NCBI GenBank assembly: GCA_009838845.1
Contig: VXRD01000044.1
Span: 6,984-70,983 of the forward strand
Source: Gemmatimonadota bacterium
Lineage (GTDB): Bacteria > Latescibacterota > UBA2968
DNA length: 64,000 nucleotides
Direction of reading: 5' to 3'
The notes beneath the pieces are model-generated. The model had not been told where the DNA came from. It did no database searches and saw nothing but the letters and a program-made list of their open reading frames with translations. The translations under genes and the position numbers were made by a program. How positions within the stretch are numbered: position 1 is the first letter of the stretch; every line of letters begins with the position of its first letter. Below, in pieces: positions 1 through 64,000 of this stretch.

Positions 1-635
1 CTGGTCGCTTTGATGTCTAATTTCTCACAAGTGCCAGACAGTACGACATCTCCACTACTGGTCGCATCTACGGATACATCGCCACCCATGACTTCCGCAT
101 TGATGTCTCCAGAAGAGGAAGCTTTGATGGCAAAATCACGGGTTTTAATTTTCTTTGCCGTTACGCTGCTGCTGGAAGACGCATCAAGACGGTCAATGCC
201 GAGGGCGGTAACGCGCACTGTGTAGGTGGGTACGCGCTCGCCATTTATTTTTATTACGCGCTGCCCATCAACGCGCTTGATTGATATGTTCCTGTTGCCT
301 GACACTATACCGAAGAACCGCTGCCAACTCGATGTGTTCTTATCCTTCCATATCTCTTCAGGGCGTGTGGCAATAAGTACGCCATCCTCTACCCGCAGCT
401 CCAGACCGCTGAAATCGCCACTCTCGGTATAAGCCACTACACTGAAGGCATCGCCCTGTGTGAGTTCGACATCAATGGCAGCACTGGCATATACACCGGT
501 AAATCCGCTGAGATTGTACGTCTTACTCTGTTCGCTCATTTCGTCTCTCCTTGTTGACTCCTCAGCGTGACTTGTGAGCCAACTCACAAGCGCGACCATG
601 ACCAGAAAAATAGTAAGATATCGATGAAATTGCAT
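1..635 (-). CDS. GIN/DUF2807-type putative surface protein, 3' end outside window
   Basis: The reading frame enters from the left edge, so the C-terminus is missing; about 211 codons are visible. The ATG at 633-635 follows an AAGGAGAGG ribosome site by a few bases. The N-terminus is a signal-peptide-like segment (about residues 1-24, hydrophobic LTIFLVMVALVSWL). It is followed by the pattern of the 'head GIN' putative auto-transporter adhesin family (DUF2807): a Phe-Gly/Val start to the domain (LSGFTGVYAS), Asp-Val-Glu-Leu strands, and later Ser-rich turns (LDASSSSSVTAKKI, ASSSGDIN, ATSSGDV) at regular spacing, as in a beta-helix. Family function is unproven; an exported envelope protein is likely. 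It lies 12 bp downstream of the enolase-superfamily gene. Confidence 0.75.
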   Translation of the reverse strand, partial: MQFHRYLTIFLVMVALVSWLTSHAEESTRRDEMSEQSKTYNLSGFTGVYASAAIDVELTQGDAFSVVAYTESGDFSGLELRVEDGVLIATRPEEIWKDKNTSSWQRFFGIVSGNRNISIKRVDGQRVIKINGERVPTYTVRVTALGIDRLDASSSSSVTAKKIKTRDFAIKASSSGDINAEVMGGDVSVDATSSGDVVLSGTCEKLDIKAT

Positions 636-647
636 TGCAACCTCTCC

Positions 648-1763
648 TTACTTTTTCACCCTGAACTTCGCCACCACATCTTCATCCAGGTCCACGCCCA
701 GGCCGGGTTGATCTGTCAGATATAAGGCACCATTTCGAAATGTCATATCGTGTTGGGCCAGCTTTTGTGCCAGGGGAGATGGCGCTCGCGTGTATTCTGT
801 CAGCGGTTGTTCGCTCGCTGCGGCCCATTGGGCAGATGCTGCCAATAAGACACCAGTGCCAAATGCGTGGGGCACGGCGCGCGCTCCCGTCTCATTCGCC
901 AATTTTTCAATCGCCAGGCCGCCGGTAATTCCGCCTACGCGCCCCAGATCGGGTTGTACAAAGTGGAGTTTGCCATTGTGCAACAAGTCGGCGTATTCAC
1001 TCATCAGAGTCATCGCTTCGCCTCCTGCAATTGGGATGGATGACTGTGTTGAGAGTTCGCCGTATCCCTGCACATCAAACGGATGCAACGGCTCTTCGAG
1101 CCAGAATACATTGTATTTTTCAAATCGCGCCACGCGTTCCAACGCGGTTTCCGCATCCCACGCGCGGCCGGCATCTACCATCAAATTTACATCTGGTCCC
1201 AAAGCCTCTCGCGCTGCTGCGACCAGTGCCTCGTCTAAGTCTGCATCCGGTCCCATTGGCGCCCAGCCGTATTTTACAGACTGATAATCCTGCGCCAAAA
1301 ATGCGCTCGCGGATTCTTTTACTAATCCAGGACGCTCGGGCCACAGGACGCTCGCATAGGCGGGCACTACATCTGCCGCATCTTCTCGCAATAGCTTGCG
1401 CACGGGTTTGCCTGCGGCTTTGCCCCAAATATCCCACAGTGCCATGTCAATGCCACTCATGGCCTGTCGCGCCACGCCGCCTGGACCATACCAGGATACG
1501 CCTTCGATCATGGCGTTGTGAATTGCGTCAAAATCCAGCGCGTCCATGCCGGTTATAATCGCTGATAGGCCATGGCGAAATGGTGCAGAACGCGGTGCTT
1601 CAATTACGGCTTTGGCTACATAGGAACACGATACGACTTCACCCAATCCCGTTATGTTCTCATCGGTATGCACCCGCACGATCAGGCAGTCCTGAGTGCC
1701 ATCGGCTGCCTCTACAACTTCTGGCAACCGCAGGTGAATGGCTTCAATATGGGTAATTTTCAT
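648..1763 (-). CDS. Mandelate racemase/muconate lactonizing (enolase superfamily) enzyme
   Basis: A 371-residue enolase-superfamily enzyme; family members abstract a proton alpha to a carboxylate, usually in sugar-acid dehydration. The N-terminal capping domain is followed by a TIM barrel. Visible metal ligands are D197 (VDAGRAW), E223 or E224 (WLEEP) and E249 (AGGEA). K164 (SVKYGW) stands where the family KxK motif lies, with Gly in place of the second Lys, and H299 (PHAFGTG) is the likely acid/base. Length is normal for an acid-sugar dehydratase, but the substrate cannot be named from sequence. The start lies 3 bp after the stop of the upstream phytanoyl-CoA-dioxygenase-like gene, so the two are probably one transcript, perhaps for catabolism of a sugar acid. 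Confidence 0.88.
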   Translation of the reverse strand: MKITHIEAIHLRLPEVVEAADGTQDCLIVRVHTDENITGLGEVVSCSYVAKAVIEAPRSAPFRHGLSAIITGMDALDFDAIHNAMIEGVSWYGPGGVARQAMSGIDMALWDIWGKAAGKPVRKLLREDAADVVPAYASVLWPERPGLVKESASAFLAQDYQSVKYGWAPMGPDADLDEALVAAAREALGPDVNLMVDAGRAWDAETALERVARFEKYNVFWLEEPLHPFDVQGYGELSTQSSIPIAGGEAMTLMSEYADLLHNGKLHFVQPDLGRVGGITGGLAIEKLANETGARAVPHAFGTGVLLAASAQWAAASEQPLTEYTRAPSPLAQKLAQHDMTFRNGALYLTDQPGLGVDLDEDVVAKFRVKK

Positions 1764-1766
1764 TTG

Positions 1767-2564
1767 TTAGCTTTTTTGCAATACCCGCCATCGGTCGTAC
1801 AATGGGCGCATCTCTTTTGGCAAAAATTCGCGCACATTGTCCGCGAGCATCCACGCCAGACGCGGGTCTACTTCGGAGGGTTTGCCGTCCTTTGAGTACA
1901 TACTCCAGCTTCCGGACAGGGTCAATCGCTCCACATCCTTTTTCATTACTCCGCGGTGAATCAAATTGCCAGTCCAAAACACGGTTTGCCCGGCTTTGAG
2001 GGGTACGGCATATTGTCCCGGAATATCGTCGTGGCGTTCTTCTAACAAGCACCTGCGCTCGTGAGCGGTGCGGTACCTTTTGTGACTGCCGGGTACAATT
2101 TGCAGACAATAATCATCCACCAGGGCGAGATGCCACCTCAAACCCCTTTGGGGACGATTCAAGATTTCCATTTCTACCTGATACGATCCGTCGCGTTCCT
2201 TGCCGCCAAAATCTCGGTGCCAGCCAAAACCGTAATCCGCCTGATATGGATTTGTGAAGATGAGTGCGCCTCCCAATTGCAACTGCGTGCCCAAAAAAGC
2301 GCGCGTGTATTTCATTATGGGTTCTGACATCAGATATTCGGCAAAAAGCGGCTCGTTCATTTCGGGGGCAAACAGCCCGCGAATCGCCCAGGGTTCTCCA
2401 TCTTCCGAGCGGTGGGTGTACAAATCCACGTCATCTGAACGCACCTTTTGCTTAGTGCGAATCGCAGCTTCCAACAGAGGTTTTAGCATATCGGGATCGA
2501 CTGCGTCATCTACAATAAAAAACCCCTGCTTCCGGTACTGCCGTTTCTCGGTGTCGCAAAACAT
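1767..2564 (-). CDS. Phytanoyl-CoA dioxygenase (PhyH) family protein
   Basis: A 265-residue Fe(II)/2-oxoglutarate-dependent oxygenase of the PhyH superfamily. The iron triad is visible as H116-x-D118 (GWHRDFGG) and H203 (LIHRGV), with an Arg a few residues later (ERLTL) placed to bind 2-oxoglutarate. A GSH motif at about 159-161 precedes the last His. The ATG is preceded by AGGAGG at ideal spacing. PhyH proteins in environmental bacteria act on many small molecules and the substrate here is unknown; linkage to the enolase-superfamily gene suggests a shared catabolic substrate. It is the first of four PhyH paralogues in the window. Confidence 0.87.
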   Translation of the reverse strand: MFCDTEKRQYRKQGFFIVDDAVDPDMLKPLLEAAIRTKQKVRSDDVDLYTHRSEDGEPWAIRGLFAPEMNEPLFAEYLMSEPIMKYTRAFLGTQLQLGGALIFTNPYQADYGFGWHRDFGGKERDGSYQVEMEILNRPQRGLRWHLALVDDYCLQIVPGSHKRYRTAHERRCLLEERHDDIPGQYAVPLKAGQTVFWTGNLIHRGVMKKDVERLTLSGSWSMYSKDGKPSEVDPRLAWMLADNVREFLPKEMRPLYDRWRVLQKS

Positions 2565-2740
2565 GACCGCCTCCTTTCATGTGCGGCGCAATATAGGTGT
2601 GTTGCGCAGCAAATACAAAAAAAAAGCGCGGGGGTATTGCGCGAGACGAAACAGAAAACAGTGGCAGGTCAGTGTCATTGTGATATTTTAAGAGAGGATA
2701 CAAAGTATTGTGAGAACAAGCGATTGAAATGGAGGGAGAC
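2565..2740. promoter_or_regulatory. Divergent intergenic region between PhyH and heparinase genes
   Basis: About 175 bp separates two genes transcribed away from each other, so both promoters should lie here. On the plus strand a strong GGAGGGAG ribosome site sits at 2731-2738. I could not pick a convincing -35/-10 pair on either strand. Confidence 0.4.
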
Positions 2741-4930
2741 ATGATTGGACCGCGGTTGAGTGATGAAGCGTTTTTTGAGGCGCTCGATTTGTCGCGTGAG
2801 GATATGAGGGCTGTAAAAAGGGCGGTAGAGGCGCGAGATTGGACGGGTGCGCGGCGTGCGTTTGCAGAACACATTCGCACGCGAGAATATCCGCGATGGT
2901 TTTCGGATTGGCGAAATCAGTCAGAGCCGCAGGACCGGGATGCAGAGGTCGAACTGGTGCGCGTGGGAGATCGCGCGATCAGAGATATCGATCTGGAAAA
3001 GGCCGACCGCATTGTGGCAAATACGCTGGTGAGTTGTGATGTGGAAGAGGCGTTTGGGGATGTGATCAATTGGGAATTGGATCCGATCAATTACAGGGAA
3101 TGGACGTGGCAGTTGTCGCGCCATCCGTTTTGGGTCACGCTGGGGCAGGCGTATTGGAAAACAGGCGATGAAAAATATGCCAGGGCATTCAGGCGGCAGA
3201 TGCGGCACTGGATTGAACATGTGCTGATGCCGGTGGGGGAGGATGGCAATACCTGGAAAGACGATGCAGAGATGGGTACGGATCGCACGAATTGCTGGCG
3301 CACGATTGAATGTGGGATTCGGATGGGACAGACGTGGCCCGCGGCGTTTTACTATTTTCTCTCGTCTGAAACATTTGCAGATGACGATGTGTGTTTGATG
3401 GTGAAGAGTATGGTCGAACACGCGCGACATCTCACGCTATGGCCGCGCGGTGGCAACTGGCAGACGATGCAGGCCAATGGGCAATATCACGTTGGGGCAT
3501 TGTTTCCCGAGTTCAAAGAAGCCGCAAGCTGGCGCGAGATTGCAATGCAGTCGCTGTATGAAGAATTGGATGAGCAGGTTTATCCCGATGGCGCACAGAT
3601 TGAGTTGTCGAGTGGGTATCATCAGGTGAGTTTGCGAAATTTTGTGATGGCGCTCGCGATTGCGCGGTTGAATGATTTGCCCTTGCCGGCGGATTATGTC
3701 GCAAAATTGGAGCGGATGTATCACTACGATTTGTATCTATCTATGCCCAATTTGCGTTTGCCCGCGCTCAATGACGGGGGTCAGACGGATATCGCGCCCT
3801 ACATGCAGGGTGGGTTCAGGTTTTTTCCAGAACGGACGGATTTTCAATGGGCGGGTTCCGGACGTGTGGAAGGGACAAAGCCGCAAACCCTGTCTTGTGC
3901 TTTTCCCTATGCGGGGCATTTTGTTATGCGTTCGGGATGGGAACCGGATGATCTCTATCTCTTTTTCGACGGTGGCCCGTTTGGCTATGGACATCAGCAC
4001 GAAGATAAGCTGAATATTATGCTGTACGCACACGGTCGCGTGCATGTAGTGGATCCGGGAAATTATCCTTATGATTCGTCGCAGTGGCGCACTTATGTGC
4101 TGTCAACCCGCGCGCACAATACGGTGATGGTGGATGGGATGGAGCAGAATCAGCGCGGGAAGTCAAGAGAGGATTACGTGGTGTCCGAGCCGCTTCCGCA
4201 TACGTGGATTTCAAATGAGAAATGCGATTATGCGTCGGCGAGTTACGATTTGGGATATGGGTCTGAGAGGGATCAGACGGTTACACATACGCGGTCGATT
4301 TTGTTTGTGAAACCCGAGTTCTGGATTGTGACGGATGTTCTCATGCCCTCGGATGAGGCGTCTCACACGTATGAAGCGATGTTTCATCTGGATGCGGATG
4401 ATGCCGAGGTGCTGGCGAATGGGCGCGGTGTTATGACGAGAAACAGTGGGGGAGAGAGCAATCTGGGCATTTATGCCATTTCGACAAAGCCGATAGATGT
4501 GCGGATTGTAAGCGGACAGGAAGAGCCGACCGTGCAGGGTTGGATTCCCCGGGGAGGACCCTATCAGTGCGAACCCATTCCAACGGCAATTTTCAAAGCA
4601 GAGGGCGATGGTCCCGCGCTGATGTCATACGTTTTATATCCAGTGAAAGCGGGTGAAGGATCTCCTGTAGCACAGGTGGAATATATTCCCGCAGTGGCCG
4701 ACAATGGGCGGGTTGCGATGGCAGGGCGGATTGCGTTGCGCGATGGCAGGGAGATTTATTTTGTGCAATCAGAAGCTGGCGAAGGTTGGGTACGCGTTTC
4801 TGATGGGGAAACCGATGCCGAAGCGGGCGCGATGGAGTTGGTTGATGGATTTGTGAATAAAATAGCTCTCGCAAATGGACAAACAGTGCGGGTATATGGG
4901 CAGGAGATTCGGGAAGGGCAGATGGTGTAA
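2741..4930 (+). CDS. Heparinase II/III family polysaccharide lyase
   Basis: A 729-residue protein with the heparinase II/III architecture: an N-terminal (alpha/alpha) toroid with the helix motif NWQTMQANGQYH at roughly residues 245-256 and SSGYHQ about 50 residues later, then an antiparallel beta-sheet domain carrying GHQHEDKLN, the conserved His region, and DPGNYPY. The family cleaves uronate-containing polysaccharides (heparin/heparan, alginate and related) by beta-elimination. No clear signal peptide is seen, so a cytoplasmic oligosaccharide role is possible. An in-frame ATG exists at 2729, but GGAGGGAG lies between it and the ATG at 2741, so the latter is chosen. It converges on the DUF4097 gene with only 2 bp between stop codons. 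Confidence 0.85.
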   Translation: MIGPRLSDEAFFEALDLSREDMRAVKRAVEARDWTGARRAFAEHIRTREYPRWFSDWRNQSEPQDRDAEVELVRVGDRAIRDIDLEKADRIVANTLVSCDVEEAFGDVINWELDPINYREWTWQLSRHPFWVTLGQAYWKTGDEKYARAFRRQMRHWIEHVLMPVGEDGNTWKDDAEMGTDRTNCWRTIECGIRMGQTWPAAFYYFLSSETFADDDVCLMVKSMVEHARHLTLWPRGGNWQTMQANGQYHVGALFPEFKEAASWREIAMQSLYEELDEQVYPDGAQIELSSGYHQVSLRNFVMALAIARLNDLPLPADYVAKLERMYHYDLYLSMPNLRLPALNDGGQTDIAPYMQGGFRFFPERTDFQWAGSGRVEGTKPQTLSCAFPYAGHFVMRSGWEPDDLYLFFDGGPFGYGHQHEDKLNIMLYAHGRVHVVDPGNYPYDSSQWRTYVLSTRAHNTVMVDGMEQNQRGKSREDYVVSEPLPHTWISNEKCDYASASYDLGYGSERDQTVTHTRSILFVKPEFWIVTDVLMPSDEASHTYEAMFHLDADDAEVLANGRGVMTRNSGGESNLGIYAISTKPIDVRIVSGQEEPTVQGWIPRGGPYQCEPIPTAIFKAEGDGPALMSYVLYPVKAGEGSPVAQVEYIPAVADNGRVAMAGRIALRDGREIYFVQSEAGEGWVRVSDGETDAEAGAMELVDGFVNKIALANGQTVRVYGQEIREGQMV

Positions 4931-4932
4931 GT

Positions 4933-5763
4933 TTATAGCTGTTTGATGTCGATGCCGCCGTTGAGGGTTTGGAGTTTGATATTCGGGCCATTTCCGCCAT
5001 TGAGGTTGCCACGGAGGGACTTGCTAATGCGCCCGCCAACGCGCCCTTTGACTTCAATTGGAAATTCTGTATCAATATGGCCTATCGTACTTTTGGCTTG
5101 AATGTGACCTTGAAAGTCTGAGGGAAGGGACAGTTTCAACCCGCCGTTTACAGTTTCTGCACGAATGTCGTCCTGTATTTGCTCGGCAATTGCGATTTCA
5201 ATGCTGCCGTTCACGGTTTCGGCTTTTATACCACCGATAATCTCAGTGAGATTGATTTTGCCGTTCACGGTTTCAACATCGATTGCGCCGCGCGTGCCAT
5301 TGATTTTGATACTGCCATTCACGGTTTCGCTTTTCACATTGCCCGTAGTCGAGGGGATAGAAATACTTCCGTTGACTGTATCGAGGTCCAGGCGCACGTT
5401 TTTGGGGACTGTGATTGTATAGTTTACGCTTATATTCCAGTCCTTAAATAGGTTCCACTTGTTGTCGGGGCGTTGGGTGCGAATCTCGATACCGCTGTCT
5501 GTTTCTTCAATTTCGATGGTGGTGGTTTCGAGTAGTTCTTCGGCGCCTTCTTCATCGCTCGCTTTTGCTTTTTTTACGGCGCGGACAAAGACCTGATCGC
5601 TGGTCCAGGTTTTAAGCGTGATTCCACCATTGCGGGCATGTATAGAGAGCATTTTGCCAGGGGCAAAATCAAGGGTGTATTCGACGATTTCTTCGCGTTT
5701 TTCCGCGGCACTGGCCGGGAGTGTGAATAATGCGGCAAGAACGAAAATCAGGCGCGAGGTCAT
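4933..5763 (-). CDS. DUF4097-type beta-strand repeat protein, exported
   Basis: A 276-residue protein with a clear signal peptide (RLIFVLAALFTLPASAAE). The body is built from repeats of about 20 residues centred on the motif TVNGSI/TVNGKI/TVNGGL, at least six copies between roughly residues 130 and 230. This is the DUF4097 pattern, predicted to form a right-handed beta-helix or solenoid in the envelope. The repeats are visible in the DNA as recurring gttcacggtttc-like blocks at about 5205-5330. No enzyme motif is present. With the GIN-type protein at the left edge it makes a second self-stacking surface protein within 6 kb. Proteins of this kind are often linked to envelope sensing or adhesion, but function is not established. 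Confidence 0.8.
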   Translation of the reverse strand: MTSRLIFVLAALFTLPASAAEKREEIVEYTLDFAPGKMLSIHARNGGITLKTWTSDQVFVRAVKKAKASDEEGAEELLETTTIEIEETDSGIEIRTQRPDNKWNLFKDWNISVNYTITVPKNVRLDLDTVNGSISIPSTTGNVKSETVNGSIKINGTRGAIDVETVNGKINLTEIIGGIKAETVNGSIEIAIAEQIQDDIRAETVNGGLKLSLPSDFQGHIQAKSTIGHIDTEFPIEVKGRVGGRISKSLRGNLNGGNGPNIKLQTLNGGIDIKQL

Positions 5764-5930
5764 GGCAAGTCTCCTTCATAACTGTGGGTTGTGAAACGCA
5801 ACAGTGAGGTAAAGAATTAGACTCGTTCTTATATTAAGGGTTTCGGATTTTTGGGATTGAAGTGAAACAATTTTGGGACAGACCCCACTATTTTTTATAA
5901 AAAGGATTACATCGAGTCTTTCGAGGGGAT

Positions 5931-6470
5931 ATGGCTTCAAGCAAGATGCGGCGAATTATCGTAGTGGGCACCTGCGGGTCGGGCAAGACAACTTTAGCGG
6001 CTGAGGTCGCCCGGCGACTGCAGGCCCCCCACATTGAATTGGATGCTCTGCATTGGGGTCCAAACTGGACACCGGTCGATCTCAAAGTTTTCAGGGCAAA
6101 TACAGAAGAAGCGCTGAAGAGTGACAGTTGGGCAGTGGATGGAAATTATAGCAAGGTGCGCGATATTGTGTGGCCGCGAGCCGATACGGTGGTGTGGCTG
6201 CGGTATTCGCTCTTTGTCATTTACTGGCAGCTTATGCGGCGTACCTTGAGACGGGTGTGGTGTAAAGAGGTGTTGTGGAGTGGTAACAGGGAGGAATGGC
6301 ACAATGTGTTTGCACGAGATTCCCTGTTTTTGTGGGCAATAACTTCCAATCGCAAACACCGTCGCCGTTATCCGTTATTATTCGAAGAGTACGATCATTT
6401 GAAGGTTGTGGTATTGAATTCGCCCAGAGAAATGCGCCAGTGGCTACGAGAGACTTTTCCCGAGAAATAG
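5931..6470 (+). CDS. P-loop kinase, FlaR/topology-modulation type
   Basis: A 179-residue single-domain NTPase with a Walker A motif at residues 12-19 (GTCGSGKT), directly after an Arg-Ile-Ile-Val strand, as in adenylate-kinase-like proteins annotated 'topology modulation protein/FlaR'. An ELDALHWGPNW segment follows, typical of this group. The phosphate acceptor is unknown. GAGGGG lies only 2 bp before the ATG, which is close. The stop at 6470 is 23 bp before the start of the membrane-protein gene, so co-transcription with it is likely. Confidence 0.75.
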   Translation: MASSKMRRIIVVGTCGSGKTTLAAEVARRLQAPHIELDALHWGPNWTPVDLKVFRANTEEALKSDSWAVDGNYSKVRDIVWPRADTVVWLRYSLFVIYWQLMRRTLRRVWCKEVLWSGNREEWHNVFARDSLFLWAITSNRKHRRRYPLLFEEYDHLKVVVLNSPREMRQWLRETFPEK

Positions 6471-6493
6471 AGGTTGGCCATCAGCGGCGTATC

Positions 6494-8407
6494 ATGACGC
6501 CAAAGGCATTGACGGTTGGGGTTCTGATCGTTGTCGCGGTGAATCTGTTGGCGCCGTTTTCCGAGTGGATTGTGCGATCCACGCTGTTGACGACCAATTA
6601 TTTTCCGCTGGGGTTGGCGGCGTTGTTCATTTTTGTGGTTGTGGTTTTAAACCCGGTTTTGAAGGCAGTGAAGCGCGAGGGAGGATTGACGGGTGATGAA
6701 TTGGGCGTGGTCTATACGATGCTTTTGGCGGCGGTATCGGTGCCGACTTATGGGGTGACTGGTTATGTGATTTCCGTGTCGGCTTCGCCCTTTTATTTTG
6801 CGACAACTGAAAATGGTTGGGGCGAATTTATACACGACCATGTGCCCCTGTGGGCTGTGCCCGGAGGGGGACGCGCAGTGGCGTGGTTTTTTGAGGGTTT
6901 GCCGCCGGGCGCGAAAATTCCGTGGGAAGTGTGGATCATGCCGTTGTTCTGGTGGGGATCGGTGATTGTCGCAACACTGACGCTTTGCACTTGTCTTATT
7001 GCGGTGTTTCGCAAGCAGTGGGTAGATAAAGAGCGGCTGAATTTTCCTCTGGTTGATGTGCCGCTGGCGATGATGGATGGCGCCGAAGATGGTCGGATTT
7101 TGCCAAAATTTATGCGTAGCCGATTGTTCTGGGTCGGCTTTGCCCTTGCCGCAGGCAAAATTGCTTGGAATGTGCCGGGTTATTTTTTTGAGGCCTGGCC
7201 GAGTATTCCCGCTATTCGATTGAGCATTCCGGGTGGGCAGGTTTGGCCGGGTATTTCGTCAAATTTTTCGCTGCCTCTGGTGGGGATTACGTATTTTGTC
7301 AATGTGGATGTGATTTTTAGTGTGTGGTTTTTCAACTTGTTTAATATGGCTGAGATCGCGCTGTTTAATCGCACGGGATTTACCATTGGCACATCAGAGG
7401 TTTATTCGGTGAGTCCGGCAGCGTTGGGATGGCAGGGGTTTGGGGCGTTTGTGGCGATCGTGCTGGGCAGTATTTGGGTTGCGCGCGAACATTTGCGCGG
7501 GGTGTGGCGAACCGCGTTGGGACAAGACAATGGCGTTTCAGACCGCGATGAGATCATGGGCTATCGCACAGCGCTGATAGGGATTGCGCTTGGGGTCGTG
7601 TACATTCTTTTTTGGTTGACGCGCATTGGCATCCACCCCGGCGTGGCTTTGTTGCTTCTCTTTGCGGTTATTACGCTTTATCTGGGTCTGACGCGCATTG
7701 TCATTGAAGGCGGACTGGTTTTTGTGCGGGGACCTCTCGTGCCGCAGGCTTATGCGATGCATCTCATTGGTCCGGCGGATTTGACGGGTTCAACGATGAC
7801 AGGGCTGGGACTGTCGTATGGATGGGCATGCGATCCCATCGCCACATTTATGCCTTTTGGCGCAAATGCTGCACGCGTACACAGCGAGCGCCGATTTCCT
7901 CAAGGCGTTTATCTCACTGCGGTTGGATTGGCACTGGGTATTAGTCTGATTGTATCTTTTTATTTTTCGCTCAAGCTGGCGTATGCTTCGGGTGCATACA
8001 ATTTTGGCGAGTGGGTCTTTCGCCGTGGGGGACAGGTCCCTTATGATACGGTTGTAGCTAAAATTAAGGCGGCAGAGACGCTCAAATTTGGTCATTTTGC
8101 GTTTTTGGGCATTGGTGCGCTTGTGACGGTTTTGTTGACGTACTTACGTCATCGCTTCGCATGGTGGCGCTTGCATCCTATCGGGTTTTCAATTGCTTCT
8201 GTGGGACAAGTACGATGGACCCTGTTGTCGCTATTTGCCGCCTGGGCGATTAAAACACTTTTGATCCGCTTTGGCGGTTTGATGCTTTACAATGGCGCAA
8301 AGCCCTTTTTTGTGGGTCTGGTCGTGGGGCACTTTTCAGGCGCTGGCGTGTCGTTTATTATCGATGCACTGTGGTTTCGCGGACATGGGCACAGTTTATA
8401 TTTTTAA
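6494..8407 (+). CDS. Polytopic membrane protein, DUF6785/DUF6784-like
   Basis: A 638-residue integral membrane protein with roughly 12-14 hydrophobic segments, beginning at about residues 5-23 (LTVGVLIVVAVNLLAPF). A cytosolic-looking segment KQWVDKERLNFPLVDVPLAM near residue 190 is reminiscent of large transporter-like families recorded as DUF6785/DUF6784 in Planctomycetes and related phyla. No function is established. The ATG at 6494 is preferred because an upstream in-frame extension overlaps the kinase gene and lacks hydrophobic character; the ribosome site is weak (AGAGG). The stop lies 14 bp before the sulfatase-like gene, indicating coupled expression and possibly a transporter/hydrolase partnership. 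Confidence 0.65.
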   Translation: MTPKALTVGVLIVVAVNLLAPFSEWIVRSTLLTTNYFPLGLAALFIFVVVVLNPVLKAVKREGGLTGDELGVVYTMLLAAVSVPTYGVTGYVISVSASPFYFATTENGWGEFIHDHVPLWAVPGGGRAVAWFFEGLPPGAKIPWEVWIMPLFWWGSVIVATLTLCTCLIAVFRKQWVDKERLNFPLVDVPLAMMDGAEDGRILPKFMRSRLFWVGFALAAGKIAWNVPGYFFEAWPSIPAIRLSIPGGQVWPGISSNFSLPLVGITYFVNVDVIFSVWFFNLFNMAEIALFNRTGFTIGTSEVYSVSPAALGWQGFGAFVAIVLGSIWVAREHLRGVWRTALGQDNGVSDRDEIMGYRTALIGIALGVVYILFWLTRIGIHPGVALLLLFAVITLYLGLTRIVIEGGLVFVRGPLVPQAYAMHLIGPADLTGSTMTGLGLSYGWACDPIATFMPFGANAARVHSERRFPQGVYLTAVGLALGISLIVSFYFSLKLAYASGAYNFGEWVFRRGGQVPYDTVVAKIKAAETLKFGHFAFLGIGALVTVLLTYLRHRFAWWRLHPIGFSIASVGQVRWTLLSLFAAWAIKTLLIRFGGLMLYNGAKPFFVGLVVGHFSGAGVSFIIDALWFRGHGHSLYF

Positions 8408-8421
8408 GAAGGAGGTTTATG

Positions 8422-9846
8422 ATGAATGTGATTTGTATTTGTCTGGATACGTTTCGCGCCGATATTGTCGGGCCAAATCAGAAGCTGAGTTTTGTCGAGA
8501 CGCCGAATATGGATGCGTTTGCCGCAGAGTCCGTGGTGTTTGAACGGGCTTTCGGGGAATGCCAGCCGACGCTGCAGACGCGGCGGGGTTTGTTTACTGG
8601 GCGGCGCACCTTTCCATGGCGATACAATTTTGACCGGCGCGGGCACTGGCATCACGCGCCAGGTTGGCACAAAATTCCGCCGGAACAAGATACGCTCGCT
8701 GAAATTCTGGTTGCGAATGGGTATATGACCGGGTTGGTCGCCGATACGTATCACATGTTTAAGCCGACGATGAATTATACGCGCGGATTTGTGACGTATG
8801 ATTTTATTCGCGGACAGGAGAGCGACAACTGGCGGTTTGGCACGCGGGAATCGATTGAAGATTTGTTGCGGCCGCATGTGCGTGAACCGATCAACTGGGA
8901 TCGGCATGTCGGGCTAATGCAATACATGTTCAATCAGAAGTTTCGGCAATGCGAAGAGGATTACAGTTGTGCGCGTGTGTTTCGGCGCGCGGCGGATTGG
9001 CTGAGCGAGAATGCAAACAATGCGCCGTTTTTCCTGTGGATCGATTCTTTTGATCCGCACGAGCCATGGGATCCGCCGCGGGAATATGCAGATCGGTATA
9101 TGCCCGATTGGGATGGGAAAGATTTTATTACACCTGGAGCTGGAAATGATGGCGATGGGGTGAGCGATGCGGAGAGAGAACGGATCAAGGCGCTTTATTT
9201 TGGCGAGGTCACCTTGGTGGATCGCTGGGTGGGGCACTTGCTGGAGCGGGTCGATGATCTGGGTCTGAAAAGCGATACGATTGTGATGTTGATGTCAGAT
9301 CACGGCACGCAGGTGCTGGATCACGGACAATTTGGCAAAGGACCAGATCGCCTGCATCCGTACAACACGCGGTTGAACTGGATGGTGCGACATCCCGATG
9401 TGTGCAAGCGCGTTTCGGGTTTTGTTCAGGCGCACGATTTGTTGCCTACTGTGTTGGGCTTGCTGGATATTCCCTGCCAGGCCGTGGAGGGGGCAGATGT
9501 CTGGCCGCTGGTGACGGGAGAGGTGGATGCTGTGCGGGATCACGTTGTGATTGGCTGGGCCAGTTTTTCAACCGGGCCAGCCACGGGCAGGGCATCAGTG
9601 CGCGATGATCAGTGGAATTATACGGTGAGTTTGAATGATGTGAACAATGAACAACTCTTTGACCTTGTTGCCGATCCCGATGAGCATACCAATGTCGCTG
9701 CAGATCATCCCGATGTGGTGGCTTTGCAAAGATCGCGCATCCAGGCGGTGATTCACCAACCCCTGCCCGCCACATTTAACGAAGTGTGCGACAACGCGCC
9801 AGCACCGAGTGCCCTGTTTGTGCAGGGCAGAAAAAGAATGGGGTGA
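8422..9846 (+). CDS. Sulfatase-fold hydrolase lacking a canonical formylglycine motif
   Basis: A 475-residue alkaline-phosphatase/sulfatase superfamily protein. The N-terminal metal-binding strand ICLDTFRAD (D9), DSFDPHEPW, and the C-terminal MSDHGTQVLDHGQFGKG (Asp-His metal ligands and Lys) are all present. The nucleophile region reads C47-Q-P-T-L-Q-T-R-R-G-L-F-T-G, so the Arg of the CxPxR formylglycine signal is missing and the spacing to LFTG is two residues longer than usual. A Thr nucleophile (T50 or T53), as in phosphodiesterase members, is a reasonable alternative. GGAGG lies 3 bp before an ATG at 8419 and 6 bp before this one. Translation is probably coupled to the membrane protein upstream. 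No signal peptide is visible, so it is likely cytoplasmic. Confidence 0.83.
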   Translation: MNVICICLDTFRADIVGPNQKLSFVETPNMDAFAAESVVFERAFGECQPTLQTRRGLFTGRRTFPWRYNFDRRGHWHHAPGWHKIPPEQDTLAEILVANGYMTGLVADTYHMFKPTMNYTRGFVTYDFIRGQESDNWRFGTRESIEDLLRPHVREPINWDRHVGLMQYMFNQKFRQCEEDYSCARVFRRAADWLSENANNAPFFLWIDSFDPHEPWDPPREYADRYMPDWDGKDFITPGAGNDGDGVSDAERERIKALYFGEVTLVDRWVGHLLERVDDLGLKSDTIVMLMSDHGTQVLDHGQFGKGPDRLHPYNTRLNWMVRHPDVCKRVSGFVQAHDLLPTVLGLLDIPCQAVEGADVWPLVTGEVDAVRDHVVIGWASFSTGPATGRASVRDDQWNYTVSLNDVNNEQLFDLVADPDEHTNVAADHPDVVALQRSRIQAVIHQPLPATFNEVCDNAPAPSALFVQGRKRMG

Positions 9847-9862
9847 ATGGGAGAATTGCAAA

Positions 9863-10507
9863 ATGCTAAAGAAATCTCTTGGAATATTTTTTTATGTGGT
9901 AATTTTAGGTCAGAGTGCGTGTAACAATGACGAGCCAATCGAGAATTCATCAGATGCGCAACCCGGACCTACAAAAACTCAGGTTCACAAAAACCCACCT
10001 GAACCGGTGTTGGATAGGTGGGATATTGCTGATAGAGAAACAATCAGACTTCAACCATCTGTGTTTTCCCAACTGCCTGAGAATATTGTCCTGGAACTTC
10101 AATCCAGACAATGCACGATTCCACAGATATACGATGATCCTAAACCACATAACGTCATCAGTGGAGAATTTGAAAAGCAGGACCAAACAGATTGGGCTGT
10201 CTTATGCTCAAAAGATCTGACTTCCTCTATCCTGATATTTTGGAACGGCTCAGTGGAAAACCCCACAATTCTGTCTCCACTGCCAGACAAAGGAGCTTTG
10301 CAAGGCATTGGCGATGACCGAATTGGTTATAGCAGATATATCGCTACAGTGGGAAAAGCGTTTATTGAAGATCACTATAGAGCGTATGGTGGCCCTCAAC
10401 CCCCAGCAATTCATCATGATGGCATAGCTGACGGGCAAGCAGGCAAGGGGTCAAGTGTTCACTATTATCACAACGGTAAATGGCTGCGACTTACGGGTGC
10501 TGATTGA
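9863..10507 (+). CDS. Putative lipoprotein, unknown function
   Basis: A 214-residue protein starting MLKKSLGIFFYVVILGQSAC, a short charged and hydrophobic leader ending in Cys20 that resembles a lipoprotein signal (the residue at -3 is Gln, which is atypical). The mature part begins with a Pro/Asn/Lys-rich stretch and has no catalytic motif I recognise. GGGAG lies about 9 bp before the ATG. It is the last gene of the plus-strand run from 5931 and converges on the DUF4276-like gene. Confidence 0.6.
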   Translation: MLKKSLGIFFYVVILGQSACNNDEPIENSSDAQPGPTKTQVHKNPPEPVLDRWDIADRETIRLQPSVFSQLPENIVLELQSRQCTIPQIYDDPKPHNVISGEFEKQDQTDWAVLCSKDLTSSILIFWNGSVENPTILSPLPDKGALQGIGDDRIGYSRYIATVGKAFIEDHYRAYGGPQPPAIHHDGIADGQAGKGSSVHYYHNGKWLRLTGAD

Positions 10508-10509
10508 GA

Positions 10510-10539
10510 GGTCGTGGCGACCTTAAAAAGGTAAGTCGC
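10510..10539. terminator. Hairpin between convergent genes, possible bidirectional terminator
   Basis: Two overlapping stems are visible directly after the lipoprotein stop: GGTCG-tgg-CGACC at 10510-10522, and a longer bulged stem pairing 10517-10524 with 10530-10539 around a short A-run. On the minus strand the loop side is T-rich (CCTTTTT). There is no classic long T-tract after the stem, so the assignment is tentative. Confidence 0.35.
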
Positions 10540-10546
10540 TGAGCTA

Positions 10547-11161
10547 TTAAGGTCTTTCGGGTTCAGGTCCCTGCGGGCTACCCAATGCACACAGATGTTC
10601 GACAAAATAACGAGCACTGGGGCATTGAGAATGCCGAGCGGCCCGTCTAACATCAAATCCGTGGACGTGAATGAATTTTCTGGCAAAAGAGAGTTTTGTT
10701 GCCCCTGGCCCTCTGCCCTTTTGGGTGCGGAGTTCCTTCAGTCGATCCCAGGGCATTTCATCTAATGTTTCTGGATGAGTTTCGTAAAAGGTGTCATCCC
10801 CCAACCACTGGCGCATCGCCTTTGTATCGGCGAGAAACCAGGACTCCATAGCCTTCTTCGCAATCGTGACGAGATCAATTCCCTGAAAGCCGATAATTTC
10901 CTTGCGTTTTTGCACACACGGCGCACAAGTATCGGGATCAAGGTCAGCGAGTACAACTACCTTATCCGGATTTGCAATCGTCCTGAGATTTCTGACAAAG
11001 GTTTCGATGTTATGACTACACATGTTGCCGTTACCAGCAGCATCAACTACCGGATCAACCACTTCCAGATTGCAGTCCTCACGTAGCCATTTCCGAAACA
11101 ATTCGCTTTCAACCAGCCGCTTTTCTGAAGCACCCTCCACCACGAACCCCACAGTCACCAT
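10547..11161 (-). CDS. TOPRIM-like DUF4276-type protein, partner of AAA ATPase
   Basis: A 204-residue protein with the hallmarks of TOPRIM-fold DUF4276/RloB-like proteins: a Glu-bearing first strand (FVVEGASEKRLVE, residues 5-17), an acidic second motif VVLADLDPD near residue 73, a W-x-x-x-D element (AMESWFLAD), and a C-terminal SARYFVEHL. Such domains coordinate Mg2+ through Glu and DxD. Their usual neighbours are OLD-like ATPases in phage-defence systems of the AbiL, PARIS and RloAB kind. The ATG overlaps the 3' end of the ATPase gene (ATGGTGA), a sign of translational coupling. A longer frame from 11194 is possible but would overlap the ATPase further. Nucleolytic activity is an inference. 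Confidence 0.7.
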   Translation of the reverse strand: MVTVGFVVEGASEKRLVESELFRKWLREDCNLEVVDPVVDAAGNGNMCSHNIETFVRNLRTIANPDKVVVLADLDPDTCAPCVQKRKEIIGFQGIDLVTIAKKAMESWFLADTKAMRQWLGDDTFYETHPETLDEMPWDRLKELRTQKGRGPGATKLSFARKFIHVHGFDVRRAARHSQCPSARYFVEHLCALGSPQGPEPERP

Positions 11162-12297
11162 GGCAGCCCTCCACCCAGGAGATTCGAGAGCCATACTTCA
11201 TCAAGGCCTAACGGGGCCATGTCCTTCTCAGAGAGATTTACAGCATCAGCGCGCTTCATGGTCGTACGGCCATCAACCTTATCCACGAGAATGAGTTCAC
11301 GCAGTTTAAGTGCGCGCACAACGGACTCGCTATGAGTAGTCAACCATATCGGATTTTCAGGCGAAGCCTGTTGCCGCATCATATCTACGAGTTCGCGGAT
11401 GGCCTTAGCGTGCAGCCCTCTCTCTGGCTCCTCAATCAACGTCATTCCGCCATCTGAAGGTGCGTCCAACACAGCTACCAGTAAAGAGAGAGCGTAAATT
11501 GTACCGTCTGAAATGAGATGAGCTGGGAATCGCCTTTTAGTCCCTTTTTCTTGAAATAGTAAGGCGGTGCTACCATCCAGTCTCTGCTTTTCAATCTGGA
11601 TATTCTCGATCCCTGGAACAATCATCTCCATCCACTCTAAAATATTTTCGCACACTTCTGGATCGGCCTCTAAACGCTGCAAAACACTTGCCAGATTTTG
11701 CCCATTGCGATCTAATCGCGTTGGATCAAAGTCAGATATATCCGGCTCTTTTGCATCCTTAGGTTCAATTCGATACACATTCAAATTAATCAGGAATTCG
11801 GTAAACTGTCGTCTTGTGGATATCCCTAAAACCGAATAGCTACCTGGGAATACACTTGCACTAGTCCGTTCTCCTTTTTCGTAGATCTCCACCTCGGCCC
11901 TGTTCCGCTCAACAAGTTTTTTCCCATTGGCGTATAAGTATTCTTCGATATTGGTTTCGCTATCGAGGTCGTGAATGCACAATGAGTAGTGAAATGCCGA
12001 CGACGTTTCTGACTTATCTTCGCATAGGTCGCATTCGATTTCAAAACAGAATTTTTTGGAATCTGGCCCGCGACGCTTCGCCGAATGGATATTTGCAAAT
12101 CCCCCATGCGTGCGTAGCGCGATTCCTATCCCGCCGAGCACAAAGAGACGGACAAAGTCCAGTGCATCAAAAAAATTACTTTTGCCCGAGCCATTCGCTC
12201 CCGCGAATACCGAGAAGGAGGAAAGGTCCGTTATCTCCAAAGAGTCAATGCTCTTGAAGTTGGCAATCTTCAATCTGCGGATGAGTCTATCGCTCAT
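11155..12297 (-). CDS. AAA (OLD/SMC-like) ATPase of a defence-type module
   Basis: A 380-residue AAA_21/AAA_15-type ATPase. It opens with the family's first strand (LKIANFKSIDSLEI), then Walker A GANGSGKS at about residues 33-40. A long insert follows, then the D-loop/Walker B region MTLIEEPERGLH near residue 295 and a switch His in LTTHSES about 35 residues later. This order is that of the ATPase subunits of AbiL-, PARIS- and Septu-like immunity systems, and of uncharacterised AAA_21/DUF4276 pairs. The ATPase is expected to sense an invader signal and release or activate the TOPRIM partner, which is encoded immediately downstream with overlap. The start is 49 bp after a small RHH gene. The ATPase identity is secure; the defence role is inferred. 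Confidence 0.85.
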   Translation of the reverse strand: MSDRLIRRLKIANFKSIDSLEITDLSSFSVFAGANGSGKSNFFDALDFVRLFVLGGIGIALRTHGGFANIHSAKRRGPDSKKFCFEIECDLCEDKSETSSAFHYSLCIHDLDSETNIEEYLYANGKKLVERNRAEVEIYEKGERTSASVFPGSYSVLGISTRRQFTEFLINLNVYRIEPKDAKEPDISDFDPTRLDRNGQNLASVLQRLEADPEVCENILEWMEMIVPGIENIQIEKQRLDGSTALLFQEKGTKRRFPAHLISDGTIYALSLLVAVLDAPSDGGMTLIEEPERGLHAKAIRELVDMMRQQASPENPIWLTTHSESVVRALKLRELILVDKVDGRTTMKRADAVNLSEKDMAPLGLDEVWLSNLLGGGLPW

Positions 12298-12346
12298 GGC
12301 TCTGCCTTGTATAAATACGATGGTTTAAAGGGGTTACACGGCTTGA

Positions 12347-12604
12347 TTATCCAGATGAAGCCCGAATACGTTCACTAACCCATTCCTGAATCAGATTTAC
12401 CCGAGAGATACCTCGCGACATAGCAAGTGCCTCTACAACCTTAAATTCATCAGGCGCCAAGCGAACAGTGACAGAAGTTTGACGCTTAAAAACAGGTTCA
12501 CTCACTTCTTCGAGTTCTCCCTCAAAATCGGTTAAGTTATGCATATCCCAGAAATGAGTGAGTTCTTGAATAGAATCGGTCTTTGGAATGTTTGTACGAG
12601 TCAT
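12347..12604 (-). CDS. CopG/BrnA-type RHH antitoxin-like protein, no toxin partner
   Basis: An 85-residue protein of the CopG_antitoxin/BrnA type. An N-terminal acidic segment (PKTDSIQELTHFWDMHNL, DFEGELEEV) is followed by a ribbon-helix-helix domain (SVTVRLAPDEFKVVEALAMS, then RGISRVNLIQEWVSERI). Such proteins normally neutralise a small BrnT/RelE-like toxin encoded next to them. No toxin gene is present: the upstream neighbour is the transaldolase operon and the downstream neighbour is the AAA ATPase. It could be an orphan antitoxin or the transcriptional regulator of the ATPase/TOPRIM module. Confidence 0.75.
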   Translation of the reverse strand: MTRTNIPKTDSIQELTHFWDMHNLTDFEGELEEVSEPVFKRQTSVTVRLAPDEFKVVEALAMSRGISRVNLIQEWVSERIRASSG

Positions 12605-12623
12605 TAGTTCCTCAATCCTAACC

Positions 12624-13295
12624 CTAAACCACTACTGGATCGCTATTTTTTGCGGCTTGCCAGGCGCGCCAGTCGCTGAGGAAGCGTTCCAGACCGATGT
12701 CGGTTAAGGGGTGTGCGAGTAACTTGCTCAATACATCGGGGGGGAGGGTCGCAACATCTGCGCCAGCGAGGGCGCATTCGACGACGTGTTTGGGCGAGCG
12801 CAAACTCGCGGCCAACACCTGGGTGTCAAATCCATAATTGTCGTAAATCTGGCGGACCGTGCTGATCAATTCCATGCCATCTTGTCCCAAATCATCCAGG
12901 CGGCCAATAAATGGGCTGATATAAGTCGCGCCTGCTTTGGCGGCCATCAGTGCCTGATTTGCAGAGAAGCAAAGGGTTACATTCACGCGAATCCCTTCAT
13001 CCGAACACGTTTTGATCGCTTTTAGACCATCTGGCGTAATCGGAATTTTCACCACTACCTGTTCGTGAATCGCGGCATTTCGACGCGCTTCGGCGATCAT
13101 GCCTTCGGTGTCGGTGCTGACCACTTCTGCGCTTACTGGTCCATCTACAATTCCGCAGATTGCGCGAATGATATCTTCAAATTCACCTTCTTCCTGCGAC
13201 ATAAGAGAAGGATTTGTCGTCACGCCATCCAGCACACCCATGGCCTGGGCTTCGCGGATTTCGTCTAAATTGGCTGTGTCGATAAAGAACTTCAT
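12624..13295 (-). CDS. Transaldolase, small FSA/TalC-like subfamily
   Basis: A 223-residue protein of the short transaldolase group that transfers dihydroxyacetone units (or acts as fructose-6-phosphate aldolase) in the non-oxidative pentose phosphate pathway. The start [10 protein letters not shown] and the DGVTTNPSL loop are diagnostic. The Schiff-base Lys lies in [13 protein letters not shown], and [11 protein letters not shown] and [11 protein letters not shown] complete the barrel motifs. GGAGG lies 6 bp before the ATG at 13295; a longer frame extends upstream but runs into the prenyl synthase gene. Cytoplasmic. It is the last gene of the helicase-prenyltransferase-transaldolase operon. 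Confidence 0.9.
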
Positions 13296-13308
13296 GTGTG
13301 CCTCCTTT

Positions 13309-14355
13309 TTAAAATACGCGCTCGACCAAAAATGAACACATTTCTCTGAGTACTTCTCTCGATTCCGACGGGGGCAACTGGGCGAGACGCGCTTCGGCAG
13401 ATTCGGCGCGCGTTTGGCAAGCCCGTTGCGCTTTTTCGATTGCGCCATATCTTCCCATCAAGTCAATCACCCACTCGATGTCTTCTTGCGATGTTGCATC
13501 TCGATCTCGATCCAGAATTTCTCGCACTTTTTGATTTTCCTCTGGCGTACAGTGGTTGAGCAAATCGATGACCATCAAGGTGCGCTTGCCCTCGGCAATG
13601 TCCCCGCCGCGCTCTTTGCCATAACCCCCGGATGTGGTTGTGGGAGCTAATGTTGCATCGGTATCTTCAACGACGATATTGAGCAAATCATCGCGAATTT
13701 GAAATGCAACAGCTATGGCTTCGCCAAAATCGCCAATCGCCCGTTTCATATCATCGCCAGCACCTGCAATAATCGCGCCCATGGTACAGGGACCGCGGCC
13801 GCTATACCATCCCGTTTTGCGCCGCAGCATGTCAACAAAATCGCGTACATCGGGAATGACTTCGGCATCAATCCAGCCGATATCCAATGCCTGCCCCTCA
13901 AATGTTGTTTGTGCGCCCTGGATCATTTCACAAAGCAAATCGAGCGTTGTTGTTTCTCCTAAAATTTCGCGATTTGCCTGCAATATTTCAAATACTTTTG
14001 AATAAAGCGCGTCGCCCACGTTAATGCTCAGTGGAATCCCGTGTATCAGATGCAAACACGGTTTTCCGCGCCGCATTAAAGAGGCATCCTCTATATCGTC
14101 GTGTACCAGGGCAAAGGACTGAAATAACTCAAAAGCAGCAGCCGTTCGCAACCCTACGTTGGGATCGCCCCCAAATGCTTCAATGCCCAATAGCACCAGG
14201 GCCGATCTGAACCGCTTGCCACCGCGCTGAGGGTAATCGCGCATAGGCGCGTACAAAAAATCAATTGGATCTTTATCGTTGGGCAAGAACTGGTACATTT
14301 CCTCGTCAATACGGGGCACCCAGGTTTCCAAATAATTTTTTAATCGCGTTTCCAT
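13309..14355 (-). CDS. Polyprenyl (geranylgeranyl/farnesyl) diphosphate synthase
   Basis: A 348-residue trans-isoprenyl diphosphate synthase that condenses isopentenyl diphosphate with an allylic diphosphate. Visible are GGKRFR (about residue 45), the first Asp-rich motif DDIED (about 91-95) followed by the MRRGKP segment, and the second Asp-rich region FQIRDDLLN, in which the usual last Asp is Asn. GDALY and the GKRTLM segment are also conserved. Chain length cannot be assigned safely. The start codon directly abuts the stop of the helicase gene (TAAATG), and the transaldolase follows 13 bp later. Confidence 0.88.
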
Positions 14356-16800
14356 TTATCGCTTAAACTCCTTTACTTTTTTGCGAATTTTTGCCTCGAC
14401 ATTTGCCGATAGAGGCCGAACGGGAATTTTTTCATCGCTGTGAGTAGCAACACCACCTGCGATGGGTATTTCAAGACGCGGATGTTTGGGTACATAAGGT
14501 TCTTTTTCCAACATGGCATGTAACAAGACGAGGGCGGCTTCTTTGTCGGGAATCGTTCCTCTCGTATTGCCATCGTCGCCGGGGGGCAATGGCGCGCCTA
14601 CGCACGACGGACACCCCGCTTCGCATTCACATTCCGATACGACCATCCAACAGGCTGTTATGACATCTTCGATCATCTCATAAGCTTTTTCCGAAAAACC
14701 AATGCCTCCCGGATGCCGGTCATATACAAATGCGGTCGGACGCCCCGTATTGGAGCTATCTACTGTGGTGCCAATATCCATGACATCGCACATCGCAAAT
14801 AGGGGTAGCACTTCTCCCATTACATTGGCAATGCCTTTGAGTCCTTCAGATGGCACGCGCCCATGTCGCCGGCACTGGTTTAGCCCTTCCTGGGGCGGTA
14901 CGATCCAGCAGGCGGCTGTATCGAGTTTGCGCTCGGGCAAATCGAGATTTTCCCAACCAATGCTGTCGCGGTCTTCGAATTTTACTTTTTTAAACATCGT
15001 TACCAGTGACGAGACTGAGACGTCGCCAAAATATACGTCACTGACGCGCCATGTGCCCGATATTTCGGTATCATTTACGACAATACTCGTCTCGTCAACC
15101 GCCTGGGTATAATAATCCAGTGCTTTTTGACTTACCCGTGCAATTTTGCGCTCTGTGTCGAGTTGATCGACAAAGTACGTCTGCCCATTGTGCAAATATA
15201 CAGCGTGTGTATGTATCTGAAAAAACGCGCTGATTTCATCCAAGGAACCGATTACCTGCGGGTCACTTTCTGTCTCGTCGATAATAGTATAAGTCAGATC
15301 GCTGATATTGCGTAGCCCAACCTCTGCTGCGGGATATCCCGATTGGCTGTAAAACCACTGCCCGTTGAGCTGGCGCGCCATGCCTTCATCTGACAGGATC
15401 TCGAGCAGCGCACCGGTAAATTCTCCCATTACTTCGCCTTCTTCGCCCCGCACGGGCAATTCGCGCAAAGCACACCGCAGATGTCCCACGACGAGATGCG
15501 GATTGTTGGGGTCAATAGTTGCGTGTTCGGGCGATTGTCCGAAAAAGTAAGCCGGGTCGCGCATCAAAAATTGATCGATGGGCGCGTTGTGTGCCACAAA
15601 GACCACCAGCGACTCTTCGGACTGCCGTCCAGCCCGCCCAGCTTGCTGCCACATGCTGGAAATACTGCCCGGATATCCCACAATTAACGCGGCATCCAGG
15701 GCTCCAATATCAATGCCCAATTCCAGGGCATTGGTACTCACCACGCCGAGCAATTCACCTTCAAATAATTGTCGCTCAATTTCTCTCCGTTCTGCGGGCA
15801 AATATCCGCCGCGATAAGCCCGAACTGCGCCTGCCAACCGCTGGCTTACCAGTGATAGATCTTCTTGCACATAGCGATAGATCACTTCTGCGGATGTGCG
15901 TGCTCTCACAAACGCGATGGTTTGCACTCTGTTGTGGATGAGTTTGCCGAGCAACCAGCGCGCCTCGGTATTTGAACTGCGTCGATCACTCGTGGTGCCT
16001 TCCAGAAAAGGCGGATTCCAGAACGCAAAATGGCGTTTGCCTCTCGGGGAGCCATCCCGATCAATCAGGCACATCGGCTGTCCGGTCAATGCTTCGGCGT
16101 GTTCTTTGGGATTTGCTATGGTCGCCGAGCAGCACACGAATTGCGGGGGCGTGCCATAGTGCGCGCAAATTCGCATCAGGCGGCGCAATACATTGGCTAC
16201 ATGCGAGCCAAAGACCCCCCGGTAAGTGTGTATTTCGTCGAGCACCACATAGCGCAAATTCTGAAAAAAACGCGCCCAGCGCGGGTGGTTGGGCAATACG
16301 CCCTGATGCAACATATCGGGATTGCTCAAAATCACCCGCCCCTCTTCGCGCAGTGTTTTGCGCTGGTTGGACGGTGTATCCCCATCGTAAGTACCCAGAG
16401 AAAATTTCAATTGCTCGTTTAATTCGCCAAACCGCGCCAGTCCTCGCGCCTGATCCTGTGCCAGGGCTTTGGTCGGGAAGAGATAGAGCGCGGTTGCCTG
16501 TGGGTCGGATAACAGTGCTTCCAGTGTGGGTATTTGATAACACAGGGTTTTTCCACTCGCCGTTGCCGTTACGACTACTACGTCTTCCTGACGCCTTAGT
16601 GCGGCCAGCGCATCGGCCTGATGCGTATAGAGCCGATCAATGTCTTGCTGTTTCAAGGCGTCGGAGATTGCGGGATGCAGCGCGCAGTCATCAGCGACGA
16701 ATGTAGCTTCTTGCGCGGGTATGGTTTCTATATGGGCTACCTGACCGGCATACCCATAGTCGCGGCGAACATGCGCGATAAATTGATTAAAATTCATCAT
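14356..16800 (-). CDS. mrfA: DEAD/DEAH-box helicase with C-terminal Cys cluster, MrfA/YprA-like
   Basis: A superfamily 2 helicase of about 814 residues. Motif I reads TATASGKT, motif II DEIH, motif III SAT, and the helicase C-terminal domain ends in QQAGRAGRQ. The C-terminal third matches the DUF1998/MZB domain: DRHPGGIGFSEKAYE, then four clustered Cys in CECEAGCPSC, which bind metal. This is the layout of Bacillus MrfA (YprA), a 3'-5' helicase for repair of mitomycin-type DNA damage. Start: an upstream TTG-initiated extension is hydrophobic and unlike the family; the ATG at 16800 or the adjacent one at 16797 precedes the conserved domain. No MrfB nuclease gene is adjacent. It is the first gene of a tight operon. 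Confidence 0.87.
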   Translation of the reverse strand: MMNFNQFIAHVRRDYGYAGQVAHIETIPAQEATFVADDCALHPAISDALKQQDIDRLYTHQADALAALRRQEDVVVVTATASGKTLCYQIPTLEALLSDPQATALYLFPTKALAQDQARGLARFGELNEQLKFSLGTYDGDTPSNQRKTLREEGRVILSNPDMLHQGVLPNHPRWARFFQNLRYVVLDEIHTYRGVFGSHVANVLRRLMRICAHYGTPPQFVCCSATIANPKEHAEALTGQPMCLIDRDGSPRGKRHFAFWNPPFLEGTTSDRRSSNTEARWLLGKLIHNRVQTIAFVRARTSAEVIYRYVQEDLSLVSQRLAGAVRAYRGGYLPAERREIERQLFEGELLGVVSTNALELGIDIGALDAALIVGYPGSISSMWQQAGRAGRQSEESLVVFVAHNAPIDQFLMRDPAYFFGQSPEHATIDPNNPHLVVGHLRCALRELPVRGEEGEVMGEFTGALLEILSDEGMARQLNGQWFYSQSGYPAAEVGLRNISDLTYTIIDETESDPQVIGSLDEISAFFQIHTHAVYLHNGQTYFVDQLDTERKIARVSQKALDYYTQAVDETSIVVNDTEISGTWRVSDVYFGDVSVSSLVTMFKKVKFEDRDSIGWENLDLPERKLDTAACWIVPPQEGLNQCRRHGRVPSEGLKGIANVMGEVLPLFAMCDVMDIGTTVDSSNTGRPTAFVYDRHPGGIGFSEKAYEMIEDVITACWMVVSECECEAGCPSCVGAPLPPGDDGNTRGTIPDKEAALVLLHAMLEKEPYVPKHPRLEIPIAGGVATHSDEKIPVRPLSANVEAKIRKKVKEFKR

Positions 16801-16998
16801 GCGGGAAGGGCTTTTGAATTCCAAAGGGAGAGAGAAAGGAAGTGAAAAATAAAGAGGGAGGTACGACAACTATAGAAATATAGTTGGAAGGTGAAAATGG
16901 GTCAACTTAAAAGAGGCGAACAGGAGGCGGGATTTACGTATTAGAGTAGGGATTTTTAGAAGGTGTGCCTGACAGTGTGCGAGGGTGAGTGCCAACAA

Positions 16999-19800
16999 CT
17001 ACAGTGCATGGGAGAGGCGGAGGTATAAATACCTGCCCAGGAAATCGTAGGTATTGGCATCGGATGTGCCCAGGAAACCATTGAATATCACTGCTGGTGC
17101 CTGATTGAGGATGTTGTTTATTCCGATTGTGAGTACGGAGTGACCAAAGGCGGTCTCCAGTTGATATGATCCATGCATACTAAAGATGCTGTTGGAGCTG
17201 ATTTTGCGACTTGGTGGTATTTCTGTCACATCCGGGCGGTACTTGCCCTTGCAGTCGTCATCTTCGCATTCCTCGAATCCGCCGATGTATCGCCAGGTTA
17301 GCCCAATGGAAGAACGGTGTTTCTCTACGCCAACTGAAGCGGCGTGACGCCAGCCTGGGAACGCGCCCAGGTCGTAGTAGCCCTTGCCTTTAACTAATTC
17401 AGGACCGTTGGCGGAAGGCAGGATTTGATCATAATTTACGAGCAGATTGCTCTCTATTTGCGCCGAGACAATACCCAGAGGTGAGTCAGTAGCGTAATGG
17501 AGTCCGATATCCATGCCGCTGGTTTCGGTTTCGCCAACATTGGCGTTGGGTGACAGGATATGGTTAATCAGCATGGTGTTTGGGTCGCGCACGACTTGAT
17601 CGCAGTTGGATGGCGTGTCCTGCGAGTAGCAGTTACTCAAGATGAGGCTGGCAGGTAACGCGCCGATCTCACTCGTGATCGCGGTGGTATAGTAATCCAC
17701 GGTTATATCGAATCCATCCAGAAAACTCGGTTGATAAACCAGGCCTGCTGTGAGCATTGTGGCCTTTTCCGGATCGAGATCCGTGCTGCCACTGAACTGG
17801 GCTCGCAGTTGTGCCCGTGAATCCTCAAAGTCGGATGGGATGCCCTGATCTGCACAATTTCGCATTTGCTGAGCCGTCAACGTCCGGGCATTGCCCGCTT
17901 CATCGACTGTACTACAGGGATCGCTGACCAGCGGAAAACCATCGCTGTTGCCGAGGAACATTTCGGCGATGCTGGGGGCGCGAAAAGCATTGGAGTATGT
18001 GGCGCGAAATGCCAGTCCTTGAGGCAATTCGAGGCGAGTCCCCGCTTTATAAGTAGAGCCAAAGCCGAACGAATCGTAGTGGAAAGTGCGTCCGGCGGCT
18101 ATTAAATCGAGACCAACTTCTCCCGCTTTGTAGAGCGGGAAATGGGCTTCTGCATACAAAGCCTTGACCGAGTACGCACCATCGGTGGGTGCTTCGTCAC
18201 TGCCAGTGGTATTTCCCGATGCAGTTATGGGATCGGGAAGATAGGCTCCCGCTTCCCAGCGCGATGAAAGACCTGCTGCCATGACCAGTGGACCAGCCGG
18301 GAGTTGTGCGATCTCACCGGTCAGATTCCACTGCAGGATTTGCTGTTGAGAGTAGCCCCTGGCGATACCGGCATATTGGATGTAGTCTAACATCTCCTGG
18401 GTGATTGTGCCAGCACCGTGGAGTATATCCAGTTGCACACAGTCGCCGGTGCAATCCTCGTCTGGTCCCAGTGCCCGCACGAGATTACTGATTATAAATC
18501 GGCCCTCGTTGATGCTGGTGCCCTCGCTACGCCCGTAGGAAAAGGACAGGTCAGCGTCAAAGCCCATAAACTGATGGTCCAAACCCAAAACGATGCGATA
18601 GGTGTCGATATCCTGGAGATAGTTGCGATTGCCTGCTTCGAGAAAACGCCGCCGGACATCGATAAAATCGCGGCCAAATTCGTTGTAACGGTTGGTGGCA
18701 GATACTACGATGCCGTCGCTGATGGTGAACAAGGGCGTTGGGGCCAGCTTCTGGTCGGATTGGCGATTGGTGTACGATACCTCGAAGAAAGTTTTCGCAC
18801 CTTCTGTAAATTTGTAAGCACCACTAAAAAAGGAACTGTAGCGCGTCTGTGGGGTGTAGAGGTAATTCTCTGGCTGATAATTGTACGTGTCACCGCTTCC
18901 ATCCGAGGAGATTCCAGCCCAGTTGAAGGGACGCCAGCCGGCATTTGGATCGCGGTGGTAATCACCTGCGTCCTCGCCAGCCGCTGCAACGACCGCCTGC
19001 CAGGCTTCGTTGCCCTCGGTGCCCAGGCGGTCGATGATGTGGCCTTCCGGGGTGGCCGAACTGCCGTTTTTGTTATAGGTGCCGTCGTTTTTTCCCCAGT
19101 CGTAGTTTTTGTCCGATACGCTGAAACTGCGGTCGCCGGTCCAGACGGGCTTTCGGTTGTGGTAACCTGCCGAAAACAATATGTGGCCTTTTTCGCTTTG
19201 CAAACCGGCGGTTATGCTGAGGTCGCGGACTTCGCCATCACCTGCGCCTGAAATCCCTTCATAATAATCTATCTCTACCCCTTCCATATCTGACCGGGTG
19301 ATGATATTGATCACCCCTCCAATGGCGTCTGAACCATATATGGCTGAGGCTCCATCCTTGAGAATTTCGACGCGTTCGATAACTGAAGCGGGAATAGAGT
19401 TGAGATCAACAGATGAATTTGCGCCTGTTCCGCCCGGGACGAAGCGACGCCCGTTGACCAATACCAGGGTGCGATTAGAGCCGAGTCCGCGCAGACTAAT
19501 TCTGGTAGAGCCATCGCCGCCGTTGTTGGACTGGGTATTGGTTGCATTGGACTGTACTGTGAGTGTTTGTAGCACATCTCCAATGGAAGTCAATCCCCGC
19601 GCTTTGATTTCGTCACCGGATAGGACGACGACTGGCGCAGGCGAAAGGCTTTCCGCACTTTTGATGCGGGAACCGGTTACGACAATCTCTTCAAATTCGT
19701 AGATTTTCGGCTCGTCGGGCGATTCTTTAACATCCTCTGCGAATGCTGATGTAATAAATACGATGGCGACTATCTGGCAGAATATGTGCTTCACACTCAT
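16999..19800 (-). CDS. TonB-dependent outer-membrane receptor
   Basis: A 933-residue receptor with a signal peptide (QIVAIVFITSAFAED), a TonB-box-like segment (EEIVVTGSRI at about residue 37), and a plug domain (VSGDEI-like start, DVLQTL, RISLRGLGSNRTLVLVNGRR, VERVEILKDGASAIYGSDAIGGVINIIT). A long beta-barrel follows, ending in YLYLRLSHAL with a penultimate aromatic pattern. Such receptors import siderophores, vitamin B12 or oligosaccharides using the proton motive force through TonB. No ExbBD/TonB or SusD-like partner is nearby, so the ligand is unknown. It shows that the host has an outer membrane. About 200 bp of non-coding DNA separates it from the helicase start. Confidence 0.93.
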   Translation of the reverse strand: MSVKHIFCQIVAIVFITSAFAEDVKESPDEPKIYEFEEIVVTGSRIKSAESLSPAPVVVLSGDEIKARGLTSIGDVLQTLTVQSNATNTQSNNGGDGSTRISLRGLGSNRTLVLVNGRRFVPGGTGANSSVDLNSIPASVIERVEILKDGASAIYGSDAIGGVINIITRSDMEGVEIDYYEGISGAGDGEVRDLSITAGLQSEKGHILFSAGYHNRKPVWTGDRSFSVSDKNYDWGKNDGTYNKNGSSATPEGHIIDRLGTEGNEAWQAVVAAAGEDAGDYHRDPNAGWRPFNWAGISSDGSGDTYNYQPENYLYTPQTRYSSFFSGAYKFTEGAKTFFEVSYTNRQSDQKLAPTPLFTISDGIVVSATNRYNEFGRDFIDVRRRFLEAGNRNYLQDIDTYRIVLGLDHQFMGFDADLSFSYGRSEGTSINEGRFIISNLVRALGPDEDCTGDCVQLDILHGAGTITQEMLDYIQYAGIARGYSQQQILQWNLTGEIAQLPAGPLVMAAGLSSRWEAGAYLPDPITASGNTTGSDEAPTDGAYSVKALYAEAHFPLYKAGEVGLDLIAAGRTFHYDSFGFGSTYKAGTRLELPQGLAFRATYSNAFRAPSIAEMFLGNSDGFPLVSDPCSTVDEAGNARTLTAQQMRNCADQGIPSDFEDSRAQLRAQFSGSTDLDPEKATMLTAGLVYQPSFLDGFDITVDYYTTAITSEIGALPASLILSNCYSQDTPSNCDQVVRDPNTMLINHILSPNANVGETETSGMDIGLHYATDSPLGIVSAQIESNLLVNYDQILPSANGPELVKGKGYYDLGAFPGWRHAASVGVEKHRSSIGLTWRYIGGFEECEDDDCKGKYRPDVTEIPPSRKISSNSIFSMHGSYQLETAFGHSVLTIGINNILNQAPAVIFNGFLGTSDANTYDFLGRYLYLRLSHAL

Positions 19801-19831
19801 CTATACCTCGCGATTGGAGGATGACAATTTT

Positions 19832-20788
19832 TTAACCATCGCACGCATACGCATCAAATACAATTTTTAAATCGCGTTTTGCGCGTGCAAAATTCGAATA
19901 TGGCTGACGCGAACGGTTTTGAAGACAGGATAAAAAATCAGCTATCATCGCGCGATAGCCCATCAAATCTTTCAGGCCCGGCCAGAGAATCCGAAAGCCT
20001 TTCTGAGGTTTGCGAATATAAATGCCGTTGCTTTCAAAAACAATGCGTCCACGCGTCCCTTCGATATAAGAATGCTGAAAAACGCCTTTTGTCAAACTGG
20101 GTGTTTGCCACGAGTAATGCAATTCGCCAATTGCGCCAGTAGGATAGACCATTCTCACGACAGATTCGCGCTCTGGCGTACTGCCAGAATAGCCCGGGAA
20201 TATCGCTTCGATCTGTTCGGGTACCGCATCGAATAGATCTGAAATCAGGGCGATAAAATGAATACCGCCTTCCAGCAAAGCACCATGAACACTTTTCCAA
20301 CCCTGCGCCTGCTGCGTTGTGAGCTTTTTTACTGAAACCGAACGCATTTCGCCAATATCGCCCTGGGTGACCATGTGCTTGATGTACGATAGCGAGGGTT
20401 TGTAATAATAATTCTCGGCGATCATCAATAGGGGGGTCTCGACCCGTTCCAGCGCGGTCTCGATCTCGACAATTTCCTCTGGCGAGATGCACATCGGTTT
20501 TTCGACGAGTACGGCTTTGCCAACTTCTAATAGTGCGATTATCTGGTCTTTGTGATGCTCTGGTGGGGAAGCGATCACCACGGCGTCCACATCACTTTCC
20601 AAAACGGCGTTCAGGTCGTCAAAGATGCCCTCGCCCTTAAACTTGAGATTGAACTTGTACGCGCTTACCCGCGACCGACTGCAAAAATACAACGTCGCTC
20701 GCCATTGCAAATTTTTCGCATGAAGCGCGCCGATATTTCCACACCCCAGGATGCAGATACGAGGCTTTTTATACGTCAGATGATCCAT
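19832..20788 (-). CDS. Gfo/Idh/MocA family oxidoreductase
   Basis: A 318-residue NAD(P)-dependent oxidoreductase. The N-terminal Rossmann fold shows ILGCGNIGALHAKNL (GxGxxG variant at residues 15-20). AVVIASPPEHHKD and the family signature EKPM (VLVEKPMCIS, about residue 97) follow, then a C-terminal alpha/beta domain with the GIHFIAL His region. These enzymes act on sugars, inositol or their phosphates; this substrate is not identifiable. The start matches the Rossmann strand closely. It precedes no obvious operon partner and is 32 bp from the TonB receptor start. Confidence 0.88.
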   Translation of the reverse strand: MDHLTYKKPRICILGCGNIGALHAKNLQWRATLYFCSRSRVSAYKFNLKFKGEGIFDDLNAVLESDVDAVVIASPPEHHKDQIIALLEVGKAVLVEKPMCISPEEIVEIETALERVETPLLMIAENYYYKPSLSYIKHMVTQGDIGEMRSVSVKKLTTQQAQGWKSVHGALLEGGIHFIALISDLFDAVPEQIEAIFPGYSGSTPERESVVRMVYPTGAIGELHYSWQTPSLTKGVFQHSYIEGTRGRIVFESNGIYIRKPQKGFRILWPGLKDLMGYRAMIADFLSCLQNRSRQPYSNFARAKRDLKIVFDAYACDG

Positions 20789-20832
20789 TTTTGATTATTC
20801 TGCCCCTATAATAGAGAATCATATCATTTTTT

Positions 20833-21099
20833 TCATTCATCAAAGCTGAGGACAGGAACAGAAATATGGGGAGCGGTTGCTATCCGCTCGGGATTGTTCA
20901 GTAAATCTGCGATGCGAGATCCCACATCGGCTCGCACGACTTTGGCCCCACATTGGGGACAAACGCCTGCCAGAACATTCTCTAAAACGATGAGTTCATC
21001 GCGTATCCAAAAGTCCTGTTTAATACGCTGTTCTTGCAGGGGTGTGTCACAGTTTTCACATTCTCCATAATCGTAAGCATTCATGTTGTCTTTGGGCAT
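20833..21099 (-). CDS. YgiT-type zinc-finger antitoxin
   Basis: An 88-residue protein with two CxxC pairs (CENCDTPL and CPQCGAKV) forming the YgiT-type zinc finger of MqsA-like antitoxins. The C-terminal half (GSRIADLLNNPER) is short and lacks a full HTH. It follows the DUF4258 gene with a 2-bp gap, the standard toxin-then-antitoxin order for DUF4258/YgiT pairs. Confidence 0.8.
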   Translation of the reverse strand: MPKDNMNAYDYGECENCDTPLQEQRIKQDFWIRDELIVLENVLAGVCPQCGAKVVRADVGSRIADLLNNPERIATAPHISVPVLSFDE

Positions 21100-21101
21100 G
21101 G

Positions 21102-21380
21102 CTACTCCAGAGCGTAAGTTGTGATAAACAGTAATTTCCCGGTGCTCTTAATACGACATATTATAGCGATTTGTCTTCCGTCTGTTGCGGAACCTACAAT
21201 TTCGTACCGTGTACCTCGCGGGTCACGTGTAAATCTTCGTCTGATTTTTCCCCTTGCTATTGCTTCTTCAATATCTAGAAAGATTAGATTATCATCAGCC
21301 ATTTCTTCAAAAAAATGTGGTATGGCAAATTCGTATTCTTGCTCTACCACCTTGCCTCGAATGACATCTATGATAGCCAC
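21102..21380 (-). CDS. DUF4258 (RelE/MqsR-fold) toxin
   Basis: A 92-residue protein matching the DUF4258 pattern: an N-terminal helix with His (IPHFFEEM), DIEEAIARGKI, a central RYEIVG strand, and a C-terminal LLFITTYALE. Members adopt a RelE-like ribonuclease fold and are found with YgiT zinc-finger proteins, as here. Activity is inferred from pairing and family. Direct repeats 17-36 bp upstream may be the autoregulatory site. Confidence 0.75.
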   Translation of the reverse strand: MAIIDVIRGKVVEQEYEFAIPHFFEEMADDNLIFLDIEEAIARGKIRRRFTRDPRGTRYEIVGSATDGRQIAIICRIKSTGKLLFITTYALE

Positions 21381-21396
21381 TTTATATTTCCAGAGG

Positions 21397-21416
21397 GTTT
21401 ATACTAACGTTTATAC
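21397..21416. promoter_or_regulatory. Tandem 8-bp direct repeats upstream of the DUF4258/YgiT genes
   Basis: GTTTATAC occurs twice (21397-21404 and 21409-21416), separated by TAAC, a 12-bp period. It lies just upstream of the toxin start and overlaps the 3' end of the VOC gene. Position and spacing suit an operator bound by the antitoxin complex. Confidence 0.4.
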
Positions 21417-21800
21417 CTGTTGACCAAGACAATAGCACAACCCGTCTGGTGCGATGACAAAGAATATGCGGAAGGATTTATCGCCGTGTTGGTCAATCCG
21501 ATAATCGGGGTCGTCATTTTGCAATCCATTATTCTTCAATTCGTTGAAGGCGGTTTCGACATCATCCACTTCAAAAAAACACCCCTCTTGAGTCGGGTCG
21601 CCACCATTTTCTGCCAGGCCGATCTGGATATCGTCTCTTGCGAGTATAGCGGACTTACAGGGCGCGTCCTTCCGAGATACGACCCGAAATCCCATGACTA
21701 TTTCGTAAAAAGGGATGGCTTCTTCCAGGTTCTCAACCGGAAGGTTCATAGCGTCTTGCATGTAGGGCGAGGCTGTTTTAAATATAGATTTAGTTTTCAC
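21411..21800 (-). CDS. VOC/glyoxalase-like family protein
   Basis: A 129-residue vicinal-oxygen-chelate protein with the two beta-alpha-beta-beta-beta repeats. The first contains VENLEEAIPFYEIVMGFRVV and the second VDDVETAFNELKNNG and FVIAPDGLCYCLGQ. Members include glyoxalase I, bleomycin-binding proteins and dioxygenases; metal residues are not clear enough to choose. The start is GTG with AAGGAGA about 6 bp upstream. The stop overlaps the putative operator of the downstream toxin-antitoxin pair. Confidence 0.75.
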   Translation of the reverse strand: MKTKSIFKTASPYMQDAMNLPVENLEEAIPFYEIVMGFRVVSRKDAPCKSAILARDDIQIGLAENGGDPTQEGCFFEVDDVETAFNELKNNGLQNDDPDYRIDQHGDKSFRIFFVIAPDGLCYCLGQQV

Positions 21801-21963
21801 GCTTATCTCCTTCTCTCTGAATCTATAAAAAAAATCACAGGTGTTTTTTGTTTCGCCTAATTTTTTATGTTCCTAACCTCGAAGCGGCCGGAACACAGTA
21901 TTTAGACACAAAGGACTCACTTGCGTCCAGGATTGCTGAAGCTGTGGGGTAATAACACTCATG

Positions 21964-23808
21964 TCATCCATCCACCTTCTGAGCTGTGGCATGGATTGTC
22001 CCTTCCGCAGGTACATCCACCCGCACGGTCAGCACGGTATATCTCTCATCGTCGCTGGTGACCATCGTTTCCAGATGTCCGCCATCCACTGCGTAAGCTC
22101 CTGCTGGGAGCACGAATGTCACCCGGCAATCGGGAAACGCGTCTTCCAGAATATTGGTCACTGTCGCTGTCACTCTGTCGTGTATCCCGTTGTTACCCGG
22201 ATCGTATGCCACCTCAAGCGGCGGTGGTCCCTCTCGATTGAAAGGAACGGGAGCAACAGCATCTCCTCGATAGGTCGCCGATGTTACATGACCATCTTTA
22301 AAACGCACCACCCGAAAACTGCTGCTATTGCTTTTGCCCACCCGCGTCGTGGGTGTGGCTCCAATGGTCATCACCTTTTCCCCTGGGCCATGCGCGTCGT
22401 GGATCAGCTTTACCTTATGCTTATCCAGAAATGTCTCTACCGGGGCATTGTGCTCGAATGCGTTGATTATCTTGATCTTAGCCTTCGCCCGCGAGGATAG
22501 AAGCGCGTTGGCTTGCGATAGATCCACATGCCAGGGATGCCGGAAATTCAGGATGCATAGGTCTGAGCCATAATCGATGATTCCCACCTGATCTCCATAC
22601 CACTTCTCGTGTCCGTAAAATTGGTGATTGCCGAATGTAATCGCATAGGGCATCTCCAGTACCAGATGTGATCCTGAGATATACGCCGGGTTCACCGCAT
22701 TGCTAATCAGGACCATATCGGGTGCGATCAGGTTGGCGATCTCCGCCAGCCGTCTCTCGTACTCCGCCTGATATTGTCCCTGCGTGTCCAGGTGTCCAAA
22801 CGTCATAAAAACCGGATCTTTCGGATAGTCTCGAACGACGTACACGCTTCTGGGAGACTGTCGTGTGAAATCTCCCCGCGAGCCGGACACCCTGATCGAT
22901 AGATCGTATAACCCCGGTGGTATGTCTTGGGGCAGACTTACTGTGCCTTCCCGATCATAATAAAACTTCGCACTCGGATCTTCCTCAAACGCCACTGTGC
23001 GTGAGATCGTAGCTGGCCCAACCCGACGCGACAACTTCACTTGCCCTATCGTGTGATCGTAGGCTTCCAACCGCACCCGAAAGGATTCTCCGGGCTGCCG
23101 GATGGTCGGATGTCCCAGAACCGGGAATCGGACGCCTTGTGGCATGGTCTCTGGATGTCTATGCAGATACAGTGGTGGCAGGCGCGTTTCTTTTCCTTTT
23201 TGAATCGCGATTTCTTCAATTTTTTGAGACTCCCATCCGTACGCAATCAATTCCAATGAATATCCCTTTCCTGCGGGTAGGCCAGTCAGACGGCACGACC
23301 CCGATAACCAATTCCGCACCAGCGTGTTCCGCACTATTTGATTACCCTGGCGTACCACCGCTCGTGCATCTACGAGGAAGCCATTTTCCTCACCGTTGAG
23401 TACAAATGACAGCTCTCCAGAATGCTCCGCCAGGACTCGAAATCCAGATATACGGCAGCCCATCTCACCCCTGTTCTGAAGATGCTCAGCGCGTACCCGG
23501 TGGTTCCCTTGTGTCAGTCCCCTCGCCAGTACCACCTCTCGTGCTTCGTTACCCGGATACAAGACACGCGGACTCCCATCATCTACTGTCACAATTAGTT
23601 TTCCCAGAGAAGGTGTTCCGTAGGCCGACACGGCGTGCTGTCCCAGACCAAGTGCCACTCCTGTACCGGTAAATTCAAACGTCAAGGCAGCGCCATTATC
23701 CTCCGTCTCCAGACAGGCTGTCTCGGCATACCGAAACAGGCTCTCCCACCACGTACCTGATTGCAGCACACGGGCTGTATCCAGGGCTGATACCCACTCC
23801 TTATTCAT
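21964..23808 (-). CDS. Large multidomain protein with degenerate metallophosphoesterase-like core
   Basis: A 614-residue protein without a signal peptide. Residues 1-130 form a beta-rich jelly-roll-like module (ALTFEFTGTGVALGLG, VTVDDGSPRV, GNHRVRAEHL) like the N-terminal domain of some carbohydrate esterases. Residues 130-330 are further beta-sandwich material. Residues 340-520 contain FGHLDTQG, MVLISNAVNP, TFGNHQFYGH and HPWHVD, and LIHDAHGPGEK with TIGATPT, resembling a calcineurin-like phosphoesterase lacking several ligands. The C-terminus is another beta domain. I do not recognise the family firmly. It directly follows a PhyH gene on the same strand (18 bp gap), so a joint role is likely. 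The 160 bp after its stop holds only a possible 29-codon frame and a VOC leader. Confidence 0.6.
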   Translation of the reverse strand: MNKEWVSALDTARVLQSGTWWESLFRYAETACLETEDNGAALTFEFTGTGVALGLGQHAVSAYGTPSLGKLIVTVDDGSPRVLYPGNEAREVVLARGLTQGNHRVRAEHLQNRGEMGCRISGFRVLAEHSGELSFVLNGEENGFLVDARAVVRQGNQIVRNTLVRNWLSGSCRLTGLPAGKGYSLELIAYGWESQKIEEIAIQKGKETRLPPLYLHRHPETMPQGVRFPVLGHPTIRQPGESFRVRLEAYDHTIGQVKLSRRVGPATISRTVAFEEDPSAKFYYDREGTVSLPQDIPPGLYDLSIRVSGSRGDFTRQSPRSVYVVRDYPKDPVFMTFGHLDTQGQYQAEYERRLAEIANLIAPDMVLISNAVNPAYISGSHLVLEMPYAITFGNHQFYGHEKWYGDQVGIIDYGSDLCILNFRHPWHVDLSQANALLSSRAKAKIKIINAFEHNAPVETFLDKHKVKLIHDAHGPGEKVMTIGATPTTRVGKSNSSSFRVVRFKDGHVTSATYRGDAVAPVPFNREGPPPLEVAYDPGNNGIHDRVTATVTNILEDAFPDCRVTFVLPAGAYAVDGGHLETMVTSDDERYTVLTVRVDVPAEGTIHATAQKVDG

Positions 23809-23826
23809 TGGAGTTCATCCCCCTCA

Positions 23827-24714
23827 TTAGACCTCTCTCGCAACAATATCCAGATCCCATTTCTGCCAGTAATATTTGACCGGATCGCTCTCGTCCCATT
23901 TTCCGTACACATCTTCCCAGGTCAGCCAATTCATGTGCGGCTGTAGTGAATCATCTCGAACTGGATGGCTTCGCGGTTGATATCGGTAATCAGCCGAAAT
24001 CCGCAGACGGTCTGCCGACTCGTTATCTCGTCCCTGATGAATGGTCAGACTGTGTAGAATAATCACGTCGCCGCACATATAGTCGCCGCCGATCCAGACG
24101 GAATCCTCTTCGACGGGAACTTGACGGCCACCCGGTCCCACACCTTCGAATGTTTCCAGTTTCCCGCGTCGGTGCGAGCCTCGGGCGACGGCAAGTCCAC
24201 CGAGTTCCTCGGGACAGTCACCATAGGGGATCCATGCTGTCCAGGTCTCGTCCGATCCTCCGATAAAGTAATTGTCCTGGTGCGGTGGGGTCGAATGGGT
24301 ATCTGTATCAGGGAAGACAAGGCGGCAGATGTTTCGGCTGTGCGGGAGCACATGTTCGCCGAATAGAACTTCAAATGCCCGAATCAGAGGAGGTTCGAGT
24401 GCCAGTGCGTGAAAGTCTCGAATTTTCAGAACATCACCATAAAACGCCTGCCAGCGCGAGTCTCTGCTCTCGACGACCTGAATGTCGGGATTTGCGATGC
24501 CCTCTGTCACTTCAGAGCCATCCATCAGCCACCCATGATCCCGACAGATACTGAGGATCTGATGTCGAACCTCGATTACACGTTCCGGATCGAGCAGGTT
24601 GCGAAAGAACAGATACCCATTCTCTTTTGCCTGTCGCCGAAGCGTCTCCGGATTCTGTAACAAATCCGTCGCATCCTCCAGTGCCTCGATTTGTTTCATG
24701 TCAATCATTGCCAT
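23827..24714 (-). CDS. Phytanoyl-CoA dioxygenase (PhyH) family protein
   Basis: A 295-residue Fe(II)/2-oxoglutarate oxygenase. The iron ligands are His and Asp in TPPHQDNYFIGG (about residue 145) and the distal His in LTIHQGRDN, with Arg in RLRISADYRY placed for 2-oxoglutarate. RGSHRRGKLETFEG corresponds to the conserved GSH segment. Length is typical. AAAGGAGA precedes the ATG. Substrate unknown; likely co-transcribed with the multidomain gene downstream. Confidence 0.88.
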   Translation of the reverse strand: MAMIDMKQIEALEDATDLLQNPETLRRQAKENGYLFFRNLLDPERVIEVRHQILSICRDHGWLMDGSEVTEGIANPDIQVVESRDSRWQAFYGDVLKIRDFHALALEPPLIRAFEVLFGEHVLPHSRNICRLVFPDTDTHSTPPHQDNYFIGGSDETWTAWIPYGDCPEELGGLAVARGSHRRGKLETFEGVGPGGRQVPVEEDSVWIGGDYMCGDVIILHSLTIHQGRDNESADRLRISADYRYQPRSHPVRDDSLQPHMNWLTWEDVYGKWDESDPVKYYWQKWDLDIVAREV

Positions 24715-24753
24715 TATGATGGTCTCCTTTTTTAGAACGAGTCAGGACCCGCG

Positions 24754-25110
24754 TCAGGGGACCAACTCATGTATTTCATCTGGCTCGGGCATGGATGTGA
24801 ATTGGACAGCTATTATGGTCTTGTGACCTTCAAGTATTGCTTTACACAGGCGGTGACCACCATCCATGAGTGAACCATCTGCATTTAGAATGATAGGATA
24901 TTTCAGAGATGCAGTGTTAATTTTTTTACAATGTCGCGCGATCTCTCTGAGGGTAGGCTTCTTTTCTCCAAACCAGCAGTCTTCGTCTAACTCTTTGATT
25001 GATGATATATCGATTTCAAATGTAGAAAGACCGTTGGACTGTTTCCAGAGTTTTTCGGTGTACCACACAAGCCGTTTGCCATCGCGTATTGTGCTGTGTT
25101 TCTGTGGCAC
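24754..25110 (-). CDS. ParB/sulfiredoxin-like domain protein
   Basis: A 118-residue protein whose second half reads YPIILNADGSLMDGGHRL followed by CKAILEGHKTIIAVQF, the ParB N-terminal/sulfiredoxin-like fold signature (a P-x-x-hydrophobic strand, then DGxHR and a conserved helix). There is no DNA-binding HTH or partner ParA, so it is not a chromosome-partition protein. Small stand-alone proteins of this type may bind nucleotides, but function is not known. Located between a PhyH gene and a GNAT gene on the same strand. Confidence 0.65.
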   Translation of the reverse strand: MPQKHSTIRDGKRLVWYTEKLWKQSNGLSTFEIDISSIKELDEDCWFGEKKPTLREIARHCKKINTASLKYPIILNADGSLMDGGHRLCKAILEGHKTIIAVQFTSMPEPDEIHELVP

Positions 25111-25127
25111 GAAGCCTCCTTTCGATT

Positions 25128-25643
25128 TCAGACCATACTCAGACTGTATCGGATTTCTTTCCGTTCAACCCCTGCAAGGGGTTCTACTTTTTGTGCACCA
25201 TCCGCGCTGAATCCGAATTTTCGATAAAAGGAAATCGCCCTCTGGTTGGTATCGAGAAGCCAAATTTTTACGATCGAGCAATTCATATCGCGAAGGGCCG
25301 TAAGAGATGCTTCCATCAGTTTTCGACCAATGCCACGGTCCCAGAATTCTTCAAGGGCATAGATTGCATAGACTTCGCCAATGGAGTTTTTATCCAGTCC
25401 TTCATCTCGTACGGGGCCAAAGCTGATGAAAGCAATGATCCTTTGATCTACTTCGGCTACAAGTACTTTGTTGGAGGGACTATTGAGGGTCAGGTGCCAT
25501 TGTTTCTCCCTCTGGTCAACAGATAAATTATCGAGGATGTCATCGGGCAATTGCCCCTTGTACGCAGCCTGCCATGACCGAACGTGGACTTCGGCCAGGC
25601 TTCTGGCGTCGTTTTTGGAAGGTTCTCGGATTATTATTGTCAT
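25128..25643 (-). CDS. GNAT family N-acetyltransferase
   Basis: A 171-residue acetyl-CoA-dependent transferase. The core is AEVHVRSWQAAYKG near the N-terminus, VYAIYALEEFWDRGIGRKLM (motif A, Q/R-x-x-G-x-G/A type acetyl-CoA loop) and the C-terminal LLDTNQRAISFYRKFGF. Its acceptor is unknown; stand-alone GNATs modify proteins, drugs or small amines. It is one of several GNAT genes in the window and is 18 bp upstream of the ParB-like gene. Confidence 0.85.
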   Translation of the reverse strand: MTIIIREPSKNDARSLAEVHVRSWQAAYKGQLPDDILDNLSVDQREKQWHLTLNSPSNKVLVAEVDQRIIAFISFGPVRDEGLDKNSIGEVYAIYALEEFWDRGIGRKLMEASLTALRDMNCSIVKIWLLDTNQRAISFYRKFGFSADGAQKVEPLAGVERKEIRYSLSMV

Positions 25644-25677
25644 GGTAGGCGACCTTTCATAGTGATGGCGCCTTTCC

Positions 25678-26631
25678 TCATTTCTTGAGCGCGTCTCTCA
25701 CGACCCTGGCGAGTTCCGGGTGCTTCTGCAGGGTGCTCAAGCGAGAGATGACGAGATTGCCGCTGCCGTATTTCAGGGCGATTTCTATCTCCTTGACAAG
25801 GCGTTCGGGCGTGCGCACGAAGCCGGGCAGGTCGTGGATGCCGATGAAAGGAACAAAGCGGTTGATCTCAGGATTTTCCAGGCGCTTCATTTGGGCGGCT
25901 TCCATTTCAACGCGTTCAAGTCGCCATTCGGGGGGATAGAACCAAGAGATCGTCTGTGTGCAATAGTCGAGTTTGTATTTGGCGCCAATATACTCATCGG
26001 GAAGGAAGTGCGGCCAGACGTGGTTGGTGACGATGGCATTGGGATCTATGGATTTGGCGTGATCGTAGAGGAGACGGTGAACGTCAATGAGTGTTTGCGT
26101 GGATATTTTTTCCATGATTTCGATGTTGGACAGATCGGGGTTTTGCGCGCGCGCTTCTTTACGAAGGGTTTCACAGTGGTCACAGAAACAGGCGTAGTAG
26201 TTGGCAAAGCCAAAGCCGTCGAGGGCGATCCCGTCGGCGATGTCGAGGGCGTGCTCAACCCGCTTCTTGAGTTCGGCCCGCGATTCGGGATGCTCGAAAC
26301 AGAGGACTGTTCTCGGTAAGACGAACGATTGCCAGCGGTAGCTCTCTCCGTGCAACCGGAGCCAGGATTGTCCGGCGATGATGTCCGAGACTTTGTGTTC
26401 GAATTCGCGCATTTTTTGAAGGCAATGCGGATAGGTATTTTCAAAGTCGTCGTCGGAATAGGGGAAGACGGTAGCGATGATCTGGATGTCTCGTTTATGG
26501 GCTCGCGCGACCATTTCAGGAGTGGCGCTATTGGTAATAAGCATGTTGCAGCCGAGGTCAGCCACAAAATCGACGGCTTGCTCGCGTTCGGCGTCGGTTC
26601 TGAGGCGGCCGATAGCCCAGACAGCTTTCAT
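25678..26631 (-). CDS. Putative TIM-barrel glycoside-hydrolase-like protein
   Basis: About 317 residues from the ATG at 26631 (a longer start at 26670 is possible). Features are AIGRLRTDAEREQAVDFVAD, a barrel strand GIALDGFGFANYYACFC with a Cys-x-x-Cys pair (CFCDHC), and IVTNHVWPHFLP. This resembles uncharacterised 'putative glycosyl hydrolase' barrels in which the Asp of LDGFGF is the candidate catalytic acid. No signal peptide. Family assignment is weak. AAAGGA lies about 8 bp upstream of the chosen ATG. Confidence 0.55.
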   Translation of the reverse strand: MKAVWAIGRLRTDAEREQAVDFVADLGCNMLITNSATPEMVARAHKRDIQIIATVFPYSDDDFENTYPHCLQKMREFEHKVSDIIAGQSWLRLHGESYRWQSFVLPRTVLCFEHPESRAELKKRVEHALDIADGIALDGFGFANYYACFCDHCETLRKEARAQNPDLSNIEIMEKISTQTLIDVHRLLYDHAKSIDPNAIVTNHVWPHFLPDEYIGAKYKLDYCTQTISWFYPPEWRLERVEMEAAQMKRLENPEINRFVPFIGIHDLPGFVRTPERLVKEIEIALKYGSGNLVISRLSTLQKHPELARVVRDALKK

Positions 26632-26679
26632 AGGGAGATGTCCTTTCTGAAGTTGGGCAAAGGTCATCATCTGGTTCTG

Positions 26680-27135
26680 TCAGGTAATATCTCCCAGGTA
26701 TATAGGAGGTGCCCCGGATTCAGAGTCAAGATAATCGAGTAAAGGCTTAGGATAGAATCTCAGGTTCTTGAGTTCACTAATGCTCATCCATTTCACCCCA
26801 ACCTGGATCGAATCTCCCTCTGGGGCTTCGGAGGCATTATATCTTTCATCAACGGAACATCGGAAGATGAAGTCAATTAGATGGACACCCTTAGTCCGGG
26901 AACCCTCATGATTGTCTGTGATATATTCTCGAACAAAGTTTAAATCTTCAACTGCGACATCTGCACCTATTTCTTCCTGGCACTCCCGCTTGAGAGCATC
27001 TATAAGTGTCTCTTTTCCAGGTTCCATGCCTCCCCCTGGCAGAATGTACCAAAGACCTTTGTCATCGATATTCTCGGTAACGAGAATTTGGTCGCCTCTC
27101 TGAATCAGAGCCTTGGCTGCATTTCGCAAGTTCAT
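26680..27135 (-). CDS. NUDIX hydrolase
   Basis: A 151-residue NUDIX protein with a complete box beginning GGGMEPGKETLIDALKRECQ and ending EEIGA (residues about 34-58), which binds Mg2+ and hydrolyses nucleoside diphosphates linked to another moiety. The substrate is not predictable. The N-terminus (RNAAKALIQRGDQILV) is a standard first strand. The first of three canonical NUDIX genes here; the others are at 38.9 and 54.4 kb. Confidence 0.88.
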   Translation of the reverse strand: MNLRNAAKALIQRGDQILVTENIDDKGLWYILPGGGMEPGKETLIDALKRECQEEIGADVAVEDLNFVREYITDNHEGSRTKGVHLIDFIFRCSVDERYNASEAPEGDSIQVGVKWMSISELKNLRFYPKPLLDYLDSESGAPPIYLGDIT

Positions 27136-27165
27136 AATAGATACCTCAAGCGAATCTCACGCTAC

Positions 27166-28509
27166 TCATCTCAGATCATTTTCCCCCAACACGTATTTGA
27201 TCTGTACGTTCCCATCTTTATCGACGATTTTCATGTTTAGCTCGCGGTTGCCTTTAGGGCCTGAGAAACGGAGTAGCCCGAAGTTGAAACCGGGATAGAC
27301 TGTTGCGATACTCTGTGGGTTTCCGCGCCAGCCCGAGCGGGATCTCTGGACGATTGGGTCTGTTCTGACGGCGGCGTTGGAACTGAGCAATTCAAAGAGG
27401 GGATAGGTGTCCTGTCCCTCGCGATAGAGGCGGTTGAGCGTCCCAACGTGCCAATCGCCTGCGATGAAGACGACACCGGTGATGTTTTCGGCGAACATCC
27501 ATTTCAGGAAGTCGTCCCGCTCTGTGCCGAAATTGTCCCAGCGTTCGCCGCGTCCCGTGAAGTCAACGACCATGCTATTTCCATTGGCGATTACTTTGAA
27601 TGTCGCCGTGCTCGCCTTCAGGGATGCTTTCAGCCAGTCGATCTGGCCCCGGCCGAACATTGTCTTGCGGTCTTCTGCTTCGTTCGGGTCCCTATGATAG
27701 CGGTCGTCGAGCATGAAGAACTCGACATCGGAAATTCGAAACTTGTGAAAGATCCCCTTTGTCTGGGAAGTGCCCCCGCCCGAGTTCGGCCAATATCGTC
27801 GATACAGTTCCAGGGTCTCTTCCCGGTAGGAGAATGTACGATCGGAGTTGTTGGGGCCATAGTCGTGGTCGTCCCAGATCCCATAGCTGGGCGTCGTTGC
27901 CATGAGTGCTCTGATCTCCGGTACATGTCGTACTTCGCGATGATATCCCGCCATTGCATAGCGGACTGGGTCCGGTTCCTCCCCATAGTGGCTGGATCGT
28001 CCCGGCATGTAGTTGATGTCGCCAATAAAGAGAAATGCGTTTGGGCGGTGCTGCAAGACTTCTGCAAATGCAGGTTGCATGGGCTGTGTTCCCGGGTTCA
28101 AGCAGGATCCGAATCCCACGGAGAAATCAGCGACGTAGGTTGAATCATTCTGTCGCGATTGCATCGCGGGCATTGTGCGGAATACCTGGGGGACAAGTGC
28201 TCTTATCTGTTTCCCATTTACCGAAATCGCGTAGTGAACCCTCGCGTTCTGCACAAGTCCACTCAGTGTCACCGTGCCAGTGTGGGGATAGCTTTCTGAG
28301 GTCATCGTTTCTTTTGCTGCACGGGTGATCGTCATTGCTCTGCCCGTTTGTGTCCAGTAATCTACTGTGACCTTCGCTGGCGCGTCTGTCTCAACCCAGA
28401 TTATCGCCGATGATGTCGTCGTGTGGCTTATCATTGGACCTGCAAGTAGCTCTGCGGCCATCATCCGCGTTGGAATAAGCATCAGTACTGTCAGGATCAA
28501 AATTTTCAT
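27166..28509 (-). CDS. PhoD-type alkaline phosphatase/phosphodiesterase, exported
   Basis: A 447-residue protein with a signal peptide (ILILTVLMLIPTRMMAAE). Residues about 20-115 form the PhoD N-terminal Fn3-like domain (GPMISHTTTSSAIIWVETDAPAKV). The catalytic domain has SVGFGSCLNP, FIGDINYMP, GIWDDHDYGPNNSD and the metal-binding IAGDWHVG. This is the PhoD_N + PhoD layout of Ca/Fe-dependent phosphodiesterase-type alkaline phosphatases. No Tat RR motif is present, unlike many PhoD proteins. It overlaps the stop of the DUF6141-like gene upstream by 4 bp (ATGA). Confidence 0.88.
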   Translation of the reverse strand: MKILILTVLMLIPTRMMAAELLAGPMISHTTTSSAIIWVETDAPAKVTVDYWTQTGRAMTITRAAKETMTSESYPHTGTVTLSGLVQNARVHYAISVNGKQIRALVPQVFRTMPAMQSRQNDSTYVADFSVGFGSCLNPGTQPMQPAFAEVLQHRPNAFLFIGDINYMPGRSSHYGEEPDPVRYAMAGYHREVRHVPEIRALMATTPSYGIWDDHDYGPNNSDRTFSYREETLELYRRYWPNSGGGTSQTKGIFHKFRISDVEFFMLDDRYHRDPNEAEDRKTMFGRGQIDWLKASLKASTATFKVIANGNSMVVDFTGRGERWDNFGTERDDFLKWMFAENITGVVFIAGDWHVGTLNRLYREGQDTYPLFELLSSNAAVRTDPIVQRSRSGWRGNPQSIATVYPGFNFGLLRFSGPKGNRELNMKIVDKDGNVQIKYVLGENDLR

Positions 28510-29000
28510 CCTTCCTCCTCTGTTGTAAAGGTTTTGATTGTCTTTGCCAGTTCTTCAGATCGCTGAGAACCAATCAATAATCGCTTTCCATTGGTTAGCT
28601 CCAATTGTACGCCTCGATCTCCACTCACATTATAAGCCATTCCTTTAGTTCCATATCGAATCCCCCATCCGCCATATTCTTTGATTGGGCTGTACTGTCT
28701 GGCATCACATTTTGCAATTTCTGAGAATGAGATTACCTCTCTCTTTAGCGGAAAGAATCGGATGTGAATGGCGTCATTTTTGACTTCAGTTACCATCTTT
28801 ATCGAAAGCATAAACACCGGTACTAATACCAGAGCCAGAGCAATGGCACCAAAAATGAGCATATTGGTGCCAGACATTGGCCAGTTCCGAAATCCCTTGA
28901 ATCCTATATAGATCAAAGCTGAGATGCAAGGTACAAGTACCATAGCCAATAGCCAGCCCTGTCTAAATTGCTGAATTTCGATGAAATTTGAGTTGTCCAT
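28506..29000 (-). CDS. DUF6141-like small membrane protein
   Basis: A 164-residue protein with two hydrophobic segments (about residues 16-34 and 46-66) and a soluble C-terminal domain. The domain carries YSPIKEYGGWGIRYG, GMAYNVSGDRGVQLEL and RLLIGSQRSEELA, a pattern recurring in a conserved family of unknown function. The start abuts the stop of the Ldh2-type dehydrogenase gene (TAAATG), and its end overlaps the PhoD gene, so Ldh2-DUF6141-PhoD is one tight transcription unit. Confidence 0.7.
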   Translation of the reverse strand: MDNSNFIEIQQFRQGWLLAMVLVPCISALIYIGFKGFRNWPMSGTNMLIFGAIALALVLVPVFMLSIKMVTEVKNDAIHIRFFPLKREVISFSEIAKCDARQYSPIKEYGGWGIRYGTKGMAYNVSGDRGVQLELTNGKRLLIGSQRSEELAKTIKTFTTEEEG

Positions 29001-29990
29001 TTATGACTCCCAGGGAATGGGTACATTGATCTCTGTGGCAATATGTTGCAACATGTCGAGATGCTCTTCGGTCAGCGGGATGCCGCTTTGCTCGCGTTCT
29101 TGTTCGCGTTGCCATTCCAAGCTGCCGGGGACTTCGGCGCTCGACAAGCCCGGCATGGGGTTCAGCGACCGGCTTTCGCGCAAGATGCGAGAGATTTCTG
29201 CCTTATAAGCCTCCAGGTCTCCCAGCTGAGCCACATCAATTGCCACAATCATAAATCCCCGCGTAGCGCTTGAAAATTTTGGTCTGTGCGATTCAGGTGT
29301 TGCTGTGCCTGCTAAAATACCCGCCAGGAACCACGATGTAAATCGCATGCCCAAACTTTTAAAAATAAAATCCGGGAATGTCTGCAATGCCTCGGCGAGT
29401 TTGCTGCGGTCTTTCAACATGTTTGCGTTCATGTCCAGTACAAAAGACGGACCTTCTGCAGTTGGTATGCCAAAACACATCGGGGGGGCAGACATCGCAT
29501 CCCATACCGTTGCATCGGGGCGTGTCGGTTTTTCCCAGGCGATTCCCCCTGCCACGCAAAAGGTCGCCAGGTCGCGTGTTAGTGCCAGCCGCGCGTAGAT
29601 CCCCGCGCTGCCCACATGGCCGTGATTGCGCGTGCTCGCAACGGCAATGCCGTTTGTTTTCGCCTTTTCAATGACGGCCTCTGTTGCCCGCGTTGCTACG
29701 AGGTAACCCGCACCGCCATCGCCATCAAAAATCGCCATTGAAGGGGCATCCATGATCTGGGCAATTTCGGGCTGTGGGTTAATGCGCCCTTCTCGAAACT
29801 CAGCCACATACCGCCGCAACTGTCGCGTGCCGTGTGAGGCCACCCCGCGCAAATCCACATCTACAAGATAGCGCGCGATCAACGCGGCATCGCCATCTGG
29901 CAAACCGACTTTGTGCAATGCTGCGGTAGCAAAGTCGCGCAACAGATCGGGCATGATGCGCCTGGCGTCTTCGGGGATATAAACGGGCAT
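29001..29990 (-). CDS. Ldh2/malate-lactate dehydrogenase family oxidoreductase
   Basis: A 329-residue NAD(P)-dependent dehydrogenase of the Ldh_2 family (malate, ureidoglycolate, sulfolactate and 2,3-diketogulonate dehydrogenases). The family landmarks are DLRGVASHGTRQLRRY (about residues 46-61), the catalytic RNHGHVGSAG, and SAPPMCFGIP then FVLDMNANML. It is slightly shorter than the usual 340-360 residues but complete at both ends. The substrate is a 2-hydroxy acid of uncertain identity. It begins a unit with the DUF6141-like and PhoD genes and lies 11 bp downstream of a PhyH gene. Confidence 0.87.
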   Translation of the reverse strand: MPVYIPEDARRIMPDLLRDFATAALHKVGLPDGDAALIARYLVDVDLRGVASHGTRQLRRYVAEFREGRINPQPEIAQIMDAPSMAIFDGDGGAGYLVATRATEAVIEKAKTNGIAVASTRNHGHVGSAGIYARLALTRDLATFCVAGGIAWEKPTRPDATVWDAMSAPPMCFGIPTAEGPSFVLDMNANMLKDRSKLAEALQTFPDFIFKSLGMRFTSWFLAGILAGTATPESHRPKFSSATRGFMIVAIDVAQLGDLEAYKAEISRILRESRSLNPMPGLSSAEVPGSLEWQREQEREQSGIPLTEEHLDMLQHIATEINVPIPWES

Positions 29991-30011
29991 GAAGTCTCCT
30001 GCGAGGTGGAA

Positions 30012-31235
30012 TTACTGTTCCGTCCAACTGGCGATGAAGTCCGCCGTGCTATAGTCCGAGGGCATTTCGTTGAAATAGTGCTTCATAGGAATGGACTGAA
30101 AGCCCGGCACAAAGTGTTCTTCGTCCGATTGGAGTCGTGCTTCGAGTGGGCTGAAGCGATCCCAGAGTAAGTGGGCTTCTTCTGGAGTGAATCGTTCGGC
30201 GAATTTCGATCCCCAGTTGAGCGTGATGGGATGTTTTCCCAGCAGGCGACGCTGGAGGTCTTCGGCGATGTCCTGAAGCGGGGGATCTTTTCGCAGTCGA
30301 ATCGCAAGTGCCGCTTTGCAGAGGAATACGGTTGACAGAATTCTGCCTTTTTCAGCTCGCCACGGATGGAGGTTGTCCAGGGCACTGAGATACGCGGTGC
30401 CATCGCCAGAGAGAACGGCTCTCAGTGCGTCTTCCGTATGCTGCTTCATTTGTTCGCTGCGGTTGTTCCAGCGCGCGAATGCCTCCTGTGCCTGCGGAGA
30501 AATGTAGTTGGTAAACGAGAGGTCGTCAATTGAAGTGTGGGTCGAGAAGCCACCGTGGATGGTTCGTCGCATTTTTGGGCTGTAGTTGCTGCCCCAGTGG
30601 AGGATAGGGAGGATATAGACGACGCCGTCACCGGCTTTGAGATGGGTCTGTACGCTATTGGGTAGCGGACGACAGGGGTCTGCCAACAATAGCTCGTTCT
30701 CTTCTGGGGTGTTCAGCCGCAGATGGCTGCCCGGTATCACCCAGAGGACGCTATCGTCGTAGAGCGGGATGTTCCACTGGACGTAACGCGGGCCTCCTTC
30801 GAGGATGTCGTCGATATAGCCCTGGAGCGGTGCTGTGTCGATCGGATGGTGATCGCGGTGCCACTTTGCCGGTCCGTGATCCCTGACGGGGTTGCACATC
30901 ATCATCATTTCTGTGCCGGCTCCGTCCGCTACATCGAGAAGCTCTGTGCTAACCCCGTGGATGTTCTCTTCGAGCCATACTTCGACCGCTGGTGCGGTCT
31001 CCTGGTCGATCTGATTGACGAGCGGCTGCCTTGAGAGTTGCAGGCGAGGCTGCGGTGCTGTTTCCCATACGCCTCCAGGTGGATCGTTTTCCGCACGCTC
31101 GGCTTTCCAGTTTTCGCGCTGGTGGTCAACGAGCGTTTCGTACGCCTGTCGTACGCGTTCGAGTTTGTCACGTGGTACGGCTTCCTTGACGATGAGGTAG
31201 CCTGTTTCCAGAAATTCGTCGCGGTTGAGTTTCAT
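30012..31235 (-). CDS. Phytanoyl-CoA dioxygenase (PhyH) family protein, long form
   Basis: A 407-residue Fe(II)/2-oxoglutarate oxygenase, longer than its paralogues because of a C-terminal extension of about 120 residues rich in charged helices. The iron site is KWHRDHHP (H-x-D near residue 130) with a distal His in ILHWGSNYS and Arg in MRRTIHGG. A GSH motif is present (IPGSHLRL). The ATG at 31235 has GGAG 6 bp upstream; a TTG 12 bp further up is less likely. The 170 bp upstream, shared with the divergent MazF pair, must hold its promoter. Confidence 0.87.
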   Translation of the reverse strand: MKLNRDEFLETGYLIVKEAVPRDKLERVRQAYETLVDHQRENWKAERAENDPPGGVWETAPQPRLQLSRQPLVNQIDQETAPAVEVWLEENIHGVSTELLDVADGAGTEMMMMCNPVRDHGPAKWHRDHHPIDTAPLQGYIDDILEGGPRYVQWNIPLYDDSVLWVIPGSHLRLNTPEENELLLADPCRPLPNSVQTHLKAGDGVVYILPILHWGSNYSPKMRRTIHGGFSTHTSIDDLSFTNYISPQAQEAFARWNNRSEQMKQHTEDALRAVLSGDGTAYLSALDNLHPWRAEKGRILSTVFLCKAALAIRLRKDPPLQDIAEDLQRRLLGKHPITLNWGSKFAERFTPEEAHLLWDRFSPLEARLQSDEEHFVPGFQSIPMKHYFNEMPSDYSTADFIASWTEQ

Positions 31236-31338
31236 GGCTGACTCCAATCAGGGTAAAGGAGCGTTAGCGTAAATAAGTCTATTGCACGTTGGTACAAGCA
31301 GAGTAGGGTTGTCTGGGATAGCAATAGTGGGGAATCCC

Positions 31339-31394
31339 TTGACTTTCAAGAGGTCTTTGTTGTACTTTCGATTATCCTAAATAGAGTACTCTAT
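31339..31394 (+). promoter_or_regulatory. Promoter and 14-bp perfect palindrome before MazF-type pair
   Basis: TTGACT at 31339-31344 and TGTACT at 31361-31366 (16-bp spacer) make a plausible sigma70-type promoter. ATAGAGTACTCTAT at 31381-31394 is a perfect palindrome just downstream of it and about 14 bp before the antitoxin ATG, between promoter and ribosome site (AAGGAGG). It is a good candidate operator for antitoxin autoregulation. Confidence 0.5.
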
Positions 31395-31408
31395 CAAGGA
31401 GGAACGAG

Positions 31409-31642
31409 ATGTCTGCGCCATCTCTTCTTAATGAATTAGAAGAAAACATCCGTCGTTTGCCTTTAGATGATCAATTGTTGCTTATTGAGCGAGTAAGCCA
31501 TCGGATACGAAATGATATTTCTGTTAAAATGGATATAGACGCTCAATTGAGTAAAATGGCCGCTGATCCTGAAATCCAAAAAGAACTTCAGGAGATTGAG
31601 CAGGAGTTCTCTGCCACAGAGCAAGACGGGCTGGATGATTAA
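31409..31642 (+). CDS. Antitoxin of MazF-type pair
   Basis: A 77-residue, mostly helical acidic protein (SLLNELEENIRRLPLDDQLL, then ERVSHRIR, EIEQEF near the end), of the type found directly before MazF/PemK toxins. It lacks an obvious AbrB or RHH domain. AAGGAGG lies 7 bp before the ATG. Its stop overlaps the toxin start by one base (TAATG). Confidence 0.7.
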   Translation: MSAPSLLNELEENIRRLPLDDQLLLIERVSHRIRNDISVKMDIDAQLSKMAADPEIQKELQEIEQEFSATEQDGLDD

Positions 31643-31989
31643 TGGCTATTGAGCGTGGCGAAATATACTTCGTGAACCTCAACCCGGTAAAAGGGCGCGA
31701 GCAAGCAGGTCAACGTCCAGTATTGGTTCTGTCCATAGATGCAATTAATCGCTTGCCTCTCGTCGTAACTGTTGTTGTAGGTACCAGTGGTGCTAATATC
31801 ACACGGGATTATCCTACAAATATTCGACTGCAGTCTGCAGAAACAGGTTTAGATTCGGAAACAGTTTTTCTCGGGTTTCAGATTCGATCATTGGATTCAA
31901 AACGCTTTCCAGACCGTGCAACAGGCCGAGTTTCAGGAGCAACTTTAAAAAAGGTAGAGGCGGTTGTTCGATATTGCCTTGGTCTGTAG
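31642..31989 (+). CDS. MazF/PemK family mRNA interferase
   Basis: A 115-residue toxin with the MazF fold: RGEIYFVNLNPVKGREQAGQ (strand 1 plus the loop that contacts RNA), RPVLVLSID, VVTVVVGTS, the TVFLGFQIRSLD core with Arg, and a C-terminal GATLKKVEAVVRYCLG. MazF proteins cleave mRNA at short sites; the specificity here is unknown. It is the only plus-strand gene pair between 10.5 kb and the right end, which suggests an independent insertion. Confidence 0.87.
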   Translation: MAIERGEIYFVNLNPVKGREQAGQRPVLVLSIDAINRLPLVVTVVVGTSGANITRDYPTNIRLQSAETGLDSETVFLGFQIRSLDSKRFPDRATGRVSGATLKKVEAVVRYCLGL

Positions 31990-32020
31990 GTGAGTCTGGT
32001 TTTCTCTAAATATAGAAAAT

Positions 32021-32488
32021 CTATCCGGTCTGGATAAACACAAAATCTTCATCATCGCCCGGTGGCTCAAAGCGATTGATGAATTCTGCAAATGCCTGGT
32101 TATTAATCCAAAGTGAATCCTGATCGCTTTTTGAACGAGTGAGGGTCCGGTTTCGCAGCACGTCAATGGGAGCGTCGAGGAAATAGAGTTTTGATTCTGC
32201 GTCTATGGCCGCCACCGCTTGCCTGGTATTTTCGCGATCCCTTTTGTACCAGAATCCCTTATCGAGTATGACATCTGTGCCGAGGGCGAGATTGCGCGTG
32301 GCAATGCGCCAGATCAGGTTGGAAACGCGGTTGAAAAGTGCTTCAAATTGCTCGGGCGATCTGCCGTAGAGTTGAACCATCCACTCGTCATAAGTGTATC
32401 GCACAGCCCTATGAGTCTCTTCAAGCTCCCGAGCAAAAGTGGTCTTACCCGAACCCGGTCGGCCACAGAGTAGGTGAACAGTCGCCAT
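32021..32488 (-). CDS. AAA_33-type P-loop kinase
   Basis: A 155-residue small-molecule or nucleic-acid kinase-like protein. Walker A is GRPGSGKTTFA (residues 9-19), followed by YTYDEWMVQLYG (the acidic/aromatic acceptor region) and VILDKGFWYKRDRENTR, with LYFLDAP as the next strand. Related proteins include zeta-toxin-like and chloramphenicol-phosphotransferase-like kinases; the acceptor is unidentified. It converges with the MazF gene. Confidence 0.78.
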   Translation of the reverse strand: MATVHLLCGRPGSGKTTFARELEETHRAVRYTYDEWMVQLYGRSPEQFEALFNRVSNLIWRIATRNLALGTDVILDKGFWYKRDRENTRQAVAAIDAESKLYFLDAPIDVLRNRTLTRSKSDQDSLWINNQAFAEFINRFEPPGDDEDFVFIQTG

Positions 32489-32511
32489 TGTATCTGATCA
32501 ATACCTCTTGT

Positions 32512-33327
32512 TTAATCGTCAGGTCTTTGTCCGATGTAGAGTATGTGCCTGGATGAGGCCACCGTGCTTTGTTCTGCACTGATTTCGAATAGGAGATCCA
32601 ACCAGAGGTCTCTTTGTTTTCCTGTAAGCGTGTTATAGCTTTCGTCGTTTGCGGAGATAGCTGGCTCGACACCTACAGTTTTGAGGGTGCGAAATCCCAC
32701 GCGCTCATGCAGGGGTGCGATTTCTTCCAGCCTAACAAAATAGCCCCGAAAGCCTCCTTTTGGAGCATTGGCGGGGTGGTGGCCTTGTTCTATGTGTGAC
32801 CAAACCGCTTCCTGGTTCTCAATCCACGAGGGGTTGTCCTTGATGAGGTCCCCAAGAATACCGAATCTGGAAATCATTGCAGAAAAGATCACACCCCCTG
32901 GTTTCAGGCAAGCGTAAGCGGACCGCAGAGCTGCTGTTCGGTCGATTTCAAGTAATAGGTGATACAGAGGCCTCATGAGGAGAACAGCTTCAAACTCGCC
33001 GCGCGGAATCCCATCCAGTTGGCGCGCATCGCCAGTGCGGAAATCAATTTGATCAGAGAGACCAAGCTCTTCCGCTTTCGCTTTGCATCGGGTGACGTAC
33101 TCGTCGGCGAGGTCAATAGCCGTGATCTGATAGCCTCGTTTTGCCAGAGGAAAAGTGTAATATCCCGTGCCGAAACCAATTTCGAGGAGCCTGCCGCGAG
33201 GTGGGAGATATAGGTTTAGATAGCGCCAGGTGATATCTGCTTCGAGTTGGTGGCGTTCCAATCTGTTTGCCTCTGCATCCCAGGCTGCGTTGTAAAACTC
33301 GCGTATGTCGGTCAGATCGTCCATCAT
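32512..33327 (-). CDS. Class I SAM-dependent methyltransferase
   Basis: A 271-residue methyltransferase. Motif I is RLLEIGFGTGYYTFPLA (about residues 45-61), motif II ITAIDLADEYV, motif III region IDFRTGDARQLDG, and FEAVLLMRPLYHLL for motif IV. C-terminal residues include GGFRGYFVRLEEIAPLHER. The acceptor is unknown. It ends 24 bp before the kinase gene start, so the two may be expressed together. Confidence 0.88.
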   Translation of the reverse strand: MMDDLTDIREFYNAAWDAEANRLERHQLEADITWRYLNLYLPPRGRLLEIGFGTGYYTFPLAKRGYQITAIDLADEYVTRCKAKAEELGLSDQIDFRTGDARQLDGIPRGEFEAVLLMRPLYHLLLEIDRTAALRSAYACLKPGGVIFSAMISRFGILGDLIKDNPSWIENQEAVWSHIEQGHHPANAPKGGFRGYFVRLEEIAPLHERVGFRTLKTVGVEPAISANDESYNTLTGKQRDLWLDLLFEISAEQSTVASSRHILYIGQRPDD

Positions 33328-33364
33328 GTCAGAGGATTGCTCTATCTACCTGTGGCACTTTCCC

Positions 33365-34459
33365 TTACCTTGGTTCGTTGGGATATAAATTCATTACATA
33401 TTGGTCATACCCATTGAATAGCAGGGTCGGGCGTATTTCGGGGTTCGAAGCATTGGTGGTGATAAATCGTTCCTGGGCTTGAGACCACCGGGGATGGGCG
33501 ACCTTGGGATTGACATTGGCAAAGAAACCGTATTCTCTTGGAACGAGCGTATTCCAGAAGGTTCTCGGTTGCTCGCGGACAAACTCAATGCTCACGAGCG
33601 ATTTGATGCTCTTAAAGCCGTATTTCCAGGGCACGACCAGACGGATGGGTGCCCCGTGCTGGTTGGGCATTTCGTGACCGTAAATCCCCGTGGCTATAAA
33701 AGCGAGTTCGTTTGTCGCTTCTTCCATTGTCAGCCCTTCGACATAGGGCCAGGGATAGTGGGGGGCGTTGAGCTGGCCAGGAGCCTGATTCGGATCCAGA
33801 AAGGTTGTCATCTTGACGAATTTTGCCGTAGAAAGCGGTTGTACCAGGTCTATGAGGGCTTTCATCGGAAAACCGGTCCACGGTATCGCCATAGACCACG
33901 CCTCTACACACCGCAAGCGGTAAAGCCGTTCTTCCAGCGGAATAGCGCGGACCAGATCGCCAAAGTCATATGTCTTTGCCTGAGGGACCTCTCCCTTGAT
34001 TTCCACTTTCCAGGGATCTGTCATGAAGTTTTCTGATAGCGGCTTTACCTGAGTCTTGCCGGTGCTGAATTCATAAAAATTATTGTACGATCCGGCAATT
34101 GACTCCTCGGTTAAAGGCCGGTCCAGTTCCTTGAATTCATCATTGAGTCTGGCGGGGTAAAGCGGCTGCGGTGGCTGTGGTGGTTGAGGTGGATCTGGCG
34201 GTTGCTGCGGTGGTTGTGGCGGTTGTTGTGGATCCTGAGGTTGCTGAGGTTGTGGCGGTTGCTGCGGTTGCTGTGGTTGTTGTGGCTCCTCAGTCGGCGT
34301 AGTAGGTGCTCTTTCTGCAGGGGTAAAAATCTTCTCATGTCCGCAGCCCGCTAACGCCCCCAGGGCACCTCCTGCGGCTACCATAAACTTTCGCCGGTTC
34401 ATATAAACATCTTCTGGCGTTGCTTCTCTTTCAGGTATTTCCCAACCTCGTTTTGGCAT
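33365..34459 (-). CDS. msrP: MsrP/YedY molybdopterin methionine-sulfoxide reductase with Pro/Gln linker
   Basis: A 364-residue molybdoenzyme of the sulfite-oxidase fold that repairs oxidised methionines in envelope proteins. A Tat-like signal begins at about residue 21 (NRRKFMVAAGGALGALAGC, with a lipobox-like LAGC). Residues about 58-103 are an unusual Pro/Gln-rich linker. The catalytic domain has ESIAGSYNNFYEF, the molybdenum-ligand Cys in YRLRCVEAWSM, IPWTGFPM, NQHGAPIRLVVPWKYGFKSIK and GFFANVNP. The usual membrane partner MsrQ is not encoded next to it. AGGAGG precedes the first ATG at good spacing, supporting this start although it puts 20 residues before the Tat motif. Confidence 0.9.
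   Translation of the reverse strand: MPKRGWEIPEREATPEDVYMNRRKFMVAAGGALGALAGCGHEKIFTPAERAPTTPTEEPQQPQQPQQPPQPQQPQDPQQPPQPPQQPPDPPQPPQPPQPLYPARLNDEFKELDRPLTEESIAGSYNNFYEFSTGKTQVKPLSENFMTDPWKVEIKGEVPQAKTYDFGDLVRAIPLEERLYRLRCVEAWSMAIPWTGFPMKALIDLVQPLSTAKFVKMTTFLDPNQAPGQLNAPHYPWPYVEGLTMEEATNELAFIATGIYGHEMPNQHGAPIRLVVPWKYGFKSIKSLVSIEFVREQPRTFWNTLVPREYGFFANVNPKVAHPRWSQAQERFITTNASNPEIRPTLLFNGYDQYVMNLYPNEPR
34160..34296. repeat. Low-complexity CCx/CAx tract encoding a Pro/Gln-rich linker
   Basis: On the coding (minus) strand about 137 bp is almost entirely CCG/CCA/CCT and CAG/CAA codons arranged as PQQ, PQP and PPQ units. It lies inside msrP between signal and enzyme domain. Imperfect repetition makes this tract prone to slippage. 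Confidence 0.8.
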
Positions 34460-34485
34460 ATCAACCTCCTTGATCAGGTCCCGGC

Positions 34486-35343
34486 TTATCTTTTAAATGC
34501 TATTCCAAACAAAAATGTATTTCCCGCAGAGGTGTTGCATCCCGCTGCGATGCGAATCATTTCCACACTCAGTTCCATCCAGTTTGTTAAACGGTAAATC
34601 ACTCCAGGGGAGAGTTTTAAGACACTCTGATCACCGATCAATTCAACCTCTTCAACCGGGTTGCACGTTCCGAAGGTACGGATACCCGAAAGATACCCTT
34701 TGAACAGGAATCGGTCCACTGTAATCCCAACCTCCAGAGCATAAAACCCTTCATTACTAAAATCTCCTCCACGGATCCGGTAACCCGCCTCTCCAGTCAC
34801 ATAAATCGGAGCGGGGTACAGAGACTGACCCAGTAGTATCCGAACATCTGCATCTACCTTTTTGGAACTCAGGGGAACCAGCGTGCTGGGGTCTTCTTCG
34901 TACCACAGCGGAATTTTGCCTCCCACAGCAATTGATGCGACCACGGGCTTGTTGACCAAAAGCCACCGCAAACGCATTTCCATGTCGCCAAAACCCCATC
35001 GGCGCTCCAGTGTTGTTCCCGTAATAACTTCATTGAGATCCCTCCATGTGCGGGTATCCTTTAGCTGTTTGTAGGGGACGGACGACACAAGTGTGAGCCG
35101 ATCCAGCAAGCCGTATTCCAGGTAGGTCGAATAATTGAGATCTCTCAGTTCCCCCATATTTGCCTTCTGAATCTGCTTGCCGTTGGCATCAATATCTATG
35201 GTCGAGTTCAAATAGCTGGCCCCGACCTTAAAATAATAGCCACCCTTATTCTGGGTCCACGCGCCGGCAAAGGCCGTGGATGTCAGACCTAAATAGGTCG
35301 CGCAAATAACAATAAAAAATAGTCTTCGCATTGGCTTATCCAT
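34486..35343 (-). CDS. Outer-membrane beta-barrel protein, unknown substrate
   Basis: A 285-residue protein with a signal peptide (LFFIVICATYLGLTSTAFA) and alternating hydrophobic/polar strands: GGYYFKVGASYL, YSTYLEYGLLDRLTLVSSVPY, RWGFGDMEMRLRW, VTGEAGYRIRG, LSPGVIYRLTNWMELSVEM. It resembles the MetA/'transporter'-type barrels of unknown role. Two Cys (FGTCNP, AAGCNT) could form a disulfide. It sits 26 bp upstream of msrP on the same strand, so MsrP may protect or share regulation with this envelope protein. Confidence 0.7.
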   Translation of the reverse strand: MDKPMRRLFFIVICATYLGLTSTAFAGAWTQNKGGYYFKVGASYLNSTIDIDANGKQIQKANMGELRDLNYSTYLEYGLLDRLTLVSSVPYKQLKDTRTWRDLNEVITGTTLERRWGFGDMEMRLRWLLVNKPVVASIAVGGKIPLWYEEDPSTLVPLSSKKVDADVRILLGQSLYPAPIYVTGEAGYRIRGGDFSNEGFYALEVGITVDRFLFKGYLSGIRTFGTCNPVEEVELIGDQSVLKLSPGVIYRLTNWMELSVEMIRIAAGCNTSAGNTFLFGIAFKR

Positions 35344-35385
35344 ATTCTATGAGGTTTTATTGATAGTGTCGGTCAGCATTATAAA

Positions 35386-35412
35386 GCCTATAATCAATTT
35401 AAGTTCCCCTTC
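35386..35412 (-). repeat. Copy of the 5' end of the metallophosphoesterase gene
   Basis: On the minus strand this intergenic segment reads GAAGGGGAACTTAAATTGAT then TATAGGCTT. It matches the ribosome site and first codons of the gene starting at 41824 (GAAGGGACTTAAATTGAT, TATAGGTTT), with an 18-bp exact core. No coding continuation is present. Confidence 0.45.
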
Positions 35413-35414
35413 CC

Positions 35415-36908
35415 TCATTCCTCTTCAATGACGGCCGTATGGGTAGTCATCGTCGCACTGGGCGAGAGTCGTGGCCTCAGGCCGCTGGCAGTCGTCAGCC
35501 CCCGGAGCCTTACTTGCTGGCAAGGGGTGTATGGAAAAGGTCGTTCCTCAGACGCGGAGGTCTGTTTGACGCCATCGTGGAAGTTGTCCGGGTCGGTGAA
35601 GAAGTACATGCCCTGGTAATTCTCGGGCGTATTGGAATCATCTACGAATAGTCCGTCGATAACGACTTCTTCGGGCATAGAGCAGGGATATCCGAAATCG
35701 TGCGTGCCGTCGTTGGATACATTGATCATGTGAGGCTGACAGATGTCTCCACAGGCCGGAATCCATCGGCAGTTGCGGATCTTGAGCGCTCCCTCCCAGG
35801 TGCTGCCATAGTCGCGCCGAAAGGAGACCAGGCTGCTGCCGTACAACGTAGAATCCTCAAGTGTTAGCTGGCCTCGGCCGATCGCGTTCAGCCCCATATG
35901 GCCCAGAGCGCAGCGACGGATAACGTAGGTGCCGGAAACGCCCATGTGCGTGTCCATCCTGGAGAGATGGCAATCCTCGAGCAGGATGTCCTTGCAGAAG
36001 TTGGATCCGATCACACCCCAGCGCGTGCGGTCGGTGATGTGGTTCATCCGACATCCAATCATTGTGAATCCCACGACGTTGTTCGCATTGTAGTCGTAGG
36101 TGCCCATGCTGACCGGCTTACCCGCCGCGCCGATGGTTGAGTAGATTTTGTGCCCGGTGGCGAAGCAGTTGCGCAGCGTGATGTGGGCACACTGTTGCAC
36201 GCTGATGAATCCGGAATAGGGACAGCCCACGGCTGTCTCGCCGACGACATAGTGGGTCAGATCCGCGACTTCTGTATTCGAGCGGGAGATCACAATATTC
36301 CGATTCCAGTAGTTGTAACCGTTCGGGTGGTGCTCGCGGTTGGCAAATGTGGTAAAGACGCCGCCGCGCAGGTATAGCGTCTGCTCGTCAATTGGCCGCG
36401 CATCCACCCGGGTGATCAGATCGTATTCCCAATCGATGTCCGCTTCCACCGAGCCGTCTCGACGCAGGATGAAGCAGTCGTGCTGGGGTGCGCCGTCGTT
36501 CTGGTTGAGCCCCCGCCGGATATACAGCCTCTTGTGCGCGTTTTCCACGAGAACGTGACAGTCGCGCTTCGGCCGCGCATCCACCTGTTTCTGGTCTCTC
36601 GTGAGCCGATCAATCTGCAGTTCCTCTGGTTCCAACAGCGAGCGTACTTCAAAGAGATGCGCTTTGTGGTCTTCAACCTGTGTGTCGTCGATCGTGAAAC
36701 GGGAGGTGTTCCAGTCGGTATCGGTCGCGATCTCGGCGGTCAGCGCCTGGCCGCCGAGATGGTACGTCGCGCCAGGCTTTGTCCTGACACTCAGGCCGTG
36801 CGCGTTGGCGTAGGCGTGTGCCTCGCAGATCGCCGGCATGTCATCCGTGACGCCGTCGCCCTTTGCACCGAAAGCCTCGTAGTCTATCAGGCCTTCTTTA
36901 AAATCCAT
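35415..36908 (-). CDS. Right-handed beta-helix (pectate-lyase/polygalacturonase-like) protein
   Basis: A 497-residue protein. The N-terminus DYEAFGAKGDGVTDDMPAI is the classic entry of pectate_lyase_3/polygalacturonase folds. From about residue 200 the chain shows parallel beta-helix turns (HITLRNCFATGHKI, VVGFTMIGCRMNHI, DILLEDCHLSRMDT, TYVIRRCALGHMG, QLTLEDSTLYGSS). No clear signal peptide is seen. Polysaccharide lyase or epimerase activity is plausible, but catalytic residues cannot be fixed. Coding density and spacing are normal; it is followed by 70 bp of non-coding DNA. Confidence 0.75.
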   Translation of the reverse strand: MDFKEGLIDYEAFGAKGDGVTDDMPAICEAHAYANAHGLSVRTKPGATYHLGGQALTAEIATDTDWNTSRFTIDDTQVEDHKAHLFEVRSLLEPEELQIDRLTRDQKQVDARPKRDCHVLVENAHKRLYIRRGLNQNDGAPQHDCFILRRDGSVEADIDWEYDLITRVDARPIDEQTLYLRGGVFTTFANREHHPNGYNYWNRNIVISRSNTEVADLTHYVVGETAVGCPYSGFISVQQCAHITLRNCFATGHKIYSTIGAAGKPVSMGTYDYNANNVVGFTMIGCRMNHITDRTRWGVIGSNFCKDILLEDCHLSRMDTHMGVSGTYVIRRCALGHMGLNAIGRGQLTLEDSTLYGSSLVSFRRDYGSTWEGALKIRNCRWIPACGDICQPHMINVSNDGTHDFGYPCSMPEEVVIDGLFVDDSNTPENYQGMYFFTDPDNFHDGVKQTSASEERPFPYTPCQQVRLRGLTTASGLRPRLSPSATMTTHTAVIEEE

Positions 36909-36920
36909 GGATGTCTCCTT

Positions 36921-37361
36921 TTATTTATGTGACGCGATCTGCTCAATCATTTTGGGGCCAAAGCCTTTCACAATAGATAGCTTACCGTTTTCTGCAGCCG
37001 ACTTCAATTCCGCCAAATCAACGACGCCAAGTTCGTCGAATACGCGTCTCGCCAATTTCGTGCCCAACCCGCGAATTTCCGTAAGTTCGAGAATAGTTAT
37101 GGGAACGTGATCTGGCTGTAGCGCAGTGACTGGACGACCTTCTACGATCTCCCGGATTGTCTGAACCACCTCGGTATCAGGCTCACCGAGCAATGCCTTA
37201 ATGCTTGAATAATCCAGCTTGGGAAGCGCGTCAATTCGTTGGCCGCGCAGTGACTGGACCTCCATGGCAGTGCCCAGATATTGCCCCGGGTCTCGTTCAC
37301 AGATTTCGCGGTAGTAAGCAACCTGCTTGAGGATTTTTGCGATCGTGTAGTTTGATGGCAT
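36921..37361 (-). CDS. Helix-hairpin-helix (PolX-N-terminal-like) protein
   Basis: A 146-residue protein resembling the N-terminal 8-kDa and HhH domains of family X DNA polymerase: an initial helix (IAKILKQVAYYREICERD), ITILELTEIRGLGTKLARRV (first HhH with GLG) and LSIVKGFGPKMIEQI (second HhH with GFG). The polymerase palm is absent, so this is a stand-alone DNA-binding module or a truncated PolX. A GGAG site precedes the ATG. Confidence 0.7.
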   Translation of the reverse strand: MPSNYTIAKILKQVAYYREICERDPGQYLGTAMEVQSLRGQRIDALPKLDYSSIKALLGEPDTEVVQTIREIVEGRPVTALQPDHVPITILELTEIRGLGTKLARRVFDELGVVDLAELKSAAENGKLSIVKGFGPKMIEQIASHK

Positions 37362-37374
37362 ACTCTAATGCTCC

Positions 37375-38343
37375 TTATCGTAGCCAGGTCCACGCGGCTC
37401 GAGTTGCTGGATAGACTATCTCTTCTCCCCAACTCACTTTTTTCACTTCTGGATCTTCAATCGTGCGACGAACACTCCGGGCATATCGAGACAGTTCATT
37501 GTCCGGATAGGCCGTGCCCGCTCGGCCCGTTGGAGAAAAGCCAAGCTGCTGTAACTGCTCCATATAAATCATCTCTATGCGGTCAACCAGGTCTCGTTTG
37601 CCATTCACCTTCTCGAATCCCTCCTCAAGTAGGGGAGAAACTTTGTCGGCAATAGTGCCCAACTTCCTGAATTCTGTCCACAACCATTTGTGGTAGGGCG
37701 CATAGCACTGACTCATCAGAAAACCAACTTTCATTGCGTACTCGGCGAATCTGGTCCAATAGCACCCTGCACTCACATGATCTCCTCGGGCCTCCGCCCT
37801 AAAGAGTTGCTTTCGTCCCCACTCATAGCACCAGGAAAGGCAAGCTCCCAGTCGTTGCTTCCATACATCATCCGGGTATTTGGAGAATGCTCGAAAGCGA
37901 GCACTGACAATGCCCGGCCCATCGTGATAAAGTCTATTCGGGGTCAATTCAAACAGATACGGCTCTGGTATTCGCAACCAGTCCACGGGTGACTGAGGCG
38001 GCTCTGAGAATCCGACCATAGATTTTATATAGCTACTGATTTCCATTACAATACAGGTCCTGGCCCTCGGCTTTTGCCAGTGAAATCCGTCATACTCATG
38101 GGGAAGGGTATCCAGTATTTTTTGGAGACGCTCACCGTAATCATCGAAATCGTCTTTGGCAAGCCACACCATGAATTCCGGTCCCCAGCCATGATCACGA
38201 GACACATCATCGTCGTTTTTGTGCGCTTGAGAGCCTAAACCAACACCTACTGCCAGTCCCGGGACACATTCAGGCAATTGTTGCTCAATAGCTGGTAGCC
38301 CAATTTTCAGAAAGAACTGCTCTGATAGTTCAAATCCTTTCAT
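37375..38343 (-). CDS. DUF4037 (nucleotidyltransferase-like) protein
   Basis: A 322-residue protein with the DUF4037 signature LAVGVGLGSQAHKNDDDVSR then DHGWGPEF near residues 30-58, a variant of the polymerase-beta nucleotidyltransferase GS...D..D motif. The helical C-terminal part (RLGACLSWCYEWGRKQLFRA, GCYWTRFAEYAMKVGFLMSQ) fits the family. Target unknown. Followed closely by the HhH gene. Confidence 0.78.
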   Translation of the reverse strand: MKGFELSEQFFLKIGLPAIEQQLPECVPGLAVGVGLGSQAHKNDDDVSRDHGWGPEFMVWLAKDDFDDYGERLQKILDTLPHEYDGFHWQKPRARTCIVMEISSYIKSMVGFSEPPQSPVDWLRIPEPYLFELTPNRLYHDGPGIVSARFRAFSKYPDDVWKQRLGACLSWCYEWGRKQLFRAEARGDHVSAGCYWTRFAEYAMKVGFLMSQCYAPYHKWLWTEFRKLGTIADKVSPLLEEGFEKVNGKRDLVDRIEMIYMEQLQQLGFSPTGRAGTAYPDNELSRYARSVRRTIEDPEVKKVSWGEEIVYPATRAAWTWLR

Positions 38344-38367
38344 ATTGTTCTTTCCCTTTTTTGAATG

Positions 38368-38874
38368 CTATCTTGGGCCTTTGTATTTGCGACCGCGATC
38401 GGCTACACGGCGTTCTCTGACCAGAGCCATGATTGGGACACCATAACCACAACTCGTTTGCGTTTTTTCGATATTCACTTCGATCACTTGCCGAGGCTTG
38501 TTCAATTCTTGAGCGGGCGTTTCGAGCACCTGGCGTACGAGAGGTGAATCGTCAAGTTCGACGATCCGCGCATGTCCATAGAGTCGGACAATGCCCGCGT
38601 CACCATCCTCGAAGGAACACACCATGATCGTGATGGGTCCTCCAGAGATCGCATGACGCGCTGTCTCGTTCCCACTACCGGGATAGTCGAGGTAAGCAAC
38701 GCGATTTGGCGTGAGAATATGCAAGGGCGTTCCTCCCTTTGGGGACAAATTTACAGCACCTGTCCCATCGGGTCCATTTTCCAAATTTGGATCGGCTGTC
38801 GCCACAAAGAATAGGGAAGCGTTCCTGATAAGCGCGGCCTGCTCAGCCGTTATAGAAGTGTAGTACGTTGCCAT
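38368..38874 (-). CDS. Pyridoxamine 5'-phosphate oxidase-like flavin protein
   Basis: A 168-residue split-barrel protein of the PNPOx family: SLFFVATADPN, AVNLSPKGGTPLHIL, RVAYLDYPGSGNETARHA and ITIMVCSFEDGDAGIVRLYG. Such proteins bind FMN or F420 and reduce varied substrates, or detoxify. C-terminal residues (SCGYGVPIM) are typical of one subgroup. True PNPO activity is not implied. Confidence 0.85.
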   Translation of the reverse strand: MATYYTSITAEQAALIRNASLFFVATADPNLENGPDGTGAVNLSPKGGTPLHILTPNRVAYLDYPGSGNETARHAISGGPITIMVCSFEDGDAGIVRLYGHARIVELDDSPLVRQVLETPAQELNKPRQVIEVNIEKTQTSCGYGVPIMALVRERRVADRGRKYKGPR

Positions 38875-38891
38875 TTCGCTTATGTCTCCTT

Positions 38892-39320
38892 TTAGCGACG
38901 GTATTCGGCTAACTCGGTTTTGACCTTGTGGAAAAGATCGGGCTGAATCTCTGGGTAGGTCAGTTTTCCCGGAAGATTATCATCGAGAGAGATTTCCGAT
39001 ATTTCAGAATTGGGCATTTTCTTCAGTTTTTCTACGTGAGCGTGAAATAGGAGGCCATAAGAGGTCCGTTCCTCGTGTTCTACCGAATATGCACAGAGTC
39101 TCTTCAGTTCAAAAACTTCTGCGCCAGTCTCCTCCTGTAGTTCTCTTGCCGCAGCCTCCATCGGCTTCTCCCCAGACTCTATGTGTCCGCCGGGAATTTC
39201 CCATGTATCTCTGTCTTTGTGTTTGCAGAAGATCCATTTGCCTTTGGTCTCAGCAACAATAACTACGTATGTAAGATCGCGATCTGTGATAGTTCCCGCT
39301 TCGGGAAATGAAACGACCAC
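38892..39320 (-). CDS. NUDIX hydrolase
   Basis: A 142-residue NUDIX protein with the box GGHIESGEKPMEAAARELQE followed by ETGAEV (about residues 44-69). The start is GTG, placed directly after the stop of the preceding gene (TGAGTG), with GGAGGAAC as ribosome site, so it is translationally coupled to the antitoxin-like gene upstream. Confidence 0.85.
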   Translation of the reverse strand: MVVSFPEAGTITDRDLTYVVIVAETKGKWIFCKHKDRDTWEIPGGHIESGEKPMEAAARELQEETGAEVFELKRLCAYSVEHEERTSYGLLFHAHVEKLKKMPNSEISEISLDDNLPGKLTYPEIQPDLFHKVKTELAEYRR

Positions 39321-39551
39321 TCAGTTCCTCCAAGGCTTAACATTGAGAGGTAGTGTCCGTCCTGCCCTGTGTGCTACAATGGCCTCATCGGCCAACCGCT
39401 CCAGTAAATCCTCGGACTCAGGGCGACTAAATAACTCAGCCCATCGCTGATCCGACTCAAGTTCGGCCAGCAGAAAACGCGCAAATTGATCCTGTTTCTC
39501 TTGTGGGAGTTTGATGGTTCTCTCAAAAGCCTTTTGAAGAAGTGGGGTCAT
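39321..39551 (-). CDS. Small antitoxin-like protein without toxin
   Basis: A 76-residue helical protein: LLQKAFERTIKLPQEKQDQF, LLAELESDQRWAELFSRPES, LERLADEAIVAHRAGRT. The pattern (xxAFexxxkLPexeQd...LAdEAlxehRaGxT) recurs in many genomes as the antitoxin half of small toxin-antitoxin operons. No toxin follows; a NUDIX gene begins immediately at its stop. Its start overlaps the end of the upstream methyltransferase by 29 bp. Confidence 0.6.
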   Translation of the reverse strand: MTPLLQKAFERTIKLPQEKQDQFARFLLAELESDQRWAELFSRPESEDLLERLADEAIVAHRAGRTLPLNVKPWRN

Positions 39552-40200
39552 TTGTTTTTTTCCTTCCTATGAAAACTACCACTTTATATTCAATCTCGAT
39601 ATCTACTTCGCTACCTGGTTTGCGCCCGTTGAGCGTCCAATAAAATGACAGAAGCTCCTGGGCTTCCTCTATGGAGTCAAACTTAAAATTGGTCTCCAAA
39701 ATATGACTCTCAAAACCTCTTTTATGCCACCAGGATGAATCACTGGAAATATCGCGCTCAAAAAGACCGCAGAATTCGTCATCTCCTGCATTATCTACAA
39801 TGCAGATCGGACCTTGAGGCTTGATTACTCTGATCAATTCCTCTAATCCCTCTTTTCCATATCCTATAGCAGGGAAAAAATACGCCCATGTAGCATAGGC
39901 TCCCTCAAAAGAGTTCGATCGGAAAGGAAGCTCCTGTGCAATACCTCTGACCCAGGGAAGGGATTGATTTCGATCAATCATATTATTGGACGGCTCATAG
40001 GGTATAACCCTTCTATTATTTCTGGTTAGCGAAGCTGCCGTATATCCATTTCCCGCTCCAATGTCAATCGCCAGGCCAGAAGGCAAGATTTTATCGAGGT
40101 AATCAATGACGACGCCATCTTTATCCATACATCGCCGTTCAATCTCAAATAGATGGCGATTTTCCGATCCATAGAATGGTATAATTTTGCTTTTATTCAT
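39523..40200 (-). CDS. Class I SAM-dependent methyltransferase
   Basis: A 225-residue methyltransferase. Motif I is LAIDIGAGNGYTAASL, then VIPYEPSNNMIDR, a gating region FEGAYATWAYFFPAIGYGKE, and LIRVIKPQGPICIVDNAGDDEF (post-motif strand). The first residues (MNKSKIIPFYGS) recur as a remnant upstream of the metallophosphoesterase gene at about 41.86 kb, showing that this gene or its 5' end was duplicated. Substrate unknown. Confidence 0.82.
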   Translation of the reverse strand: MNKSKIIPFYGSENRHLFEIERRCMDKDGVVIDYLDKILPSGLAIDIGAGNGYTAASLTRNNRRVIPYEPSNNMIDRNQSLPWVRGIAQELPFRSNSFEGAYATWAYFFPAIGYGKEGLEELIRVIKPQGPICIVDNAGDDEFCGLFERDISSDSSWWHKRGFESHILETNFKFDSIEEAQELLSFYWTLNGRKPGSEVDIEIEYKVVVFIGRKKTNDPTSSKGF

Positions 40201-40221
40201 TTAAAGTTTCAATTGACATGC

Positions 40222-40956
40222 TCACACGTCATGGATGATCCACACATTGGGTTCTTCGTGATAGCCAAAGTTGTTTTCTCGGTCAATTGAGACGAGTGCC
40301 AATGCCCCTGGAACGACGTATTCTCCCGATGTTGGGAAGGACATGTCCGCCCATTTCTCCCAATCATTGACTGTACCTCGGACAGACATTGATTTCGGTG
40401 CCGCCCGTGCAATCCGACCTCCAATTTTCCAATGTACTCGGATCCATGGATCAAAGGGCTGCCCATCCTCTCGTTGCCACGCTATATAGTCCTCAATTGC
40501 CGTGAGCGGATATCTATCCTTAAACGTTGGTCTCACCGGCGCGATAAGGAATGAGAATCCATGGCAGTCGGCAATGTGCTTCAGGGCCAGCAAAATTTCT
40601 CGGCTGTACCCTTGTCCCTGGCAATCCGGTCTGATATCGACTCCCAACGCGCAGAGGGTTGTAGGATTCTGTGTTCCTTCTCTCAAGCCCAATTCCAGTG
40701 CTGATGTCCAGCCTTCAGGTAAATCTTCATCATGGCCGGTCCACGGGATGGGGATTGCGATACTATAGGCAGCCAGTCGATCCTCAGGTTCGCAATAATA
40801 TAGTTGAAACTGGGGAAACTTTGTGAGCAACTGAGCTGTTATCTCCTTGGGCCCCTCGGCATGAAAGATGAACTCGGGCCAGTTCGTACGGGAATCCCAT
40901 GTCTGCTCTCGCAGATCGGGGTGCTCGGTATGCGAATACACTGTCAACTTTTTCAC
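40222..40956 (-). CDS. GNAT-like acetyltransferase, long form
   Basis: About 244 residues from a GTG at 40956. An ATG at 41040 is in frame but would overlap the metallophosphoesterase gene by 65 bp. The acetyl-CoA-binding region is LGVDIRPDCQGQGYSREILL (Q-G-x-G type loop), followed by a strand-helix pair with FLIAPVRPTFKDRYPL. The C-terminus (WKIGGRIARAAPKSMSVRG, EEPNVWIIHDV) is an extended tail seen in some uncharacterised GNATs. Acceptor unknown. Confidence 0.68.
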   Translation of the reverse strand: MKKLTVYSHTEHPDLREQTWDSRTNWPEFIFHAEGPKEITAQLLTKFPQFQLYYCEPEDRLAAYSIAIPIPWTGHDEDLPEGWTSALELGLREGTQNPTTLCALGVDIRPDCQGQGYSREILLALKHIADCHGFSFLIAPVRPTFKDRYPLTAIEDYIAWQREDGQPFDPWIRVHWKIGGRIARAAPKSMSVRGTVNDWEKWADMSFPTSGEYVVPGALALVSIDRENNFGYHEEPNVWIIHDV

Positions 40957-40975
40957 AGTATTTTTGTAATTCCTT

Positions 40976-41824
40976 CTAATTGATTCTACGCCGAGAGGGT
41001 CTATTGATAGCGTCAGCCAGCAATTGAAATCCCCCATCACGTTTATAGGTGCTTAGCCAATTCCCGCTTACAAATTCAAAATCGCCGGTCTCTGTATCGA
41101 GCGCACCAATACAACCTTCGTTAATAACCTGTAATTTTGGATCTCTGGGATTGCTCACCACGCTGGCGACCTGAATGCACTCCGTTTCATACACTTTTCT
41201 CGGGGCGACTGGATGGTGAAAGTGTCCAAATACATGGTAGCGAGGTTTCGATATTCTCAGATATTCGAGCAAATCCTGAGGCCCTTCGGCGATGTTATCA
41301 GCATCGGCACCAACTCCAAGTCCTCCTTCGTGTGAAACGAGAATATCTATACTCCTTGTGTGGCTGCGTCTAAGAGCCTCCGGGTCTCCTCCTTCACAAA
41401 AGCCAATTACTTCTTTTCCAACCTCAAGTGTGAAGCCGTCCGGTACGCACTTGAAGAGACCATGCGGGTCAAGTGGAATAGGTACAGAAGATTTTGTCTC
41501 TACAGAATTTCGAATAGCAGAAAATTCGTCGTGATTGCCTGCTACAACAAGGATCGAAGATGTCAATTGCGCCCGTGTATCACGTGCTAATTGAGCATCT
41601 GTCCCTTCTGCCAGGATGAGGCTGCACAAATCGTACACAGCCGGATCCCACTGTGAAAACCTGTCGTAGGGAATCTCACCACTCTGCGGTAGTGGCATAA
41701 CCCCCAGATCGCCAACCTGAACGACAAGGTCAAACCTCTTTTTTCGCATTGATTGCCAGATCAGAAGAATGGCAAGGGCATGGCATGCGCGGCCATGTAT
41801 ATCACCTATGAAACCTATAATCAA
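40976..41824 (-). CDS. Calcineurin-like metallophosphoesterase
   Basis: A 282-residue phosphoesterase with the family ligands in order: D-x-H in FIGDIHGR (residues 5-12), GD in VVQVGDLGVM, GNHDE in LVVAGNHDEF, SHEGG in ILVSHEGGLG, and GHFH in YHVFGHFHHP. Two-metal catalysis on a phosphoester is expected, substrate unknown. The start codon is TTG, with GAAGGG 8 bp upstream. Remnants of other genes lie just upstream, so the start may have been remodelled. Confidence 0.85.
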   Translation of the reverse strand: MIIGFIGDIHGRACHALAILLIWQSMRKKRFDLVVQVGDLGVMPLPQSGEIPYDRFSQWDPAVYDLCSLILAEGTDAQLARDTRAQLTSSILVVAGNHDEFSAIRNSVETKSSVPIPLDPHGLFKCVPDGFTLEVGKEVIGFCEGGDPEALRRSHTRSIDILVSHEGGLGVGADADNIAEGPQDLLEYLRISKPRYHVFGHFHHPVAPRKVYETECIQVASVVSNPRDPKLQVINEGCIGALDTETGDFEFVSGNWLSTYKRDGGFQLLADAINRPSRRRIN

Positions 41825-41827
41825 TTT

Positions 41828-41884
41828 AAGTCCCTTCTACCAAATAGTCCCTTCCGTAGAATGGTATAATTTTGTTTTTATTTA
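41828..41884 (-). pseudogene. 5' remnant of a methyltransferase paralogue
   Basis: The minus strand encodes NKNKIIPFYGRDYLVEGT followed by a stop, matching the N-terminus of the methyltransferase at 39523-40200 (NKSKIIPFYG). The original ATG has become ATA. Nucleotide identity covers about 28 bp (TAGAATGGTATAATTTTG and flank). It fills the gap between HIT and metallophosphoesterase genes. Confidence 0.6.
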
Positions 41885-42355
41885 TCAACGTTCAGTAGAT
41901 AGTAGATCATCCCTAATGTTTGCGCAAATCTCATTCATTTGATCTTCACTTACTCTTTCTTCTGGAGGGACTCCCAAATAGCCAAATACTTGAACGCTGA
42001 GCCGGCTGGCTGGTAGGTTAGCCATTCGTGGCACAATATGGAAATGAACATGCGGGTGATCCTCGTGTTCGGCAAATTGAATCACGTATGTTTTCACGCA
42101 TCCGATTACACTCTTAAGGGACGAGGAAACACGGCGAATCAGTGGGCCTAATTCAGCGGCTTCTTGCTCAGTAAGCTCATCAAGAGATTCGATGTGCCGT
42201 TTCAGAACCAACACCAACCATCCAGGCAAGGCAGTGTTATATGCATGCGCCACGTCCCAGTATTCGGTCTGGTAAATGCAGTCCCAAAGTGGTGCCTTAC
42301 CCAGTCTTCTTTGCGCTGTTAATTCGCACGTTTTGCACACGCCACTACCGTTCAT
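41885..42355 (-). CDS. HIT family hydrolase
   Basis: A 156-residue histidine-triad protein with the catalytic motif HPHVHFHIVPR near residue 105 (H-x-H-x-H) and upstream AYNTALPGWLVLVLKRHIES, the usual first half of the fold. The N-terminal CKTCEL suggests a small metal-binding knuckle. HIT proteins hydrolyse nucleoside monophosphate esters or dinucleotides. A short non-coding gap separates it from the TlpA-like gene. Confidence 0.88.
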   Translation of the reverse strand: MNGSGVCKTCELTAQRRLGKAPLWDCIYQTEYWDVAHAYNTALPGWLVLVLKRHIESLDELTEQEAAELGPLIRRVSSSLKSVIGCVKTYVIQFAEHEDHPHVHFHIVPRMANLPASRLSVQVFGYLGVPPEERVSEDQMNEICANIRDDLLSTER

Positions 42356-42433
42356 ATCCGGGCTCTTATTGCATCTTGTTCGCTGTGTCCGACTAAATGA
42401 TCAGACCTATATATCACCACCAAATACTGCAAG

Positions 42434-43609
42434 TCAAGGTTCTACCTTAAGGGCGGCAATCACAGTATCCAACTTTTGTCCAACGCGGGGACTGCCCCCT
42501 GTTTGGTTATAGACCACAACGCCAGTCGCATCGATAATGATGTGACGAGGATATACTCTCCCAAGAATTTCTCTCAATCTATCAGAACAAAGCGTGATTT
42601 GATAGTCGAATTTATGATTCTTAAAAAACTCTTTTAATTCAGCAGGCGTATTGTCCGCAACTGCCAGAAAGATTACCCTATCAGAAGCATATTTCTCAAC
42701 CAACTCATTGAGGCCTGGCATCTCCTCAATGCAAGGCGAACACCGAATATGCCACCAATTGAGTACTACAATATTTCCTCGGAGATTGCCGAGATTGAGG
42801 ATATTTCCATCAAGAGTTTCGATACTTAAATCTGGCACGGGGAGACCCGTATTGATATTCACAATTGACTTTGTTTGAGTCAGTTCCAATTTGTGTCCAT
42901 CTGAAGATATTTTGGCGATCTCATATGCTGTTGAGCCCAATCGAAAAGGCTGACTGATGGCGTAGGATTCAGCTCCCCGAAATATGCCAAGCGAATCTAC
43001 TAAGCCTTCCATTTGGAACTGTCCATCTCCATCCTGGTCAATCAATATTAGGCCTCTGCTCGTTCTCTGGAAGGAAAACTTGTTCTCAGGTGTAAGCGCG
43101 ATTTTAAATTTTTTTCCGCCAACAGTGATAGCACCAAGCCGAAAATCCAGCCGTCGATACATCAACATTTTTTGGATCGGATAGTACCGGAAGGCGAGCA
43201 GCATCCTCGGCACCAACCCTTCATCTCTGGGAATTTTGAGTGTTCCCGTATAATACTTATGTCCTCTGGATTGATGCCGTTCAAATGAAATCTCGGATGC
43301 TGTCTTAGCCTGATTATCGACCATATAGAACGATAATCTTTCTGCATTTGCTTTGCCCCAAACCAGTATTAATGAATCGGTCTCGCTAAGTTCAATATTA
43401 GCTTTCATAGGATCGGTAAGCTCAGGTATGTAAGGTATCTTTTTTGCAAGCTCCCTTACACCTATGCCGCTATATGAATAAGTTGACGATAATAAAGCAC
43501 TACAGGTGTCCATCCTGGCAAAAGCAAGCTCCGCGGTTATCGTTCTTCCTTGAACCTGGACAGTAGCGAATGCAATTAAGAATACGTATAGGACTGAATA
43601 TGGACGCAT
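42434..43609 (-). CDS. Exported TlpA/ResA-like thioredoxin-fold protein
   Basis: A 391-residue protein with a signal peptide (YSVLYVFLIAFATVQVQGR) and an N-terminal beta-rich region of about 220 residues. The C-terminal thioredoxin domain is LSIETLDGNILNLGNLRGNI, then VLNWWHIRCSPCIEEMPGL with the redox pair C-S-P-C, and RVIFLAVADNTPAEL. The cis-Pro position is occupied by RHIIIDATGVV-type residues. It is likely a periplasmic thiol-disulfide reductase or a folding helper. The N-terminal region, including a DQDGDGQFQMEG EF-hand-like loop, is unusual. Confidence 0.82.
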   Translation of the reverse strand: MRPYSVLYVFLIAFATVQVQGRTITAELAFARMDTCSALLSSTYSYSGIGVRELAKKIPYIPELTDPMKANIELSETDSLILVWGKANAERLSFYMVDNQAKTASEISFERHQSRGHKYYTGTLKIPRDEGLVPRMLLAFRYYPIQKMLMYRRLDFRLGAITVGGKKFKIALTPENKFSFQRTSRGLILIDQDGDGQFQMEGLVDSLGIFRGAESYAISQPFRLGSTAYEIAKISSDGHKLELTQTKSIVNINTGLPVPDLSIETLDGNILNLGNLRGNIVVLNWWHIRCSPCIEEMPGLNELVEKYASDRVIFLAVADNTPAELKEFFKNHKFDYQITLCSDRLREILGRVYPRHIIIDATGVVVYNQTGGSPRVGQKLDTVIAALKVEP

Positions 43610-43647
43610 TGAGATTTCTCCTTATCTGGAGTTCCTCAAATAATAAC

Positions 43648-45012
43648 TCAGAGTTTGTGTGTAGCAATCTCGTACATTTCGGCTGTGCAGGTCTTGAGGA
43701 CTTTCAGGAGTTCGGGATATGGTTCGCCGTAGCCGGTGAGCAATCCAGAATGCTGGCGGTCCTGTTTTTGGGCGACGAGGTTGGAGGCGTCGATCAGGCC
43801 GCAATAGTGCCAGCCAATAAATTCCGGGCGCGCAAAGGCGTTCCGAAAGAACTCATCGGTCCATTCGGCTCGCTGTTCGATGTTGTCTGCCACGGGACCG
43901 TAGGGGCGCGGCATGGTATCTGTGATCATCGTGAATGCAGAATCGCCATTGATCAGCGGTTTGTCGGCAGTCCTGTACCAGCGATCTAATCCGGGTTTTT
44001 GCACCTCGTATCGGGCATACATCTGATAGAATACAATGTCGGTAAATTGGCTTGTAATGGGCAATAGGGTATCCAGCGCGTCTGTGTTGGCATTGATTTT
44101 GTCGCCGACGAACAGGTGATTTGGATCGTATCGGCGGATCGCATCTCGCGTTGTCTGGTAGTATTTTGCGACGACTTTTTGGAGGAATTCAATATTGTCG
44201 CGGGTTTCGTTGCCATTGGAAAGATCGGTGTGTGGCCGCCAGTTCTCGGCTGTTTGGAGCGCGTCAAATGAATCAAATTGCGTGCTATAAGTTGTGTTGA
44301 AATCGCTGATTTGCCCGCGATAGATATCGCGCATAGTCTGAACATAAGCCTTTTTGCCTGGTGCATTGGCACCAAAATTGCGCAATCGTCTCGGCCAGCC
44401 TATTCGAGCTTCCCGGCGTGCGCCGCCAATTACGTCGGGGCGTTCCCTGCAATCTTCTTCTGTAAATAACGGGCAGTCGGTCATGGCATAACCGAGCAGG
44501 AAGGGATCATCTTTTGCAGGCGCAGCAAACTCCTTTGCCATCTGATCGCAGTGTGAGGCAAATGTTTCTGAAAAGACATCCAAAAAATTGCTGTCGGGTA
44601 TTTCTGCCTGCCAATGTGGGATATCGACAAAGTGAATCGACTGCATATAGGGGATAGATGGCTGCGGGCGATTGACGGCTGACAACTCTGTGTGTACGCC
44701 TACTGTATTGAAGCCGTATTGACGACAGGTTTGCAGGAACCAGGTTTTGAGGGCAGGTGTGAATTCGCGGCTGTCCAGATTGTCTATACCCAATCGCTTT
44801 TTCCAGGCTTCGCGATTGTAGTCCTGTTTCCACAGATGGGGATGCAGGTGGTTTATTCCGAAGCTCAGAAACGCATTCCCCTCGGGTGTTACGAGCCACC
44901 ACCTTTCGTCTTTTTCTACGCGAAAAAAGCCAGTTGCTGCAAATTTCTTGCCCGTCCAGCCGCCGTATTGATCGCGTTCGGCGGTGTCCCGGTGCGATTT
45001 ATGTTTTTGCAT
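43648..45012 (-). CDS. GH50/agarase-like glycoside hydrolase
   Basis: A 454-residue protein beginning with the pattern of beta-agarase-type enzymes: QYGGWTGKKFAATGFFRVEK, then ERWWLVTPEGNAFLSFGINH. Barrel elements follow: FLLGYAMTDCPLF with acidic residues, DPNHLFVGDKIN, DIVFYQMYARYEVQKP and KPLINGDSAFTMI, then FIGWHYCGLID. Candidate acid/base and nucleophile acids are present but not provable. No signal peptide is visible. Together with heparinase, sulfatase-fold and beta-helix proteins it suggests use of algal or sponge polysaccharides. Confidence 0.72.
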   Translation of the reverse strand: MQKHKSHRDTAERDQYGGWTGKKFAATGFFRVEKDERWWLVTPEGNAFLSFGINHLHPHLWKQDYNREAWKKRLGIDNLDSREFTPALKTWFLQTCRQYGFNTVGVHTELSAVNRPQPSIPYMQSIHFVDIPHWQAEIPDSNFLDVFSETFASHCDQMAKEFAAPAKDDPFLLGYAMTDCPLFTEEDCRERPDVIGGARREARIGWPRRLRNFGANAPGKKAYVQTMRDIYRGQISDFNTTYSTQFDSFDALQTAENWRPHTDLSNGNETRDNIEFLQKVVAKYYQTTRDAIRRYDPNHLFVGDKINANTDALDTLLPITSQFTDIVFYQMYARYEVQKPGLDRWYRTADKPLINGDSAFTMITDTMPRPYGPVADNIEQRAEWTDEFFRNAFARPEFIGWHYCGLIDASNLVAQKQDRQHSGLLTGYGEPYPELLKVLKTCTAEMYEIATHKL

Positions 45013-45041
45013 TTGGACCTTTGAATAGTTATCAGAGTATT

Positions 45042-45893
45042 TTACTCGGCGGGTATAACGTCTCGCGTGACTTCCTGAACTTTACCGGGGTGGGTTTGTC
45101 CTCTTACCCACATGATGGGCTGGCCTTTGCCGGCGTTTTCCGGATTCATCCATTCTGCTTGCGCACTTAAGTAATGTGATACATAGCTGCGTCTAAATCG
45201 CTGGCTGTGGTTATTTGTACTTTTGTGCAGCAGATGGGAGTGAAACCAGATGACCGCTCCGGGGGGCGCTTCCACGGGAATGCCGTCCTCATCGCGGGCA
45301 TTGCGCGCGAGTTTGAATTCATTTTGCTGAGATCCTTCGATATCGTCGTGTTCAGAGATTGCCTGTTTGTGACTGCCGGGGATTACGTAGAGGCAGCCGT
45401 TTTCGCGATCGGCGGGGTCTATTGCCGTCCATGTGCCGATAGTGGTCGCTGTTTTGAACCGCCTGCCAAAGTAAAATTTGTCCTGATGCCAGGGGAATCC
45501 CAATCCGATTTTTGGGGCTTTCCAGATGAAGAGGTTGTTGATGCCCAGAATATCTGGGCCGAGAATATCGGCAACCGGGTCTGTCAGGCGTGGGTCGCGC
45601 ACGCGGGCGAGGAATTCCGGAATGTAGCAACTGGGATGGTGGATTTTGTGCATGGCGTAGATGCCCGATTGCTTGTGTTTGCCGTCCCGGACGAGGGCAT
45701 TGCGGTCGATGTGAGCCATTGGCATTTTTCGTTTTCCCGAGACAATGTCTTCGGCGACCTGCCGCAGGTCGTCGTTTTCTTTATGTGAAAAGACGTTTTC
45801 CCGCACAAAATATCCATTGCGCTCCCAGTGCTGAATTTCGTCGGGTGTCATGCGATTGGCATTTGTTTTTAATGGTGTTGCTGGGTTTCCCAT
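45042..45893 (-). CDS. Phytanoyl-CoA dioxygenase (PhyH) family protein
   Basis: A 283-residue Fe(II)/2-oxoglutarate oxygenase. The iron ligands are H and D of FPWHQDKFYFG (about residue 135) and a distal His in HSHLLHKSTNN, with Arg in QRFRRSYVSHY for 2-oxoglutarate. The GSHKQA segment is conserved. AGGAGG lies 7 bp before the ATG. It follows the agarase-like gene direction with a 29-bp gap and may act on the same substrate class. Confidence 0.88.
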   Translation of the reverse strand: MGNPATPLKTNANRMTPDEIQHWERNGYFVRENVFSHKENDDLRQVAEDIVSGKRKMPMAHIDRNALVRDGKHKQSGIYAMHKIHHPSCYIPEFLARVRDPRLTDPVADILGPDILGINNLFIWKAPKIGLGFPWHQDKFYFGRRFKTATTIGTWTAIDPADRENGCLYVIPGSHKQAISEHDDIEGSQQNEFKLARNARDEDGIPVEAPPGAVIWFHSHLLHKSTNNHSQRFRRSYVSHYLSAQAEWMNPENAGKGQPIMWVRGQTHPGKVQEVTRDVIPAE

Positions 45894-45944
45894 ATATGAC
45901 CTCCTGAGTATTTTTGAGGTGGGAGGTTGAAGGCCCCTTGTCCT

Positions 45945-46259
45945 TTATACCTTAAGTTCTATGCCATGTGGTTCAATCGTCTCTAATTCTTGAGCTTCAG
46001 ATTGGATCGTTTGATACAGATCCCAGCGAAGTTGGAAATTCATCCAAAACGCGGGTGACACATCGAAATATTTTGCCAGACGCAGGGCTGTGCTCGGCGT
46101 CATACCGCGGTGACCATTCACCAATTCGTTGATCCGCTGATAAGGAACATGAATGGCGTCGGCCAATTCGCGTTGCGTTAAACCCAAAGGATTTAGAAAT
46201 TCCTCCAGTAGCATCTCACCCGGATGAGTTGGAACACGATTTGTTGGAATACGTACCAT
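45945..46259 (-). CDS. higA: HigA-type XRE antitoxin, toxin absent
   Basis: A 104-residue HigA/VapI-family protein: THPGEMLLEEFLNPLGLTQR then ELADAIHVPYQRINELVNGH, the canonical HTH, with FDVSPAFWMNFQLRWDLYQ at the end. HigA normally follows a HigB toxin gene. Upstream lies only 50 bp of spacer and then a VOC gene, so the toxin is missing. It may act as an orphan regulator or as an anti-addiction gene. Confidence 0.85.
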   Translation of the reverse strand: MVRIPTNRVPTHPGEMLLEEFLNPLGLTQRELADAIHVPYQRINELVNGHRGMTPSTALRLAKYFDVSPAFWMNFQLRWDLYQTIQSEAQELETIEPHGIELKV

Positions 46260-46309
46260 GGTCGATACCTTATCGCATCATAACACGGGACCCATGCTAT
46301 GTCAATATG

Positions 46310-46672
46310 TCAAGTGGTGGAAGCCTCACGCACGCCGATCCAGATTTGATTGCCATCGGGATCACGAACTCGAAATTCTGTCATGCCGTAAAAAGTTACA
46401 CGGATAGGATCAGGTTCGAAACCAGCGGCGATCACACGGTCTCTCAATGTTTCAATATCAGAGGTGTAGTAGTAAACGACGGTTGAGGCGTTCGATTCCG
46501 TGCGAATCGAACGATCTATCATCACCTGGTATCCGTGTTCACCTTCCAGCAGGGCGTGGCCCCACTCGTCTTTACGCTGGATGATCTGAAGACCCAGGCC
46601 TTGTGAGTAGAAGGTTATGGCTTGATCCAAATCGGTTATTGGAACCATTGCGGTGATGCGATGTATGCTCAC
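46310..46672 (-). CDS. VOC/glyoxalase-like family protein
   Basis: A 120-residue vicinal-oxygen-chelate protein with VPITDLDQAITFYSQGLGLQ (first module), the strand HALLEGEHGYQVMID, and second-module residues YYYTSDIETLRDRVIAAGFE and EFRVRDPDGNQIWIG. The metal-binding His/Glu pattern is partial. Possible roles include resistance to an antibiotic or electrophile. Confidence 0.8.
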   Translation of the reverse strand: MSIHRITAMVPITDLDQAITFYSQGLGLQIIQRKDEWGHALLEGEHGYQVMIDRSIRTESNASTVVYYYTSDIETLRDRVIAAGFEPDPIRVTFYGMTEFRVRDPDGNQIWIGVREASTT

Positions 46673-46722
46673 TGTTTTGTCTCCCTAATGATCAAACGGT
46701 AAAATCTGTGAGCTGACGCGTT

Positions 46723-47187
46723 TTATTGAAGTGCCGGATCTGTAAGTGCTGGCAGTTTTTTCATCTGAACATGTGTAGAATCCTCATCGACGATTGAAAA
46801 TCCCAGTCTCTGGTAGAAGGCGATGCCACGGGTGTTGATCTTTAATACTTGCAGGTTCACAGTTTTTCCCGCAGCGTTGGTATCGGCGAGAATGCGTGTC
46901 ATGCACGATGATCCGATTCCTCTACCCTGATACTCAGGATGGATAAAGAGCTGATGGATCTTGAGAGAATCGGAGGTACAAGATGTGGAGAAGAATCCAA
47001 CATCGTTTTCTTGAAATTGGATAATGCGAACATCCTGCGAATCAAACCGCTTATTGTGTAATTCCCTCTGATGTGTATCGTCCCAGCCCCAGACCTGCTC
47101 CATATATTCTCGGAATGCGGCCTTTTTTACGGCAAAGACAAAGTCGCTGTCAACTGCATCCGCCTTCCGAATTCTCAACTCTTTCAC
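46723..47187 (-). CDS. GNAT family N-acetyltransferase
   Basis: A 154-residue GNAT. The acetyl-CoA loop is IHPEYQGRGIGSSCMTRIL, with IHQLF before it and NTRGIAFYQRLGFSIVDE at the C-terminus. The start is GTG. It lies upstream of a VOC gene and downstream of the MazEF pair. Acceptor unknown. Confidence 0.85.
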   Translation of the reverse strand: MKELRIRKADAVDSDFVFAVKKAAFREYMEQVWGWDDTHQRELHNKRFDSQDVRIIQFQENDVGFFSTSCTSDSLKIHQLFIHPEYQGRGIGSSCMTRILADTNAAGKTVNLQVLKINTRGIAFYQRLGFSIVDEDSTHVQMKKLPALTDPALQ

Positions 47188-47224
47188 GGAGAGACCCTTT
47201 GTTGCCCTATTTGTTCAAGCATCT

Positions 47225-47569
47225 TCAAGTAGGGGGATATATACAGGCATCCAGAATACTCAACACTTCATTAAGCACAGCCTGAGGTGCTTTAGATACA
47301 CGCTTTACCTTCCGGCTGTTGTAATCAATTGATTTAATCTGCTCTACCATGATATACCCACTAATGGCCTGTCCTTTGGGGATCGCAACATGAAGGGGAA
47401 TATCTCTAAAGGTGTTGGTGATTGGGCACACCATAGCAAGTCCTGTATGCCTGTTAAACAGTGTATTACTGATTACCAAAGCGGGACGACGGCCTCTTTG
47501 CTCATGTCCGGCCTGTGGATCAAAAGTCAAAATGACGAAGTCACCTTTTTGGGGAATATATTCTGGCAT
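47225..47569 (-). CDS. mazF: MazF-type mRNA interferase of a MazEF pair
   Basis: A 114-residue MazF/PemK toxin: PQKGDFVILTFDPQAGHEQR, RRPALVISNTLFN, LAMVCPITNT and the conserved GYIMVEQIKSIDY near the C-terminus. It begins directly after the stop of the antitoxin (TAAATG). Expected to be an mRNA interferase. Confidence 0.9.
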   Translation of the reverse strand: MPEYIPQKGDFVILTFDPQAGHEQRGRRPALVISNTLFNRHTGLAMVCPITNTFRDIPLHVAIPKGQAISGYIMVEQIKSIDYNSRKVKRVSKAPQAVLNEVLSILDACIYPPT

Positions 47570-47818
47570 TTACCACACTTCTTTCCCTATAGGCTTTCCC
47601 CAGTCCAACTCTTCGACTTGATAATTTTGGGGCATTTTGGAAACCAGTTCACGCAAATCGTATTTTCCCCGCACTTTTGTCACAGGTTCAACAATGATTT
47701 GTCCCTTTTTAACAGAAATATTGACTTGATCTCCAACATTGATATGGGCTTCCTCCAGAATAGCTTTAGAAAATCGGAGTCCCTGACTATTGCCCCATTT
47801 TTGAACTTTAGTCACCAT
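47570..47818 (-). CDS. mazE: MazE-type AbrB-fold antitoxin
   Basis: An 82-residue swapped-hairpin AbrB antitoxin: VTKVQKWGNSQGLRFSKAIL is the N-terminal DNA-binding element, and DQVNISVKKGQIIVEPV completes it. The C-terminal tail (KYDLRELVSKMPQNYQ) wraps the toxin in homologues. AAGGAGA precedes the ATG and a direct-repeat operator lies upstream. Confidence 0.9.
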   Translation of the reverse strand: MVTKVQKWGNSQGLRFSKAILEEAHINVGDQVNISVKKGQIIVEPVTKVRGKYDLRELVSKMPQNYQVEELDWGKPIGKEVW

Positions 47819-47850
47819 CGTTTATCTCCTTGAAATCAGCAGTTCCAGAT

Positions 47851-47889
47851 GTATATCCGAAGTATATCCAAATTGCAGTCAACTTGCAA
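47851..47889 (-). promoter_or_regulatory. mazEF promoter with 8-bp direct repeats
   Basis: On the minus strand TTGCAA (47884-47889) and TATACT (47861-47866) are 17 bp apart, a good sigma70-like promoter. GGATATAC occurs twice with an 11-bp period (47862-47869 and 47851-47858), overlapping the -10. This arrangement suits repression by MazE or MazEF. Confidence 0.5.
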
Positions 47890-47917
47890 GGGATTTTATA
47901 GCAAACGGCACATCACC

Positions 47918-48376
47918 TTATTCAGTCTCGATTGGTTTCACCATTTCGAGGTACCAAGGTGTAAACCCACAGTCTCGATAAAATGCAAGGATATCATCGA
48001 AACGCTTTGCTGCCGAGTAGAGCCGCATATGACTGAATCCAGCGGCTTTTGCTTTTGATTGGACAGTTTTGACCAACTGCCAGCCTGTTCCACTGTGGCG
48101 GGATTCGGGACGCACATATAGTTCAATGATTTCGAGAATACGGCTACCTTCGGGGAATACACATTCGCCTCGATATGGCCGTTCCTCACTGTAGATGAAC
48201 CCAACAGGCTCACAGCCATCTATCGCCAAAAAGAGCCAATCCAGATTGCGGTCATTCCACACTTCTGCCGAATCGGGTCCATAGCCCCATATTGCGCCTT
48301 CGGATGTCAGGTCTTCCTGCATCGAAAGGACGGCGGCTATATCCGCCTTTTTTGCCTCACGGATTGTAATAGTCAT
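47918..48376 (-). CDS. GNAT family N-acetyltransferase
   Basis: A 152-residue GNAT starting at the ATG at 48376 (ITIREAKKADIAAVLSMQED). A longer frame would overlap the AAC(3) gene. The acetyl-CoA-binding region is EIIELYVRPESRHSGTGWQL, with LPxxx-like RLYSAAKRFDDILAFYRDCG at the end. Encoded 8 bp after the aminoglycoside-acetyltransferase-like gene, so probably in its operon. Confidence 0.82.
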   Translation of the reverse strand: MTITIREAKKADIAAVLSMQEDLTSEGAIWGYGPDSAEVWNDRNLDWLFLAIDGCEPVGFIYSEERPYRGECVFPEGSRILEIIELYVRPESRHSGTGWQLVKTVQSKAKAAGFSHMRLYSAAKRFDDILAFYRDCGFTPWYLEMVKPIETE

Positions 48377-48384
48377 TTTGTATT

Positions 48385-49203
48385 CTAACCGAACCGCTCC
48401 TCTAACCATGTAACGGCAAAATCGGTCAGATCCTTAGCGTCGAACAAATAAGAGTCTGCGGCTCCAACCCGTCTCGTTGCATAGCTTGCCTGGGTCATAT
48501 ATTCCTCTACAATGGAAAGAAAATAGTCGCCATTGGGGGGCCCCCAATCGACGATGCCACCAGAAGTGTCAAATTGCTCAAATTCTATCCATTCGCACTT
48601 GCCATCACGCAAGATGGGCCACCGATAGCGCTCAGTTTTCTTGTTGGGCACGTCAGCAATATGCTCTGCGTAATGTAGAATCGTCAGGCTATCAAAGAGT
48701 GGTCCAAGCAGTAGTATTCGCCCCCTGACTTTGCACAATTTTGCGAGAGGGGAGCCTGCACCATAACCAAATTGGAGGGGATGATCCGATGTGATCCACT
48801 CCGCTTTTGCGCCAATAGCCGCCATTCTTGCTTCGGGATGGTTGCTGCAATACGCGCCGGGCCATGTTCGGAGGTGCTCGGTGAGGATGCTCCACTTGCG
48901 GAAGGCGCGTGTCCGTTTGGGATCAAACGGTGGGCATTCTGCCAGGTACGCTTTTTGCCAGTCCTCTGGCCAATATTCAATTTCGTTTAGAGGCTCCTCG
49001 CATTTTATGTACATCATCAAGGTGCCCGCAGGTCCAATCACATCCAAAATTGCCTGGATCACCATATCAGGTCCGCCAACGATCCAGCCGACTGCCTTGA
49101 CAGACGCGTGCAGCATCAGGGTATCGCCCGGGACAAGCCCCAGTTTTGATAAGTCAGATACCAACCTGCTTCGCGTAATTACTGGCAAATCTGTTTTCGC
49201 CAT
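48385..49203 (-). CDS. Aminoglycoside 3-N-acetyltransferase AAC(3)-like protein
   Basis: A 272-residue protein of the antibiotic N-acetyltransferase/AAC(3) family. Landmarks are GDTLMLHASVKAVGWIVGGP (first strand with the conserved LHxSxxxxG), the E-D-W region, WSILTEHLRTWPGAYCSNHP, and LILLxxx-type GRILLLGPLFDSLTILHYAE with the conserved His. The family acetylates aminoglycosides or other amines. Chromosomal members in environmental bacteria may have other substrates. It is first in a pair with a GNAT and has no mobile element next to it. Confidence 0.87.
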   Translation of the reverse strand: MAKTDLPVITRSRLVSDLSKLGLVPGDTLMLHASVKAVGWIVGGPDMVIQAILDVIGPAGTLMMYIKCEEPLNEIEYWPEDWQKAYLAECPPFDPKRTRAFRKWSILTEHLRTWPGAYCSNHPEARMAAIGAKAEWITSDHPLQFGYGAGSPLAKLCKVRGRILLLGPLFDSLTILHYAEHIADVPNKKTERYRWPILRDGKCEWIEFEQFDTSGGIVDWGPPNGDYFLSIVEEYMTQASYATRRVGAADSYLFDAKDLTDFAVTWLEERFG

Positions 49204-49250
49204 AATGATTTACTCCTTTGTCTTTGAGAGTCAGGGTTGAGTCTTGCTCT

Positions 49251-49826
49251 TTATTTGAAGGGTCGATCTGGAAGATGAGCGCGGACATCTTCCCAGGTGT
49301 CATAGCCCCGCAAGACAGCAACTACCTCTGGTAGGGGATCAACCCATATCTCCTGGAAATTTCCTTCTCCCTCAATGGCTATAGGCCACGCCAATTTCTC
49401 ATGAGGCGGATCGAATTGAGCATCTACGCCACTTCTGTTGCCCCTTGGATCGATTCTATACCACCCAAATTGGGGTAGTAGAACGGCATTCAAACCGTGT
49501 AGTGTAAAGGGAGGCGTCTTGCCATTTCGCGTGAGCCGTTGGTAACAAAGACCTGTGGGTATGTGGTTTGCTCTTAAGAGCGCAGCAAGCAGATGGCTTT
49601 TGGCAAAACACCAGCCTGTCTTGTGATGCAATACCTCGGATGCAGCACAGGTCGTCGGATTCATTTTGAAGTCGCCGCTGTGCTTAATTTTGTCACGCAC
49701 CCACTCAAAGCAGCGCTTTGCGATTATCGTTTGATCTGAGATTCCTTCTGCTAAAGTACTCGCGAGACGTTGCACCTCAGGGTGGTCATAATTTATTATG
49801 TCTGTGGAACGGAGATATTCATTCAT
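49251..49826 (-). CDS. Transglutaminase-like cysteine protease-fold protein
   Basis: A 191-residue transglutaminase-core protein with the Cys-His-Asp triad visible: Cys in KTGWCFAKSHLLAALLRAN, His in FTLHGLNAVLL and Asp in WYRIDPRGNR. The N-terminus (AKRCFEWVRDKIKHSGD) matches the domain entry. Homologues cleave or cross-link peptides. The start is 6 bp after the ArsR-type gene stop, so it belongs to an ArsR-sirtuin operon and could be the effector or a processing enzyme. Confidence 0.82.
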   Translation of the reverse strand: MNEYLRSTDIINYDHPEVQRLASTLAEGISDQTIIAKRCFEWVRDKIKHSGDFKMNPTTCAASEVLHHKTGWCFAKSHLLAALLRANHIPTGLCYQRLTRNGKTPPFTLHGLNAVLLPQFGWYRIDPRGNRSGVDAQFDPPHEKLAWPIAIEGEGNFQEIWVDPLPEVVAVLRGYDTWEDVRAHLPDRPFK

Positions 49827-49832
49827 ATCAAG

Positions 49833-50432
49833 TTATTCCCCGGTTTCAGTGTCGCCAAGAGGATGAAGATCAATCGGTGTGAGAATTCCGTAAAATCCGT
49901 ATTTGATACCTGAGCGGTCTCCTTTTCCGGGCGGAAAGTATTCTTCTATAAGTGCCAATAATCGACGACCAAATTCTGATGCCTGTTCTTCAGATAGCCG
50001 CGCGCGGTTGTGATTGACGGATGTCTGGAATGTCGAACCGTACAGGCCCTCGGCAACTTCGCGAAATGCTTGATTGAACTGGCTGACAACCTCAATTGGC
50101 ATGGCCTCTGTAATCTGGTTGTTTGCCAGGAGGTCCTCTCGAACGCGAATCTTACCCGCTGCTGGCGAACAACGCCATTCATGGGGACCAGTTTCATCTT
50201 TCTCCAATTGTACGACACCTGTTTCTGCCAGCTTTTTCAAGTGGTATAGCACCCGGACATCAGTAATTTCCAATGTCTGCGAAATTTCTGCAACCGACTT
50301 TCCGTCGCCAAGGGTTTCGAGGATGTGCCAACGAAGTGGATCGGCAAGTATGTTCGCACGGTCATCTTCAATAACGATTACTGTCTTCTTTAAGGCGTTG
50401 ATCGGGAATGTCAATTCGCGCCACGTACTCAT
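49833..50432 (-). CDS. ArsR-type winged-helix regulator
   Basis: A 199-residue protein with an N-terminal winged-helix domain: LADPLRWHILETLGDGKSVA, then EISQTLEITDVRVLYHLKKL and a short wing (TGVVQLEKDE). The C-terminal 110 residues contain a helical segment (QFNQAFREVAEGLYGSTFQT) and EEQASEFGRRLLALIEEYF. Expected to bind DNA as a dimer and likely to control its own operon. Its start overlaps the sirtuin-like stop by 4 bp (ATGA). Confidence 0.82.
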   Translation of the reverse strand: MSTWRELTFPINALKKTVIVIEDDRANILADPLRWHILETLGDGKSVAEISQTLEITDVRVLYHLKKLAETGVVQLEKDETGPHEWRCSPAAGKIRVREDLLANNQITEAMPIEVVSQFNQAFREVAEGLYGSTFQTSVNHNRARLSEEQASEFGRRLLALIEEYFPPGKGDRSGIKYGFYGILTPIDLHPLGDTETGE

Positions 50433-51529
50433 TTAGACTCTCCAGTCGTATAATTGAGACATCTCTCTTTGAGGTGGAGAAGTATGTCTTCTGCTTTGCC
50501 TTTCAGGTATAGATCCTCTTGATGCAGAAATTCGGGCCTATTCGGCGAGATTGCTGTAATTAGAGTCCCCTGGCCACGGCAATAACTGATCAAACCATGC
50601 TCATCTCTGCCCAGGCCTATGGCGAGGAGGATTTTTCCTTCCGTTAACCAATTCCACCCCTTTCCGTCAGGTTCGAAATATGTATGGCTTTTCAGGTGTA
50701 CCCGCCTGGATCCCGCCCGTTCATGGAGTTTGTCATCATTTCCAGTGATGATGTGGCGGATTATGCCGATCTCTTCGAGATGTGCCAGTACCTTGTGGGC
50801 GGCATTCGGCTCTGCCTGAATGAATGCAGCCTGGAACTGTGCGAGTATCTGAGCCAGTCTGTGTGGTTCCTCAATCATCAGATTCGCAACTGTACCTGGG
50901 AATGGTTCATGCAGGGGGAAGTGCCGTTCCAATCCTTTCTCTCCCCGAAAGCTCGGAATACCACTTCCCGTTGAGATGCCTGCACCAGTGATCGCTATTG
51001 CAGGATTTTGAGAGAGGAGGTTGGATAATTCAGCCAGTGAAACTTTCCTCGCGTCAGCAGGATTTGCCTTTTGACTTACAGGATAGTAAATGTTCTGTTC
51101 TAAAAGGGGATTACCAGAAGCTTTGGGTTTTGGTCGAATTTGTTCAAGGTGATGATCCCAGAGGTCATCCGCGTTTCCGTAGGTTAGTACAAGATGGCTA
51201 TCTGGGATCCTACGATAGGGCGTCTCGGATGTGAAATTGATCCGGAATTGATCCCGTTCTTCGGGTTTGGATTGAGACCGACGAAGTGCCTCTTTGAGTG
51301 CCAAAACCTTAGAGGACGGTCCGTTTTCTGAATGCTTTCCAGAGCAGGCGACACATAGATCGAGGAGATCAATCGAGCCAGTTTCATCTACTCTTAGTCT
51401 CCCGTAGAAACCAAATGTTCTTTCTGGGCCAGCAAAAGTCCAACCGAAGTCTGTGAAACTTCCCCAGATAGATCGGTAGCTCTGAAGTTGGGAGTGAGTG
51501 AGATCAGTTACGTGCATCGTATCTTGCAT
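50429..51529 (-). CDS. Sirtuin-like NAD-dependent enzyme with N-terminal extension and no zinc module
   Basis: About 366 residues from the ATG at 51529 (a TTG at 51565 is an alternative). Residues about 1-160 are an unrecognised domain. The rest is sirtuin-like: AIAITGAGISTGSGIPSFRG (NAD-binding GAG...GIPxFR), IRHIITGNDDKLHERAGS (the TQNxDxLHxxAG region with G-N-D-D) and VHLKSHTYF at the position of the catalytic His-Gly. The zinc-ribbon Cys quartet is missing and the region from there to LITAISPNRPEF is short. NAD hydrolysis is more plausible than deacylation. It overlaps the ArsR gene and leads the operon. Confidence 0.72.
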   Translation of the reverse strand: MQDTMHVTDLTHSQLQSYRSIWGSFTDFGWTFAGPERTFGFYGRLRVDETGSIDLLDLCVACSGKHSENGPSSKVLALKEALRRSQSKPEERDQFRINFTSETPYRRIPDSHLVLTYGNADDLWDHHLEQIRPKPKASGNPLLEQNIYYPVSQKANPADARKVSLAELSNLLSQNPAIAITGAGISTGSGIPSFRGEKGLERHFPLHEPFPGTVANLMIEEPHRLAQILAQFQAAFIQAEPNAAHKVLAHLEEIGIIRHIITGNDDKLHERAGSRRVHLKSHTYFEPDGKGWNWLTEGKILLAIGLGRDEHGLISYCRGQGTLITAISPNRPEFLHQEDLYLKGKAEDILLHLKERCLNYTTGESK

Positions 51530-51599
51530 CCATATTATTGTGGATAGAGTCTGAAGCTTCCTCAATGGAAGTAGCCAGTGCCTACTATCCTCTATATTT

Positions 51600-52112
51600 T
51601 TAACCTTTCTTTTCTGCTAAATATAGTATTCGATGGACAAAATCGGTTTTGCCTTCTGTATAACCCTTGCCAGATGGGTCTTTCTGTAATAACTCTTCTT
51701 TGAGTTTTGCATACTCATCTCTTGCTTCTTGATTAGATCGCAAAAAGTCGCGGAAAAGGATCTGACGATCCCAAAATCCTCCACGGTCAGTATAGGCAAT
51801 AGACAGATGGAACTTGACAGGGGTGCCCTTGGCAAAGAAGTGCCGTTCGGTACTGGACCGAGTAGGGTAGAAATCGTATCCTATTTGAGCAAGGGCTTTT
51901 ATGAATCCATCGGCATCTTTGTGATTTTTAATCTTAACGGCAATATCAATTATCGGTTTCGATGGCAGATTCTCAATGGCTGTACTACCGATATGTTCAA
52001 TCTCTATAGCTGCCGTGCTGAATATATCCCAGAGCTTACGTTTTTCGACGTTAAATTTCCGCTTCCAGGTTGGCTGATATTGAGACAATTGGATTGGCGT
52101 AGAACTATTCAT
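51600..52112 (-). CDS. GrpB-family nucleotidyltransferase-fold protein
   Basis: About 170 residues from the ATG at 52112. A longer frame extends over the upstream gene and is disregarded. The GrpB pattern is clear: YQPTWKRKFNVEKRKLWDIF, AIEIEHIGSTAIENLPSKPI then IDIAVKI, and RDFLRSNQEARDEYAKLKEE. The fold is that of polymerase-beta-type nucleotidyltransferases (GS...D.D). Substrate unknown. No strong ribosome site is seen. Confidence 0.83.
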   Translation of the reverse strand: MNSSTPIQLSQYQPTWKRKFNVEKRKLWDIFSTAAIEIEHIGSTAIENLPSKPIIDIAVKIKNHKDADGFIKALAQIGYDFYPTRSSTERHFFAKGTPVKFHLSIAYTDRGGFWDRQILFRDFLRSNQEARDEYAKLKEELLQKDPSGKGYTEGKTDFVHRILYLAEKKG

Positions 52113-52156
52113 TGTTTGGTCTTGATTGTGGTGTCCTGCCTCCGCTTTCTCATAGC

Positions 52157-52783
52157 TCAGATTTGCTTCAGGTCTTTCATTATCTGGCTCAGCTTTGGTA
52201 TCCACTCGTGTCCGGGATGGCATAGCTCCAAACATCGTCTTAGCCACGCAGCTTCCTCGTAGTTGAGGTGCGGCAGAGTATTCTTAAAGTCGGCTTTATT
52301 CCGATCGATCTGTAGATTATTCGCCTTGTAGAGAAGCTGAATCTGCGGAGTGAGGTAAGGTATTCCGGATCTGGTTATCCGTCCCAGGGAGGAAATTGGT
52401 CCGGTGATCTTCGGTTCACGACGGAAAACCCACGAATCTCCGTCTGTTTCCATAAGCATTAGCTGGATTGCCCAGGGGGATTCCGGCGTACGGCGCCCCC
52501 AAATGTCGTTAATGGGTGGATTCAGGAATTCGCCTTTGGACCATGTCGTAAACTCTGGCGAACTCCTGTCGCTTAGGTCCCAATTAGAAAGGTGTTCCTG
52601 GAATATGAGTTGATCGTCTCTAAGGATCAGAACGTCCAGGTCCCCATGAGGACGTGTCTGATGACCGATAAAAAGATCAATGGCCCACCCGCCGGAAATC
52701 CACCACGGTGCGGATAGCCCAGAGAATAGCTCCTGTGCTTCCGTGGGGGAGAGCGGATCCCAAACATGAGCGGTTTCTTCCAA
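52157..52783 (-). CDS. Aminoglycoside nucleotidyltransferase-like (AadB/LinF-type) protein
   Basis: A 208-residue protein with the antibiotic nucleotidyltransferase signature WWISGGWAIDLFIGHQTRPH followed by GDLDVLI, the G-G-W-A and D-x-D catalytic signature of ANT(2'')/LinF-like enzymes. C-terminal helices (DFKNTLPHLNYEEAAWLRRC, LELCHPGHEW) fit the family. Adenylylation of an antibiotic or another hydroxyl compound is possible. It lies 44 bp upstream of the GrpB gene on the same strand. Confidence 0.82.
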   Translation of the reverse strand: MEETAHVWDPLSPTEAQELFSGLSAPWWISGGWAIDLFIGHQTRPHGDLDVLILRDDQLIFQEHLSNWDLSDRSSPEFTTWSKGEFLNPPINDIWGRRTPESPWAIQLMLMETDGDSWVFRREPKITGPISSLGRITRSGIPYLTPQIQLLYKANNLQIDRNKADFKNTLPHLNYEEAAWLRRCLELCHPGHEWIPKLSQIMKDLKQI

Positions 52784-52863
52784 GAGGCTTTCTCCTTGTG
52801 TGTTACGGCAGAACTAAATTTTGCAGAAATTTTATCGCGCGTCTTGTGATTATTAAAGATTGT

Positions 52864-53634
52864 TCAACTTTTGATCAGAATCACGTAGGTCCTGCGGGAG
52901 GTCTCCCGAAAGCCAAGTTTCGCTGCAACTCGCAATGAGGCAAAGTTGTCCTCTCCCGTGCTCCAGATGGGAACGCGTCCTTGTTCTTGAAGCCTATTCG
53001 ATACTATCGAGGCGGCGGCACTACACAGACCTCTTTTGCGCCAGGGTTCAAGAGTACCAACGCCAATCTCGCCGTGAAGATCGGTGACGCCGCTTGTGTG
53101 AGCTATGGACACCAATTGACCCGCATCAATAGCTCCCGCCACAATTCCCTCTGAGAGCATTGTCTCCATATCCTCGTAACCACTACCCTGTATTTCGATG
53201 GGTGCGGAGGCAATTAAGTTTCGGTCGTGAATGGTCAATTCGCGGACATGGTCATGGATGAACAGTTGGACCGGTCTCGTCAACGAATGATAAACGTCAT
53301 CGTAGTAGCGTACTTTTACTCCGTTGGAATTCTCTATCAGATCACCAAGCGGTTTGGCGCATTGTCGATTCACACCTATACAGTCCCACCCCTCCACTAA
53401 CTGAAGCAATTCCCACAGTGCTCGCGCCTCGGTCCCAAATCCCCTGGGTTCTTCTGGATCGAAGTGGCCCTGGACGATAGCTGCGCTGAAGGAGGTGGGA
53501 CTTCCTGCTACAAAGGCCTTGCACAGTTTTTTTTTCAGCAGGTGTACTGCCACTACAGTCTCGGGGGTATCACCCAGAGTATTCGCGAGTTCGATGAAAT
53601 CTGCTGAATCCAACTGTGCGATGTCGTATGCCAT
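52864..53634 (-). CDS. GNAT family N-acetyltransferase, two-domain
   Basis: A 256-residue protein with a C-terminal GNAT domain: EIGVGTLEPWRKRGLCSAAA (acetyl-CoA loop R-x-x-G-x-x) and NFASLRVAAKLGFRETSRRT. The N-terminal 110 residues look like a degenerate GNAT-like half (VQGHFDPEEPRGFGTEARAL) of the type seen in tandem GNATs. Substrate unknown. Confidence 0.8.
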   Translation of the reverse strand: MAYDIAQLDSADFIELANTLGDTPETVVAVHLLKKKLCKAFVAGSPTSFSAAIVQGHFDPEEPRGFGTEARALWELLQLVEGWDCIGVNRQCAKPLGDLIENSNGVKVRYYDDVYHSLTRPVQLFIHDHVRELTIHDRNLIASAPIEIQGSGYEDMETMLSEGIVAGAIDAGQLVSIAHTSGVTDLHGEIGVGTLEPWRKRGLCSAAASIVSNRLQEQGRVPIWSTGEDNFASLRVAAKLGFRETSRRTYVILIKS

Positions 53635-53643
53635 TGATATTAC

Positions 53644-54360
53644 TCAGGTTAGTTTTTTGACCAGATCATCGAAGTCAGATGCGCTTACATCAAAGGTCTC
53701 AAGGGGCAGAGTAGGCTCATCAGTCGGACATCCCCTCCACCAGTCGTCTTCCCGATGTACGTATGCGGTTTTCAGACCTGCGTCTTTGGCGCCTTTGAGA
53801 TCGTTCGCATGCGCCGCCACCATCATTACCTCATCTGGTGCGCAACCGAGGAGTTCAGCGGCCTGTTGATACGCTCGCGTGTCTGTTTTATATCGCTCAA
53901 GAAATTCGCACGATAATATACCGTCCCAATTGAGGCTATTGTATTTAGAGCAATCTACGGCAATTGCGAAACTCAATACGGTCAATATGATGACTGAATA
54001 ATGACCCCGCAATTTGTGTATTGCGCCAACGGCATCTGGCCAGGTCTTCATCCTGTGCCACACCAGATTCAGGTCGTCTCTCTCCTTCGCGGAAAGATGA
54101 ATGGTGTTGTGATTCTCGAGAATATTGTCAAGTACGAGCCGATGAATCGCATCGGCGTTCATCCTTGGCAACTCACCTGTTTTTACTCGCGCCAGCATCT
54201 CAAACATACCACTGCGCCAGTCCGTGGCGAACTGACGTGCGTCAAGCCTTACACCTTTTTCTGCTGACAATGCGCGGAGTTCAGCCTCAATCGTCCCTCT
54301 CCAATCAAAAACAGTACCTCCAACATCAAATGTAAGCGCTTTTACACCTGGATATTTCAT
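53644..54360 (-). CDS. HAD-superfamily hydrolase
   Basis: A 238-residue haloacid-dehalogenase-fold hydrolase. Motif I is TFDVGGTVFDW (nucleophile Asp in FDVGG), then LVWHRMKTWPDA, motif II-like VIILTVLSFA, motif III Lys in FLERYKTDTRAYQ, and motif IV in DEVMMVAAHANDLKGAKDAG. It is most like 2-haloacid dehalogenase type II. Physiological substrate unknown. Confidence 0.85.
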   Translation of the reverse strand: MKYPGVKALTFDVGGTVFDWRGTIEAELRALSAEKGVRLDARQFATDWRSGMFEMLARVKTGELPRMNADAIHRLVLDNILENHNTIHLSAKERDDLNLVWHRMKTWPDAVGAIHKLRGHYSVIILTVLSFAIAVDCSKYNSLNWDGILSCEFLERYKTDTRAYQQAAELLGCAPDEVMMVAAHANDLKGAKDAGLKTAYVHREDDWWRGCPTDEPTLPLETFDVSASDFDDLVKKLT

Positions 54361-54370
54361 TGTTGGCTCC

Positions 54371-54922
54371 CTACTTGAACAGTTCGAGCAAAAGGGCGGT
54401 TAGTGAGAGCCCGTCCCTGAGTTTTCTTTCCCGGATCAGTTGACTGACTTCAGCACGAGTACACCATCTCACACTCCTCACTTCATTCCTATCAAACTCC
54501 CCTTGGGACCCTGTAGCCAAACATTTCGCAATGTGGAACACCTGGTTTGAAATACCATTGGAGGGATGAAAAGTGTAGATCACTTCCATATTACTCGTAT
54601 CATATCCTGTCTCTTCAATGACTTCGCGCCTGGCAGCTTCCAGTACAGATTCTCCTTTTTCAATTCCTCCTGCTGGAATCTCCCACTCGATAGTGCCGGT
54701 CGTGTATCGGTAAGATTCGATCATCAGGATTTGTCCATTATCATTTTCAACGAGTACAGCGACTGCCTCCTTCTTAAAATCTAAGAAATAATGGCGATCA
54801 ATTATCCTGCCTTGGGGAAACTCCACCTTGTCGGCATAAAGGTTCATCCACGAGCTCTCGTAGATGACCTCCCGGGATAACCGGCGTGGCTTCCGCGGTC
54901 CATGGCTATCTGAAGTATTCAT
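54371..54922 (-). CDS. NUDIX hydrolase, ADP-ribose pyrophosphatase-like
   Basis: A 183-residue NUDIX protein with box GGIEKGESVLEAARREVIEE then TGYDT, and DRHYFLDFKKEAVAVLVEN upstream, the pattern of ADP-ribose/ADP-sugar pyrophosphatases. The N-terminus (NTSDSHGPRKPRRLSREVIY) recurs as a decayed fragment at 60911-61000. The start lies 10 bp from the HAD gene on the other side. Confidence 0.85.
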   Translation of the reverse strand: MNTSDSHGPRKPRRLSREVIYESSWMNLYADKVEFPQGRIIDRHYFLDFKKEAVAVLVENDNGQILMIESYRYTTGTIEWEIPAGGIEKGESVLEAARREVIEETGYDTSNMEVIYTFHPSNGISNQVFHIAKCLATGSQGEFDRNEVRSVRWCTRAEVSQLIRERKLRDGLSLTALLLELFK

Positions 54923-54945
54923 AGTTTATCCTTTTAGCTATCATT

Positions 54946-56070
54946 CTATTTCCCATTATCTGTCTCGTTGACCGCAGGCAACACATGACCAATCGCGATC
55001 CGGAACGCCTGATTGGCCACAGACGAACCGTAGTTGCCACCTGTGAAGACGATGACCAGAGACAACTCTGGGATGGCGAAGATGAACTGACCGCCGTTTC
55101 CTTCGGCCGCAAGAACGTCAACTGATCGCCCGCGGTATGGAAAATGATCGAGCCACCAGCCAAACCCGTATCGGTCGTTGCCGTAATGCCCCTTCGCCGA
55201 CTCGCTGATCCAGGTTGCCGATACAATCTGTTTGTCCTGAAAACGTCCGTCATCCACATAGAGTTGGCCGATCTTGGCCATGTCGCGCGGCCTGAGTCGC
55301 AAGCCAGCATGCGTTTGGGGCAAGCCGCTTTTGGTGTACCACCATTCTGAGTGATCTATTCCGAGCGGAGCAAAGAGATATTTATCTGCGAATTTCTCCA
55401 CTTGCATACCCGATGCCCGCTTAATTACGCCAGCGAGCAAGATGAAACAACCGCTGTTGTAGTTGAATCGTGAACCTGGTTCGTCCGACATCTCTCTGGA
55501 AAGCACATACTCTATAAAGTCGCTGGCGTTTTCCATCTGCGCTTCGGAATTGAGGGAACCCGGCTCAGAGTTATGTGCGCTAGATTGATCCCAGTTGAAT
55601 CCGGCGGTCATCGTCAGTAGATGCTTCAGGGTAATTCGCCCTTTTTCCATCGTTAGATAGCGGGCATACTCCGGAAAAAAACGAGCCATTGGTACATCTA
55701 CTGAGTCGATATATCCACGATCGATGGCGATGCCGATTAGCGTAGATGTGATGCTTTTGGAAACGGACCGTGTATCATGCAGGGTTTGCTCGCCGAACTC
55801 GACCTCGCCCCTCGCACCGTCTGTGCCAGTGTAATACGCTTCGAATACCAGCTTGCCATTTCTGACGATCAGAAAGCTGTGGATGTTCTCGTACACCTGG
55901 CTGCGTATTTGATGCGCAACCTGAACAATCGGTTCTGGCTTGATCCCCTCTGATTCAAGTGTTGATAAGGGCCAGTCATCGGGTAGGGTAGATTCTCCAG
56001 TTTCTTGTGCTATTGCGATGCTGGGAAGGCAAACGAACCATAGTAATAGGGCTAAAGCTGGCTTCAACAT
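54946..56070 (-). CDS. Exported serine hydrolase, class C beta-lactamase fold
   Basis: A 374-residue protein from the ATG at 56070, supported by AGGA 6 bp upstream and a signal peptide (ALALLLWFVCLPSIAIAQ). The active-site S-x-x-K is in TRSVSKSITS; the Tyr-x-Asn element is FNYNSGCFIL and the third motif is in the FAIPELSLVIVFTGG region. Close to penicillin-binding or esterase members (EstB/AmpH). Beta-lactam hydrolysis is unproven. A longer frame runs 36 codons upstream over a degenerate gene. Confidence 0.82.
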   Translation of the reverse strand: MLKPALALLLWFVCLPSIAIAQETGESTLPDDWPLSTLESEGIKPEPIVQVAHQIRSQVYENIHSFLIVRNGKLVFEAYYTGTDGARGEVEFGEQTLHDTRSVSKSITSTLIGIAIDRGYIDSVDVPMARFFPEYARYLTMEKGRITLKHLLTMTAGFNWDQSSAHNSEPGSLNSEAQMENASDFIEYVLSREMSDEPGSRFNYNSGCFILLAGVIKRASGMQVEKFADKYLFAPLGIDHSEWWYTKSGLPQTHAGLRLRPRDMAKIGQLYVDDGRFQDKQIVSATWISESAKGHYGNDRYGFGWWLDHFPYRGRSVDVLAAEGNGGQFIFAIPELSLVIVFTGGNYGSSVANQAFRIAIGHVLPAVNETDNGK

Positions 56071-56190
56071 GTGGAATCCTGCCGAGAGGCAGCGAAAGGC
56101 AGAGCAATCAGCAAACAAGAACAGCTCCAGAACCTGTCTAATATCCCGAATGCGATCACAGCAGTCACCTTCATGCAAAAAGTTCTCCTT

Positions 56191-56571
56191 TCAAATTTTC
56201 GGGAACATCAAGGATCTGGTGGACCAGTTCTTGACGAGAGTGTGGCTCTTGAGCCTCCTCGCAATGGCCAGCAGGACGACTGCTGCCAGAGTCGTCCTCC
56301 AAAAGGCGAGTTGTACGCTTTCCCGTTCTTTAGCGAGTTTGGCGCGCAAGACCTCCAGCATGGGATGAGAAGCATCCATCCTCGTGACATCAACGCCTTG
56401 TCGCGCCAGCGGCAGAGTAATTCTCCCGGTGCCGCAGCCGAATTCGAGGATCGGGCCACCGTACTCATCGGCTAGATCGAAGTAGAAATCCCTGTCCACC
56501 AGATCGTCTTTGACGCTGTATGCCGCGTCGTAATGCTTTGCTCCCCCCAAACTGTAGGAATCATCAATCAT
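56191..56571 (-). pseudogene. Truncated SAM-dependent methyltransferase
   Basis: The frame starts at an ATG that overlaps the cupin stop (ATGA) and encodes a normal methyltransferase N-terminus: DDSYSLGGAKHYDAAYSVKD, motif I PILEFGCGTGRITLPLARQG and MDASHPMLEVLRAKL. After about residue 86 the frame degenerates (LAFWRTTLAAVVLLAIARRL), with no motif IV or C-terminal half. Another frame over the same DNA reads HQILDVPENLKGELFA before a stop, so a deletion plus frameshift probably joined two parts. Confidence 0.65.
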
Positions 56572-56957
56572 TGTTTGTTGCCTATCGTACTTGACCAACC
56601 ACTGTCATAGGCCGCACGAAAATTCATAGGCGGTGATGTGACTGATATATAGATAAAGGGCTGGGTACCCGAGTTGATGAACCCATGAAGGTCACCGTCC
56701 TCGAATCGAACGACGTCACCAGCGGCGAATTTTTCTGCCACCTTGTTTTCCAGAATCAAATTTCCGGAACCTTGTAAAGCTATCCAAATCTGTTCTGATG
56801 TTTTATGTCGATGTGCAGGGTTTTTACCTCCAGGTGGGACGGTGACGTGTGTAATCGTGACCCTTTTCGAAGAGGAGTTCTCGGGAAATAGCAGTTGTCG
56901 AGATTCTATTCCAGAATTACAGAATACCTGAATGTCCGACGAGCGAATCAGCTCCAT
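56568..56957 (-). CDS. Cupin-domain protein
   Basis: A 129-residue single cupin. Motif 1 is GGKNPAHRHKTSEQIWIALQ (G(X)5HXH...E), then GSGNLILENKVAEKFAAGDV, and motif 2 GDLHGFINSGTQPF. It probably binds a divalent metal and may be a dioxygenase, isomerase or sensor. It is followed by the truncated methyltransferase with a 4-bp overlap. Confidence 0.85.
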   Translation of the reverse strand: MELIRSSDIQVFCNSGIESRQLLFPENSSSKRVTITHVTVPPGGKNPAHRHKTSEQIWIALQGSGNLILENKVAEKFAAGDVVRFEDGDLHGFINSGTQPFIYISVTSPPMNFRAAYDSGWSSTIGNKQ

Positions 56958-57111
56958 TTTGAATCCTCCTCAGTAGTTTTTTTTGACTTTCAGTTTACTA
57001 TCGTGCGGTGAAAACCTGCACATCTTTTAATTGTTCTCATCAAATTGTAAAGCCCACTACCATTTTGGGGCAGTGGGCGATATTTTCCAAGAATAGTTTG
57101 GGGTAATGACG

Positions 57112-57297
57112 TTATACCGATGTCTTCTGAATCGAACGTTCAAAAAAGCAAAGGCGTTCTTCTATTGATAAATCTTTGGTCTGCAAATAATGCACTTGCC
57201 GAATGAAGTGTATTTCCTGCATCATTTCATCATTCGGAAATTCCTTCCGAACATCTTCCCAAATCTTTTCCTGCTCTGCCTGCGTCACTTTCCTCAT
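57112..57297 (-). CDS. Small 61-residue protein, duplicated copy A
   Basis: A 61-residue charged helical protein (VTQAEQEKIWEDVRKEFPND, EMMQEIHFIRQVHYLQTKDL). It is paralogous to the gene at 60754-60942, with about 80 bp of identical DNA and roughly three quarters of residues shared. The core FPNDEMMQEIHFIRQVHYLQ is identical. No family recognised. GAGG precedes the ATG. Both copies sit directly downstream of broken genes, which suggests movement or duplication as a unit. Confidence 0.6.
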   Translation of the reverse strand: MRKVTQAEQEKIWEDVRKEFPNDEMMQEIHFIRQVHYLQTKDLSIEERLCFFERSIQKTSV

Positions 57298-57305
57298 AGA
57301 TCCTC

Positions 57306-57500
57306 TTATAACTCCGGCGGAGCAATAATTTCTATCTGTCCATAGCCTTTCAACGCATTGATCAAATTAATCTCGCGTCGCGTGTTCACTTTTACCAGAT
57401 GTGTGAAGTTCCAACTGCAAAAATACCCAATTCCATTTTCGAATTCAATGGTTTTCTGGCGATAGTACGCATAGATATACGCTCCGCAAGCGTAAGCTGA
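57306..57500 (-). pseudogene. C-terminal fragment of an unknown gene
   Basis: An open frame without a start encodes RQKTIEFENGIGYFCSWNFT, HLVKVNTRREINLINALKGY and GQIEIIAPPEL before a stop. It reads like a genuine protein end but has no upstream part. It ends just before the ribosome site of small-gene copy A. I do not recognise the family. Confidence 0.4.
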
Positions 57501-57616
57501 ATTTCAATCGTTGAAATATTCATCCAGAATTCCACGATATCATCTTGTTTTTCCTCAATAATTCTTCTGATACGTCTCAGGTCTGCACCACGAAAACTGC
57601 TGCTTTTTTAATTGGA
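57472..57616 (-). pseudogene. Frameshifted remnant of a DUF4160/DUF2442 gene pair
   Basis: The minus strand encodes SSSFRGADLRRIRRIIEEKQ then DDIVEFW, the DUF4160 C-terminus, then continues in frame into STIEIQLTLAERIS, the DUF2442 N-terminus. In the intact locus at 63.9 kb these are separate overlapping frames; loss of one A after the Trp codon fused them here. About 110 bp is shared with 63888-64000 at roughly 90% identity. Confidence 0.6.
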
Positions 57617-57625
57617 GATAATAAG

Positions 57626-58552
57626 TCAGTGTTTCCTATAGCCCACAAGTTGAGTCAGTTTATTTCTGTTTGCTTCGAAATTCTTTTTATTATGATTCAC
57701 GTATGTTGCACCAAATAATCCACACACTTCAAACCATAGTAGCTCCTCAACATCCCTTCCAAACGCCTGGCAAAAAATGGTCTTAAGTTCAGGTTTTTGG
57801 TGTAACCATCCCACGCATAGAATTTCACCGAGTGGATCATTTTTTAAACAAGCAAATTCCCAATCTATGGCAGCATATATAACACCATTTTTATGAAGAA
57901 AATTCTGTGGGTTAGGATCCCCGTGACAAAAGGTTAGAGGACGAGCATTTGGTAGCCGTTCACTCAGCCAGGAGAGCAAATATTTCACCAATGGATCATT
58001 TCTAAATGTGCGAGAGTTCTCATCTAACCAGACAAGGTTGCTACACATTGTGCGGACAGGGAGAATAGCTTCGAGACTATCGGCTTCCCTGTAATCGATA
58101 GTAGAAATATATGCAATCAACTCTGCCAGTTGCGAAACCAATTGATCGCTATAGGAAGGATCGAATGTCCACCTTAGATGCTTGCCGGGCAGACATTCCA
58201 TCAGAAAACTGGGGACACCAAAAGTTTCTCCATGATCAAATCCCCAAACTTGGGGGGTGCGAAGTCTTAGATTCAATTCATGAAGTTCCTGCAAAATCAA
58301 GTATTCGCGGTGAAGATTATACAGATCATAGCTTTTTCGCCATTGGGGGATATGTTCGGGTTCGCATCTTAGGACGAAATCAATATTTCCACCATCCGTT
58401 TTTGCATAGATATAGTAATTGCGATTCTCTATGCCTCCTACAGTAGGTTGGGGCTGTTTTCTAAGGCCGTTGATTTCTTTGCCAACTGCAATAGACAAAT
58501 ATTCAATGAGGTTTAACCTGTTTTCCTCAAATGTTGGATTCAGAAACTTCAT
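57626..58552 (-). CDS. Aminoglycoside phosphotransferase (APH) family protein
   Basis: A 308-residue protein-kinase-like phosphotransferase. The Brenner-type catalytic loop is TFCHGDPNPQNFLHKNG (Asp at HGD, Asn at N) and the metal-binding DFG-equivalent is AIDWEFACLKNDPLGE. N-terminal lobe features include GIENRNYYIYAK and FVLRCEP. Members phosphorylate antibiotics, homoserine, choline and others; substrate unknown. Its start overlaps the serine-hydrolase gene stop by 4 bp. Confidence 0.87.
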   Translation of the reverse strand: MKFLNPTFEENRLNLIEYLSIAVGKEINGLRKQPQPTVGGIENRNYYIYAKTDGGNIDFVLRCEPEHIPQWRKSYDLYNLHREYLILQELHELNLRLRTPQVWGFDHGETFGVPSFLMECLPGKHLRWTFDPSYSDQLVSQLAELIAYISTIDYREADSLEAILPVRTMCSNLVWLDENSRTFRNDPLVKYLLSWLSERLPNARPLTFCHGDPNPQNFLHKNGVIYAAIDWEFACLKNDPLGEILCVGWLHQKPELKTIFCQAFGRDVEELLWFEVCGLFGATYVNHNKKNFEANRNKLTQLVGYRKH

Positions 58553-59844
58553 TCGTCTCGAAGAGCATCTGTTACTTGCCCTTCCCTCTCAGCTCGAAAG
58601 CTTATAGATTTGCCATCTTTAATGGTGAAAGTCACCGTGTAATACGGATCGGTAGAAAAAACAAAGGTGTGATTTCCTATTGCACTGAGTGGCCGACCAC
58701 CTACTCTGAGTGTACCTTCTGCAACTGATACTGGGAATGGCACGGGTGCCATAGTCGAACACCACTTATAGTTTCCTGTGTAGAGTTGGAGTTCAGCTTC
58801 TGACACATGGATTTCATTAATTACGATTTCAGGAATCCCCAAAATCAGGCGTGAAATTTGACTTTCAAGTTGTGTCTGTGGAGCAGAGTTGAGATTGCAC
58901 AATACAGTGACTGTAAGACCATCATCGGGGTAAGCAGATAATTGGGCACGAAATCCGTTTATGGTTCCGCCATGCTCAATTTTGCGATGTCCATTGAGAT
59001 TGCTGATGAAAAAACCATATCCGTATGTAGTATGTTTTCCCCCTGTCAAAAGACCTGGCTCAATCATCTTATTATAGCTTTGTCGTGATATGAGTTTATT
59101 TTCGTTTAGTGTCGTCTGCCATTTCAGCAGGTCTAATACACTGGAACCCAATGAGCCTCCAGAGAATGGGTTATCCATGCCGATGGGGCGCGCCAAAACA
59201 AATTCATTATCCTTATGGTCATAACCTGTTGCAATATTCTTGACGTTTTTGATTTTCCCCAAATAGTAGGTGTCAAACATTTCCAAAGGTTGCCATACGT
59301 TCGCTTTGAGAAAGTCAGCATAGCTCATACCAGATACATTTTCGATTATCAAGCCCAGGAGGTAATACCCTGAGTTATTGTACTGGAAATTTTCACCTGG
59401 GGAGAATTCAACGGGTTCTGACGAGAATAGATCAACGGTCTCCTGCCGGGAAAGATCGCGTTCAGATATTTCCCAAAATTTCTCGATATCTGTATAGCTT
59501 TTGATGCCCGATGTATGGTTGAGAAGCTGATCAATTGTGACTTTATGATCTCTTTGGGGATAATTGGGCAGATAGTCCAGCATAATATCATTCAAATCCA
59601 CCTTGCCCTGTTCAACAAGAATCATAACGGCGAGGGCTGTAAACTGTTTCGTTATTGAGCCAATTCGATAAACAGTATGTTCAGTAGCTTTTATTTTCTT
59701 ATTTAAATCTGCATAGCCATATCCCCGCGCATGAATAACCTCATTGTCACCCATAACACCCACTGATGCCCCTACCAATTGGGGCTCATTTATCGCATTT
59801 TCTATAATTGTATCAATTTGATCTTGAATGGTCACGTCTGGCAT
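58549..59844 (-). CDS. Serine hydrolase, class C beta-lactamase-like
   Basis: About 431 residues from the ATG at 59844 (GGTGA close upstream; a TTG seven codons earlier is an alternative). The S-x-x-K motif lies in RIGSITKQFTALAV, Y-x-N in FQYNNSGYYLLGLI and the third motif in IEHGGTINGF. There is a C-terminal DUF3471-like domain (ELQLYTGNYKW, TDPYYTVTFT). No signal peptide is visible, unusual for a beta-lactamase, which favours an intracellular esterase/peptidase role. It overlaps the APH gene. Confidence 0.85.
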   Translation of the reverse strand: MPDVTIQDQIDTIIENAINEPQLVGASVGVMGDNEVIHARGYGYADLNKKIKATEHTVYRIGSITKQFTALAVMILVEQGKVDLNDIMLDYLPNYPQRDHKVTIDQLLNHTSGIKSYTDIEKFWEISERDLSRQETVDLFSSEPVEFSPGENFQYNNSGYYLLGLIIENVSGMSYADFLKANVWQPLEMFDTYYLGKIKNVKNIATGYDHKDNEFVLARPIGMDNPFSGGSLGSSVLDLLKWQTTLNENKLISRQSYNKMIEPGLLTGGKHTTYGYGFFISNLNGHRKIEHGGTINGFRAQLSAYPDDGLTVTVLCNLNSAPQTQLESQISRLILGIPEIVINEIHVSEAELQLYTGNYKWCSTMAPVPFPVSVAEGTLRVGGRPLSAIGNHTFVFSTDPYYTVTFTIKDGKSISFRAEREGQVTDALRDE

Positions 59845-59959
59845 AAATTCACCATATATGTTCAACGATATTTTTTCAGATAGTGGGTTCGGAAGGACGC
59901 GTGAAGCCGTTGGTATAAGCCGTGCCGTATTTTTCTCAGCGGTCTTAGATCATCAATAT

Positions 59960-60760
59960 TTAGACCTTCATAAAATCGCTGAAATTGATCTGCTTGGGTC
60001 TGCAATAGGTGAAATCAAAAAGTCGTTCAAACCCGATTTTTCGGTAAATTGGCTCGCCTATTGATGACGCTTGAAGAGTTGAAATTTGAAAACCCCTCTC
60101 TAATGCATCCAGCAATGGTGCGATCGTTAAAGCAGTTCCAATTCCTTGATTCCTGAATTCTGGCAAAACCATAACATTGTAGAGTCCAGCTACACCGGAA
60201 GAATAAAACATCATAGACCTGCCAACGACTTTTCCACCCAATGATCCTGAATAGAGTCGCAAATTTGGTTCTGATAATAGCCTCTCATAGAGGCTGAACT
60301 CAAAACCACTTCCCACTTGACACCATTGAGTGAGTTTTTCGATAGCATCGACAACCTCGATAGCTACGTCTTCAGATTTATGAGAATCGAATTTGCATTC
60401 GCTCAGATCGGCAGCCATTGCAGGGCGCGAGAGAAACGGTTCAAAGTCTTTTTCTATCAGCCTTTCCTCCAGATTATCGGGTTTACTACTCACACTGAGT
60501 TTTATGACAGGTGGGGCGACAAAATCCCTTATTGCGTCCATGATCGCGTCAAGTCTTTCATCTACCTGTTGTGGGGCAAAGCAGGGAGAAAAAATAAAAT
60601 TTGGCCACGAAGGTTTAGCTATAACCCAACTGACATCATCCTCTTCCACAAGAGTACGGCCACCTTTCTGTGCAAGAAATTTGTAGATATCGTACAGATT
60701 GTTTTCATTCGCTGAAAACAAGTCCTCAAGTGATGTTGACTTCATGATTGACCCTAACAT
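59960..60760 (-). CDS. GNAT family N-acetyltransferase
   Basis: A 266-residue protein with a C-terminal GNAT domain: LYNVMVLPEFRNQGIGTALT (acetyl-CoA loop), QASSIGEPIYRKIGFERLFD at the end, and an N-terminal region (SLEDLFSANENNLYDIYKFL) of unknown role. GGAG lies 6 bp before the ATG. The gene starts inside the last codons of small-gene copy B (7-bp overlap), so the two are translationally linked. Confidence 0.82.
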   Translation of the reverse strand: MLGSIMKSTSLEDLFSANENNLYDIYKFLAQKGGRTLVEEDDVSWVIAKPSWPNFIFSPCFAPQQVDERLDAIMDAIRDFVAPPVIKLSVSSKPDNLEERLIEKDFEPFLSRPAMAADLSECKFDSHKSEDVAIEVVDAIEKLTQWCQVGSGFEFSLYERLLSEPNLRLYSGSLGGKVVGRSMMFYSSGVAGLYNVMVLPEFRNQGIGTALTIAPLLDALERGFQISTLQASSIGEPIYRKIGFERLFDFTYCRPKQINFSDFMKV

Positions 60761-60942
60761 AGAGTCTCCTGATTTTTTGAACTTTCTAAAAAGCGAAGGC
60801 GTTCTTCCATAGATAAATCTTTGGTCTGCAAATAATGCACTTGCCGAATGAAGTGTATTTCCTGCATCATTTCATCATTCGGAAATTCCTTCTGAACGTC
60901 CTTCCAAATCTTATCCTGCTCTGCCTGGGTCATTTTCCTCAT
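60754..60942 (-). CDS. Small 62-residue protein, duplicated copy B
   Basis: A 62-residue paralogue of the gene at 57112-57297 (QAEQDKIWKDVQKEFPND, then EMMQEIHFIRQVHYLQTKDL), differing mainly at both ends. Its ribosome site AAGGAGG lies inside a decayed NUDIX 5' end and it overlaps the GNAT gene downstream. The two copies are direct repeats, 3.6 kb apart on the same strand. Function unknown. Confidence 0.6.
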   Translation of the reverse strand: MRKMTQAEQDKIWKDVQKEFPNDEMMQEIHFIRQVHYLQTKDLSMEERLRFLESSKNQETLC

Positions 60943-61000
60943 AGATGACCTCCTTGGATAACCGGCGCGGTTTTCGCTGTCCGTGGCTATCTGTAGTCAT
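60911..61000 (-). pseudogene. 5' fragment of a NUDIX hydrolase gene
   Basis: The minus-strand frame encodes MTTDSHGQRKPRRLSKEVIY, nearly the same as the start of the NUDIX protein at 54371-54922 (DSHGPRKPRRLSREVIY), then diverges and stops within nine codons. It supplies the AAGGAGG ribosome site for small-gene copy B, which starts inside it in another frame. Confidence 0.65.
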
Positions 61001-61007
61001 TCCTTCT

Positions 61008-61163
61008 TCACTTTTGGGAAACGTCCTTCTGGGATAGGCCCTTGTTTTTCCGAGTCTCAAGAATCTTCAAAGAAAATTCTACAAGTTGTTTCTCTTCTTC
61101 ATAAAGTCTTCTAAATCGATCATTCTTGAGTGTTCCATTCAGGTGTTTTCTATAGGTCTTCAT
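61008..61163 (-). pseudogene. Truncated XRE/HigA-like antitoxin
   Basis: A 51-residue frame (TYRKHLNGTLKNDRFRRLYE, EEKQLVEFSLKILETRKNKG, LSQKDVSQK) is the N-terminal helix and first HTH helix of a small XRE antitoxin, cut off before the recognition helix. GGAG lies 7 bp upstream of the ATG. It is followed by the NUDIX fragment. It may be non-functional, or may retain part of the dimerisation surface. Confidence 0.6.
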
Positions 61164-61201
61164 CTATTGTCTCCTTCAACCCAATCAGTAGCGGCCAGTC
61201 T

Positions 61202-61840
61202 TTACCGCTCCTCAACTCGAAAACCACTAACGAATTCACGAATCACCCAAAGATGTTGATCTGGTTTATAAAGCGTTTGAATGTATCCTGTATCCCCAAA
61301 GGAAAATTCAATCCCCTGACCACTGACCGATGGCTGTGCACCAACTATACAACGCAACGCGGCATTTAAAATACCTCCGTGTGCGACCACCAGGTAGCGC
61401 CCTTTTCCTCGTCGGATCACTTTCTCCAGCGCCCGTGCGGCTCGACAGTGAAATGCCCAGGCACTCTCTCCCGCATCTGCACTTACAACATGGGGTTGAA
61501 AGGGATTGTGAAAATCAGGTAATGGATATCTGGCTCTGGCGACCTGATGTGGCAAACCTGCAATTGGGCCATTATCCTTTTCCATCCAGTCTTCATCAAA
61601 TTCGACACCTACCCCCAGGATGTTATCTACTATTTGGGCTGTCTCGCAGGCACGCTTTAATGGACTCGCAATAATCCTGTCAAATTTGATCTTTCTCGCC
61701 TTCAGTTCCTTTGCTCGGACTTCAGCTTGTTCACGACCCACGTCTGTAAGAGGTGCATCATATCGGCCCTCAATGACATTCTCGTCATCTGCTCGAGAGC
61801 GTCCGTGGCGCATGAACATAATCTTGATATCATCATTCAT
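61202..61840 (-). CDS. Histidine phosphatase (phosphoglycerate-mutase-like)
   Basis: A 212-residue branch-1 histidine phosphatase: the RHG catalytic motif MFMRHGRSRADDENVIEGRY at residues 9-28, then DAPLTDVGREQAEVRAKEL, ASPLKRACETAQIV, and the second His in YLVVAHGGILNAAL. Likely a broad phosphatase (cobalamin or phosphosugar type). The first of the intact genes following the debris region. Confidence 0.88.
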   Translation of the reverse strand: MNDDIKIMFMRHGRSRADDENVIEGRYDAPLTDVGREQAEVRAKELKARKIKFDRIIASPLKRACETAQIVDNILGVGVEFDEDWMEKDNGPIAGLPHQVARARYPLPDFHNPFQPHVVSADAGESAWAFHCRAARALEKVIRRGKGRYLVVAHGGILNAALRCIVGAQPSVSGQGIEFSFGDTGYIQTLYKPDQHLWVIREFVSGFRVEER

Positions 61841-61862
61841 AAAATAACTCCATCATCAATCT

Positions 61863-61970
61863 TTACATACTCTTACAAGGATCTCCGTTGAGTCCGAGGT
61901 GTTCGTAGAACTCTTTGCCCGGCTGGTCAAGAGGCTTCCCATACACCGGCTCAAAGACACTAAGGTCCAT
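61863..61970 (-). CDS. 35-codon frame abutting the methyltransferase stop
   Basis: A 35-residue frame (LSVFEPVYGKPLDQPGKEFY, EHLGLNGDPCKSM) begins immediately after the methyltransferase stop (TAGATG). It has protein-like composition and may be the C-terminal fragment of another gene. No family recognised. Confidence 0.3.
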   Translation of the reverse strand: MDLSVFEPVYGKPLDQPGKEFYEHLGLNGDPCKSM

Positions 61971-62633
61971 CTACGAGCTATCTCTTTTGACGGCGAAGAA
62001 AAATGGGTGAACCTCCTCCGGCGCATTAGCACTTTTGGATCCACTTCCTACGGTGCCTTCCTGTTCAATCTGAAACCCATTCTCAATAAGAAATTTCTTG
62101 TAGGTAGAGGGGCCAAAGTTGCTCCAGTACATGGTCTCGCCGAAGAAATCATCTTCAGTATATCCCGGCCCATCGTCGTACCTTGCAACCGTAAACAGAA
62201 GGAGGCCACCGGGCCGAAGCCATTGTGCAAATTTACGAAAGAGGTACTGATGCTCCTGTCTCGGGATATGGAAGATGGCGTAAAAGCTGACAATTGCATC
62301 GAAGCTACCTGAGGGGAATTCGGTCTTCATTACGTCGGCGATGATGAATTCGGCTGTGGGGACGTTTTTCTTAGCTAAAGCGATCATGTTTGAGGAGATG
62401 TCGATCCCAGTGAGGCTGAATGTCCCGGCAAGATGTTGTGCAACCGGGATACCAGCACCACATCCAACATCAAGGATCTTTGCACCAGGCAGCAGATGCT
62501 CAGTTATCAAGTTGAGTTCCGCTTCAGGTGTGATAAGCCTTTGCCCAGCGTAATCTCTCGCACACCGGTTATAAGCGGTCCTTACCAGGTCCCGATAATC
62601 GGTCTCCGGATCGTCAGCGATCTTGAATGGCAT
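61971..62633 (-). CDS. Class I SAM-dependent methyltransferase
   Basis: A 220-residue methyltransferase. Motif I is AKILDVGCGAGIPVAQHLAG, then LTGIDISSNMIALAKKN, AEFIIADVMKTEFPSGSFDA and IVSFYAIFHIPRQEHQYLF, with WLRPGGLLLFTVARYDDG as the post-core strand. The tail (NGFQIEQEGTVGSGSKSANA) fits the family. Substrate unknown. Confidence 0.88.
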   Translation of the reverse strand: MPFKIADDPETDYRDLVRTAYNRCARDYAGQRLITPEAELNLITEHLLPGAKILDVGCGAGIPVAQHLAGTFSLTGIDISSNMIALAKKNVPTAEFIIADVMKTEFPSGSFDAIVSFYAIFHIPRQEHQYLFRKFAQWLRPGGLLLFTVARYDDGPGYTEDDFFGETMYWSNFGPSTYKKFLIENGFQIEQEGTVGSGSKSANAPEEVHPFFFAVKRDSS

Positions 62634-62666
62634 AGGTTTCCTTTCTGATATAAGTTATGCGTTCCT

Positions 62667-63575
62667 CTATCCGGTTCCGACGAGAACAAGCCCTGTGAAG
62701 ATGATGGCGGTTCCGAGATATTTGGGGGTGTAGCCGGGTTCTTTGAGACAGAGAATACCGAAAATAGTGCCCAGGGGAATGCTGATCTGGCAAAAAGTAA
62801 CGGCATAGCTGATGTTTGAGACAAAAGCCAGACTGATCAGGACCAGAGTATATGCGACGGCCATGCCAGCACCTGCCAGCAGGGCACGAGATGCCCGCGT
62901 TTTCAGGATTTCCCACATCAGGATGTGACCGCGTTTTTGAAATAGAACCCAAATGCCCAGCCAGAGGGAGGTAATGAGGCCTTCAAAAAAGGCATAGAGG
63001 ATCGTAGCCTGCCAGCCTGCAATGGGAAGGGCGGGAGTATCTCTGAGGAAGCGCAAAGCCTCGTCGTCGATGATCGAATAACCGGCTGAGGCGAAGGCGG
63101 CCATCAATGCAAACAATACCGATGAAGTCAGGTAGTTGTCAATATGGAAATCACTCAAATGCTTCATGGGCAGGATAAACATCCCAATGACAACCAGAGC
63201 AATGCCCCAAATGCACTGTGCACTGACCTGATCGGCACGGTCAAAAAAAAGCGTCACGATAATGACCACGATGACCGGAGAGGACCGGGCGATGGGGTAG
63301 AGGATGGACAGGTCGCCTCTCTGGTAGGCGTTGGCCAACCCGAGGATGTAGATGGTCTGGAAAATACCTGTTGCGATAAGCAAGAGCCATACGGAGGTAG
63401 GGAATGTGGGAATTGCCGATCCGAATAGGATGAGTGCGGGAATCAGGCACAGAGTCCCGAATGTGTTGACCAGGAGGAAGAAGGCAGAGGACGGGTGTTC
63501 CCGCTTACACAACAGGTTCCAGCCTACGTGAGTGAAGGCGGAGATGAGGATGAGGATGATGGCGGTGAGGGTCAA
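62667..63575 (-). CDS. EamA/DMT-family transporter
   Basis: A 302-residue integral membrane protein with about ten hydrophobic helices arranged as two EamA repeats. The first starts TAIILILISAFTHVGWNLLC and the second after about residue 150 (SSVLFALMAAFASAGYSIID); LGLANAYQRGDLSILYPIAR SSPV is a typical loop. It is probably an exporter of amino acids or metabolites. It starts 33 bp after the methyltransferase in the same transcriptional direction. Confidence 0.88.
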   Translation of the reverse strand: MTLTAIILILISAFTHVGWNLLCKREHPSSAFFLLVNTFGTLCLIPALILFGSAIPTFPTSVWLLLIATGIFQTIYILGLANAYQRGDLSILYPIARSSPVIVVIIVTLFFDRADQVSAQCIWGIALVVIGMFILPMKHLSDFHIDNYLTSSVLFALMAAFASAGYSIIDDEALRFLRDTPALPIAGWQATILYAFFEGLITSLWLGIWVLFQKRGHILMWEILKTRASRALLAGAGMAVAYTLVLISLAFVSNISYAVTFCQISIPLGTIFGILCLKEPGYTPKYLGTAIIFTGLVLVGTG

Positions 63576-63640
63576 GGCGACATTTTTCGAATTATGGAAT
63601 CAGGAGGGTATCTTATCGTAAAAAACGGGCAAGTCGAGTA

Positions 63641-63943
63641 CTACACTTTATTTCGCGCTTCTAACCATCGCTTTAGCGAACGTTGGCTCTCTCTCGAAGG
63701 TCGGCCAGCCCATACATTTTCGACACTAATATCCTCATCTAAATCAGGCCAATGGATGCCTTCACCCCGACCGATGAGGCGCCAATTATTGCGCTCCTGA
63801 AGAGTGCCATGCAATAGACGAGGATACCATTCTAAAGGGACGCTTATGCTTCGTCCATCAACTAAGTCTATCATTAGTGATTCATCGTCGATAGAGATAC
63901 GCTCCGCAAGCGTAGGCTGAATTTCAATCATTGAAATACTCAT
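63641..63943 (-). CDS. DUF2442 protein, partner of DUF4160
   Basis: About 100 residues from the ATG at 63943 (or 63931). The DUF2442 pattern is clear: ESLMIDLVDGRSISVPLEWY then PRLLHGT, and GRGEGIHWPDLDEDISVENV. DUF2442 genes regularly follow DUF4160 genes in what look like toxin-antitoxin pairs, and the upstream DUF4160 end overlaps this start by 20 bp. Confidence 0.82.
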   Translation of the reverse strand: MSISMIEIQPTLAERISIDDESLMIDLVDGRSISVPLEWYPRLLHGTLQERNNWRLIGRGEGIHWPDLDEDISVENVWAGRPSRESQRSLKRWLEARNKV

Positions 63944-64000
63944 TCCAGAACTCCACGATATCGTCTTGTTTGTCCTCAATAATTCTTCTGATACGTCTCA
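63924..64000 (-). CDS. DUF4160 protein, 5' end outside window
   Basis: Only the last 25 codons are inside the window: RRIRRIIEDKQDDIVEFWNE then YFND and a stop. This is the typical DUF4160 C-terminus and it matches the decayed copy at 57472-57616. It overlaps the DUF2442 gene, which suggests a translationally coupled pair. Confidence 0.7.
   Translation of the reverse strand, partial: RRIRRIIEDKQDDIVEFWNEYFND

Follow-up and report, generated by a model that had tools for sequence, protein, structure and literature searches.

The window, a 64,000-nucleotide stretch of contig 44 of a Candidatus Latescibacterota genome (G000), carries three genes on its minus strand that encode an RHH protein, an OLD-like ATPase and a TOPRIM-like protein. 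The question raised by this locus is whether the three genes form one regulated immunity system, as a sequence-only reading of the window had proposed, or a two-gene pair with an independent gene in front of it. The three open reading frames are real, lie on one strand and follow one another in the proposed order (Table 1). The RHH gene starts 19 nt past the stop codon of the transaldolase gene, and its intact frame is separated by 49 nt from the ATPase gene. The ATPase and TOPRIM-like genes overlap by 7 nt (11155-11161) when the latter starts at ATG 11161. This start is most likely correct and the start given by the ORF caller (11194) too long, because the corresponding methionine is annotated as the start of the Escherichia coli homologue and because the overlap then equals the one in E. 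coli (L080 6013-6019).

Table 1. Positions of the genes and of the variable segment in the window.
Feature	Position	Strand	Details
Transaldolase gene, upstream of RHH gene	13298-12624	-	
RHH gene, probable orphan BrnA/CopG-type antitoxin	12604-12347	-	85 aa; PF12441 29.9 bits
HEC-01A-type OLD/ABC ATPase gene	12297-11155	-	380 aa; PADLOC PDLC04176, AAA_21
HEC-01B/DUF4276-type TOPRIM-like gene	11161-10547	-	204 aa from ATG 11161; PADLOC PDLC04191
Unknown lipoprotein-like gene, lipobox-like GQSAC	9863-10507	+	214 aa; convergent to ATPase-TOPRIM pair
Variable segment between convergent sulfatase and transaldolase genes	9847-12623	.	Synteny, junction sequences, flanking-gene tree

The ATPase matches the PADLOC model HEC-01A over its full length (452 bits, E 3.8e-136) and the Pfam family AAA_21 (E 2e-27). 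It contains a Walker A motif (GANGSGKS, residues 33-40), an SDGT signature (residues 263-266), a Walker B motif (LIEEPE, residues 287-292) and a THS motif (residues 321-323). The Walker A, Walker B and THS histidine motifs, which had been noticed before, are real, and no core residue of Walker A, SDGT, EEPE or THS varies among nine related ATPases, down to 22% identity. Further PADLOC matches include the AbiLi model (105 bits) and the AriA model, and the RloA and RloB models are absent from the best 25 of the 117 matches. A structure model of low confidence (pLDDT 59) resembles GajA, retron PtuA and Rad50 in Foldseek searches, with E values to 7.8e-12. The most variable part of the protein spans residues ~121-160, with 41% identity in a 20-residue identity profile versus 62-90% elsewhere. 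This variability would fit a sensor, which suggests that the segment may be the sensing part of the ATPase, the probable sensor or switch subunit.

The TOPRIM-like protein matches the PADLOC model HEC-01B (246 bits, E 5.2e-74) and scores just below the cut-off of the Pfam family DUF4276 (25.5 bits, cut-off 30.2, E 1.8e-5). The motifs VEG (E9), DLD (D73) and ExWFLAD (E106-D112) are kept in its relatives; among 71 DUF4276 proteins, E9 is present in 69, and D73 and E106 in all. To compare the family with known TOPRIM domains, a profile of these 71 proteins was aligned by hhalign with DUF4435, the TOPRIM family of AriB, which gave a score of 34.3 (P 1.9e-4, probability 47%) and placed VEG on VEG, D73 on DxD and E106 on a conserved glutamate. 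Among 200 column-permuted control profiles, 197 scored 15.4 or less; the other three were set aside, and the two of them that were inspected are end-gap artefacts of 2 and 15 columns. The earlier suggestion of a TOPRIM-like protein with conserved acidic residues is therefore borne out by three near-invariant acids and a TOPRIM-like profile. Comparison of single sequences is uninformative here, since DUF4435 failed to match a lone primase TOPRIM that served as positive control (probability 0.6%). The protein has no match to PF14491 (DUF4435) up to E = 1, DUF4435 is absent from the genome at E<=1e-6, and searching the PDB with the DUF4276 profile returned no credible sequence match. An AlphaFold model of the protein alone, built on a thin alignment, has a pLDDT of 58, too low for its fold search to be informative; the best Foldseek hit is an unrelated protein (E 0.02). 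The most plausible identity of the second protein is a TOPRIM nuclease of the DUF4276 type, which makes it a probable nuclease effector. The comparison provides profile-level evidence that DUF4276 may be a TOPRIM-family effector related to AriB, and it pinpoints candidate catalytic residues.

The ATPase and TOPRIM-like genes form a real two-gene unit. A HEC-01A-type ATPase is present in 60/60 DUF4276 loci drawn from 386 genomes, and it adjoins or overlaps the DUF4276 gene in about 59 of them, inside and outside the phylum; at one locus (L137), the ATPase was found 1.2 kb from the DUF4276 gene. DUF4276 occurs in 75 of the 386 genomes, at up to eight places in one genome, and few genomes have precisely the window's subtype (6/386 by the PDLC04191 model). 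Judged by both model matches, the pair is of an already catalogued kind, HEC-01, and adds a stand-alone example in an uncultured phylum. A related pair in E. coli (44% and 46% identical to the two proteins; 604 and 330 bits on the HEC-01 models) lies between pglX and pglZ of BREX-1. It shares the gene order and the 7-nt overlap with the window pair and also has no RHH gene, but it is embedded in the BREX operon and has a shorter TOPRIM C-terminus. Among 5,426 complete genomes of E. coli, 26 have this pair, 20 times on a chromosome and 6 times on a plasmid, and annotated pglX and pglZ genes flank it on either side. It can be tested in standard laboratory strains. In NZ_CP010234.1 (L080) and the 25 further records, the two genes are annotated as 'AAA family ATPase' and 'hypothetical protein', the second being an unannotated TOPRIM-like protein.

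The RHH protein has no match in PADLOC, so that the HMM search of the three proteins, proposed together with the three-gene reading, identified the ATPase and the TOPRIM-like protein only. In Pfam, it matches CopG_antitoxin (PF12441; E 9.6e-7, with the score above the cut-off of 28), and no toxin ORF lies beside it in the short interval to the transaldolase stop. The assignment to an orphan BrnA/CopG-type gene thus stands. Its nearest homologues, in the same-genus genomes G002 and G010, are 61-65% identical BrnA-like proteins whose genes overlap a BrnT-type toxin gene; these toxins score 26-29 bits on PF04365, below the cut-off of 34.5. The window gene resembles these BrnTA partners and differs from them in having no adjoining toxin. 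A cognate BrnT elsewhere in the genome was sought and rejected, the sole candidate being 33% identical and at an unrelated locus.

The RHH gene does not accompany the pair in other genomes. It is absent in the nearest relatives, G005 and G009, where ~100 nt of other sequence occupies its place, and from four pair loci of another family, in which the gene before the ATPase reaches up to its start or runs past it. It is likewise absent from all 60 surveyed DUF4276 loci and from the E. coli pair, and CopG_antitoxin matches none of the 56 small ORFs that precede ATPase genes in the survey. An RHH remnant in G005 and G009 was considered and rejected, as their intergenic DNA aligns no better than shuffled sequence (p ~0.46-0.48, with an 11-nt match only). 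Linkage had been named beforehand as one of the refuting tests for the three-gene reading; the comparison found the RHH gene unlinked to the pair and its nearest relatives beside BrnT toxins. The claim that the RHH protein is a component of a regulated variant is not supported, because the gene is missing at every other relative of the pair that was examined, and a false third component is removed from the system. The RHH gene is most plausibly an orphan antitoxin gene of the BrnA type that does not belong to the pair and most likely came to lie in front of it through a chance insertion.

A regulated three-gene system would fit the intact frame of the RHH gene, on the same strand and at a short distance from the ATPase gene. 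In such a system, the RHH protein would repress the ATPase-TOPRIM operon or neutralise the TOPRIM effector, and infection would relieve this control. A second same-genus pair locus, with antitoxin-like regulators directly upstream (a HigA-like XRE protein and a UPF0175 protein with an RHH-like N-terminus), is consistent with this arrangement. However, the absence of the RHH gene from all the loci listed above argues against it, the sequence around the RHH gene showed neither an inverted repeat resembling an operator nor a clear promoter, and the regulators at the second locus are lost or internally deleted where the pair stays. We therefore consider this system unlikely. At the second locus, which is unrelated to the window locus, the ATPase gene of G002 (L158:1615-2332) is preceded by both a UPF0175-type gene and a gene for a HigA-like XRE protein; G006 (L151) keeps HigA, with 72 nt deleted from within UPF0175, and G007 (L153) keeps UPF0175 and has no HigA. 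Both genes are of antitoxin types, with no visible toxins, and their decay beside an intact pair argues that the regulators are dispensable. Two sites do not suffice to establish an association of regulators with the pair. A broader form of the idea is that orphan antitoxin-type genes (BrnA here, HigA-like and UPF0175-like genes at the second locus) are repeatedly captured upstream of DUF4276 pairs in this genus as interchangeable repressors or silencers. We regard this as quite improbable; if true, such capture would define a regulated HEC-01 variant.

The pair and the RHH gene lie in a variable segment. In six same-genus sister genomes, the stop codons of the transaldolase and sulfatase genes touch or overlap, with nothing between them, and in G000, G005 and G009 the pair lies exactly at this junction. 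In a tree of four flanking genes, each of these three genomes has an empty-site sister (G003, G006 and G007), which indicates repeated gain, loss or exchange of the segment at a single site. The four genomes of another family have the pair downstream of a Gfo/Idh dehydrogenase gene and, in those annotated by ORF list, near a PfkB-type kinase; the copy in G034, one of the four, is decayed. When the ten neighbour proteins of the window pair were compared with PADLOC, helicase-type cross-matches were the only hits, with no other system and no Hma set. The scanned neighbours are metabolic except for the generic helicase that gave these cross-matches, and no defence island is visible. The lipoprotein-like gene has no Pfam or PADLOC match. 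Its only homologues are in G005, at the same place, and in G008, elsewhere, without a pair and in two split frames; it is linked to the pair in G005 and not in G009, and is probably a passenger. Promoter and terminator scans of the locus stayed below chance expectation. No tRNA was found within the window, and a candidate tRNA/att site at ~10559-10584 was rejected: the tRNA-like string (GGGTTCAGGTCC...TACCCA) is the coding end of the TOPRIM gene and occurs once in the genome.

The analysis establishes what the pair is, that its coupling and motifs are conserved, that it occurs in a scattered way at a fixed site and that it has relatives within BREX operons. The matches to HEC-01A and HEC-01B, the coupling in ~59/60 loci, the BREX relatives, the patchy presence and the hypervariable ATPase segment lead us to favour a role in defence: quite probably, the two genes are a stand-alone anti-phage or anti-mobile-element module with an ATPase switch and a TOPRIM nuclease, and the RHH gene in front of them encodes an orphan antitoxin of its own. 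That the pair defends this host, forms a complex and acts as a nuclease is inferred, as are its substrate, trigger and outcome. The OLD/ABC ATPase would assemble under nucleotide control and hold or recruit the TOPRIM protein. If the pair works like PARIS, sensing of infection and control of the nuclease would fall to the ATPase, and a phage signal would release or activate the TOPRIM protein. The latter may then cut nucleic acid (tRNA or DNA) through an Mg2+ site of E9, D73 and E106, which would stop the infection, probably by growth arrest. In PARIS, the effector AriB is a two-metal TOPRIM tRNase that is inactive as the E26A mutant (PMC12409363); judged by its motif, E9 would be the equivalent of AriB E26, the first glutamate. 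Activity data for HEC-01 were not found in the literature searched; HEC-04, a related HEC class that consists of a single gene, is reported to give protection from T4 and T5 (PMC12111858).

The metabolic genes around the pair, and an ATPase fold that is common to Rad50/SMC, could also point to a role other than defence, in which the ATPase and its TOPRIM partner serve DNA repair or housekeeping. We consider this very unlikely, because the pair is patchy at one site among sister genomes, several paralogous pairs occur per genome (up to 8 places), and relatives are found inside BREX operons, on plasmids and chromosomes.

Among known systems, the module interpretation is closest to HEC-01, with both models matched strongly by two adjacent, overlapping genes on the same strand. 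HEC-01 (PADLOC-DB 2.0) stands for Hma-embedded candidate 01 and is attributed to a 2024 preprint by Payne et al. The window pair differs in standing alone between metabolic genes, with no adjoining Hma or BREX genes found among the ten neighbours. As we understand PADLOC, it scores the protein models and not an Hma location; we therefore take Hma embedding as part of how the class was discovered, not as a feature that defines it. PARIS (AriA-AriB) likewise combines an OLD/ABC ATPase with a separate TOPRIM gene, and the three acidic motifs align at the profile level. PARIS is detected as AAA_15/21 plus DUF4435 (PMC9122126), and this DUF4435 effector is absent from the window pair. PARIS is embedded in Salmonella BREX (PMC11341690), so that it and the E. 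coli pair are both in BREX company, and TOPRIM-linked OLD ATPases often accompany BREX (PMC12839542). That the pair is PARIS proper is highly improbable: the ATPase matches the AriA model (PDLC02980, 106 bits), the two-gene layout is alike and the relatives keep BREX company, but the second protein lacks DUF4435 and matches HEC-01B/DUF4276, and the ATPase scores far higher on HEC-01A. In AbiL, the ATPase would pair with AbiLii; the window ATPase matches AbiLi, and the second protein has no match to AbiLii in PADLOC. The sequence-only reading of an OLD-like ATPase with a TOPRIM/DUF4276 partner of the AbiL/PARIS kind consequently holds in the broad sense and fails for both named effectors. The fold matches to GajA and PtuA, drawn from the low-confidence ATPase model, extend the likeness to OLD/Gabija and retron systems; in OLD and GajA, however, ATPase and TOPRIM are fused, and PtuAB has an HNH partner.

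Single Latescibacterota genomes (G008, G044 and G046) contain at least eight DUF4276 places, which is unusually many for one defence family. G005, which also has the window-type pair, carries a second, different HEC-01-type pair (G005:C114, L021; ATPase 848-2029, DUF4276-type gene 2026-2634). No close relative of the pair was found in viral contigs, and one contig has a diverged pair with a broken second gene. In this contig (IMGVR_UViG_3300044729_001303, L083:1892-3462), the HEC-01A-type ATPase is followed by a TOPRIM start that runs into unrelated sequence ahead of the E106 motif, and a primase-helicase-like gene adjoins.
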